Source of the DNA: Klebsiella pneumoniae
GTDB taxonomy: Bacteria; Pseudomonadota; Gammaproteobacteria; Ga0077536
Assembly: GCA_945861225.1 (NCBI GenBank)
Contig: CAMATU010000011.1
Span: 1 to 38,525, forward strand
Direction: 5' to 3'
Length of the DNA stretch: 38,525 nucleotides
The notes below the pieces were generated by a model, which was not told where the DNA came from, did not search any database, and saw only the letters and a program-made list of their open reading frames with translations. Position numbers and translations under genes: made by a program. Below, piece by piece: positions 1 through 38,525 of this stretch. Each line of letters starts with the position of its first letter. Within the stretch, counting starts at the first letter, position 1.

Positions 1-6
1 CCATGG

Positions 7-28
7 ATCCCGGGTCTGCGCCCGGGAT
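7..28. repeat. short perfect inverted repeat
   Basis: Arms at 7-14 and 21-28 are perfectly complementary around a 6-nt loop. It lies just downstream of the minus-strand SDR gene that ends at 88, so it may act as a transcription terminator, although no T-run follows. It could equally be a REP-like dispersed sequence. Only the palindrome is seen; the role is inferred. Confidence 0.4.
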
Positions 29-87
29 GACGGCGTTCAGCGTTCGCGCGGCCCCTAAAGCCCGTCATCCCGAAAAGCTAACCAGCG

Positions 88-810
88 TTACACCAGCACC
101 CCGCCGCCATCGATCGTCAAAATCGTGCCGTTCACATAGCCGTTTTTCATCAGGAACAACACGGCGTCGGCGATTTCTTCCGGGCGACCCACGCGCTTCA
201 CCGGCAACTTATCGCCGGCCGCCGCGAGAATAGCATCGCGCTGATCGCCCAGTAACGCATCGAATAACGGCGTATCCACATAGCCAGGCTGGATCACATT
301 CACCCGCAACGGCGCGAGTTCAAGGGCCATCGCGCGCGCGAAAGATTCGACTGCGCCGCAAGAGGCGGAGGCGACTGAGGCACCGGCGAGCGGACGGCGG
401 GCCGCCGTGCCGGACATGAACACTAATGATCCGCCGGCGCGCATTTTCGGCGCGCCGTATTTACACGCATACAGCGCAGCCCAGAAGCGAACACCCATCG
501 CCGGCCGCATCTCAGTGCGCGTCGGCGCGAGATTTGCGTCGTGCACCAGGGTCGCGGCCGTCGTGAAAATATGATCGATATGCGCCAACGAGGCAAAGAA
601 CTCGCGGCTCGGATTTTCATGCGCGGCATCGAACTGGCCGGTGCGCACCTGGCCACCGAGGACTGCACGCGCACGCGCCAAGCGTGCTTCATCACGCCCA
701 GTGATTACAACCTCAGCCCCTGCCACCTGCGCGGCCACTGCGGTCGCGAGGCCGATGCCTGAACTGCCACCTAGCACGACTACGGTCTTGCCTTGCAAAC
801 TGTGCCCCAT
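88..810 (-). CDS. divergent SDR-family protein (catalytic Tyr/Lys missing)
   Basis: This 240-residue protein has the short-chain dehydrogenase/reductase fold. An N-terminal Rossmann glycine motif (GGSSGIG, about residues 15-21) binds NAD(P), and the C-terminal segment has the usual PGYVDT and a terminal IDGGG. The active site is unusual. The catalytic Ser region (MSGTAA) is present, but the YxxxK motif before the AVESFARA helix is replaced, with Ala and Cys at the Tyr and Lys positions (segment ASVASASCGAVESF). Some SDR subfamilies have such a divergent site, so it may be a reductase with altered chemistry or a non-catalytic member. The start at 810 has a GGGGAG ribosome site upstream. It may be co-transcribed with the upstream surE-like gene on the same strand, about 30 bases away. 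The substrate is unknown. Confidence 0.85.
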   Translation of the reverse strand: MGHSLQGKTVVVLGGSSGIGLATAVAAQVAGAEVVITGRDEARLARARAVLGGQVRTGQFDAAHENPSREFFASLAHIDHIFTTAATLVHDANLAPTRTEMRPAMGVRFWAALYACKYGAPKMRAGGSLVFMSGTAARRPLAGASVASASCGAVESFARAMALELAPLRVNVIQPGYVDTPLFDALLGDQRDAILAAAGDKLPVKRVGRPEEIADAVLFLMKNGYVNGTILTIDGGGVLV

Positions 811-839
811 ATCTATCTCCCCTTTATCTTGGTTTTACG

Positions 840-1724
840 TTAGGGCTTGGCGAGATCGCCCACTCGCGCAGCGGCGTCGACGCGCGCGTCGCGGGCTGCG
901 AGCCAGCTGGTATCCAGCAGCGAAAGCGTGACAAAGCCAGCCGCAAAACGGGCGGTGTCCGTGCGCGAGCCGCTGGGATACTTGGTCGTATCAGGTCCCA
1001 AAGCCAACTTTACCGTACCTGCCGCGTCCCCCTCACGATACGCAGCCGTGTAGCCAAACCCTCGCCCGAGATCAGCCCAGCGCGCGCCCTTGATCGCCTG
1101 GGGCAACATGGCGGGGTAATTCACGTTAAGCAACGTGCGTGCGGGCAATAACTTTTTGCGTATCGGCTGCGCGCTGAGGCGCGCGACCAGACCGACAACG
1201 AACTGCGCTGCACCCGGATAGGCCGCCAACGTACTCGGAAAGCCCTGCGCCGCTTCCGTGAAATCGATGCCCACCGAAACTGCGATGGCGGGGACATCAT
1301 TCATGGCAGCCATGACGGCCGCGCCTACGGTGCCTGAGAGATTGCTTACCGCGCCAAGATTCTGGCCGCGATTTGCGCCCGAGATGACCAGATCCGGCGG
1401 CGCTTGCTTGAACACGCGTCGCAGCCCCACCCACACTGCATCGGCGGGGCTCCCATCGACCACCCACACGCCTGGCGACTCTTCCTTAACCGCCATCTGC
1501 GCGGTTGAAATTTTCACGCTACTCCCGCTTTGATCAGTGCGCGGCGCGACTACTGTGACGTGATGTCCCGCAGCCTGCAGAGCCGCGCGCACCGCCACTA
1601 GTCCGGGCGCTTCGAAACCATCATCATTTGCGAGGAGGATATTGAGTTCTCGTGCAGTGCCGAGCTGCGCGCCACCGAGGAGCAGCACGCAAACCCACAC
1701 AACTTTTTGCAGACCTTGTCGCAT
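840..1724 (-). CDS. SurE-like 5'/3'-nucleotidase with signal peptide
   Basis: This is a SurE family acid phosphatase that removes phosphate from nucleoside monophosphates. Family hallmarks are the N-terminal ANDDGFEAPG segment with its metal-binding Asp pair, then DGSPADAVWVGL, then ISGANRGQNLG and SGTVGAA, all in the expected order. The start was set at 1724 because the ATG there has GGGGAG upstream and opens a hydrophobic leader of about 23 residues ending near GTA-REL, which looks like a cleaved signal peptide. Canonical bacterial SurE is cytoplasmic and begins almost directly at the NDDG motif, so this copy is probably periplasmic, scavenging phosphate or nucleosides. At about 294 residues it is slightly longer than E. 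coli SurE. A separate housekeeping surE may exist elsewhere. Confidence 0.87.
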   Translation of the reverse strand: MRQGLQKVVWVCVLLLGGAQLGTARELNILLANDDGFEAPGLVAVRAALQAAGHHVTVVAPRTDQSGSSVKISTAQMAVKEESPGVWVVDGSPADAVWVGLRRVFKQAPPDLVISGANRGQNLGAVSNLSGTVGAAVMAAMNDVPAIAVSVGIDFTEAAQGFPSTLAAYPGAAQFVVGLVARLSAQPIRKKLLPARTLLNVNYPAMLPQAIKGARWADLGRGFGYTAAYREGDAAGTVKLALGPDTTKYPSGSRTDTARFAAGFVTLSLLDTSWLAARDARVDAAARVGDLAKP

Positions 1725-1857
1725 GTTCGCTCCCCTACACAAATTGTCTGGCCCGAAGTCTAGCCGATGCGCCTTGTCAGAAGGGTGCAAGTCGCCAGGA
1801 AAAAAACCGTCGGAGCCGTTATCCTACGCACTCCCTGTGAAAACCTGAGAGACGCTC

Positions 1858-4062
1858 ATGATCCCCGGCACTGATAACGCGACCACCCATACCCAAGTCA
1901 ATCAGGGCCGGATGGAAGTCGCCAACCCCCTGCATCACCTCGTCGTCAACGAAATTCTGCCAGGGCTCGATTTGACACCGGCAGCCTTCTGGGCCTTGCT
2001 GGAGGAACTTATCACCGAACTCGCGCCCAAGAATAATGTACTGCTGCTTAAGCGCTACAAATTGCAGGCGGAGATCGATACCTGGCATCAAGCCCGTTGC
2101 GATGCGCCGCATGATCACGCGCAATACAAGAAATTCTTGCAGAAAATTGGCTATCTGCTGCCGGAAGGCCCCGATTTCGCGATCACCACGACCAATGTGG
2201 ATGAAGAAATCGCGACCCTGGCCGGCCCACAACTCGTGGTGCCGGTGAAAAATGCGCGCTATGCGCTCAATGCGACTAACGCACGCTGGGGCTCGCTATA
2301 CGACGCGCTATACGGCTCCGATGTGATCACGGACAGCGATGGCGCCGAGAAGACCACCGGCTACAACCCAGCACGCGGCGCGAAAGTCATTGCTTATGGA
2401 CGCAACTTGCTCGATCAAGCCGCGCCGCTCAGCAGTGGTTCCCACGCCGAAGCTGTGGCCTACCAGGTGGTCGGCGGTCAACTGCAGGTCTCACTCAAGC
2501 ACGGCAGCGCGGTCGGGCTCAGTCATGCCGAGCGGTTGATCGGTTACAACGGCGCGGCCGACGCGCCGCACGAAATCCTGCTCCGCAACAACGGTCTCCA
2601 CATCATCATCCAGATCGACGCCGCGCACGCGGTCGGCAAGACGGATGCGGCGCACATCAAAGATCTGCTGATCGAATCAGCCATCACCACCATTCAGGAT
2701 TGCGAAGATTCTGTGGCCGCCGCCGACGGTGCCGATAAGACCGAGGTCTATCGCAATTGGTTAGGGCTCATGCGGGGCACGCTTAACGATACTTTCGAGA
2801 AGCATGGCAAATCCCTCACGCGCACCTTGAATCCCGATCTGCAATTCACCGGGGCGAATGGCGAGCCGCTGTCGCTACACGGTCGCTCGCTCCTCCTGGT
2901 GCGCAATGTCGGCCACCTGATGACCAATGAAGCCGTGCTGCTGAATGGCGAGGAAGTGCCGGAAGGAATTCTCGACGCCTTCATCACCGCGACCATCGCG
3001 CTCTATGATTTGAAAGGTCTGGGCACCCGGCGCAATTCGCGCACCGGCTCGATGTACATCGTGAAGCCCAAGATGCATGGCCCGGAAGAGGTCGCGTTCG
3101 CCTGCGCGCTGTTCGAGAAAGTGGAAGATCTGCTGCAGCTGCCGCGGTGTACCTTGAAAATTGGCGTGATGGATGAAGAGCGCCGTACTACCGTGAATTT
3201 GAAGGAATGCATTCGCGCCGCTCGCGATCGCCTGATCTTCATCAACACCGGATTCCTCGATCGCACCGGAGACGAAATTCACACGTCGATGGAAGCCGGT
3301 GTGATGGTGCGTAAGGAAGCGATGAAGCAGGAAAAGTGGATGCGGGCGTACGAGAATTGGAATGTCGATGTCGGGCTCGCCTGCGGCTTGCAGGGTAAGG
3401 CGCAGATCGGCAAGGGCATGTGGCCCAAGCCGGATCTGATGAAGGAGATGGTGAACACCAAGCAGGCCCACTTGCTGGCCGGTGCGAGTACGGCGTGGGT
3501 GCCCTCGCCCACTGCCGCCACCATTCATGCGATGCACTATCACCAGGTAAATGTGTGGAGCGTGCAGAACGAATTGAAGAAGCGGCCGCGCGCGAGCCTG
3601 GACGACATCCTCACCTTGCCGCTGCTGGGGGATACGCCGCTCACGCGTGAGCAAGTCCAGGCCGAGCTCGACAACAACTGCCAGGGCATCCTCGGCTATG
3701 TGGTGCGCTGGATCGATCTCGGCATCGGATGTTCGAAGGTGCCGGACATCAACGATGTGGGGCTAATGGAAGACCGCGCAACCTTACGCATCTCCAGCCA
3801 ACATATCGCGAACTGGCTACGCCACGATTACGTGCGGCGCAGACACGTCCTCGAGACATTCAAGCGCATGGCGGTAGTGGTCGATCGGCAGAACGCGCAC
3901 GATCCTGCCTACAAACCGATGTCAGTGAATTTCGATGAATCGGTCGCGTTCCAGGCCGCGTGCGAATTGGTGTTTGGCGGTGTGCATCAACCGAATGGCT
4001 ACACCGAACCGGTGCTACACCGTCGGCGGCGCGAATTGAAGGCGGCGGCACGGGAGGCGTGA
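1858..4062 (+). CDS. glcB: malate synthase G
   Basis: Malate synthase G condenses glyoxylate with acetyl-CoA to form malate, completing the glyoxylate shunt in the cytoplasm. At 734 residues the length matches the monomeric isoform G (about 720-730), not the shorter AceB type. Diagnostic segments include [11 protein letters not shown] near the N-terminus, [41 protein letters not shown] with the catalytic region arginine, [21 protein letters not shown] and [14 protein letters not shown]. The ATG at 1858 has a GAGAG ribosome site. It stands alone, divergent from the surE-like gene, with about 130 bases between them. No aceA is visible nearby. Together with the fatty-acid type genes to the right it suggests growth on C2 units from lipid or CoA-ester breakdown, which is an inference. 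Confidence 0.97.
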
Positions 4063-4085
4063 CGCCCCACAAGTAAGGCACCAAC

Positions 4086-4289
4086 CCATAGGTCGGATGA
4101 GCGCAGCGTTATCCGACATCGGGCTTCAGCCGCTATGCCCCGCGACTCGTCCCATCGCGCCTAAAGGCGCTCCTACAAGGAGATTCAAGGTCTCATAGTC
4201 CCATAGGTCGGATGAGCGCAGCGTTATCCGACATCGGACTTCACGCGATGAAATGCGTCCAGCCACTTCGCGCCTAAAGGCGCTCCTAC
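4086..4289. repeat. tandem pair of composite intergenic repeats
   Basis: A 37-bp sequence at 4086-4122 recurs at 4201-4237 without change; inside it GTCGGAT and ATCCGAC form an inverted pair. Each copy is followed about 35 bases later by an identical 21-bp sequence (4156-4176 and 4269-4289) containing the palindrome GCGCCTAAAGGCGC. The composite unit is therefore duplicated about 113-115 bases apart in the gap between glcB and a convergent hydratase gene. Such GTAGGAGCGCC...GGCGC motifs are typical dispersed extragenic repeats in gammaproteobacteria. They may also work as bidirectional terminators. No gene is seen in 4063-4316. Confidence 0.75.
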
Positions 4290-4316
4290 CAGAAGATTCG
4301 AATCCCGTACCTCGGG

Positions 4317-5102
4317 CTACTTCCCCTGCCAGCGCGGCGCGCGCTTCTCCGCAAAGGCCGCCGCACCTTCCATGCGATCTGTTGAAAGGTAGGCGACCTT
4401 AAACGCCGGATAGGTTGCCTGCTGCACCATTGCCGCTTGCAGACTTGGTTCATCGAGTCCACGCAGCACCGCTTCCTTGGAGCCGCGGATCGCCAGTGGC
4501 GCACAGCGGAGAATTTTCGCGCACCACTGGTCGACCGTCGACGCCAAGTCCGCGGGATCCACCAGCGCCGTGATGAAACCCATGCGATAGCCCGCTTCGG
4601 CGTCGATGATATCCCCGGTGAGAATGAGGCCCATGGCCTGCTTCAGCCCAATCTGGCGTGCCAAACGATGCACGCCACCGCCCAACGCTACCGCGCCCAC
4701 CAACGGCTCCGGTAGGCCAAAGCGTGACCGGCGTGTGGCGATCAAAATGTCACACGCCAACGCGAGCTCAAAGCCGCCGCCAACCGCCACGCCATCCACT
4801 GCCGCAATCAGCGGCTTCGTCAAATCGAAACGCTCGATAAGCCCGGCATAACCGCTCTTCGGGTACACATTCGGTTTGCCGGCTTTCGCGATCGCCTTCA
4901 AATCGCTGCCCGCCGAAAATGCACGCTCACCCGCACCGGCAATGACACAGAGATATTGCTCATCATCGGCCGCAAATTGATCGAACGCATGCTGCAGCTC
5001 ATCGTGCATCTGTTGGCTGATCGCGTTTAGAACTTCAGGCCGATTCAGGGTCACGCGCGTGATGTGCCCAGCATTCGATACGGTAATTTGTTGGTAGTTC
5101 AT
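4317..5102 (-). CDS. enoyl-CoA hydratase/isomerase family protein
   Basis: This is a 261-residue crotonase-fold protein. The oxyanion-hole segments are visible: FSAGSDLKAI around residue 62 and DGVAVGGGFELALACD around residue 105, the second followed by the family Pro-Glu region (FGLPEPLVG). The C-terminus ends in the usual EKRAPRWQGK. The family hydrates or isomerises enoyl-CoA thioesters in beta-oxidation and related pathways, and the exact substrate cannot be read from sequence. The ATG at 5102 has GGAG nine bases upstream. Only 18 bases separate it from the upstream SDR gene on the same strand, so the two probably form an operon acting on the same CoA-ester or alcohol/ketone substrate. 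Confidence 0.9.
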   Translation of the reverse strand: MNYQQITVSNAGHITRVTLNRPEVLNAISQQMHDELQHAFDQFAADDEQYLCVIAGAGERAFSAGSDLKAIAKAGKPNVYPKSGYAGLIERFDLTKPLIAAVDGVAVGGGFELALACDILIATRRSRFGLPEPLVGAVALGGGVHRLARQIGLKQAMGLILTGDIIDAEAGYRMGFITALVDPADLASTVDQWCAKILRCAPLAIRGSKEAVLRGLDEPSLQAAMVQQATYPAFKVAYLSTDRMEGAAAFAEKRAPRWQGK

Positions 5103-5120
5103 GCAGTGATACTCCGTGGT

Positions 5121-5894
5121 TTACTCGAGCGGACCGGCCTGCGCACGCCAACGATTCATGCCGATCAACCAGCGATCGACATCCGTCGCTTTGCGGAGCA
5201 TGTATTCACGCACCACTGGGTGCGGCAGGATTAAGAATTCCTCGCGTGCCATGCTCTTGATCACACACTCCGCGAGTTCCTCCGGCTCGATCATGCCATC
5301 GACACTTGCCACTGAGGCGCCATCCGGCCGTGAGGTCATCGGCGTGCGTACGGCTTGGGGCGCCAGCACGGACACCCGTACGCCCTGATCGCGATACTTG
5401 ATCGAAACCCATTCGGCGAACGCGACCGCCGCGTGTTTCGTCACCGAATAAGTTGCCGACTGAATATGACTCAACAGCCCGGCGGCAGACGCGGTGTGCA
5501 CGAGATAACCGCTGCCACGCGCCACCATTTTAGGTGCCACCGCGCGCACCGCGTAGACATGCGCCATCACATGAATATCCCAATTCAACTGCCAATCTGC
5601 ATTCAGCGCGTTTTCATCGCCAAAGCGGGCGATGCCGGCGTTGGAGCAGAAGATGTCGATTGGCCCAAGCTCCCGTTCCACCCTGGCGACCAGCTGTTGG
5701 ATATCGGCCTCGTGCGCGACATTGCAGGGCACAGCGATGCCATTCACGCTTGCTGCGACTTCGCAGAGCGCGTCTTCCTGCACATCCGCCACCGCGATGC
5801 CTTTGGCCCCTTCAGCATGAAAGCGACGCGCAAGCGCGGCGCCGATGCCGCTGGCGCCGCCGGTAATGACCGCGATCTTGCCCTTAACGTCCAT
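5121..5894 (-). CDS. SDR family oxidoreductase
   Basis: This 257-residue classical short-chain dehydrogenase has all catalytic parts: TGGASGIG for cofactor binding near residue 11, the NAG motif (SNAGIARFG), the catalytic Ser in HTASAAG, and the YSVTK version of YxxxK. An Asp at the end of the second strand (VADVQ) suggests preference for NAD over NADP. The C-terminal third is longer than in FabG-type proteins and lacks the usual GG-containing end. It is the first gene of a probable two-gene operon with the crotonase gene to its left, and is divergent from a second crotonase gene that begins 259 bases to the right. It probably oxidises a hydroxy intermediate; the substrate is unknown. Confidence 0.9.
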   Translation of the reverse strand: MDVKGKIAVITGGASGIGAALARRFHAEGAKGIAVADVQEDALCEVAASVNGIAVPCNVAHEADIQQLVARVERELGPIDIFCSNAGIARFGDENALNADWQLNWDIHVMAHVYAVRAVAPKMVARGSGYLVHTASAAGLLSHIQSATYSVTKHAAVAFAEWVSIKYRDQGVRVSVLAPQAVRTPMTSRPDGASVASVDGMIEPEELAECVIKSMAREEFLILPHPVVREYMLRKATDVDRWLIGMNRWRAQAGPLE

Positions 5895-6153
5895 CGATCA
5901 TCCTTTCAGAGTACGCGTTTTTTTGAGATGCCTGAGCAACTTCAGCCAGCCTCCGGAATTTGCCCAGTGTACACCGAGACTCACGTCTGATTGCCGCCAC
6001 TTCCATTCGCGGAGCTTGAGGCGGCAGCAGACATCGGGGCACGCGCGCGGGACGAGGCTTTCGAGCGCGATTTCTCGCGCAGAATTCGCCAGCCCGCGCA
6101 ATGAGAATCCCCTTATACTCTCCAAGCCTGTTTCCGCTGTGAGGAGCCTCCCG

Positions 6154-6948
6154 ATGACCGCCAGTGACAGAATCGACTACCTCGTAGAAGACGGCATTGC
6201 GACCATTCTTCTGCACCGCGCACCAGTAAATGCGATCGACCATCCCATGATCGATGCAATCCACAACGCACTACGCGAGGCTGACCGCAGCCCAGAGGTG
6301 CGTGTGGTGCTGATCACCAGCGCCCTGCCGGGCATGTTCTGCGGCGGCATGGATCTCAAGATGGTAAACCAAGGTGACGGCCTGGCGCTGCGCGAGTTCG
6401 TCTACAAGTTCTATATGGAAACGATGGATATTCAGTATCGGCTGACCAAGCCGACCATCGCCGTAATCAACGGGCCGGCACGCGGTGCGGGCATGACGCT
6501 CGCCATTACCTGCGACATGATTCTGACGGCCGACGATATCGATCTCGGCTATCCGGAGATCGATATCGGGCTGATCCCCGCGATCCACTACGTGCATCTG
6601 CCGCGCCAAATCAGCCGCCATAAGGCGTTTGAATTGCTGTTCACCGGCACCCCCATTTCGGCTCACGAGGCGGCCGAGCTAGGCCTCATCAATCATGCAG
6701 TTCCGCGTGCCGAATTGATGCCCCGCGCGAAATCACTCGCGCTGGTGCTTGCGCAGAAATCGCCCGCCATCATGGCGCTCGGTCGTGCCTCATTTCTGCG
6801 TGCCAATGATCTCGATTATCGGCGCAACGTCGAAAACCAGATCGAAACACTCTGTAACGTGTTCGAAACTGCAGATGGCCGCGAAGGATTGCGCGCGTTC
6901 GTGGAGAAGCGCGCGCCGGTGTGGGCAAGAAAGGACAGTCATGTCTGA
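6154..6948 (+). CDS. enoyl-CoA hydratase/isomerase family protein
   Basis: A 264-residue crotonase family member. Motifs are PVNAID near residue 22, FCGGMDLKM near residue 65 and NGPARGAGMTLAITCD near residue 105, which line the CoA pocket and oxyanion hole. The C-terminus again ends in FVEKRAPVWARK. The open frame extends further upstream, but the start at 6154 was chosen because GAGGAG lies directly before it and conserved sequence starts here. It overlaps the next gene by eight bases, a sign of translational coupling with the GST-like protein. Sequence identity to the other crotonase at 4.3-5.1 kb looks low, so it is not a recent duplicate. The substrate is not known. Confidence 0.88.
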   Translation: MTASDRIDYLVEDGIATILLHRAPVNAIDHPMIDAIHNALREADRSPEVRVVLITSALPGMFCGGMDLKMVNQGDGLALREFVYKFYMETMDIQYRLTKPTIAVINGPARGAGMTLAITCDMILTADDIDLGYPEIDIGLIPAIHYVHLPRQISRHKAFELLFTGTPISAHEAAELGLINHAVPRAELMPRAKSLALVLAQKSPAIMALGRASFLRANDLDYRRNVENQIETLCNVFETADGREGLRAFVEKRAPVWARKDSHV

Positions 6949-7879
6949 ATTGATCCTGCACCATTACGACGAAGCCCCGTTCGCCGAGAAGATCCGCCTG
7001 ATCTTCGGGATTAAACAGCTGGCCTGGCGCTCGGTCATTCAACCCTCGGCGATGCCGAAACCTGACCTGCTGCCTTTGACCGGCGGTTACCGCCGCACCC
7101 CGGTCATGCAAATCGGCGCGGATATCTATTGCGACACGCAACTTATTGCGGCGGTATTGGAAGCGGAATTTCCGCTCCCCTCAATTTTCCCGGACGACAA
7201 CCCAGGGCTTGGCTACGCGCTAGGAAGCTGGGCACACGGCCCCTATGTAGTGACCTCGGTTGCGATCTACATGGGCAGCGACGATCCGTTTTCCGGCGGC
7301 TTGAATCTTCCGGCTCACTTTCACGAAGACCGCAAAAAAATGTGGAAGACTCAATTTGATACGGATTCACTCGGCCCGCGCCTGCCAGGCTATCGTTCAC
7401 AGTTGGATGCGCATACGGATTTTCTCAATATGCAGCTCGCGGACGGCCGCCGATTTTTGACCGGCGATAAACCAGGGCTGGTTGATCTCCACGCAATGTG
7501 GGATCCATGGTTTTTGTATCGGTTCGCGCCGACTGAAGCGGCGCGTGCGTATGGCCGCTTTCCGCGGATTGCCGAATGGATGGCGCGACTCGATGCCATC
7601 AAACATGGAACGCGGACGGAGATGGATCCCGCGGCGGCCTTGGCTATCGCGCGACATGCGCAGCCCAAACTGGCGACAGGCATCGATCCGCATGATCCGA
7701 TCGGGATCAAGGCTGGCGCACAGGTGGCGGTATCGCCCGTAGATTACGCCGAGGTCAGCGTGGTAGGCGCCTTAGTCGGCACCACGGTTAGCAGCGTTTC
7801 CGTTTGGCGTAAGGATCCGCAGGTAGGTGAAGTCGTCGTGCATTTTCCCAAGATAGGTTACCGGATCGATCCCGTCTGA
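6941..7879 (+). CDS. glutathione S-transferase family protein
   Basis: The protein has 312 residues. The N-terminal 80 residues form a thioredoxin-like GST domain (LILHHYDEAPFAEKIRLIFG, then the cis-Pro segment YRRTPVMQIG, then the glutathione-binding D-T pair in IYCDTQLI). A helical C-terminal GST domain follows, and an extra tail of about 80 residues beyond the normal GST length contains a small beta-rich region (HFPKIGYRI at the end). The ATG at 6941 overlaps the end of the upstream hydratase gene, so the two are probably translated together. It could be a detoxifying transferase or a glutathione-dependent isomerase; no experimental relative can be named. A strong hairpin follows the stop codon. 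Confidence 0.85.
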   Translation: MSELILHHYDEAPFAEKIRLIFGIKQLAWRSVIQPSAMPKPDLLPLTGGYRRTPVMQIGADIYCDTQLIAAVLEAEFPLPSIFPDDNPGLGYALGSWAHGPYVVTSVAIYMGSDDPFSGGLNLPAHFHEDRKKMWKTQFDTDSLGPRLPGYRSQLDAHTDFLNMQLADGRRFLTGDKPGLVDLHAMWDPWFLYRFAPTEAARAYGRFPRIAEWMARLDAIKHGTRTEMDPAAALAIARHAQPKLATGIDPHDPIGIKAGAQVAVSPVDYAEVSVVGALVGTTVSSVSVWRKDPQVGEVVVHFPKIGYRIDPV

Positions 7880-7900
7880 GTTGCCGTCAGCCGCTTGATG

Positions 7901-7932
7901 CGAACCGATCAGCGAAGGTGCTGATCGGTTCG
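7901..7932. terminator. bidirectional hairpin terminator
   Basis: A perfect 12-bp inverted repeat (7901-7912 with 7921-7932) with an 8-nt loop sits between the convergent GST-like gene and the AhpD-like gene. There is no long T-run, so rho-independent function is inferred from location and stem strength only. Confidence 0.6.
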
Positions 7933-7953
7933 TCCTTACCCGCCACTGCTCAC

Positions 7954-8511
7954 TTAGTGCGTAAACGACAGCGGACAGGGTTCGCCCACGCCCTCCAGTC
8001 CTGTGGCATAGACCAAGCGCCCGTAGCCAACAAAAATCGCCATCCGCCAGCCCAGCGCCATGATTTGGCGTTCGCTGTAATGACGGCGTAACTCGTCGAA
8101 CAACGCCTGTGATACCGAACGATGGTCACCGGCCATCACCTCAGCGAACTTCAGGGCGGCCTTCTCGGCCGGCGTGAACAGCTCACTGTCTGCGAATCTT
8201 GGCAACGCCTTAATCATCTCATCGGTCAAACCCTGACACCTCGCCGAGGCATACACGGCTTTCATTCAGAGACTGCATTGATTGATCTGCGCGACCTTAT
8301 GGCGCACCAGCTCGGTCATCTTGATACTGATGCCATCGCTGTCGGCCATGATGTGCTCGTAATAGAACTTAACGAAGTGGCGATAGAGATCCGGGGTTTG
8401 AGCGAACACCTGGATCCATTCCGAGCCGCCGAGCGCGGCATCGCTTTCCTGCATCGTCTTCTGTAGATCTGGGTGCACTTCCTCAAAAGGCACCTTGCTG
8501 ATTCGGAGCAT
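7954..8511 (-). CDS. AhpD-like/carboxymuconolactone decarboxylase family protein, candidate selenoprotein (CxxU)
   Basis: One open frame of 185 residues is interrupted only by a TGA at codon 82 (8268-8266). Before it comes ELVRHKVAQINQCSL and after it MKAVYASARCQGL, both in the same frame. This is the peroxidase-type CMD/AhpD signature E-x11-C-x2-C, with Glu67, Cys79 and the TGA exactly at the second Cys position, giving C79-S-L-U82. Family members use this dithiol to reduce peroxides. The usual His four residues after the second Cys is Val here. The start has a strong AAGGAG site and the rest of the frame is intact, which argues against simple decay. The alternative is one TGC/TGT-to-TGA nonsense change, with possible re-initiation at the ATG right after the stop. 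Selenocysteine use is inferred; no sel genes are in the window. Confidence 0.75.
8232..8258 (-). promoter_or_regulatory. putative bacterial SECIS hairpin
   Basis: Directly downstream of the in-frame TGA the mRNA can form a hairpin. Counting the T of TGA as 1, bases 17-23 pair with 27-33 (two G.U and one U.G type pairs allowed) around a GGC loop at 24-26. Base U16 bulges, then 14-15 pair with 34-35 and 11-12 with 36-37. Known bacterial SECIS elements lie just after the UGA, with an apical loop about 16-37 bases away and a G among the first two loop bases; the E. coli fdhF element also has a bulged U at position 17. The pairing was done by eye. Confidence 0.5.
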
Positions 8512-8896
8512 GCGTCGTTCTCCTTCTGGTAGTTACCCCCTCACTTATAGTTCATGAGCTAGAGGTTTGAAAGCGACGTTGCACTTATGGCTGGTGCGTC
8601 TCCCCCTGGTATTACGGGCTCAATCAAGGTCCGATCATTTTGCTGATTGAAAATTATCGTACGGAGTTCTTAATGGCAATTGATGCGAAAGTGTCCATAC
8701 ATCGCTAACGGTTTGCGGCGAGCGGGTTTCACGGGAGGTTGGTTATAAGCCGGTTGCCTTAATGTACGCCAACAGACAGAGCGCATGGATTCGAAAGCGG
8801 AGCATATCCAGTGCGCAAAATAATAGAGCGTGGTGCCCGATGTACTGCCGGTCCTGAAGACCAGGAAGCTTCTCGCCTCACCTTGAAGGAGACTCC
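8512..8896. other. intergenic region between divergent genes, no gene seen
   Basis: These 385 bases separate the AhpD-like gene (minus strand) and the universal stress gene (plus strand), so both promoters should lie here. No convincing ORF, RNA gene or regulator site was recognised. Confidence 0.5.
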
Positions 8897-9337
8897 ATGT
8901 TCAGCCACGTCCTGATTACCACCGACGGATCACTGGCCTCCAACAAGGCTGCGAAAGCCGGTATCGCGCTCGCAAGTGCCCTCGGCGCCAAGGTCACCGC
9001 CTATTACGCGGTTGAACCAATGCAGCCCATTTACTTAGAAGGCTATGCGTTCGACTCGAAGGTGATTGAAGACATCGAGCATAACGCGCGTCAGGCCGGA
9101 CAAAAACGTGTCGACGCGATCGGCAAAATGGCCAAGGTGGCCGGTGTGCCTTTCGCGGCGGTAGTGGCGACGGCTGCCACCGTTTATGAGGGGATCATCA
9201 ATGCCGCAAAAAAGCGCAAGTGTGATGTGATCTTCATGGCCTCGCATGGCCGCCGCGGCCTCTCTAAGTTGATCCTGGGCAGCGTCACACAGAAAGTGCT
9301 GACGCACTCCAAGATACCGGTAGTGGTGTACCGCTGA
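8897..9337 (+). CDS. universal stress protein (UspA family)
   Basis: A 146-residue single-domain Usp protein. It begins with the family strand FSHVLITTDGS, and the C-terminal half carries the ATP-binding signature ASHGRRGLSKLILGSVT, matching G-x2-G-x9-G-S/T, followed by VLTHSKIPVVVYR. ATP-binding Usp proteins are cytoplasmic stress regulators that are often induced by starvation, oxidants or anaerobiosis. The start at 8897 has GAAGGAG upstream. It may be co-transcribed with the small exported protein that begins 44 bases after its stop. Its neighbour in the divergent direction is the peroxidase-like candidate selenoprotein, which fits a stress-response context. Confidence 0.94.
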   Translation: MFSHVLITTDGSLASNKAAKAGIALASALGAKVTAYYAVEPMQPIYLEGYAFDSKVIEDIEHNARQAGQKRVDAIGKMAKVAGVPFAAVVATAATVYEGIINAAKKRKCDVIFMASHGRRGLSKLILGSVTQKVLTHSKIPVVVYR

Positions 9338-9381
9338 ACCAAGGTTAACGCTGCAAAACGGATAATCACGAGGAGATTTTG

Positions 9382-9813
9382 ATGCAGATCGGATTGCGCT
9401 TCACGAGCCAATGGGCGGCACTGTTCTTGGCGCTCTCGTTACCTGCGACGAGCGATGCACAAACCATGAGTAGAACGAACTCAGGCGTTGCGCCGGCAGC
9501 AGGAGTGGCAACACAGCAGCCTTCGTCTGGCGCGAGTTCGCGGCCGCAACCCGATCAGCGAAGCCCGCTGAATGGGCGGGGCGAACCCTTCAACATGGAG
9601 GGGACTCCTGCGCTGGACAATTCCAAGACGGGTCGCAAGCTGAGGCGACCTGCCTCTACAGATCAGGACCCCGTGCCGACCGCCCCCGCCAGTGACCCAA
9701 TCCGCGAAGAGTCCATTCGCAAGGACTGCGTCATGGCTGCAGATCCCGCGGATTGCCGCACGCGCGCGCGCCAAGGGCTGATCGACGATTCAATCGAACG
9801 CGATCCGCCATAA
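9382..9813 (+). CDS. small exported hypothetical protein
   Basis: This protein of about 143 residues has an N-terminal hydrophobic leader (WAALFLALSLPATSDA, probable cleavage after SDA). The mature part is low-complexity, hydrophilic, and rich in Pro, Ser, Gly and Arg. Near the C-terminus two Cys (RKDCVMAADPADCRTRA) could form a disulfide in the periplasm. No domain was recognised. The ATG at 9382 follows GAGGAG; a TTG codon lies just before it and is a less likely start. It follows the universal stress gene closely on the same strand. The function is unknown. Confidence 0.7.
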   Translation: MQIGLRFTSQWAALFLALSLPATSDAQTMSRTNSGVAPAAGVATQQPSSGASSRPQPDQRSPLNGRGEPFNMEGTPALDNSKTGRKLRRPASTDQDPVPTAPASDPIREESIRKDCVMAADPADCRTRARQGLIDDSIERDPP

Positions 9814-9832
9814 CAGAATTTTCGCGCCGCTA

Positions 9833-9995
9833 GCAGCCCGTCGGACTTAGGCGTCCGTCGCGAGGCGAGTGGGAAAGCGAGGACAGTTTTGCGCGAATTT
9901 GAGGCGCATAGTGGGGCTATGTAACGAAAATTCGCGCAGACAATGGACAGCTTTAACACCGCCGCAGTAGGACGGTCCTAAGTCCGACAGGCTGC
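9833..9995. repeat. 163-bp inverted-repeat (hairpin) element
   Basis: Terminal arms of 19 bases (9833-9851 and 9977-9995) are complementary with one mismatch. Inside are further nested pairs: a GCGCGAATTT and AAATTCGCGC pair and a GCATAG...CTATG pair close to the centre. The transcript could fold into one long hairpin. No ORF fits. It resembles a non-autonomous dispersed element or MITE-like repeat; a transcribed RNA is possible but not shown. Confidence 0.6.
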
Positions 9996-10232
9996 CAGGT
10001 ACGCCTCCAATAACGACATCACGAGCGCCCTTAGCGCTAGAAGCGTCGTCCGTTTTTCCCCCGCTTTATGTTTCCTGCGTTGGAAACCAATGTGAGCCGC
10101 GAGCGTAACAGTGGTAGCGAGCGCGATCGCGTTAGTGTTATGTCGTCCAACCATACGATCTAAAACGTTGCTCCGATGACGTTTACAAGGCCCCACAAAC
10201 GACTATCTCGGCTGTGATAGCCGGAGAGTACT
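9996..10232. other. non-coding stretch
   Basis: Between the hairpin element and the decayed rhodanese gene no coding or structural feature could be supported. Together with the hairpin element it makes a gene-free gap of about 420 bases. Confidence 0.4.
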
Positions 10233-11030
10233 TCATGTGGACGGGTACATAAGTTTGTACGTTTTGTAACCGCCACCCACATTCACTGCAGGGTAGCCGG
10301 CTTGTAGCAAAATTCGGGTCGCCAGGTAGCCGCGTTGTCCCACTTGACAATAGGCGGCAATTTTCCGGTCACGGGGAAGTTCATTCAGGCGGGATCGTAG
10401 GTCATCAACCGGGATGTTCAGGGACGCTGTGATGTGGCCGGAGGCAAATTCCTGAGGCGCGCGCACGTCGAGTAGAAACGGTTGCTCGGCAAGAGGCGCC
10501 GTCACGACCGTCTCGACGTCGATCTGGGGATGGTCTCCACGCAACAACCCGCCCGCCACGAGGCCCGACTTCCAGGCTGGCAGCGACCGCCAGCTTGTTT
10601 TCTACACGCACTCCCACGCCGAAGATGACCAGTTGGGCAGGCAGCCGTAGACCGGAATGTAAGCAGACGACTAAGCCCTCGGCGGCCTGCTCCAACGCTT
10701 CAGCAGTCTGGTTGAACAGCAGCGTGACACCTTTATCCAGCAACTCCGGAACGATGGGCGCTGTCATCTCCTTGTCGAAGGGCGCAAGGATCTGCTCATT
10801 CTTCTCGACCACTGTTGTCGCAATGCCACGGCGAACGAAATTCTCCGCTAATTCCAGACTGATGAAGCCGCCGCCCAGGAGAACGGCCTGCTGCACGCCC
10901 TGGTCCACCCGTTCCTTGATTCGATCGGCGTCTTGTAAGCTCCGCAGCGTGTACACCCCTGGCAAGTCAAGGCCGGGAATCGAGGGACAGAAAGGCGCCG
11001 CTCCGGCATCGATCTTCTCGTCTCTTTTGC
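10233..11030 (-). pseudogene. CoA-disulfide reductase/NADH oxidase-like flavoprotein with C-terminal rhodanese domain, decayed
   Basis: The right part (about 10570-11030) encodes the middle of a pyridine nucleotide-disulfide reductase: DAGAAPFCPSIPGLDLPGVYTLRSLQD, then the NAD-binding LLGGGFISLELAEN, then FGVGVRVENKL. The left part (10233-10559), in another frame, encodes a complete rhodanese domain with the active-site loop YCQVGQRG and FLLDVRAPQEF. In intact relatives these belong to one protein of roughly 550 residues. Here the N-terminal FAD-binding part with its redox Cys is missing, and about 200 residues between VGPRGG and the rhodanese linker (LLRGDHPQ) are deleted with a frame change. 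The rhodanese piece alone could still be expressed. Confidence 0.75.
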
Positions 11031-11079
11031 AGAACTCAGCGGGCTCCCGTGGTTTGCTGACGGCGAGGATAATGCACGG

Positions 11080-11205
11080 CTATTTTTTGGTCTGGTTGCT
11101 GATCACGACGACGAGCAGGACCGCCACCGCTATGCCGATCACCGGCCAGATCCACATCCCTCCGCCCATCCAACCACTCATCCATCCGTCTGTATGATTC
11201 ATCAT
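11080..11205 (-). CDS. 41-residue Gly/Met/Trp-rich membrane protein
   Basis: The start at 11205 is preceded by GGAG at a reasonable distance, and two ATG codons stand in a row. The N-terminal half (WMSGWMGGGMWIW) is rich in Trp, Met and Gly, and one clear transmembrane helix follows (PVIGIAVAVLLVVVIS), ending in a short positive tail. Similar short proteins, or the N-terminal parts of SHOCT-type proteins, are common near metal and stress genes. No function is assigned. It sits just upstream of the decayed flavoprotein on the same strand. Confidence 0.55.
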   Translation of the reverse strand: MMNHTDGWMSGWMGGGMWIWPVIGIAVAVLLVVVISNQTKK

Positions 11206-12050
11206 CACAATACTCCTCTCGTTGCGCCTCGATCGGCCCACCACGGGCATGTGGTACTTGTGCGTCCAGCGGCGCATAACCTCGCCGTAGAACATCTGTC
11301 GTGTCGTAAATGTTCCAACGAACGTGTAAGGCCCCAGCCCAGATCACCATTTGGCCTGCGCGCCAGCGGAATCAATGCTCAATTGTTTTCCTTCGTACAC
11401 CATAGGCGCTGTCCGTTGCCGCACATAACGAAGAAATATTTCGATCGGAACTCAGCGGAAATTCCATTGGGCAGCGCATCGGGCGTTCGCTATGGGAAAG
11501 TTTGCCTCCTACAAACAACTTTGCGCGTCAGCGAAAAGATCCGCGTAGCGATATTCCGTAGCCTATCGTGCACCGGTGCGCGCATGGATCCCGCCAAGTC
11601 GGTTGCTGCCCTGGACGACCGTCAATCTTCAATCAATTGTTCGAATTAATCCTCAAAGGAATCTTTATCCGCATTACAATTTTATTTTTTCGCTGATCTT
11701 CGTGATGACACTGTTCTTGCTCAGAATGAGCCGAACGACCCCGGCATGCCGATAAATCCCGACCCTACAGGCTTGGAAAGTTGCTGCTTATCCCGCTAGA
11801 GAAATGTGCGGTCGCGAACATACATCCGCAGATTCTAGCTGCACACTTCGTCGCAGGCCGAAGCACGGCAGGTTTTTTTTCAACGCTTCCCTGAGCCGCG
11901 CATGCAGACTCCGCTGCAGTGGTTCGAGATGGGCTTTTTAATAAGCCAGCGAGCTCGCTGCTGAGCGGCGTAAAGGTGCGGAAGTGCGACCACAGACTGC
12001 TTACGACGGATGCCCGGACCTCCCTTGCACTCACTTCCTGAAGGAAATTT
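11206..12050. other. about 845 bases without a supported gene
   Basis: The short reading frames here lack ribosome sites and recognisable sequence. The part near 11640-11720 is AT-rich and could hold promoters, but no site was identified. It may be decayed DNA associated with the neighbouring pseudogene. Confidence 0.4.
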
Positions 12051-12581
12051 ATGAAAAACTGCATTCGAATTCACACCACAATACTAACGGCTGCCCTTGG
12101 CGTCGGAATGACCTTCGCCGCTTATGCAGTCAGTTCACGCGAAGCAGAGGCGCTGAGCAAGGCGACAGTTTCGCTCGCGAAAGCGACCGAAATCGCAGAA
12201 AAAGAAGGACAGGGCAAGACCGTTTCCGCAGAGTTCGACATTGAGAAAAATCGACCGATCTGGGAAGTAAAGGTGTTGGGGGATGCTGGCGTGATGGAGT
12301 ACAAAATAGATGCGTCGACTGGCACCGTGGTGAAAGTTGAGGATGAGCACATCCGGGGTACGCTCACAAACTTCGTGACGGGCATGAATCTGGAGGACCT
12401 TAACAGTGCGAAGACATCGCTGGTTCAGGCCGTCACGGCAGCCGAAAACAAGCTGAAGGGGAAAGCCGTCATGGTCGAGGTCGAGCACGAGCACGACAGA
12501 ATTCAATATGACATTTTCGTAAGAGCAGCAGACAAGACCGAGAAAGTTAAAATTGAGGCTGATACTGGCCAACCACAGTAG
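12051..12581 (+). CDS. exported protein with two PepSY domains
   Basis: This 176-residue protein has a signal peptide (ILTAALGVGMTFAAYA). Two PepSY-type repeats follow: one at about residues 40-100 (SLAKATEIAEKEGQGKTVSAEF... YKIDASTGTVVKVED) and one at about 115-175 (SLVQAVTAAENKLKGKAVMVEV... KIEADTGQPQ). PepSY domains occur as inhibitory or binding modules in periplasmic and membrane proteins. The ATG follows GAAGGAA. The next gene is a PAP2 phosphatase on the same strand 234 bases away. In other bacteria such proteins lie beside two-component systems or membrane stress genes; none is present here, so its role is open. Confidence 0.85.
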   Translation: MKNCIRIHTTILTAALGVGMTFAAYAVSSREAEALSKATVSLAKATEIAEKEGQGKTVSAEFDIEKNRPIWEVKVLGDAGVMEYKIDASTGTVVKVEDEHIRGTLTNFVTGMNLEDLNSAKTSLVQAVTAAENKLKGKAVMVEVEHEHDRIQYDIFVRAADKTEKVKIEADTGQPQ

Positions 12582-12815
12582 CCGTTGACCAAAACCCGCG
12601 GGCGAAGTGCGAAAATATCCGGCCTGCTGCGCAGCCCGGTCACAACTTGGTGCTCAGGCGACGGCCGCTGATGATCCCAGCAGCTTATTCGCAAGGCATC
12701 AGCCGTCGTTTCGACTTCCTCGAGGAACGAAGCTTGTGAAATTACGGCGGTCGCCGGTTTCCCTCGGCCCTCGTCGATCAGATTTCCTGCTCACTAATCC
12801 AGGTGGGGGGTACTC

Positions 12816-13559
12816 GTGCAGGTGCCTCTGATCTTCGAGTTCATCGAAGACATCGCGAAGTTGACGCTCATCGTCGCCTGCCTTTATTTCGTGCTCAGTG
12901 CGTACGTGCGCCAGAAGCAATCTGCGTTGTCCAGATCGCTGGGGAAACGCCGTCTGACCGTTTTATTGGTGCTCGTCCTCGCCGTATCGGCAGCCAAGGT
13001 CAGCGAAGATGTGCTCGGGGGAGAGTCAGGTCCGTTCGACAGGACTGTCTTGCTTTTCATCCATGAGCATGTCTCGAGTACGCTAATCGACTTCTTTAAA
13101 GTGGTTACGTTTACCGGGTCGTCAAGAGTTCTTGTGCCACTCGCGAGCGTCGTGACAGTCGCGCTCCTGTGCGCAAGACGTCGGTTTGAGGCGTTACTTA
13201 TTGCAGCTTCGGTGAGCAGCGCCGCTTTCGTGATTTATTCGCTCAAATTGCTGGTGGGTCGATCGCGCCCGATGCTATGGGATACAGACTGGTACTGGGG
13301 CACCAGTTTTCCGAGCGGGCATACTCTGGTCGTCGCGGCATTCGCGACCGCCACCACACTTTGTGTTAACCGAATCAGGCCAGGGGCGCACAAGCCCGCA
13401 ATGGCGTTAGCCGCCTTATGGATATCACTGGTCGCCATATCGCGGCTGATACTCGGCGTGCACTGGCCAACTGACGTATTAGCTGCTGCGTGCATCGGTA
13501 TATTTCTTCCGTTGGCGATCAGTGTTGCGCTTGAGGTGGCGAACAATCGTAGGCAATAG
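12816..13559 (+). CDS. PAP2-family membrane phosphatase
   Basis: A 247-residue integral membrane protein with several hydrophobic helices. It carries the three motifs of the PAP2 superfamily in order: KLLVGRSRP (KxxxxxxRP), PSGHT, and SRLILGVHWPTD (SRxxxxxHxxxD), placing the His and Asp catalytic residues at the periplasmic face. Members dephosphorylate phosphatidic acid, undecaprenyl diphosphate or phosphatidylglycerol phosphate. The substrate here is undetermined. The start is a GTG preceded by a GGTGGGGGG stretch. The N-terminal extension of two helices before the catalytic core fits the undecaprenyl-diphosphatase or PgpB-like type. Confidence 0.9.
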   Translation: MQVPLIFEFIEDIAKLTLIVACLYFVLSAYVRQKQSALSRSLGKRRLTVLLVLVLAVSAAKVSEDVLGGESGPFDRTVLLFIHEHVSSTLIDFFKVVTFTGSSRVLVPLASVVTVALLCARRRFEALLIAASVSSAAFVIYSLKLLVGRSRPMLWDTDWYWGTSFPSGHTLVVAAFATATTLCVNRIRPGAHKPAMALAALWISLVAISRLILGVHWPTDVLAAACIGIFLPLAISVALEVANNRRQ

Positions 13560-13647
13560 ATAGTGGTCCTTGAGAAAATGATTCTGCACGATAAGGCACG
13601 GGAAATAATGGCGAAAGTGGCGATCTGATCTTGCAGGATTAACGGTG

Positions 13648-13842
13648 CTAGCCGGGTAAAGGCTTGCAAAATAAGCAGGGCAGTTGAAGCCACGGGAACC
13701 ATCGCGAATCGAGTGCGTCATTTTCGTCCAGCGCTGTTAGTCCGCGCATGGTTGCGCGCGCGTTCTTCCGCAGCTGAGTCAGTATTTTCGCCGGGGTTTT
13801 CGGCGTCTCCGCCTTCGGCGCATCGACAGGTTTCTTCGCCAT
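13648..13842 (-). CDS. small hypothetical protein (64 residues)
   Basis: The frame starts at an ATG with an AAGGGGG site close upstream. The N-terminal half is Lys/Pro/Ala-rich (MAKKPVDAPKAETPKTPAK). The C-terminal half has LRKNARATMRGLTALDEND and then a Trp/Pro/Cys-rich end. No family was recognised. It lies downstream of higBA on the same strand, in what looks like an old island remnant. Confidence 0.4.
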   Translation of the reverse strand: MAKKPVDAPKAETPKTPAKILTQLRKNARATMRGLTALDENDALDSRWFPWLQLPCLFCKPLPG

Positions 13843-13930
13843 AGCACCCCCTTCATGTGCCTTAAAGGAATCCGCGTCACGCCAGTAAGGTGCTGGCCGT
13901 TCGGTGATCAGCCTAGGCGCGGAGATTCGA

Positions 13931-14338
13931 TTACAGGAACGCGCCTGCGGCCACGCCGAAGCGTTCGGAGAGTCGTTTAATCTGTCGGGCATTCAGCGCG
14001 CGCTTCCCACTCAGAACGGCGGACACAACGCTTTGTGCGCCGATCTCCGGTAAATCGGACTGCCGCAAGCCGTGCTGCTCCATTAGGAAAGTGACCATCT
14101 CGGCGGGTGACGCATCCGGGATCGGGTGGTGCTTCTCGTCGTAGGCCCGAATGAGGTCTCCAACGATGTAAAGCAGGCTGGCGAGCGGGTGGGCGGCGCT
14201 GGCGCCCACCTCGTCGATTAGCGCGCCACTAAGCGCCACCATCTCGTTGTAGTGCGCCTTGTTCTTGATCGGTCCCAGGCGGGCTACTTGTTCGACCGCT
14301 TTCCATGCCGGGGCGATTTTATTCAGTGCGGCGTTCAT
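13931..14338 (-). CDS. higA: HigA-type antitoxin (HTH)
   Basis: This 135-residue protein matches the large HigA antitoxin class. The N-terminal half is helical (PAWKAVEQVARLG... YNEMVALSGALIDEVG) and the C-terminal half holds a helix-turn-helix (MEQHGLRQSDLPEIGAQSVVSAVLSGKRALNARQIKRLSERFGV). It should neutralise the RelE-like toxin encoded just upstream and repress the operon. The ATG at 14338 overlaps the toxin stop codon as ATGA, so translation is coupled, with the toxin first as is typical for hig loci. The longer frame upstream is only the toxin region read in another frame. Confidence 0.9.
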   Translation of the reverse strand: MNAALNKIAPAWKAVEQVARLGPIKNKAHYNEMVALSGALIDEVGASAAHPLASLLYIVGDLIRAYDEKHHPIPDASPAEMVTFLMEQHGLRQSDLPEIGAQSVVSAVLSGKRALNARQIKRLSERFGVAAGAFL

Positions 14339-14622
14339 GTTTTCCGATCTCCCTTGTTGTACTCCGAGTGCGTCAGCACATGCTTGATGTAGCAGCGTTG
14401 CCAATCGAAGCGCACGTAGGCAACCAATCGGTATTTTTTTCCGCCGATGTTGAAGACATGCAGATCTCCCACTTTGTCGACCGTTCCGAATGTTCGTCGA
14501 AGGTCCTGAAACGAGCTGAAGTGCCCGTTCTCGATCAATTTGAACCATTGGCGAAGTGGGCCTGCGGCGTCGGAATGTCGCTCGCCGAAGGTTTTCAGTG
14601 TCTTCCAGGCTATGACGTGCAC
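14335..14622 (-). CDS. higB: HigB-type mRNA interferase toxin
   Basis: A 95-residue RelE/HigB superfamily toxin, expected to cleave mRNA on the ribosome. Recognisable segments are WKTLKTFGERHSDAAGPLRQWF at the N-terminus, then FGTVDKVGDLHVFNIGGKKYRLVAYVRF, and YIKHVLTHSEYNKGD at the C-terminus, the common end of this HigB family. The start is a GTG at 14622. It is the first gene of higBA, and a strong palindrome overlaps its promoter. The pair sits between an integrase pseudogene and core-like DNA, a usual place for a stabilising cassette in an island remnant. Confidence 0.92.
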   Translation of the reverse strand: MHVIAWKTLKTFGERHSDAAGPLRQWFKLIENGHFSSFQDLRRTFGTVDKVGDLHVFNIGGKKYRLVAYVRFDWQRCYIKHVLTHSEYNKGDRKT

Positions 14623-14631
14623 AGATTAAAA

Positions 14632-14650
14632 ATATAGCATTTTGCTATAT
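14632..14650. promoter_or_regulatory. palindromic operator upstream of higBA
   Basis: A perfect 8-bp inverted repeat (ATATAGCA / TGCTATAT) with a 3-nt spacer lies 10-28 bases upstream of the toxin start. The AT-rich arms include -10-like sequence. HigA antitoxins bind such palindromes to repress their own operon; binding here is inferred. Confidence 0.6.
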
Positions 14651-14781
14651 ATTTCCAGGTGAGTAGCCAAAGGGTGCCTCGATAGTTGGAGAGTAGGATA
14701 GGAGCGCAGCCGCCACCGCACTCGCGATGACGGCTGCCGGTTGGTCGTTTTCAAACCCGGGCAACCGGCCCGGCGCGGTTA

Positions 14782-15661
14782 CTAAGCCTGTTTGTGCAAT
14801 GGGATGACCTCGGTACCGTCGCGTAACGACACGAGATAATCGGACCACCACTGCATCATTCGTATGCGCTCGGGCAAGTGCTCCGCGCGGTTGTACGCTG
14901 CACGCACCCCGTCCCGTTCGGCATGCGCAAGCTGGCGTTCGATAGCGTCTCGATTCCATCCCTGCTCGTTCAACAAGGTGGACGCCATACTGCGAAACCC
15001 ATGCCCGGTCATTTCGTCGCTCGTATAGCCGAGGCGCCGTAGCGCGGCGGTAATCGTATTCTCGCTCATGGGACGGGCGCGAGTTCGAACACTCGGGAAG
15101 ACGTACTGGTTTGGGCGCTTTTCGCTGGAATTGGTCAACGGCTCCAGTTCACGAAGGATCACAATCGCTTGTCGGGATAAGGGCACGATATGGGCGTCTC
15201 GCATTTTCATGCGCTCTGCTGGAATCCTCCACACGCCGCCCTTAAGGTCGAACTCTGGCCATGCCGCGCGCCTCAACTCGCCAGGGCGCACGAACACAAG
15301 CGGGGCAAGGCATAGCGCCGCTTTGGTCACGGGTGAGCCCTGGAAGCTCTCAATCGCTCTCAGAAGTGCGCCGACGGCCTTGGGCTCAGTCACCGCCGCA
15401 TGATGCTGGGCTTTGTGGGGTTTGAGAGCACCGCAGGACGGCGAGCAGCTCCGGTGCGTTGATCTTGGAAATAGGCCGCACGCCTAAGCGCGGAAATAGA
15501 TGTTTTTCCATGCGCATCATGATTCCATCGAGCGCCGTTGACTCCAGGCTCTTCTGGCGCTGCGCCTGCCACTCACGAGCGATGTTTTCGAAGGTATTAG
15601 CGCCAGCTTCTGATCGAGTAGCTTTTATTGGCCCCACTTTGTCCCGGCTGTCAACGGACAC
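14782..15661 (-). pseudogene. P4-type tyrosine integrase, pseudogene of an older island
   Basis: Two frames together align closely with the intact integrase at 32298-33557. The upstream part (15386-15610) matches from EAGANTFENIAREW to ELLAVLR. The downstream part (14782-15393) matches from LKPHKAQHHAA through the catalytic domain, with RPGELRR, HGFRSMAS and the AYNRAEHLPER tyrosine. About 45 residues (the segment after LLAVLRR in the intact copy) are missing at the joint, with a frameshift. The whole N-terminal arm-binding domain is also deleted, so the coding part runs straight into an att-like region. It is therefore dead unless the catalytic fragment works alone. It marks an earlier integration at the same tRNA-type site. 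Confidence 0.9.
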
Positions 15662-15971
15662 TAGCGAAACCTAGCGGAGGCTATTTGTCCGTTTCAGGCT
15701 GAATTACTGCGGATTATCGGAGGGTAATGGACGTCAGCGGAGGTGCTACTGGTGGATGAGGGACTCGAATAAGCGCTCTTACTTATTGTATTTACGATGA
15801 TTCTTCGATCTCGCCATTTTCTGTTGCCCCGATAGTTGCCCCTTAATCTAGACTGCAGGAACTTTCCACGGTGAACCGCTTTAGGAATCTCGGATGCTCC
15901 AATTAAATATCGAGCTGCTTGGCGGGCCCTCCCTCCGAGGCAACACCCGGCTCGGCCAATCTCAGCCATAC
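15662..15971. other. att region and island left end, no gene
   Basis: About 310 bases hold the att repeat and, to its right, two copies of GTTGCCCC at 15823-15830 and 15835-15842. These resemble the TTGGCCCC repeats found at the other end of the island (34031-34060). They may be arm-type binding sites for the integrase. No coding sequence is supported before the first cassette core site at 15972. Confidence 0.5.
15754..15769. repeat. att repeat (distal end of the younger island)
   Basis: The 16 bases GGATGAGGGACTCGAA here are identical to 34172-34187 inside the tRNA-Thr gene. The sequence to the left also resembles that next to the tRNA (CGGAGGTGCTA-TTGG context). It is therefore the second attachment site of the island and at the same time the integrase-side end of the older remnant. 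Confidence 0.8.
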
Positions 15972-15978
15972 GTTAGGT
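15972..15978 (+). other. cassette core site GTTAGGT (first)
   Basis: This matches the integron core GTTRRRY and is followed by TTGCA, exactly as at 16872. It marks the left boundary of the NERD cassette. The upstream half of its attC or attI was not recognised. Confidence 0.5.
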
Positions 15979-15996
15979 TGCAACGGAGCACATCCA

Positions 15997-16794
15997 GTGC
16001 GGATAATTATTGATTTCGTGCGCGCAATTCTTAGGGCAATTGCTTTTCTAAGTACACTCTTTGTTGGCTTCTGGCTGCTTAGCGTATTCAGCGGATCATC
16101 GCCGATGCCAACCTGGATGATGTCAATCTGGAAGTTAGGTTGCAGCGGAACTCATCCAGTGCGCGTAATTGAGGCAGTTGTTCTTCTAGGCGCGCTCATT
16201 TCCGGCTTCTGGATGCTCGGCAAATTCAGACGTACCGTAGTTGAGAATCAGGGCGAAGCTGCTGTAACAAGAGCGCTTACTCAGAGCTTCAGTGGCACTG
16301 CCTACCACCTCCTGAATAACATCACCCTTCCGTTCGAAGACGGTACAACACAGATCGATCATGTCCTGGTCTCAAAATACGGCATATTTGTGATCGAATC
16401 TAAACATTACAACGGTTGGATCTTCGCAAACGTTGCACGGGCAACCTGGACCCAGGTTATCTTCTATTACAAGCAAAAGTTCCAAAACCCATTGCGTCAG
16501 AACTACAAACACATCAAGGCTATCCAGAAGCTTCTGGATTTTGTTCCATCAGAAAACATTCATTCTTTGATCGTATTTACTGGTAACGCTGTATTTAAAA
16601 CCGAGCGTCCCGCAGGAGTTTTTGACATCGCTGGCTTGATTCAACACATAGGACAATTCAGAAGAGAGGTTCTAACTGAGAACAGACTTCAGTTCTGTGT
16701 TGGCCGTCTGGAATGTCATCGGAAGATTATCTCTGGCAAAACAGATGTTGAGCATCATGAGTATCTAAATCGGAAACACGGTGATGCAACCTAA
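15997..16794 (+). CDS. NERD-domain membrane protein (integron-type cassette gene)
   Basis: The C-terminal two thirds form a nuclease-related (NERD) domain: GEAAVTRALTQSF, then DGTTQIDHVLVSKYGIFVIESKHYNGWI, where D...ExK resembles a PD-(D/E)xK nuclease core, then LRQNYKHIKAIQ and SLIVFTGNAVFK. The N-terminal part has two hydrophobic segments, each preceded by a similar HPVR(I/V)I sequence. NERD domains are predicted DNA nucleases or DNA-processing modules and often occur in defence loci. The start is uncertain: GTG at 15997 gives 265 residues, GTG at 16159 gives 211. The stop TAA lies inside the attC motif ACCTAAC, as is typical of cassettes. The gene is AT-richer than its surroundings. Confidence 0.75.
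   Translation: MRIIIDFVRAILRAIAFLSTLFVGFWLLSVFSGSSPMPTWMMSIWKLGCSGTHPVRVIEAVVLLGALISGFWMLGKFRRTVVENQGEAAVTRALTQSFSGTAYHLLNNITLPFEDGTTQIDHVLVSKYGIFVIESKHYNGWIFANVARATWTQVIFYYKQKFQNPLRQNYKHIKAIQKLLDFVPSENIHSLIVFTGNAVFKTERPAGVFDIAGLIQHIGQFRREVLTENRLQFCVGRLECHRKIISGKTDVEHHEYLNRKHGDAT
16134..16140 (+). other. cassette core-like site GTTAGGT (second, inside NERD gene)
   Basis: This core-like site with the following 35 bases repeats the sequence at 15972, exactly 162 bases (54 codons) downstream and in frame. It suggests that the N-terminus of the NERD gene is a fused partial copy of a second cassette start. Confidence 0.5.
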
Positions 16795-16882
16795 CAATTT
16801 GTTCGTACTGACGCGGGTGACAGCACGCCGTGTTTCTTGTCGTTTTCGTGACCGGTGCGGCACACCAAAACGTTAGGTTGCA
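16785..16882 (+). other. attC recombination site between two cassettes
   Basis: The left end has ACCTAAC (16789-16795, pattern RYYYAAC) and the right end GTTAGGT (16872-16878, pattern GTTRRRY). The complementarity extends to 11 perfect base pairs (TGCAACCTAAC with GTTAGGTTGCA). The interior is imperfectly palindromic. The stop codon of the upstream gene lies inside the left motif, and the next gene starts 8 bases after the right motif. This is the normal arrangement of integron gene cassettes. Confidence 0.72.
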
Positions 16883-16885
16883 TCT

Positions 16886-17593
16886 ATGCGGGCCGAACTC
16901 GTTACACGCGAAGAATTAACCTGCGCACGCACGCCTGCCGACCTCCGAAAATGGTGCGACGAGAAATTTAAAGAGCTGAAACACGTTTCGGGTGGACGTG
17001 AGGCTGTGAACAAGCGAATCGGCCTATGTAAAGAGTTCGTCGAAGAAGTCTACCCGCTAAGTCTGTATGCCGAGAGAGCATATGCGGGGCGCGGGGGCGT
17101 TATGATTGAACCCGTCCTTGGCAACCAAAATTTCGACGCCGTAATCACGCCGACCTCGTCTGATGACAAAGCGCAGAAAGTCGAGATAACGCTTGCCCAT
17201 GAGGGCGAAAACGAGTTCCTAAGAAGACTAATGCTTGTCGATCACGGATACGCGCCAGCATTCGGGGCGATCCAGAAGTCCGGCACCAAGCGAACTGGCA
17301 TTGTGGTATCGGCTGAGCCTGTAGCAATTCCTGTCGATAGTTTCTTACCGGAGAGGTTTCGGCTCATACAAGAGGCATTCGACAAAAAAGCCGCGAAGGA
17401 CTACGAGCATGGAACCGATCTGGTCATCCTGTTCGATGATATCGGTCCATTTGGGGAGCCGAATGACCAACGCCTCCTAGAAGAGTTTCTAAACGAAAGG
17501 ATAGCGCCAAAGATTGGCATCTTTCGAACGGTAACCGCAACAAGTTGGTCCGGCCGCTTGTTCGCACAGGTGGGTGCAGCCACTGCTGCCTAA
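16886..17593 (+). CDS. unknown cassette-borne protein (235 residues)
   Basis: No family was recognised. The protein is soluble with no signal peptide or membrane helix. The first 60 residues look helical (PADLRKWCDEKFKELKHV... KRIGLCKEFVEEV). The segment NFDAVITPTSSDDKAQKVEITLA, with D...E, faintly resembles the core of a PD-(D/E)xK fold, but this is not enough to call a nuclease. The ATG lies 8 bases after a GTTAGGT core site, and the TAA stop lies in GCCTAAC, the first half of the next attC. It is thus the second cassette of the array. Its attC is cut short, probably by the IS91-like element beginning just after it. Confidence 0.7.
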   Translation: MRAELVTREELTCARTPADLRKWCDEKFKELKHVSGGREAVNKRIGLCKEFVEEVYPLSLYAERAYAGRGGVMIEPVLGNQNFDAVITPTSSDDKAQKVEITLAHEGENEFLRRLMLVDHGYAPAFGAIQKSGTKRTGIVVSAEPVAIPVDSFLPERFRLIQEAFDKKAAKDYEHGTDLVILFDDIGPFGEPNDQRLLEEFLNERIAPKIGIFRTVTATSWSGRLFAQVGAATAA

Positions 17594-17600
17594 CAAATAA

Positions 17601-17630
17601 GGATAGGTCGCGCGCAGCCGCGACCTATCC
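17601..17630. repeat. 12-bp hairpin at left edge of IS91-like element
   Basis: A perfect inverted repeat (17601-17612 and 17619-17630) with a 6-nt loop begins 7 bases after the stop of the second cassette gene. IS91-family ends have subterminal hairpins at the replication origin side, which lies downstream of the transposase, the side where this one sits. It could also be a terminator. Confidence 0.45.
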
Positions 17631-17863
17631 CGGGTTGGACAAGCCCGGGGAAGGGTTCGATCACCTGGGTAAAGATCCGCGTTGAGCGGCTTGTGATGTT
17701 CGAGCTACGGGGTTGTAGCTTTTTTCCAGGCGAGTGCGGCCGTGATCTCCTGGATCGTGATGAGCCAGTTGTTCATAACCAGTTCCAGATCCCTCCCATG
17801 CAGTGCATGTTGCCGTGAACGTGTCACGACCGTGGGTGGCAGCCTTCGCTGCCGGTCGTCGGA

Positions 17864-18931
17864 TTACGTTGCGGGTCGTGGGCGCGTCGTTGGCAGCTCA
17901 CCGATATCTCGCATCGCCTGCGCACAGCTGACGCACAGGAACGCCAGTGCGATACGCGGGGGTGACGGCGGTATGACCACACGCAATGCGATCTGGATCT
18001 GTATGCGTGTGCGCCGCGCATTGCCGTGCAGGAAGCCGTAGTCGCGCACGCGTCGATAGCCACTGGGCAACACATGGATCATCAGCCGCCACAGGAACTC
18101 GACCAGCGGCAGCGTGCGCAGCCGCTGCTGCCGGGTCTTGTTGTGCTGATAGCGGAAGGTGACGCGCTGGGCGTGCGCATCGAACGCCACTATCTGTTTC
18201 TCGGCGATGACGCCGCGATACAGATAACGCGAGAGGTACTTGAGCGCCGGCAAGCCTGCCCCGACGTGCTGGCATTGTACAACCCAGCGCGCCGGACAAT
18301 TGGGCGGCAACTCGAAGCCAGCGCGCTTGAGCGCCTCGATGAAGCGTGCCCGGAAGACCTTGCCAAGGGCACGGCCGTTGAACAGGTATCGGCCGCTGAT
18401 CTTGCGCCATCGGTGCTGATCATCAACCCCGGCACCGGGCACGATGAGGTGCAGATGCGGATGGTAGTCGAGCTGTCGATTATGGGTATGCAGCACAGCG
18501 GTCGCCGCGAGATCTGCTGCGAGCTCGGGGTGGCGCTGACCGAAGCTGCGTAGTGTCTCGATGGCGGTCCGGAACAACAGGTCGTAGAGCACGTGCGACT
18601 GCCGATAAGCCAACGGCCGCAGCGCTGAGGGTAGCGTGAAGGTGACCATGAAGTACGCCGCCGGTAGCAGCTTGGCGCGTTGCCGCGCCAGCCAATCGGT
18701 GGCCGCATGCTGTTGACAGCTCGGACAACTGCGGTGGCCACACGAGCGCAGGCGCACGTCTTTGTGGCTGCAGTGCTGGCACGCCATGACGGTTGCGCCC
18801 AGTGCCCCGGTGCGACAGCGGGCCATGGCGTCCAGTGCCCGGCGCTGATGTGCGCTCAGGTGATGTCCGTAACGAGCAAACAGTTCGGCTCGGCCGTGCT
18901 CAATCAGCTGGGAGAGCGGTGGGACGCCCAT
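17864..18931 (-). CDS. IS91-family transposase
   Basis: A 355-residue HUH-type rolling-circle transposase. Residues about 40-75 form a zinc-binding domain (CQHCSHKDVRLRSCGHRSCPSC). Next come YFMVTFTLPS and the HUH motif in YHPHLHLIVPGAG. The tyrosine region is KYLSRYLYRGVI, with Tyr residues spaced by four as in the two-Tyr IS91 enzymes. The C-terminal RRVRDYGFLHG is also typical. The open frame extends far upstream, but the ATG at 18931 overlaps the TGA of the recombinase gene (TGATG), so this is the likely coupled start. Length agrees with IS91 relatives. It is probably intact and active. Confidence 0.93.
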   Translation of the reverse strand: MGVPPLSQLIEHGRAELFARYGHHLSAHQRRALDAMARCRTGALGATVMACQHCSHKDVRLRSCGHRSCPSCQQHAATDWLARQRAKLLPAAYFMVTFTLPSALRPLAYRQSHVLYDLLFRTAIETLRSFGQRHPELAADLAATAVLHTHNRQLDYHPHLHLIVPGAGVDDQHRWRKISGRYLFNGRALGKVFRARFIEALKRAGFELPPNCPARWVVQCQHVGAGLPALKYLSRYLYRGVIAEKQIVAFDAHAQRVTFRYQHNKTRQQRLRTLPLVEFLWRLMIHVLPSGYRRVRDYGFLHGNARRTRIQIQIALRVVIPPSPPRIALAFLCVSCAQAMRDIGELPTTRPRPAT

Positions 18932-19845
18932 CACGAGGCCCTCGCAGCCGACGCCCGAACGGCGCTGGTGAGACGCTCGACCAGGCCGTTGATGACGGCA
19001 CCCTGGAGCTGCTTCGAGACCTCGGTCATGCGCACGTAACGTGCAGTGGTGGTGGGTGAGGCATGACCGAGCTGATCTTGCACAGCGCGCAGGTTGAGAC
19101 CGGCTTCGACCAGATGAGTGGCATAGCTGTGGCGCAGCGAGTGGATGGAGACGTGCTTGCGAATGCCTGCATCCGTGACGGCCAGTCTGAACGCGCGCTG
19201 CACGGTACTGCGATCCATGAGATGGCCTGCGGGTACTGCCGGGGTGCTGGGTTGGCCGGGAAACAACCAGCGCGGGTGGCGATGTTGCGCCCACCAGCGA
19301 CGCAGTGTCTCAAGCGTGACAGCCGGCAGCACCACGAAGCGGTCTTTGTTGCCTTTGGCAAGCCGGACATGGACGTGCATCCGGGCGCTGTCGATGTCGG
19401 CGACTTCGAGCTTCAGGCTTTCGCCGAGCCGCAGGCCCATGCTGTAGGTGGTGAGCCAGAAGACCTGGTAACGCCGCTCGCGGGTGCGCTGAATGATCTG
19501 CGCAATCTCATCGATGGTGAGCACGTCTGGCAGCGTCTGGAACTTGGGGGGTTTTAGCATGGTGAGCCAGGGCATGGCCCTGCCGAGGACTTCTTCATGG
19601 AAGAAGCGGATACCGTTGCGATCTAGCTTGACGGTGCTCCAGCCCTTGGTGTCGATCAACCACTCGAAGAAGCGGTTCAGTTCATCGGTGTTGAGATCAT
19701 CAGGGCAGCGGTCAACGAACTGGGCGAGGCGACGCACGGCCAGGCCATAGGCCTCAATCGTCTTGACGGCCTTGCCATGGCGTTTTAATGCGCGTAGATG
19801 TTGCGCGTACAGGGTATCGAAGCGAGCTTGGTGGTCGGTGTTCAT
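18931..19845 (-). CDS. tyrosine recombinase associated with IS91-type element
   Basis: This 304-residue phage-integrase family protein has an N-terminal SAM-like core-binding domain (AQHLRALKRHGKAVKTIEAYGLAVRRL) and a complete catalytic domain: Arg in MGLRLGESLKL, Lys in KGNKDRF, HSLRHS, then GHASPTTTARY with the nucleophilic Tyr. It lacks the additional domain that marks integron integrases, so it is not IntI even though cassettes lie beside it. The start at 19845 has GGAGATT upstream. Coupling to the transposase implies a role in processing the transposon, for example resolving circular or dimeric forms. That role is inferred; IS91-like elements with such a companion gene are known. Confidence 0.9.
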   Translation of the reverse strand: MNTDHQARFDTLYAQHLRALKRHGKAVKTIEAYGLAVRRLAQFVDRCPDDLNTDELNRFFEWLIDTKGWSTVKLDRNGIRFFHEEVLGRAMPWLTMLKPPKFQTLPDVLTIDEIAQIIQRTRERRYQVFWLTTYSMGLRLGESLKLEVADIDSARMHVHVRLAKGNKDRFVVLPAVTLETLRRWWAQHRHPRWLFPGQPSTPAVPAGHLMDRSTVQRAFRLAVTDAGIRKHVSIHSLRHSYATHLVEAGLNLRAVQDQLGHASPTTTARYVRMTEVSKQLQGAVINGLVERLTSAVRASAARAS

Positions 19846-19944
19846 GATCAATCTCCAAATCAAAATCCCGTACACCCGGATGGATGCACTGAATCGGATT
19901 TCGATGCGAAGATGGTTCCATTTCAACTACCCCTGCCGCGCAGC

Positions 19945-20012
19945 GGCTTCGTCCAACCAGGCGTTCGAGCTTGACGCCCGTGCGATTCGCCCTCCGGCGC
20001 AGCTCAACGGCA
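19945..20012 (+). other. degraded attC-like sequence
   Basis: After the IS91-like element there is GTCCAAC (pattern RYYYAAC), then GGCGTTCGAGC, and later a CTCAACGGC segment, the order seen in many attC sites. The final GTTRRRY core is not intact. It may be a remnant of the cassette array on the other side of the element. Confidence 0.35.
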
Positions 20013-20299
20013 GCTATATGTATAGGAATGTCTCAGAAAGGATCTGCCAATAAAATTTCATTTTCTGTTAATCACGAAAGTCACCATGGCATCGAATAGC
20101 GCGCCTATCTCGCTGCCCTTTTTCTTTTTCCGCCTTCTCCGTAATCTAAATTGTCCCCACAGTATATTGGCGCGCACGCACCGAACGCAGGCTAGTGCAT
20201 GACATCGAATTCGCTTCGGACCACGACCTTCCAGCGATGCAACAGACATACGCTGTTTGGAAAACGCTGTGGGCCTGAGTGATTAAAGCGGAATCGCGG
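20013..20299. other. intergenic stretch without supported gene
   Basis: No coding sequence or RNA gene was recognised between the cassette remnant and the end of the island operon. Confidence 0.4.
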
Positions 20300-20512
20300 T
20301 CATCTCGCGAACCGTCGCTGATCGTGAGCCAGCTCACGCAGTTCGTTCGCTAGGGTTCTAAGCACTTTGCGCGCATCGCCTTTATATCCGTTTCGACTTA
20401 CCTTGCGTTTCCCCTCTTGCGTTTTGGGCCCTGTGGATTTTTCCCACGGGCTCCATCGCCAAATCAATGCCGCTTGCTGCGCGCGTCGCTCCGAAGTCCA
20501 GCCGTTCGCCAT
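20300..20512 (-). CDS. small basic island protein (70 residues)
   Basis: It starts at an ATG with GGAGAG upstream. It is strongly basic, with WTSERRAQQAALIWRWSPWEKSTGPKTQEGKRKVSRNGYKG, a motif-rich arrangement seen in short uncharacterised proteins of integrative elements and prophages. The 5' part overlaps 131 bases of the upstream gene in another frame. It is the last gene of the AlpA/primase operon. A DNA-binding role is possible from charge only. Confidence 0.6.
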   Translation of the reverse strand: MANGWTSERRAQQAALIWRWSPWEKSTGPKTQEGKRKVSRNGYKGDARKVLRTLANELRELAHDQRRFAR

Positions 20513-21077
20513 CGCTTCTCTCCAATAGTTTGCTTTGCGGGTTTTGAGTTTCCCGCGTGCGCGCATGCGCGCGCGTAGATGTGCCCAAATTGCCCCCGTT
20601 ATTCACTTGCTGCGGACCGTGGGCGATATTCGCCTGCCGCACAAACGCTACCGGCTGCGGATTCTTGATAGCGGCCAGCGTCTCCAAAGTCGCTCGGCAC
20701 TGACTTTGGGCCTTCAGCGCCAGACGCAGATTCACGTCAAACTGATTCAGGTATTCGACATGCGTCGCCTTGCGCGCCAGCTTATGAAAGATTGCGTCCA
20801 GCGTGTGCGCCTGCGTAGTGAGCAACGCTTCCGCCCGCGATAGATCGCCGTTGTTCGACAGCTTGCACTGCTGGACCAGGTCCGCTACCAGCGTATTGAG
20901 CGACATTTCGCCGAAAGCTTTGTTGTAATCCATCAACGTCAGTGCGGCTTGAACGGACGGCCGCAACGACGTGTGCGCGAGCGCCTCGGCTGGACTTTCC
21001 GACTCCGCTCGCTCTACTCGGAGTGCCTTGGGATCTTCCGCTTTCGGTTGCGCAGATTGCTCGGTTTTCTTTTTCAT
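20382..21077 (-). CDS. hypothetical island protein (231 residues)
   Basis: A hydrophilic soluble protein. The middle part (residues about 35-150) is helical: SVQAALTLMDYNKAFGEMSLNTLVADLVQQCKLSNNGDLSRAEALLTTQAHTLDAIFHKLARKA, then RLALKAQSQCRATLETLAAIKNPQ, followed by NIAHGPQQVNNG. This layout occurs in uncharacterised proteins carried near primase genes on integrative elements. The last about 43 residues share DNA with the next gene in another frame and look like low-information sequence, so the natural protein may once have ended earlier. It starts 15 bases after the preceding gene. The function is unknown. Confidence 0.7.
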   Translation of the reverse strand: MKKKTEQSAQPKAEDPKALRVERAESESPAEALAHTSLRPSVQAALTLMDYNKAFGEMSLNTLVADLVQQCKLSNNGDLSRAEALLTTQAHTLDAIFHKLARKATHVEYLNQFDVNLRLALKAQSQCRATLETLAAIKNPQPVAFVRQANIAHGPQQVNNGGNLGTSTRAHARTRETQNPQSKLLERSDGERLDFGATRAASGIDLAMEPVGKIHRAQNARGETQGKSKRI

Positions 21078-21092
21078 AGTCTTCTCAATTCC

Positions 21093-21395
21093 TCAATGCA
21101 GGCGTTCTCGCTTAGTAACCATCGTCCACGCTTCGAGTTCAGCTTCGTCGCGACTCAAACCGCCGTCAAATTCCATAATCGCAGCGCGCTCTTCGAACTC
21201 TTCGCGAATGAATTCGAGCACCGATACGTGCGGCGCCGAGGGACTGCCATTACTGCCGAAAGATGCACCTGAATTTTCCCGAAGGGCAGGATCGAGCACT
21301 GTCATTACTGCCATTGGAGTTCTTGCGGCAGTAATGGCAGTGGGGTGCCGGAAGTTGGTGTGAATTTCGCGGTGTGCCCGTTCGAGCCAGTTCAT
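21093..21395 (-). CDS. hypothetical island protein (100 residues)
   Basis: A small acidic protein whose ATG overlaps the stop of the primase gene (ATGA), so it is co-translated. The N-terminus MNWLERAHREI and the C-terminal half FEERAAIMEFDGGLSRDEAELEAW are typical of short proteins that follow primase or helicase genes in mobile elements; the DGGLSRDEAE part looks like a helical interaction motif. No function is known. Confidence 0.7.
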   Translation of the reverse strand: MNWLERAHREIHTNFRHPTAITAARTPMAVMTVLDPALRENSGASFGSNGSPSAPHVSVLEFIREEFEERAAIMEFDGGLSRDEAELEAWTMVTKRERLH

Positions 21396-23530
21396 GCCCC
21401 GGTTCCTTTGTGCTTGCCCTTGATCGAGGGGTGAATGTGATAGCGCAACGTGCGTCGTCCGCCACCAGGACCGGTACCGCCGGTGACTTCGCTGCGCAGC
21501 CAGTCTTCATCTTCCAGCCAGTCGAGCGCAGCCTGGATCGCATCATCTGCGGTCAGATTTCGCCATTGATTGCGGCGTACATCGCGCAGCGTAAAACCGT
21601 CTTCTAGCGCCCCGTGTCCTAGTTTGGCTGCAAGCGCCTGTGCCGCGCGTAGCCCGTCATCCTTCAGCAATCCGTAGCAGCGTCGTGCATGGGCTTCCAG
21701 ATATTCGCACCAAGCTGCCGCGCGTAACGCCGCTTCCATAGAGATTGGACCGTAAATGCCGCCCGTCACACAGTCCACCACATGAAATATCAGCGCCAGC
21801 GCCGGGAACAGCTTGTCGAATTTTGCGAGGTGTTGCCGGATGATCGGTTCATCCTCGTTCGGCATTCGTATTTGGTGCATTTCTTTGGACCATTCGATGA
21901 ACACCGCTTGCGCCCCTTCGTCGAACCGAAAGTGTGGGAACTTATCGAAAGCGTCTGCCGGTGCCGCGCCCCAGCCCACCGAGTCGAAATCCGCGAGCGC
22001 CTCGAATACGGCGAAGGCCGCATCTCGTGCGTGCTGGTCGGGTGCACGGTCCCGCCACTCCCAGCAGCGCGCATCCGGGTACACGAGCACCTGAAACCGT
22101 TGCAGCATCCCGTCGTTCGCCAGTGCGTGCGTCGCTTGTTCGAGGTAGACCGTGAGCTTGTCGGGCTGGATGCCTCCGAAGATCGATATGCACAGGTTTG
22201 GGATACTGATATGTCCGCGCCCGATGCGGTCCGTATCGAAATTTTGATTGCCGTTCCACCCTTCGAGAAAGAAAGCGCGATCCCCTTCGCGGCCTTCTCG
22301 CTCCCAGGTCGCGATCAGACCGACTAACTCATCGCGCTGCACCAGTAAGCCTGCGGGATTTTCGCGCAACAGCTCACCGAGCTTTCCCACGGTGCTATCG
22401 TTCGTCTTGTAGCGCCGTAGGGTCGGCGCGTCCGGCGTTTGTTCGTCGTGCGCGCGAAGCTCTTTAGCAATGCTCATTGGATCGCCCTTACTGGGTTTCT
22501 TGGCCGCCTCCTTGATACGGGCTTCAATGGCATCTTTCTGGGCGTCGAATACGATCTTCGCCGTCGCGTAGTCAGCTAGAGCCGCGGCGTGTTCTTCTCG
22601 CGCATTTGCAGCCAAGCGATCCAGCGGCTTCAGCGCGGCGCCCCAAGCTGGGGATTTCTTTGCTGATGGGTCACCGACGATTCCGCCCCACAGGTTCGGC
22701 ACGATTAACCATGAATCCCGCATCTTTGGTTTGATCGCACACCGCGCGCCGATAATGGACCCCAGGGCTGCAAGTGCCGCGGCAGCGATAAAGTCGGGAG
22801 GACAGGGCATCCGTTCTGCTTCGTCCATTACCCAGGTGCGCAGCGCGCCGGGTAGCAGTGTCTCGGCATCGAAGGCGGGTACGGGTTTTAGCTCGCCTAT
22901 GATCGGCTTAGGTTCCGGCCATGCACCGCCAGTTTCTGCGGTCCCAGCGATCTTCGATTTCCGCATCGCCCGCACTGCGCACAGCAAGGTTTCGGGCGTC
23001 GGCTCGACATGCGACAGCCCGCCATTTACCCATTCGTAAGGTCGCCCCGACGGATGAATGCTCGGCGGCAACGTCACCGCATGACCACCAGACAGTAGTT
23101 CAATTGTCCAGGCGGCTTTGTTGTTTACCTTGTCTTGTGACTGTCGCAAAACAATGGATTGTTCCGGCGGCAGATTCTCGGGCGGGCAGCGCAAGTAAAG
23201 ATGCGCCCCGCCGCCGCCCGTTTTGACGGTGGGTTTTATATCGCCGACCAGTTCGCGCCACGCTGCACGCGCTACGTCACGGTGAGCGGGATCTTCGCTG
23301 CGGATGTCGGCATCGAGGACTACGATTGGCCAGCCGTCGAGCTTGGACCAAGCTCCGGTTCTGAATCCGATGTTGTAACCGTCACGGTAATCCCTCTGAA
23401 GTTCCGCGGCGATTTTCGGCGGCGAGGTGGACCAGCGCGGTTCAAATGCCCGTTTGCCGCGCTGGTAGTGGACTGCGAAGCCAGCGGCCTGGGCCAACAG
23501 CGCGCCTTCGAGTACTGCCGGCACGCTCAT
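21392..23530 (-). CDS. bifunctional primase-polymerase / DUF3987 helicase-like protein
   Basis: This protein of about 712 residues has an N-terminal prim-pol domain (GYNIGFRTG, catalytic Asp pair in IVVLDADIR near residues 73-75, GGGGAHLYLRCP near 110) and then a DUF3987 ATPase-like domain (PPDFIAAAALAALGSIIGAR, GGIVGDPSAKKSPA as phosphate-binding loop, then LLVQRDELVGL and FFLEGWNG). It most likely starts or drives replication of the element after excision. The ATG at 23530 has AGGAG seven bases upstream and overlaps the stop of the zinc-finger gene as ATGA; a TTG six bases earlier is less likely. It is the central gene of the AlpA-primase operon. Confidence 0.88.
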   Translation of the reverse strand: MSVPAVLEGALLAQAAGFAVHYQRGKRAFEPRWSTSPPKIAAELQRDYRDGYNIGFRTGAWSKLDGWPIVVLDADIRSEDPAHRDVARAAWRELVGDIKPTVKTGGGGAHLYLRCPPENLPPEQSIVLRQSQDKVNNKAAWTIELLSGGHAVTLPPSIHPSGRPYEWVNGGLSHVEPTPETLLCAVRAMRKSKIAGTAETGGAWPEPKPIIGELKPVPAFDAETLLPGALRTWVMDEAERMPCPPDFIAAAALAALGSIIGARCAIKPKMRDSWLIVPNLWGGIVGDPSAKKSPAWGAALKPLDRLAANAREEHAAALADYATAKIVFDAQKDAIEARIKEAAKKPSKGDPMSIAKELRAHDEQTPDAPTLRRYKTNDSTVGKLGELLRENPAGLLVQRDELVGLIATWEREGREGDRAFFLEGWNGNQNFDTDRIGRGHISIPNLCISIFGGIQPDKLTVYLEQATHALANDGMLQRFQVLVYPDARCWEWRDRAPDQHARDAAFAVFEALADFDSVGWGAAPADAFDKFPHFRFDEGAQAVFIEWSKEMHQIRMPNEDEPIIRQHLAKFDKLFPALALIFHVVDCVTGGIYGPISMEAALRAAAWCEYLEAHARRCYGLLKDDGLRAAQALAAKLGHGALEDGFTLRDVRRNQWRNLTADDAIQAALDWLEDEDWLRSEVTGGTGPGGGRRTLRYHIHPSIKGKHKGTGA

Positions 23531-23835
23531 CGCCAAGCTCCTAACGCGCGCGCCGCGCTTTTGAAGTCTGTGCCGGAGCGAAGCATCTCAAATGCGATCA
23601 CGTCGCCTCCGCGCGCATCGCAGGCGAAACACCGGAATGCGCCGCGCTCGCGGTGAATGCTCAGGCTTGCGTGCCCGTCTTCGTGAAACACGCAGCGAAC
23701 TTGTGCCCAGCCGCTCGCGTTGAATCGAAGCTCGCCGAAAATCGGCCGGTAATAGTCCGGGATCGTCGGTAGGCGATTACGATCAAAGCCACGCTTGCGC
23801 GCGTTTTGTTGCCGGATATTTTCGTGCGCGCCCAT
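23527..23835 (-). CDS. CHC2-type zinc-finger (primase-like) protein
   Basis: A protein of about 102 residues containing a DnaG-type CHC2 zinc finger: the Cys and His in VRCVFHEDGHASL, then GAFRCFACDARGGDVIAFEMLRSG. In DnaG this finger recognises template DNA. Here it is encoded as a separate small gene before the prim-pol gene, so the two proteins probably cooperate as a split primase. The start at 23835 was chosen because GAGGTG lies eight bases upstream; an earlier ATG at 23859 would overlap the AlpA gene by 14 bases. Confidence 0.85.
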   Translation of the reverse strand: MGAHENIRQQNARKRGFDRNRLPTIPDYYRPIFGELRFNASGWAQVRCVFHEDGHASLSIHRERGAFRCFACDARGGDVIAFEMLRSGTDFKSAARALGAWR

Positions 23836-23845
23836 CGCTCGCACC

Positions 23846-24073
23846 TCAAGCCACGACATTGCGGCTTGTCGTGATTCTCTCGGCCAGCCAGGACTGAATT
23901 TCTTCCTCCACCCAACCAACTGCGCGGCTGCCCAAGCTTACCGGTTTGGGGAAGGTGCCTTCGGCTACGCGGAGGTAAATCGTGCTGCGGGACAGGCCCG
24001 TGCGAGCTTTGACGCTAGGAAGTCTAAGAATCGCCAGCGAAGGCGATGCACTTTGCTGATGCTGCTGAACCAT
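23846..24073 (-). CDS. AlpA-family transcriptional regulator/excisionase
   Basis: A 75-residue winged-helix MerR-like protein: LAILRLPSVKARTGLSRSTIYLRVAEGTFPKPVSLGSRAVGWVEEEIQSWLAERI. The sequence from RTGLSRSTIY through FPKPV to GWVEEEI is the standard AlpA signature. AlpA activates or directs excision of P4-type elements. It is the first gene of the operon that runs down to 20300 and is preceded by a 94-base gap, where the operon promoter should lie. Confidence 0.93.
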   Translation of the reverse strand: MVQQHQQSASPSLAILRLPSVKARTGLSRSTIYLRVAEGTFPKPVSLGSRAVGWVEEEIQSWLAERITTSRNVVA

Positions 24074-24167
24074 TGTCGGCTCCTATGGGAAATACCGACA
24101 CGGATACTGGTATCACGGTTCACTAAATGCACCGCAGATACGGTGAGCAACGCCGCAGTTGCGGCGC

Positions 24168-25073
24168 TCAGGAGGACTTGAGGTTTCGCTTTGCCTGCGC
24201 AAATTTGTCCTCCAACGTTCTTCTCGTGATACCGGGCTTGTCCTCATGGCGGGCCAATAACGCGTCAATTATCGCTGCTTGGGATTCGAAAACCGATTGG
24301 GGTTTCCCCCCAGGCGATCTTCCAAGGAGCAAGTCCAACAACCCGCCAGCAATATTCAAGAGAGTTTCTCTCTCGCGGGGACTTATCGCCGTGGGCGATG
24401 ACTGATTTCCCTCGGTGATGCGCCCCTCGAAAGATTTTATGTCGCTACGACGAATAACCAACTCGGCAGAGTCTGGAAAGGCGCCGCTCGGGTGATGAAA
24501 GGACTCCATCCTCTTAATGGTGCCGTCAGGGAGTTTAATTTTGCCTCCGGAATTGTGCTCCAGAATTCGCCACATCGCGCCTTCGCTGTCTGATACAAAA
24601 TAGCCCTCCAACGAAATCAGCTCCCCACCGGTATCCGTCAATAACGAATGCACCCATTCCTTCAATGCCCCGCATTCGGTTAATTCGAGTCGAAACACGC
24701 CATCCAGGCGCTCCACGACTCGCGATTCTCGAACGCGCATCCAATCGAGGGTCGCGTACGGCATGAGTATGTCCCCTTCCTTAAGTCCCTTGTGCCTTCG
24801 AACGGCCCAATCGCCGCGCCACATCACTGATCCCTCATAATCATTGGGTGGCACAAATTCGCCGAAGATCGGGAGCACTAGGTAATGAAGCATACATGCC
24901 CTCCCAACTCTTTCGGCAGGGACGTGCCGCGCATACCAGGACAACGGGAGATGTCCCTCGACGATCAGCTGGAGCACATCCAGCGTGGACACCGGCTCTC
25001 CTAACCCACTGCTGAGGCGCGTAGCGGTATCTTCCAACGAGAACCACTCTTTCAATTTATAGAGCTTGCTCAT
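24168..25073 (-). CDS. hypothetical island protein with shared C-terminal module
   Basis: A 301-residue protein of unknown function. Residues 1-230 are unique, with patterns such as SKLYKLKEWFSLEDTATRLSSGLGEPV (a helix-rich start), GRACMLHYLVLPIFGEF, and GGELISLEGYFVSDSEGAMWRILEHN. The last about 65 residues (ETLLNIAGGLLDLLLGRSPGGKPQ... AQAKRNLKSS) are clearly similar to the end of the next gene upstream. That module, with its -LL-GRSPGGKP-S- core, resembles C-terminal tails found in many mobile-element proteins. The start at 25073 lies seven bases after the upstream gene, so the two form an operon. No signal peptide is seen. Confidence 0.75.
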   Translation of the reverse strand: MSKLYKLKEWFSLEDTATRLSSGLGEPVSTLDVLQLIVEGHLPLSWYARHVPAERVGRACMLHYLVLPIFGEFVPPNDYEGSVMWRGDWAVRRHKGLKEGDILMPYATLDWMRVRESRVVERLDGVFRLELTECGALKEWVHSLLTDTGGELISLEGYFVSDSEGAMWRILEHNSGGKIKLPDGTIKRMESFHHPSGAFPDSAELVIRRSDIKSFEGRITEGNQSSPTAISPRERETLLNIAGGLLDLLLGRSPGGKPQSVFESQAAIIDALLARHEDKPGITRRTLEDKFAQAKRNLKSS

Positions 25074-25080
25074 GGCGAGA

Positions 25081-25848
25081 TCAGGTGGATGAGAGACTGC
25101 GTTTGGCCTCGGCAAACTTCTCCTCCAAGGTACGGCTTGCAATCCCGGCCTTGTCCGAATAGTTGCCGAGCAACGCGGAAATGATCGCGGCTTGGTTGTC
25201 GAAAGCAGAATAAGGCTTGCCAGCTGGCGACTTGCCAAGCATCAGCCCCAACATTGCGCCGATGATATTGAGATAGGTTTTTTCGGCACGTTCGTTCGGC
25301 GTACCTATCTTGTCGACTATCGAGCGCAATCCGGATAGTTCCAATTCCATTTGCGACTTTCCATCCGTCAGCCCGCGAATACGCTCGTTCGCTTGCTCAA
25401 GCAATTGGGCTTTCGCGTCATGGGCTGTTTTCAAAACGCGATAGCTTTCGGTGGTGATCGCGGAGTGCGCGCCGCGCTCGATTTCGTCAAACAAAAACTT
25501 CGGCTTGTTCGCTGGAAACGCGGCCGAGATCCAAGTCTTTAATGCTTCCCTCGATACAGTTCTACGTTCGGGTGCGACATGCTCCCCAGATGAAACCTGC
25601 CGACCCTCTCGTCGGTATTCCAATGCTCCGGACTCGATTGCTTCATGCATCGCTCTGCACCGTGGTTCTATACATGGCACAGCGGGATGCGAAACGATTG
25701 CGCGCCCTATGTCGACACACTGCTTAAGAATTGCGTCCACTTTGTCCGGTGGTACTCCGCACCAGAGTGCGGCGGCCACTGGGATGGGGTAATGGGTATG
25801 GTAGGCGCGGACATCCGCGCAATCGTCGGATTCCCAAGGCTGTTTCAT
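25081..25848 (-). CDS. hypothetical island protein, partner with the same C-terminal module
   Basis: A 255-residue protein. The N-terminal part (YPIPVAAALWCGVPPDKVDAILKQC...) looks helical and the middle is a coiled-coil-like stretch (AKAQLLEQANERIRGLTDGKSQMELELSGLRSIVDKIG). The C-terminal 65 residues (KTYLNIIGAMLGLMLGKSPAGKPYSAFDNQAAIISALL... EEKFAEAKRSLSST) match the end of its neighbour with about half of the positions identical by eye. It is the first gene of the two-gene unit. The start is set at the ATG at 25848; a longer frame reaches 25911. The function is unknown. Confidence 0.72.
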   Translation of the reverse strand: MKQPWESDDCADVRAYHTHYPIPVAAALWCGVPPDKVDAILKQCVDIGRAIVSHPAVPCIEPRCRAMHEAIESGALEYRREGRQVSSGEHVAPERRTVSREALKTWISAAFPANKPKFLFDEIERGAHSAITTESYRVLKTAHDAKAQLLEQANERIRGLTDGKSQMELELSGLRSIVDKIGTPNERAEKTYLNIIGAMLGLMLGKSPAGKPYSAFDNQAAIISALLGNYSDKAGIASRTLEEKFAEAKRSLSST

Positions 25849-26460
25849 ATGTGTTCCATTATGTCTCCACGCATCGGCCTGTAGGATACTATTAGAGCCG
25901 AGAGTATCCAAAATCAGCGCGATAACCGGCGATCAGTCTCGGTCGTCAAAGCTTTGAAGTCTTTATATGGATTTCGTCTCGCGAAAGTGTAGCCGCGCAA
26001 GCGCGTTGATAGTGCAATCCACGGATTAAGCGACCAGGTATGACAGAAAATGAAGTGGACCTACGGCTCGGGCGAACCCTATCTCTTCCGGTACATTTTG
26101 ATGAATAAGAAAGGGGTACAGTATCCGCGTGGTGAAATGCCAGCGCGCCGAGCCAGCATTTGGAACGCTCAACGGTCCTCCAGAAGGTCTGTACGTGAAA
26201 GTCCGCTAGCGAAGCGAATTGCGCGGTCAAGTCTGCGCCATGCCAGCGCGATTCATCCAGGATGGCTTTTAATCCGCTCTCAGTCGCCGGCTCGTCAATG
26301 TTCTGGAAGCCTTGCTCCATTTCCTTTGGCGCTAAAGGCCCCCAAATTCAAGAGATACACCGTAGGGCGCGACTGCTCACAGGGCGATGCCGGTCCGCGA
26401 TTGCGATGTGAGCAGGTCACGGCAGCACTTTTGACAATGACCGGCAAGGATTATTGATTC
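25849..26460. other. 612-base region between divergent operons
   Basis: Promoters for the paralogue pair (minus strand) and the RM locus (plus strand) should lie here. A 124-codon minus-strand frame (25946-26320) has an AAGGAA before its ATG but resembles nothing known and is probably not a gene. A TTGACA at 26431-26436 close to the hsdM start has no well-spaced -10. No other feature is supported. Confidence 0.4.
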
Positions 26461-27945
26461 ATGGGTCGCTCAACAGTTCATTACGCCGACAGCGGGACGA
26501 ACAACATTCTCAAACGGCTGCATAACAAGCTGCGTCCTGCCGGGACGCCGGTGCAGCGCGTTGAATACATCATCGAATTGCTGTTGCTCCGGATCTTCGA
26601 GGTCAAGCTGACGCAAGACTCAGAGTTCGCCCAACTTCGCGGCGCGTTCAATGGTGACAACGAGAAACTTTTGTTTAGCGAGCTTGCCGGTTTGCCAAAC
26701 GATCAAATCCTTCCAGCACTCAACCAAAAGTTCTTCCCCTTCTACGCCCAAATTCTCAGTGAGGCGCGCAAGGTCTGGAAAGGCAACCTCTCCACCAAAG
26801 TTCAGGACCAACTCGTCCTGATCGAGGAGGTCTTCAGCAACTCCAACTTTTCCAACAACGTCACGAGCGGAAACATGGGGGAGATCATCGGCCTCGTGGC
26901 GGAACTGGACAAGGACCGCCTGCTGAAAACTGACTTGCTAGGCGACGCCATCGAGTCGGCGCTGTCCGAAACGGGCGGAACGAAAGACATCGGATTACAC
27001 CGCACACCCGACCACATCCGCCAATTCATGGTTGGTCTCGTAGCACCGACGTTCGCCGACCAGATTTTCGATCCCACCGTCGGCACGGGCGGGTTCATGT
27101 TCGACAGCTTCGAGTATGTGATGCAGGGCGTAAGTCAGGACGGCCATTGGCCCAGAACGAAGTCGCATCCCGAACTCGCCGCGTGGTTCAAGGACTGGTT
27201 CGCCAAGCACCGCGTCCCGATGCCGTCCATCGAGACGACGACCGACTTCTACCGCACTGGCGTCGGGGGCATCGAATACCTCGGCATGGTCCGCAAGATG
27301 GCCGCGATCAACTTCTACGTGCGCGGCCTCAACCCCGGCAACATCCAGCAGGGAGACGCGCTGGAAAAGTTCGGCACGGAGATTCTGCCCAAGAGCAAGA
27401 CCGTCATCCTCGCCAACCCGCCATTCGGCGCGGAGCGCGACAAGGAATCTTATCCCAACGTCTGGAGCGAGTATCCGACCGAGAGCGAGACCACGATTCT
27501 CTTCGTGAAGCTCATGCTTGAATCGCTCAAGCCCGGCGGACGCTGCGCCGTCATCGTCTCCGAAGGTTTTCTCACTTGGGATCAAAACAGCGCCCGTGCT
27601 CTGCGCCGCGCGTTGCTGGACGAGTGCGATCTGCAAGCCGTCATCAGCCTCCCGCAAGGCGTGTTCGTGAGCAAAGGCGGCCAAGGGCCGAAAACCTCCA
27701 TCCTCTGCTTCGTCAAAGGGGGGCGCTCGCGCAACGTGTGGTTCTACAAGGTGACAAACGACGGCTACACGATGGGCACCAACCGCAAGCCCGTTCCCGG
27801 CTGCCAGCTTATGGAGGCGCTCGACCTATACCATCGCTACGTTCGCGAAGGCAAGGAGCCGCCAGAATTGCGACACTCTTTCTGCATTCCGACCGACTGG
27901 ATAAAAGCCCTCGACCCCCGGCGTGAAGGACAGAATTCGCGATGA
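26461..27945 (+). CDS. hsdM: HsdM-like N6-adenine methylase, 5' part of frameshifted M-S fusion
   Basis: The N-terminal helical HsdM domain is present (ILKRLHNKLRPAGTPVQRVEYIIELLLLRIFEVKL). It is followed by the methylase domain with the AdoMet-binding motif DPTVGTGGF (about residues 204-212) and the catalytic NPPF (about 319-322). The reading frame leaves the normal sequence after DWIKALDPR and ends 5 codons later. The missing C-terminal part of HsdM continues in the next frame from the GTG at 27923 (VKDRIRDETRAEI). Removing one base in the CCCCCGG run near 27914-27920 restores one frame of 839 residues. If the shift is real, the methylase lacks its C-terminal helices. It is the first gene of the hsdM-S-R operon. 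Confidence 0.88.
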   Translation: MGRSTVHYADSGTNNILKRLHNKLRPAGTPVQRVEYIIELLLLRIFEVKLTQDSEFAQLRGAFNGDNEKLLFSELAGLPNDQILPALNQKFFPFYAQILSEARKVWKGNLSTKVQDQLVLIEEVFSNSNFSNNVTSGNMGEIIGLVAELDKDRLLKTDLLGDAIESALSETGGTKDIGLHRTPDHIRQFMVGLVAPTFADQIFDPTVGTGGFMFDSFEYVMQGVSQDGHWPRTKSHPELAAWFKDWFAKHRVPMPSIETTTDFYRTGVGGIEYLGMVRKMAAINFYVRGLNPGNIQQGDALEKFGTEILPKSKTVILANPPFGAERDKESYPNVWSEYPTESETTILFVKLMLESLKPGGRCAVIVSEGFLTWDQNSARALRRALLDECDLQAVISLPQGVFVSKGGQGPKTSILCFVKGGRSRNVWFYKVTNDGYTMGTNRKPVPGCQLMEALDLYHRYVREGKEPPELRHSFCIPTDWIKALDPRREGQNSR

Positions 27946-28981
27946 AACCCGCGCCGAAATAAGCGCGAAGGCGGCAGAAGATAAAACCAAGCTCACCGAA
28001 AAGCTGGATGCGCAAGTGGCCGCGAAGAAACTCACGGCCGCCGAGCGCAAAGACCGCCTCTCCCAGCACGACGAACTGTGGCAGAGCAAAACCGAAAACG
28101 TGATCGCGCAGAAAATCGAGCGCGCCCATATCTACTCGTTCAACCTGTCGAACTACCGCAGCAGTCTCGCGCCAGAGCTGCTTGCGGCGTGGAAAGATTT
28201 CGCCGCGACTTACGTGCGCGAGGACGACCCGTCGAAGACACTGGAGAAGCAGTACCGCGCCATTGCCGCCGCCGCGCCGTATGAACTGGACGAACTGATT
28301 TCCGGCCTCGACCCGCGCCACACGCTGGAACTGGACATTGCTCGGCAATTCCTCACTGGCATCTCGCCCAACCTTTTCACCAAGCATCCGCACTTGCGGA
28401 CGTTGCAGGAAATCATTCGCAGCACAGAAAAAGCTCAACACGTTCAACTCAAAAGTATCCTGAAGCACTTTATTCGCCCGGTGCGCCTTGAGCCTGAAGT
28501 GACTTACAGGCTCGTGACCGTCAGACTCTACGGGAAAGGTGTGCAGCTGCGGAGCGAGACACAGGGTGCAGAGATCAAGGGGGCAAACTGGTTTCGCGTG
28601 GAGACAGGCGACTTGATTATGTCAAAGATTGATGCGCGCAACGGAGCTTTTGGAATCATTCCCTGCGACCTCGATGGCGCGATTGTGACTAACGAATTCC
28701 CAGTCTTCAGAGTCAGTTCGCCGGAATGGGTTGTGGATTTCCTCCTTTCCCTGCTGACGAGACCGCACTTCTACCAGCGGTTTGATGCAATGGTTTCGGG
28801 CGCGAGCGGCAGGAGGCGTGTCGAGCCAGCGGAATTCCTGGACATGGAGATTCCTGACGCGCCGCCAACGCTTCAGCGAGAGGTCGGCACACGAATTGTT
28901 GAGTTGAGGCAAGCCATCGCGGTAGCAAGCTCCGAACTCGAAGCCCTTGAAGAGAAGGTCAACGGCTTGATGGAGAACTAA
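27923..28981 (+). CDS. hsdS: HsdM C-terminus fused to a single HsdS-type target-recognition domain (3' part of the fusion)
   Basis: Residues about 1-170 are the C-terminal region of HsdM (DRIRDETRAEISAKAAEDK... IARQFLTGISPNLFTKHPHLRTLQEIIRS). The rest is one HsdS target-recognition domain: VTYRLVTVRLYGKGVQLR, FRVETGDLIMSKIDARNGAFGIIP, TNEFPVFRV, then RRRVEPAEFLDMEIPDAPPTLQREV, and a long helix at the end. Normal HsdS has two such domains. A single one implies a palindromic site read by a dimer, as seen in half-S proteins. The frame begins in the overlap with the upstream part; a one-base correction joins both. GTG at 27923 could allow separate expression. Only two bases separate its stop from the hsdR start. 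Confidence 0.85.
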   Translation: MKDRIRDETRAEISAKAAEDKTKLTEKLDAQVAAKKLTAAERKDRLSQHDELWQSKTENVIAQKIERAHIYSFNLSNYRSSLAPELLAAWKDFAATYVREDDPSKTLEKQYRAIAAAAPYELDELISGLDPRHTLELDIARQFLTGISPNLFTKHPHLRTLQEIIRSTEKAQHVQLKSILKHFIRPVRLEPEVTYRLVTVRLYGKGVQLRSETQGAEIKGANWFRVETGDLIMSKIDARNGAFGIIPCDLDGAIVTNEFPVFRVSSPEWVVDFLLSLLTRPHFYQRFDAMVSGASGRRRVEPAEFLDMEIPDAPPTLQREVGTRIVELRQAIAVASSELEALEEKVNGLMEN

Positions 28982-28983
28982 CC

Positions 28984-31383
28984 ATGCCCACCCGCCTCAA
29001 GACCGGCATTTTCGACAACGAAGCCTCGGCGGTGGACTTGAAGGTCTATGACGCGCTCAAAGATTTGAAGTGGATGCTGGGAGACACGCTGCTTTACCAG
29101 CCGAGCTACGCGCTCACCGCGGAGGAGCAGCGCGACTTTCCCGGCAGCAAGTCCATCAAGCCCGACTTCGTGCTCCAGGATTTGCAGGGCTTCGCGCTGG
29201 CCATCATCGAAAACAAGCTCGACGACCCGCAGAAGGCGTTGCCGAAGCTGCGGCTCAAATACAGCCGGTTGCTCAAGCCGCGCTTCCTCTACGCCTGCGC
29301 GGCGGACGGGGCGGGCGGGCTGAAGATTCTTTTCTTCGACCTGGCGTGGCGCGGCACGGATGCGGCGGAGTTCAAACCCATCGGCGAGTTCATGTCGCTG
29401 GAGGAAATGAAACTGAAGATTGAGCAGGGTCGACAGAAGCAGCGTGAGCAGACGATCACGATTGATACCACGCTGGCCGGGGGCTTCGACCCGGCGGCGG
29501 GCAAGGATCGTTACTACCAGCTCGATTGCATTCGCATCCTGCTCGACCTGTTTCGAGAGGGGAAATTGAAGATGCTCGTCCACATGGCGACGGGCCTCGG
29601 CAAAACGCGGACGATGGTGGCCTTCGCCAAGGCGCTGCTTGATTACGCGCTGGCCAAGCGCATCCTGTTCGTGGTGGATCGGCGCACGCTCGCGCGGCAG
29701 GCAATCAACAAGGGATTCAAGTTTCTCAGCCCGACCTACAACAGCCATTGGATCACGTCGGCAAGCTGGCGGGCGCACAAGAACAAGAACATCCACGCGG
29801 TGGTGATTGATACGCTGGAAATGCTGTACGACAAAATCCCCAGCAACTTCTACGACCTCATCATCGTGGACGAGTGCCATCGCTCTATCACGACGAACAG
29901 GAATCTGATTTTTGATCACTTCGTCTGCCCGCGCATCGGCCTCACTGCCACGCCGAAGATCGCCGTGCCCGCCGACGGCAGGCAAGTTGACCCAGAAGAC
30001 CTCGCCATCAACGACACCTACCGGCTGTTTGGTTGCGAATCCGGCAAGCCGGATTACGAATTCGATCTCACTCGCGGCATTGACGAAGGTTTCCTTGCGC
30101 CTTACCGGAAGGAGGAACACATCACTGCGCTAACGCAGGAAGCGATGGGTACGGGAGTGCTGTATGACCATCTACTCGATCCAGAGACGCGGGAGCGCAT
30201 TGATTTGCCGCAGCAGGAACAGATCGAATTGGAGAAGCTGAATAAGCGCATCCTGAGCGAAGAACAGGCGAAGCGTTGGGCGGAAATCATCCGCGAGAAA
30301 ACCGAATATGGCGAGAAGGTGCTGCTGTTTGCCGCGAGCCAAGCGCACGCACTGATGCTGGTCAAGGAATTGAACACGGCCTTCAATGACAAGGGCGAAA
30401 GCCCGCGCTACGCCGAAGCGATCATCTCCGAGAACGACGAAGTCAACGAATCGCTCAAGGAATGGTTCGAGCGTCCCTACTCGAATCCGCGCGTGGTCGT
30501 ATCCGTGGACATCATGAGCACTGGCGTGGACATCCCGTGTTTGCGCTACGTCGCCTTCGGCGCGCTCACCAAGTCCGTGGGCAAGTACCTCCAGATGCTC
30601 GGACGCGGCACGCGCCTCGACCCAAAGACCGGCAAGTTCAGCTTCACCATCCTCGACTTCGTGAAGCTCTGCGAACGGATGAGCGACAATGGCAAGGGCA
30701 CGCCGAGACCAAACATCAAAGTCGTCACCGGTAACGAGGGTGGTGGTGGCGGTGGTGGTGGCGGAATCGTCGTTGACGGCATCCTCGACAATCCCGACCC
30801 CGCGCATTTGATTCAGCGCACCGCCATTGAAAATGGCCACATTCGCGTCGTTGACAATATTCCGGTGGCCAAAGCGCGTGAGTTATTCGAGGAAGGCGTT
30901 AAATCGACCATGGACCCGCGTATTGCGCTACTGCGACGCAAAGCATGGGAGGACAAGGATTACCAGCCGACCGAGGAAGAACTGACGCTCATCAAGGAAT
31001 GGGCTGCTGCGCCAAATGTGTTTCTTTCCGAGGAGCAGCTTCAGTGGATTTACGAATACCCCGCCGGATCGGTCTGGGATTTCTTCCTCGCGGTGCTGGG
31101 AGTGCAGAAAATACCAACCACGCGTGAGCGCATCGAGGTAGGATTCGAGAGTTACCTGGGGCTCTATAATTTCACCGACGAGCAGGCGAGCGCGCTACGC
31201 AAGATCAAAGATGCCTTCGTCGCTAATCTATCGTCACGCGGGCGAGTCGATGTCGATGCGATCTTTGCCAATCCGATCTACGCTCGATTGATCGGTGATT
31301 TCGAAGACATCAATCGAAAATTCGATGGCAAGCTGCGCGAAATTTTGGACGGGATGCAGAGTAGCTTTGGGAAGGTGGCGTGA
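28984..31383 (+). CDS. hsdR: HsdR-like restriction endonuclease/translocase
   Basis: This 799-residue protein resembles the EcoEI-type R subunit. The N-terminal nuclease core has Asp61 (IKPDFV) and Glu76/Lys78 (AIIENK), the D...ExK triad. The SF2 helicase motor has Walker A in MATGLGKTRT (about 201-210), DECH (296-299) and TATP (about 321-324), later VSVDIMSTGVDIP and QMLGRGTR. It cuts DNA after ATP-driven translocation when the methylase fails to modify the site. A run of nine glycines (586-594) separates the motor from the C-terminal domain. The start overlaps closely with the M-S fusion, so M, S and R are one operon. All catalytic residues are present. Confidence 0.93.
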   Translation: MPTRLKTGIFDNEASAVDLKVYDALKDLKWMLGDTLLYQPSYALTAEEQRDFPGSKSIKPDFVLQDLQGFALAIIENKLDDPQKALPKLRLKYSRLLKPRFLYACAADGAGGLKILFFDLAWRGTDAAEFKPIGEFMSLEEMKLKIEQGRQKQREQTITIDTTLAGGFDPAAGKDRYYQLDCIRILLDLFREGKLKMLVHMATGLGKTRTMVAFAKALLDYALAKRILFVVDRRTLARQAINKGFKFLSPTYNSHWITSASWRAHKNKNIHAVVIDTLEMLYDKIPSNFYDLIIVDECHRSITTNRNLIFDHFVCPRIGLTATPKIAVPADGRQVDPEDLAINDTYRLFGCESGKPDYEFDLTRGIDEGFLAPYRKEEHITALTQEAMGTGVLYDHLLDPETRERIDLPQQEQIELEKLNKRILSEEQAKRWAEIIREKTEYGEKVLLFAASQAHALMLVKELNTAFNDKGESPRYAEAIISENDEVNESLKEWFERPYSNPRVVVSVDIMSTGVDIPCLRYVAFGALTKSVGKYLQMLGRGTRLDPKTGKFSFTILDFVKLCERMSDNGKGTPRPNIKVVTGNEGGGGGGGGGIVVDGILDNPDPAHLIQRTAIENGHIRVVDNIPVAKARELFEEGVKSTMDPRIALLRRKAWEDKDYQPTEEELTLIKEWAAAPNVFLSEEQLQWIYEYPAGSVWDFFLAVLGVQKIPTTRERIEVGFESYLGLYNFTDEQASALRKIKDAFVANLSSRGRVDVDAIFANPIYARLIGDFEDINRKFDGKLREILDGMQSSFGKVA

Positions 31384-31515
31384 AAAAGCTGGATTTTCTG
31401 CGCAGGTTCAACCGTGGTTATTGAAAGGCTCTTTTGAGTTTCCTTCGGCCCCGTGCGGCGCTGTACTTTCGCGCTGTCATCTCGTCCCTCACCAAAGGGG
31501 CTCACCTATAAAGCC

Positions 31516-32154
31516 TTACCAGTTCATCGGCTTGTGGATGGTTGTTCCAGGAATGGGATTGGGTAGTTGGCTCGATTCCAACATCCACCTGCGGATTGGC
31601 TTCACGAAGTCGGCATGCTGACTAAGCTGGCGAGAGGTCTTGCGCGTAGGCGCACCCGGCGTCACCACGCCGATGATCTTTCCATGTTGACACTTCACTA
31701 GCCGGAGTGACTCAGCTAGGTCCGAATCGTTGGACACGATCACCGCGCAATCGTAGGCGTCTCGCCACGCATCGTTGAGCACGTGCAAGGCGAGATTTAC
31801 ATCCGAACCTTTTTCTTCGTTCTTCCAAACGCTGACAGATTGTGGGGGAGGATTCGCGTGTTCCATCCGAACCTCATGACGCAGAAAATGACCGTAATGC
31901 AACTCCACCAGTGGGCAGTGCGCCTGCAAAGCGCGCAGGTAGGTGTCCTGTCGCACGTTAACATTGGGGTCGTTAGGAGTTGGCTGTACGCGCGCTGTGA
32001 AGTACTTCACAGTGACGATGGCGTTTTGGGCGCCGAGGACTTTACCAAATAGTGCGACCGGGTCTAGCCATTTGTAGTGGGTTCCCCGCACCGCGCCGTA
32101 GTAAAAATTGAAGCCGTCCACATAGACGACAGTGCGGTATAAGGGTTTTTGCAA
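31516..32154 (-). CDS. NYN-domain (PIN-like) putative ribonuclease
   Basis: A 212-residue protein with the LabA/NYN fold: YVDGFNFYYGA at the N-terminus, with the first acidic residue, EEKGSDVNLALHVLNDA in the middle, and VIVSNDSDLAESLRLVK, the D-x-D active site segment. NYN proteins bind metal and cleave RNA. It is convergent with hsdR, 132 bases apart, and downstream of the integrase, from which a terminator separates it. The start is a TTG (32154) with AGGG upstream; no ATG or GTG fits before the YVDGF motif. In defence islands such proteins are frequent, so it may be extra antiviral cargo; that is inferred. Confidence 0.85.
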   Translation of the reverse strand: MQKPLYRTVVYVDGFNFYYGAVRGTHYKWLDPVALFGKVLGAQNAIVTVKYFTARVQPTPNDPNVNVRQDTYLRALQAHCPLVELHYGHFLRHEVRMEHANPPPQSVSVWKNEEKGSDVNLALHVLNDAWRDAYDCAVIVSNDSDLAESLRLVKCQHGKIIGVVTPGAPTRKTSRQLSQHADFVKPIRRWMLESSQLPNPIPGTTIHKPMNW

Positions 32155-32171
32155 GTTATTCTGACCCTAGA

Positions 32172-32200
32172 AAAAGCAAGGGCCCCGAAGGGCCCCGCGC
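32172..32200 (-). terminator. rho-independent terminator after integrase
   Basis: On the minus strand GGGCCC-TTCG-GGGCCC forms a stable hairpin with a TTCG loop, followed by TTGCTTTTT. It lies about 100 bases downstream of the integrase stop codon and ends that transcript before the NYN gene. Confidence 0.75.
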
Positions 32201-32297
32201 CCAGCAGCCGAAGCCATTGGGGTAGTAGTCCAAGCATTGTAGTCAACGGCTGGTGTAAACAAAAGGTTTAGCGCGGTGCTGTAACGGTTATCTTCTG

Positions 32298-33557
32298 TTA
32301 CACGGCGCGCCCATGTAGGAGCACTACATCGGCGCCAGCTTTCAACTTATCGAGATAATCCGCCCACGCCTGCATCATCCGCTTCCGCTCGGGCAGGTGC
32401 TCCGCGCGATTGTATGCGGCGCGTACCCCGTCCCGCTCCGCATGCGCCAATTGCCGCTCTATCGCGTCTCGATTCCATCCCTGCTCGTTGAGCAGCGTGC
32501 TGGCCATACTGCGAAAGCCATGTCCGGTCATTTCGTCGCTGGTGTAGCCGAGACGACGCAACGCGGCGGTAATCGTGTTCTCGCTCATGGAACGGGCGCG
32601 AGTTCGAACACTCGGGAAGACATACCGGCTGCTCGTGCGCAGATCGCTGTAATTGGTCAACGGCTCTAGCTCACGCAGGATCGCAATCGCTTGTTGTGAT
32701 AAGGGCACGATATGTGCGTCCCGCATTTTCATTCGCTCGGCTGGAATCCTCCACACGCCACCCTTTAGATCAATTTCTGGCCATTCAGCTCGTCTCAGTT
32801 CGCCAGGGCGCACGAACACAAGCGGAGCAAGGCACAACGCCGCTTTGGTCACAGACGAGCCCTGGAAGCTCTCAATCGCTCTCAGCAGGGCGCCAACGGC
32901 CTTGGGATCAGTCACCGCCGCATGATGTTGGACTTTGTGTGGCTTGAGAGCGCCCCGGAGATCTGCTGCTGGGTCGCGCTCTGCCTGCCCGGTCGCGATT
33001 GCATATCGAAAAATCTGCCCGCAATACTGACGTAACCGCCGAGGCGTCTCGCCCAACTCCTGCGCTTCAGCGCGCCGCAGGACGGCGAGCAGCTCTGGTG
33101 CGTTGATCTTGGAAATAGGTCGGGTACGTAAGCGCGGAAATAGGTGCTTTTCCATGCGCATCATGATTCCGTCGAGCGTCGTTTGCTCAAGGCTTTTCGC
33201 GCGCTGTGAATGCCATTCGCGTGCGATAGCTTCGAAAGTGTTGGCACCAGCTTCGGCGCCGGCTGCCTTTTCCGCTTTGCGCGTAAGCGCAGGGTCGATG
33301 CCAGCTACCAGTTGCTTGCGCAGTTCGTCGCGCCGGTCCCGTGCCTCGCGCAGTGACACATCTGGATAAACGCCGACGGACAATCGCTTCTCTTTGCCTT
33401 GGTAGCGATATTTCAATCGCCACCACTTTCCGCCGGCGGGCGAAACTTCAAGGTAGAGACCGCGCTCGTCGCCCATCTTGTAAGGCTTGCTGGTTTTCGC
33501 GCCGCTCGGCGTGAGTCCGGGCTTGGCGTTACGAATGGCAGTATCAGTTAGCGACAT
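32298..33557 (-). CDS. P4-type tyrosine integrase
   Basis: A 419-residue integrase of the genomic-island type. Residues 1-95 form the arm-binding domain (MSLTDTAIRNAKPG... GGKWWRLKYRYQGKEKRLSVGVYPDVSLREARDRR). A core-binding domain follows (FEAIAREWHSQRAKSLEQTTLDGIMMRMEKHLFPRL), then the catalytic domain with RPGELRR, HGFRSMAS and AYNRAEHLPER (nucleophilic Tyr). The ATG overlaps the preceding arm-domain gene by 10 bases. It lies 0.6 kb from the tRNA-Thr gene whose 3' half is repeated at 15754, so it catalyses insertion and excision at this tRNA. It is intact, unlike its close relative at 14.8-15.7 kb. Confidence 0.95.
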   Translation of the reverse strand: MSLTDTAIRNAKPGLTPSGAKTSKPYKMGDERGLYLEVSPAGGKWWRLKYRYQGKEKRLSVGVYPDVSLREARDRRDELRKQLVAGIDPALTRKAEKAAGAEAGANTFEAIAREWHSQRAKSLEQTTLDGIMMRMEKHLFPRLRTRPISKINAPELLAVLRRAEAQELGETPRRLRQYCGQIFRYAIATGQAERDPAADLRGALKPHKVQHHAAVTDPKAVGALLRAIESFQGSSVTKAALCLAPLVFVRPGELRRAEWPEIDLKGGVWRIPAERMKMRDAHIVPLSQQAIAILRELEPLTNYSDLRTSSRYVFPSVRTRARSMSENTITAALRRLGYTSDEMTGHGFRSMASTLLNEQGWNRDAIERQLAHAERDGVRAAYNRAEHLPERKRMMQAWADYLDKLKAGADVVLLHGRAV

Positions 33558-34000
33558 GCGGTCACCCTCCCGATCAAGTGCCGGGTGGCGTCGAGAAAGG
33601 CCGCTAGTTCGACTGTTTCGGCGGGTGAAAGCGCTACGCGACGATTGCCGAATCGAAACGTGAGCGCACCATCATTGTCGAGCATGAACCGGGTAGCCGC
33701 GATCTGTCTTTCCTGTTCAAGTTGGCGCTCCGCGCGCTCGGACTTCACGTGCTCCATGGGATCGACGCCCTCTCCAAGCATTGCGCGTAGTGAGGTGCGG
33801 CGGTTCCGCGCCTCTGCGAGCGACACGACTGGGTAAACGCCTAACGAAACGCGCTTCTCTTTCCCACCGAAGCGGTACTTCAGACGCCACCATTTTCCAC
33901 CTGAAGGAGCGACTTCGAGGTATAGGCCGCCGCCGTCAAACAGGCGGACCGTTTTAGCAAAAGGTTTCGCACGTTTTATCGCCGTGTCGGTGAGACGCAT
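33548..34000 (-). CDS. stand-alone integrase arm-type DNA-binding domain protein
   Basis: This protein of about 150 residues starts at an ATG and matches the N-terminal domain of the adjacent integrase for about 95 residues (MRLTDTAIKRAKPF... GGLYLEVAPSGGKWWRLKYRFGGKEKRVSLGVYPVVSLAEARNRR). It then ends in a unique tail (FMLDNDGALTFRFGNRRVALSPAETVELAAFLDATRHL). No catalytic domain follows and the sequence is complete, so it is a separate protein, not a truncation. It may compete with or assist the integrase at the arm sites. A TTG at 34069 gives a longer frame but lies in repeat-rich att DNA. Its stop overlaps the integrase start by 10 bases, so the two are coupled. Confidence 0.82.
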   Translation of the reverse strand: MRLTDTAIKRAKPFAKTVRLFDGGGLYLEVAPSGGKWWRLKYRFGGKEKRVSLGVYPVVSLAEARNRRTSLRAMLGEGVDPMEHVKSERAERQLEQERQIAATRFMLDNDGALTFRFGNRRVALSPAETVELAAFLDATRHLIGRVTACR

Positions 34001-34071
34001 TTGGGGCCAACACCTTTCTAGGACTATCTGTTGGCCCGAATGTTGGCCCCACTTGGCCCCGGCTGTCAACG
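34001..34071. repeat. putative integrase arm-type binding repeats
   Basis: TTGGCCC(C) occurs at 34031-34037, 34043-34050 and 34053-34060, and as a complement near 34003-34011. Related GTTGCCCC copies lie near the other att site (15823-15842). The location between the arm-domain gene and the tRNA fits the arm sites of attP; binding is inferred. Confidence 0.45.
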
Positions 34072-34164
34072 GACGATAGTGGAACGCGGTGGATGCTTAT
34101 TCTGGGTTTTAGGCCGGAATTCCGGAGATTATTGGACGGTAACGGATGTTGACGGAGGTGCTAT

Positions 34165-34239
34165 TGGTGCCGGATGAGGGACTCGAACCCCCGACCTTCG
34201 GTTTACAAAACCGCTGCACTACCACTGTGCTAATCCGGC
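34165..34239 (-). tRNA. thrU: tRNA-Thr (anticodon TGT)
   Basis: The minus strand gives a cloverleaf: acceptor GCCGGAT with ATCCGGC, D-arm GCAC/GTGC, anticodon loop TTTGTAA with anticodon TGT, T-arm with TTCGAAT, discriminator A and an encoded CCA. One anticodon-stem end pair (G27-A43) is mismatched. It follows the SPOR/coaX/birA genes, matching the thrU position of other gammaproteobacteria, and is the integration target of the island. Confidence 0.95.
34172..34187. repeat. att repeat inside tRNA-Thr (proximal end of island)
   Basis: GGATGAGGGACTCGAA is identical to 15754-15769. It covers the 3' acceptor and T-arm part of the tRNA, the usual crossover region of P4-type integrases. Confidence 0.8.
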
Positions 34240-34273
34240 ATGGGAAAAAAATTTGCGCGCGAGGTGGGTGATT

Positions 34274-35218
34274 CTAGGGGCTCAAGGTCGGATCGGCAAT
34301 TTTCGCGCAGTCGATCATTTGCACGGCGGCACCGGCCAGCTGTTCGCGCGGCAGCGTGTCGGTAGCGGTGTACCCAACGGACAGATTTGCGCGCAGCCAT
34401 TCGTACTCCGTTACTTCAATGCGCGGCACGACGACGGGCTGATAGCCTTGCTTGCTCATTTCGGACAAGCGGCGATTGACGGCCTCTTGAGTGGTGAACA
34501 GGCCGAGTGAAATCGCGTTCTGTAAACCCCCGCGCTGCACGAGGAGATAATCGTGCACGCCCTTGCGCTTCAAATCGGCCACCGCCGCTTGCGCTTCATC
34601 CGCGTTGTGCGGTTCGAGATAGACCCAGAAGAATTTCCGTTTGCGCACCACTTGCACGATACGCAGCATGGCGGTGGCCCGGGCGGTCAGCCAGGATTCG
34701 ATTGCATCGGCATCCTTGGTGGCCGGAAATGGACCAATCTCCACGCAGTGATCAGAGGCGACGCCGCCGCCCGCGACTGGGCGTGCGGAAATTGAAGGGG
34801 GCTCGGGTGCCAGGAGACTTGGCTGAATGCGCTGCACTGCCGGCACGGCATTGGGCGGCGGCTCACTGGCTGAGGTCGCGACCTCAGCAGGCACCGGCGC
34901 GCTTGCAGGTGGCGGATTAATCGGCGTTGGCGAGTCAGGAGCGGCGTCCGCGCGCGGAGGCGCCAGCTCGGGTATTGGCGGTGCCGCACTTGGTCCAGCG
35001 CTGATCACGCCACCCGCGGTCACCACGGTTGGCTCAGATTCCGGTGCGCGCAGCGGCGGCAGTTCGTCCAGCTCGCTTAGCAAACGCAAACTTGGCGTAG
35101 TCGCGGGGAGTGGTGCGGGCGCAGTGGGCGCCGTGTGCGCGGCGCGCAACCGCAGTTCATAGCGCCAACCGTAATACGCCACATTGGCGAGCACGAGCGC
35201 AATTGCGAGCCATTTCAT
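34274..35218 (-). CDS. SPOR-domain membrane-anchored protein
   Basis: This 314-residue protein has an N-terminal membrane anchor (MKWLAIALVLANVAYYGW). A long Pro/Ala-rich linker (about residues 30-160) spans the periplasm, and a C-terminal SPOR-like domain follows (CVEIGPFPATKDADAIESWL... KFFWVYLEPHNADEAQAAVADLKRKGVHDYLLVQRGGLQNAISLGLFTTQEAVNRRLSEM). SPOR domains bind denuded peptidoglycan at the septum. The start at 35218 was chosen because the anchor begins there; the frame goes further upstream into coaX. It follows coaX by 19 bases, so birA-coaX-SPOR form an operon. Confidence 0.88.
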   Translation of the reverse strand: MKWLAIALVLANVAYYGWRYELRLRAAHTAPTAPAPLPATTPSLRLLSELDELPPLRAPESEPTVVTAGGVISAGPSAAPPIPELAPPRADAAPDSPTPINPPPASAPVPAEVATSASEPPPNAVPAVQRIQPSLLAPEPPSISARPVAGGGVASDHCVEIGPFPATKDADAIESWLTARATAMLRIVQVVRKRKFFWVYLEPHNADEAQAAVADLKRKGVHDYLLVQRGGLQNAISLGLFTTQEAVNRRLSEMSKQGYQPVVVPRIEVTEYEWLRANLSVGYTATDTLPREQLAGAAVQMIDCAKIADPTLSP

Positions 35219-35237
35219 CGCGGTGCTTTCTGCGGGG

Positions 35238-35981
35238 TCAAGGCGCAGCGTCAGCCGCCAGCGCGAGACCACGTAGCACGAGATCGGGCAACACTTCGAT
35301 CGCGACCGGGCTGAGTTCCTTGATTACTTCCGCTTCACCGCCGGTCGCCAACCAGCGCGGCGTGTCAAACAATTCGCGCCGCCAACGCTCTGCCACGCGA
35401 AGCAGAATGCCCGCTAACGCTTCACGACAGCCCAATGAAATCGCCTGCGCTGTATTAGTTGCAAAGCGATCGATGGCCTGCACCTGATCGAGCGAAAGTT
35501 GCGCGGTGCCTTGGGTGAGGCTGCGCGCCATTAGCGTCATCCCTGGTGCAATCAGGCCACCGCGATGTTCGCCACCGGCGGTCACCACATCGACCGTGAG
35601 CGCAGTACCGGCATCCACCACACACACGGCGCCGCGCGCATAAGCAAAACCCGCCAGTGCGGCCAGCCAGCGATCGATCCCCAGTTGGGCTGGGCGCTCA
35701 TAACAGGTGTGCATGCCGGCACAGTCCGTGTGCACCGTGATGAATTCAGGGACCAGTGCCCAGCGTTCGTTCGCCCATTGCGTGAGGGCGGTCGCAATCG
35801 CGTTCCCGGCGACATTAGACACGAGCACGCGCGCTGGTCGGGGCAGCGCGCCAAAGCAGTGCGTGAAGGCATCGGCAGCTGACAGCTTGCGCCATTCGCA
35901 CGGCGCCAACAGGCGAATTTTCCCGGCGTCTTCCAGCCCCGCTTTGATACGCGAGTTGCCGATATCGATCAGCAGTCGCAT
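35238..35981 (-). CDS. coaX: type III pantothenate kinase
   Basis: The 247-residue product phosphorylates pantothenate, the first step of coenzyme A synthesis. ASKHA-fold motifs are present: LLIDIGNSRIKAG (phosphate 1) at the N-terminus, LGIDRWLAALAG (family G-x-D-R) in the middle, and VVDAGTALTVDVV (phosphate 2), followed by GGLIAPGM. The ATG at 35981 lies seven bases after the birA stop codon, while the much longer frame upstream is a shadow of birA. The gene order birA-coaX is common in Gammaproteobacteria and Betaproteobacteria that use the type III enzyme. Confidence 0.95.
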   Translation of the reverse strand: MRLLIDIGNSRIKAGLEDAGKIRLLAPCEWRKLSAADAFTHCFGALPRPARVLVSNVAGNAIATALTQWANERWALVPEFITVHTDCAGMHTCYERPAQLGIDRWLAALAGFAYARGAVCVVDAGTALTVDVVTAGGEHRGGLIAPGMTLMARSLTQGTAQLSLDQVQAIDRFATNTAQAISLGCREALAGILLRVAERWRRELFDTPRWLATGGEAEVIKELSPVAIEVLPDLVLRGLALAADAAP

Positions 35982-35988
35982 ACCGCGC

Positions 35989-36969
35989 TCATCCCGCAGC
36001 CGCCAGGCGCACATGCCCGGACAGAAATTTCTCGCGACGCCCGTCATGCTCCAGCACCAGCATGCCGCTCGCGTCAACGCCGTGCGCCGTGCCCAACACA
36101 CTGCGGTCTGGCAAATCGAGCTGCACGCGCTGGCCGGCAAGGCCATCGTAACGCCGCCAATCTGCAGTGAACGGCGCAAAGCCATTCACTGTGAAATCGT
36201 TCAACACCGTGACCAAGTGCGACAACAACCTGGCTGCGACTTCGTTTCGTCCGGGCGGATTCTCCAGCGCTTCACTCAGATCAGCCACCGGCTGGGTGAT
36301 AGCGTTACGGACTGCCGCCGAAATATGCGAGTTGAGTCCGATGCCAATCACCACCGTGCTCGGGCCGCCATACTCGGCACGCATCTCAATCAAAATGCCG
36401 GCGAGTTTGCGACCGTGATAGAGCACATCGTTCGGCCATTTGAGGTGGACGTCCTGCAGCCCGAATCCTTCCGCAGTCCGCGCAACTCCGATACCGATTG
36501 CGAGACTCAGCGCGCTCATGGTGCTGGGCGGCGCTTCAAAGCGCCAACCCAGCGAGAGGCAGATGCCGCTGCCTGGCGGCGCGACCCACGCGTCCCCACG
36601 ACGCCCGCGACCGGCAGTTTGAAATTCTGCCAACAGCGCGTGGCCGTGAATCGACTGCGTGCTGGCGCAATGAAGCAGTTGCTGGTTGGTGGAATCGGTG
36701 ACTTCGAGCAGCTGTACAGTGGGTAATGCCTGGCGTGCTTCGTCACTCAGGCCGGCAGTAATCGACGCTGTATTCAGAAATTCGAAGGGTTGCGCTAAGC
36801 GGTAACCCTTGCCGGCAATGGCGTAGATTTCCACGCCCAGAGTTTGTAAACGCTGCGCCCTGCTCCACACCGCGGCGCGACTGATGGCATAGTCGGCGGC
36901 CAGATCTGCACCGGAATGAATGCGGCCATCGCTCAGGCGCGCGAGAAGTTCAAAGGCTTTGTCGGTCAC
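35989..36969 (-). CDS. birA: biotin--[acetyl-CoA-carboxylase] ligase / biotin repressor
   Basis: A 326-residue bifunctional BirA. The N-terminal winged helix (RLSDGRIHSGADLAADYAISRAAVWSRAQRLQTLGVEIYAI) can repress biotin genes. The ligase domain contains TDSTNQQLL, AEFQTAGRGRRGDAWVAPPGSG (biotinyl-AMP loop) and KWPNDVLYHGRKLAGILIE with the active-site lysine. A C-terminal SH3-like part follows (DGLAGQRVQLDLPDRSVLGTAHGVDASGMLVLEHDG). It attaches biotin to acetyl-CoA carboxylase. It is the first gene of the birA-coaX-SPOR group. Confidence 0.96.
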   Translation of the reverse strand: MTDKAFELLARLSDGRIHSGADLAADYAISRAAVWSRAQRLQTLGVEIYAIAGKGYRLAQPFEFLNTASITAGLSDEARQALPTVQLLEVTDSTNQQLLHCASTQSIHGHALLAEFQTAGRGRRGDAWVAPPGSGICLSLGWRFEAPPSTMSALSLAIGIGVARTAEGFGLQDVHLKWPNDVLYHGRKLAGILIEMRAEYGGPSTVVIGIGLNSHISAAVRNAITQPVADLSEALENPPGRNEVAARLLSHLVTVLNDFTVNGFAPFTADWRRYDGLAGQRVQLDLPDRSVLGTAHGVDASGMLVLEHDGRREKFLSGHVRLAAAG

Positions 36970-37031
36970 GGCAGTGGCCTACCCCGCGTGACCGAGCAAG
37001 AATTCAAGCGCAACGCGCCGCGACCCCGCAT

Positions 37032-38525
37032 TCAGCGCGGCTTAGGATCGGCGTCCTTCTTGGCATGCAGTGGCGAGTTATCGAGCACCACGGTCTCCTG
37101 CGCCGGGATATCTCCCGGGCTGCCCGTCACATCGAAAATGTCTTCGCTCACGGTGCGTGACGGGGTGTCGACCATTGTTTCCGTGGCGGCGCGCGTGAAT
37201 TTTTCGGTGCCCGAAAACTCCTTGACTGAGGTCGCCTCACCCACCATTTCGCTTGGGCGCTCTGGGAGCAAGGTGCCGCGTGCGGCAAACGCGCCAGTTT
37301 CGATAAAATCATCGGCCAGTTCATGCGTGCCCTGGGTCTCGTCGAGATTACGCGAGAGCGTGGTGAGTTCACCGAAGCGTCCGGTATCCATGGGCGGCTT
37401 GGTGCCCGTTCGCTCGCCGGGAATAGGGGATCGCATGACCGTCGCGGGCGGCGCGTAGTTGCCGGTCAGATCATCGTCACCAATACCCGCAGGGACTTTG
37501 GTGACATCGAGCACGTCGAGATCAGTATCGAGGTCGGGAACCGGTCCGCGCATCAGATCCGGTGCTGGCCCGACGGTGCCATCGTCAAAGAACGCCGACG
37601 CATCGGCATCAAGCCCGAGCGAGGCGTTGCTGGGCGGTGCGGCGAGTACTTCTGTCGCGAGCACCTGGGTGCGATCCGCGGCAGCAGAGTCTGGGAGCGG
37701 CCGCATACCGGCAAGTGCCACAGTGCCTGCCGCCTCGTCATCGAAGGTACTGTCGCCAGCGTCCGCCGCGATTTCAAGGGGCGCTACATAGGCGCTCTGC
37801 GAACCGCTACTCTTGAAGAAATCATCGCGATCTGCCACCAATGCATCGAGATCGCCTTCTTCGGTGACATCGAACGGATCCCCCTCGCCCACCTCACCTG
37901 GTACCTGGTCGAGCGCATCCTTGTTCAACCACGCACTGGTGGCAGCGGCCGCCACGGCGGCAGTCTTGCTGGTCGCCGCAAACGGTGTGCTCTCCGCCCG
38001 CAACGCCGAGGTGGTCGCGCTCATCGTCGCATCTGCTGCCGCGACGATGGTTTGATCGGGCGATATGCCGACGACGGTGCGATTCGAATCCGCCATGTCC
38101 GGATACGAGAACTCGAACTCAAACTTGTGGAACTTAACGCGATCCCCATGCTTCAACATGCGTTCGCCAACCACGCGCTCGTTATTCACGAAGGTGCCAT
38201 TCACGCTGCCCTGATCGACCAGCCAAAACATCTGGTCTTTGAATTTGATGATGGCGTGCCGGCGACCGATGGTGGCTTTGTTCACCACGAAATAATCCAG
38301 GTACTCGGTATCCGAGCCAGCGGTGCGGCCGACAATCAACTGGCGCTCGCCAATGCGCCGCGCGGGTTCGCTGGTAATGCCGTGCACGTCGATCAAGAAC
38401 GCTTCCACAGGTTTGGCTTTAGAGGCGGGCGCCGCCGCACTGGCAGTCGGCGCAGGGCCCTCGGGCGCTGCGCGCTTGCCGCGCAGGAAGAACCAGGCGA
38501 GCCCGGCCAGCAGCAGCCCTCCAAC
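37032..38525 (-). CDS. FHA-domain membrane protein (5' end outside window)
   Basis: The reading frame is open to the right edge of the window, so the N-terminus is missing. At the edge there is a hydrophobic helix (GGLLLAGLAWFFL), then an Ala/Pro linker, then the FHA domain: LIVGRTAGSDTEYLDYFV, IGRRHAIIKF, DQGSVNGTFVNNERVVG and LKHGDRVKFHKFEFEF. The remaining about 330 residues are acidic, low in complexity and probably disordered, with many Asp/Thr pairs and a basic end. FHA domains bind phosphothreonine, which suggests control by Ser/Thr kinases. The GTG at 38408 is internal to this frame and is not a convincing start. A 62-base gap separates it from birA. Confidence 0.85.
   Translation of the reverse strand, partial: VGGLLLAGLAWFFLRGKRAAPEGPAPTASAAAPASKAKPVEAFLIDVHGITSEPARRIGERQLIVGRTAGSDTEYLDYFVVNKATIGRRHAIIKFKDQMFWLVDQGSVNGTFVNNERVVGERMLKHGDRVKFHKFEFEFSYPDMADSNRTVVGISPDQTIVAAADATMSATTSALRAESTPFAATSKTAAVAAAATSAWLNKDALDQVPGEVGEGDPFDVTEEGDLDALVADRDDFFKSSGSQSAYVAPLEIAADAGDSTFDDEAAGTVALAGMRPLPDSAAADRTQVLATEVLAAPPSNASLGLDADASAFFDDGTVGPAPDLMRGPVPDLDTDLDVLDVTKVPAGIGDDDLTGNYAPPATVMRSPIPGERTGTKPPMDTGRFGELTTLSRNLDETQGTHELADDFIETGAFAARGTLLPERPSEMVGEATSVKEFSGTEKFTRAATETMVDTPSRTVSEDIFDVTGSPGDIPAQETVVLDNSPLHAKKDADPKPR

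Follow-up and report, generated by a model that had tools for sequence, protein, structure and literature searches.

A gene on the minus strand of the window (the whole 38,525-nucleotide stretch of DNA analysed) most probably encodes an AhpD-like selenoprotein (COG2128/YciW, CMD fold), in which UGA-82 would be read as selenocysteine (Sec) within a CxxU motif and Sec82 would form a redox pair with Cys79. We put the probability of this reading at about 0.88. Four independent tests lend it strong support: conservation of the TGA, a downstream hairpin, the presence of sel genes, and co-occurrence with SelB.

A single in-frame TGA at the second active-site position

When read from 8511 to 7954, the frame contains TGA at codon 82 as its sole internal stop (Table 1). 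The original prediction, which stated no strand, had described a 185-codon frame broken once at this codon, an E-x11-C-x2-C signature with the TGA on its second Cys, and an AAGGAG ribosome site, all of which we recovered on the minus strand, with Glu67, Cys79, and codon 82 placed as it had said. The plus strand of the same interval, once translated, was non-coding. Both gene halves contribute to one Pfam CMD domain (PF02627), whose match runs across the TGA (residues 40-124, 5.9e-12) and scores 45.9 bits against a cut-off of 23. Because a plain table-11 ORF call breaks the frame into two pieces at the active site, an intact selenoprotein gene of this kind is easily misannotated. The host genome is a MAG of 4.53 Mb, 88% complete. 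The inverted repeat beyond the 3′ end is a possible two-way terminator, with no obvious T run.

Table 1 Features of the predicted selenoprotein gene and its surroundings (window coordinates).
Feature	Position	Strand	Description or basis
AhpD-like (CMD fold) selenoprotein gene, predicted	7954..8511	-	185 codons, ATG start, TAA stop
In-frame TGA (predicted Sec82), second CxxU position	8266..8268	-	Homologue alignment
Cys79 (TGC), first CxxU residue	8275..8277	-	Invariant across alignment
Glu67 (GAG), E-x11-C position of AhpD motif	8311..8313	-	Invariant across alignment
Shine-Dalgarno AAGGAG, 8 nt upstream of ATG	8520..8525	-	Sequence
Bacterial SECIS-like hairpin	8228..8261	-	Covariation, synonymous-site constraint
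13-bp inverted repeat, loop GAAGGT, between the AhpD-like gene and a convergent GST gene	7901..7932		

Conservation of the TGA among homologues

Homologues were sought in the window's own genome and 57 related genomes, together with a scan of the genome contigs, and codon 82 was found to be either TGA or Cys. Every full-length relative at 70-90% identity carries TGA there and keeps Glu67 and Cys79; these relatives come from MAGs of Gammaproteobacteria and Binatota, and from one MAG each under the labels Alphaproteobacteria, Proteobacteria, and Desulfurellaceae, the Binatota set including OX638322.1, which is titled as a chromosome. TGA also occupies the equivalent position in a sister clade at 43-53% identity, to which belong another copy from the window's own genome (on contig C16) and additional ones from the Binatia chromosome. 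The only Cys homologue found in the clade (L026, genome G013, 48% identity) has TGC in place of TGA within one full-length frame. Where synonymous sites were unsaturated, dN/dS was ~0.10-0.17 downstream of the TGA vs. ~0.04-0.14 upstream; being low on both sides, it indicates that both gene halves are maintained as protein, in line with the earlier claim that both are preserved, and that the coding frame 3′ of the TGA is under purifying selection.

These patterns bear on two ways in which the TGA could be a true stop. The original prediction had named a nonsense change from TGC or TGT as the simplest rival, and a recent pseudogene or a misread codon would indeed fit a single TGA where a distant homologue has TGC. 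However, the same TGA recurs in independent assemblies, in every close homologue of full length, across several groups and including a chromosome-level assembly, while the low dN/dS past the TGA, the conserved hairpin, and the presence of sel genes weigh against error or decay as well. We therefore regard mutation or sequencing error as highly improbable, and as refuted by the conservation of the TGA.

The second possibility is that a first ORF ends at the TGA and translation restarts at the next ATG (TGA-ATG), yielding proteins of 81 and 103 amino acids. In most close homologues an ATG does directly follow the TGA, and plain ORF calling yields an ORF for the second half. Yet L058 has CAA after the TGA, the sister copies have ATT, ATA, ATC, or ACC, and the Cys homologue L026 is a single full-length frame; moreover, no Shine-Dalgarno-like stretch precedes the second ATG (CAATGCAGTCTCTGAATG), and a break here would separate the two active-site residues. 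Restart is thus very unlikely, and read-through of the TGA as Sec is the reading that we favour.

The subfamily is rare and patchy: of 274 genomes from the class, only 3 matched in a wide search at 1e-25, and of 148 from the phylum of the Binatota genome, only 1. We considered gene transfer between Binatota and Gammaproteobacteria, for which tree support was too weak to decide. Some family members are decaying: one copy (L030, G011:C12:75106-75453) is missing its N-terminal portion and carries Arg in place of Cys79, and another (L032, G021:C17:103846-104082) is a fragment of residues 104-182 with an internal TAA. Four TGA-bearing AhpD-like copies, with 29-78% identity to the window protein, lie on the Candidatus Binatia chromosome OX638322.1 (L051/G058).

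A SECIS-like hairpin downstream of the TGA

Just downstream of the TGA lies a hairpin whose inner stem of 7 pairs (8252-8236) closes on a GGC triloop 20 nt past the TGA, a small apical loop with the G that we adopted as the loop criterion for bacterial SECIS elements from PMC1088965. Across 9 distinct sequences, 89.7% of its cells were paired, vs. 34-46% in slid controls, with 6 double-change cells, and none of 500 shuffles matched the hairpin in percentage paired, double-change count, or covariation score. In two lineages (L049 and L023), one C-G pair has become U-A through a silent change at Ala88 coupled with an Arg91-to-Lys replacement. Codons 87-92 are also the most constrained synonymous sites of the gene, with a fraction of identical codons of 0.895 vs. 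0.536 overall (by permutation, p = 0.0068 when any codon window may count, and 0.0002 for these codons by themselves). The sister clade has a hairpin at a similar place with another sequence and AGTT or GGTC loops. Single-sequence folding energy was mostly not significant relative to synonymous shuffles, so that the case for a SECIS element rests on covariation and synonymous constraint; on these two lines of evidence, the hairpin at codons 87-92 is as expected for a bacterial SECIS.

Selenocysteine machinery in the host and co-occurrence with SelB

The original prediction had proposed a search for sel genes, and all four are present in the host genome: tRNA-Sec (selC; 70.9 bits vs. a cut-off of 47), selB (427 bits vs. 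242), and selA (515 bits) stand side by side on contig C26, and selD is on contig C2. This complement also argues against a genome-wide reading of TGA as another amino acid, such as Trp, to which the mere existence of an in-frame TGA could point. The homologous residue is Cys, not Trp, and TGA ends a neighbouring gene of the window as an ordinary stop (7877-7879), which refutes general recoding; we give it next to no weight.

SelB scored above cut-off in every one of the 12 genomes that contain a close homologue. More broadly, 23 SelB genomes had TGA-bearing matches, compared with none of the 12 SelB-less genomes with any match (Fisher 1.1e-6, kinship ignored), a count in which G015, whose SelB is split over two contigs, is treated as a SelB genome. 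No SelB was found in G013, the genome with the TGC form, which is listed as 100% complete. The clade therefore offers a natural experiment, with TGA where SelB is present and TGC where it is not.

Next to selA on the host contig, and divergent from it, is a distant AhpD-like CxxU gene (L018, G000:C26, ~7820-8390, plus strand) with a CMD domain (1.3e-11) and TGA at the second Cys. In G001, G002, G003, G005, and G016, weak TGA-bearing matches share a contig with SelB and lie no more than a few kb from it, which suggests that a sel-locus selenoprotein is conserved in related genomes.

Fold, active site and proposed mechanism

The AlphaFold model (pLDDT 89.2) has an AhpD-like fold, its best PDB matches being the peroxidase-related AhpD-like structures 6k40 (Z 19.5), 2oyo (19.1), and 2prr (18.3), followed by the debrominase Bmp8 (Z 17.6) and PA0269 (Z 16.6). 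The E-x11-C-x2-C/U motif is present as E67, C79, and U82. AhpD-like proteins have been described as using a five-residue proton relay of Glu, Cys, His/Tyr, Cys, and His, of which the two Cys and the final His do not vary within the family (PMC3141380). Glu67, Cys79, and Sec82 are kept in the window protein; the His/Tyr position is Leu81, and the invariant His four residues past the second Cys is replaced by Val86. This last position is Val, Leu, or Met within the clade of the window protein and Arg in the sister clade. Loss of the relay His is not strictly tied to Sec, because the Cys homologue L026 also lacks it, having Arg there. With two of five relay residues not conserved, AhpD-type peroxidase activity is not assured.

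In the mechanism that we propose, UGA at codon 82 would be decoded as Sec by SelB and tRNA-Sec, directed by the downstream hairpin; Sec82 would attack a hydroperoxide (or related oxidant), Cys79 would resolve the selenenic acid to an Se-S bridge, and a cellular dithiol system would re-reduce this bridge. Fold and motif make attack by Sec82, resolution by Cys79, a hydroperoxide substrate, and a dithiol reductant the most likely assignments, and hydroperoxide reduction by the product is likely. Since a selenol is ionised at neutral pH, the Sec form may manage without the proton relay through His that Cys-type AhpD uses, and Sec may in this way relax the need for a relay whose His positions are now Leu81 and Val86. 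For the original prediction of a Sec-containing peroxidase-type enzyme, this means that the Sec part is strongly supported, and that the peroxidase part is plausible from fold and motif, from which we infer substrate and activity.

The Sec protein could instead be a reductive dehalogenase or another selenol/thiol reductase, comparable to Bmp8, an AhpD-fold debrominase, or to deiodinase, a Sec enzyme. Bmp8 (6ohi/6ohj), at 21% identity, ranks among the nearest solved structures and matches the family profile at 1.1e-8, and the window protein lacks the relay His found in AhpD-like peroxidases. Bmp8 is, however, not nearer than 6k40, 2oyo, and 2prr, which are uncharacterised peroxidase-related proteins, and no halogen-related gene was identified nearby, so that we consider a non-peroxidase role unlikely. 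Also unlikely is the idea of an unnamed AhpD-like selenoprotein subfamily, gammaproteobacterial and Binatota, in which Sec takes over from the His-based proton relay and the substrate is possibly something other than simple hydroperoxides, as for example in a Sec-based reductive dehalogenase.

Gene neighbourhood

In the window, the putative selenoprotein gene has as neighbours a glutathione S-transferase-like gene and a universal stress protein gene, which say little about function because they are not conserved partners. No gene neighbour is common across clades, and no conserved operon partner points to an electron donor or a substrate; among the flanking genes are AMP-binding, S9 peptidase, beta-lactamase-like, and SDR genes. 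Elsewhere in the window, positions 13859-13923 on the minus strand match the Rfam int-alpA RNA (37.7 bits vs. a gathering threshold of 35.8), an element named for integrase/alpA genes, and a mobile element is possible nearby.

Comparison with known systems

By its sequence features, the window gene is an AhpD-like CxxU selenoprotein gene, a kind known since 2005, when such proteins were found in Sargasso Sea data (PMC1088965). GOS counts followed in 2008, with 299 (COG2128) and 70 (pfam02627) sequences (PMC2398784), and AhpD-like selenoproteins are listed in reviews (PMC9312934 and PMC13188914); the original prediction had rightly stated that such proteins are reported in metagenomic selenoproteome studies. 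The window gene shares with the Sargasso and GOS proteins a CMD/AhpD-type domain, the CxxU motif, a downstream SECIS-type hairpin, and the existence of Cys homologues. Judged against NCBIfam models, its subfamily differs from known AhpD-like selenoproteins in scoring below cut-off. The nearest model, NF053654 (YciW-related (seleno)protein), aligns over residues 1-153 at 2.9e-19 and gives 69.5 bits vs. a cut-off of 310, which places the window protein outside that equivalog; TIGR01926 (peroxidase-related enzyme) gives 49.9 bits vs. a curated cut-off of 81.8, i.e., related but below cut-off. As it reaches the cut-off of none of the NCBIfam models tested, the predicted subfamily is without an NCBIfam model or specific name there.

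Among Cys forms, PA0269 and M. tuberculosis AhpD (PMC3141380) have the same fold and the same E-x11-C-x2-[C/U] spacing, with a second Cys where the window protein would have Sec. The classical relay residues His132 (Tyr50 in PA0269) and His137 (His55) correspond to Leu81 and Val86. The selA-adjacent paralogue (G000:C26:7820 onward, plus strand), from the same genome and likewise AhpD-like with CxxU, is only ~22% identical and keeps the classical C-x-Y-U-xxx-H arrangement (C-H-Y-U-xxx-H), whereas the window protein is without the His. A single genome thus contains both a Sec paralogue that has the His and a Sec gene that lacks it, which lets one ask directly whether Sec makes the AhpD relay dispensable.
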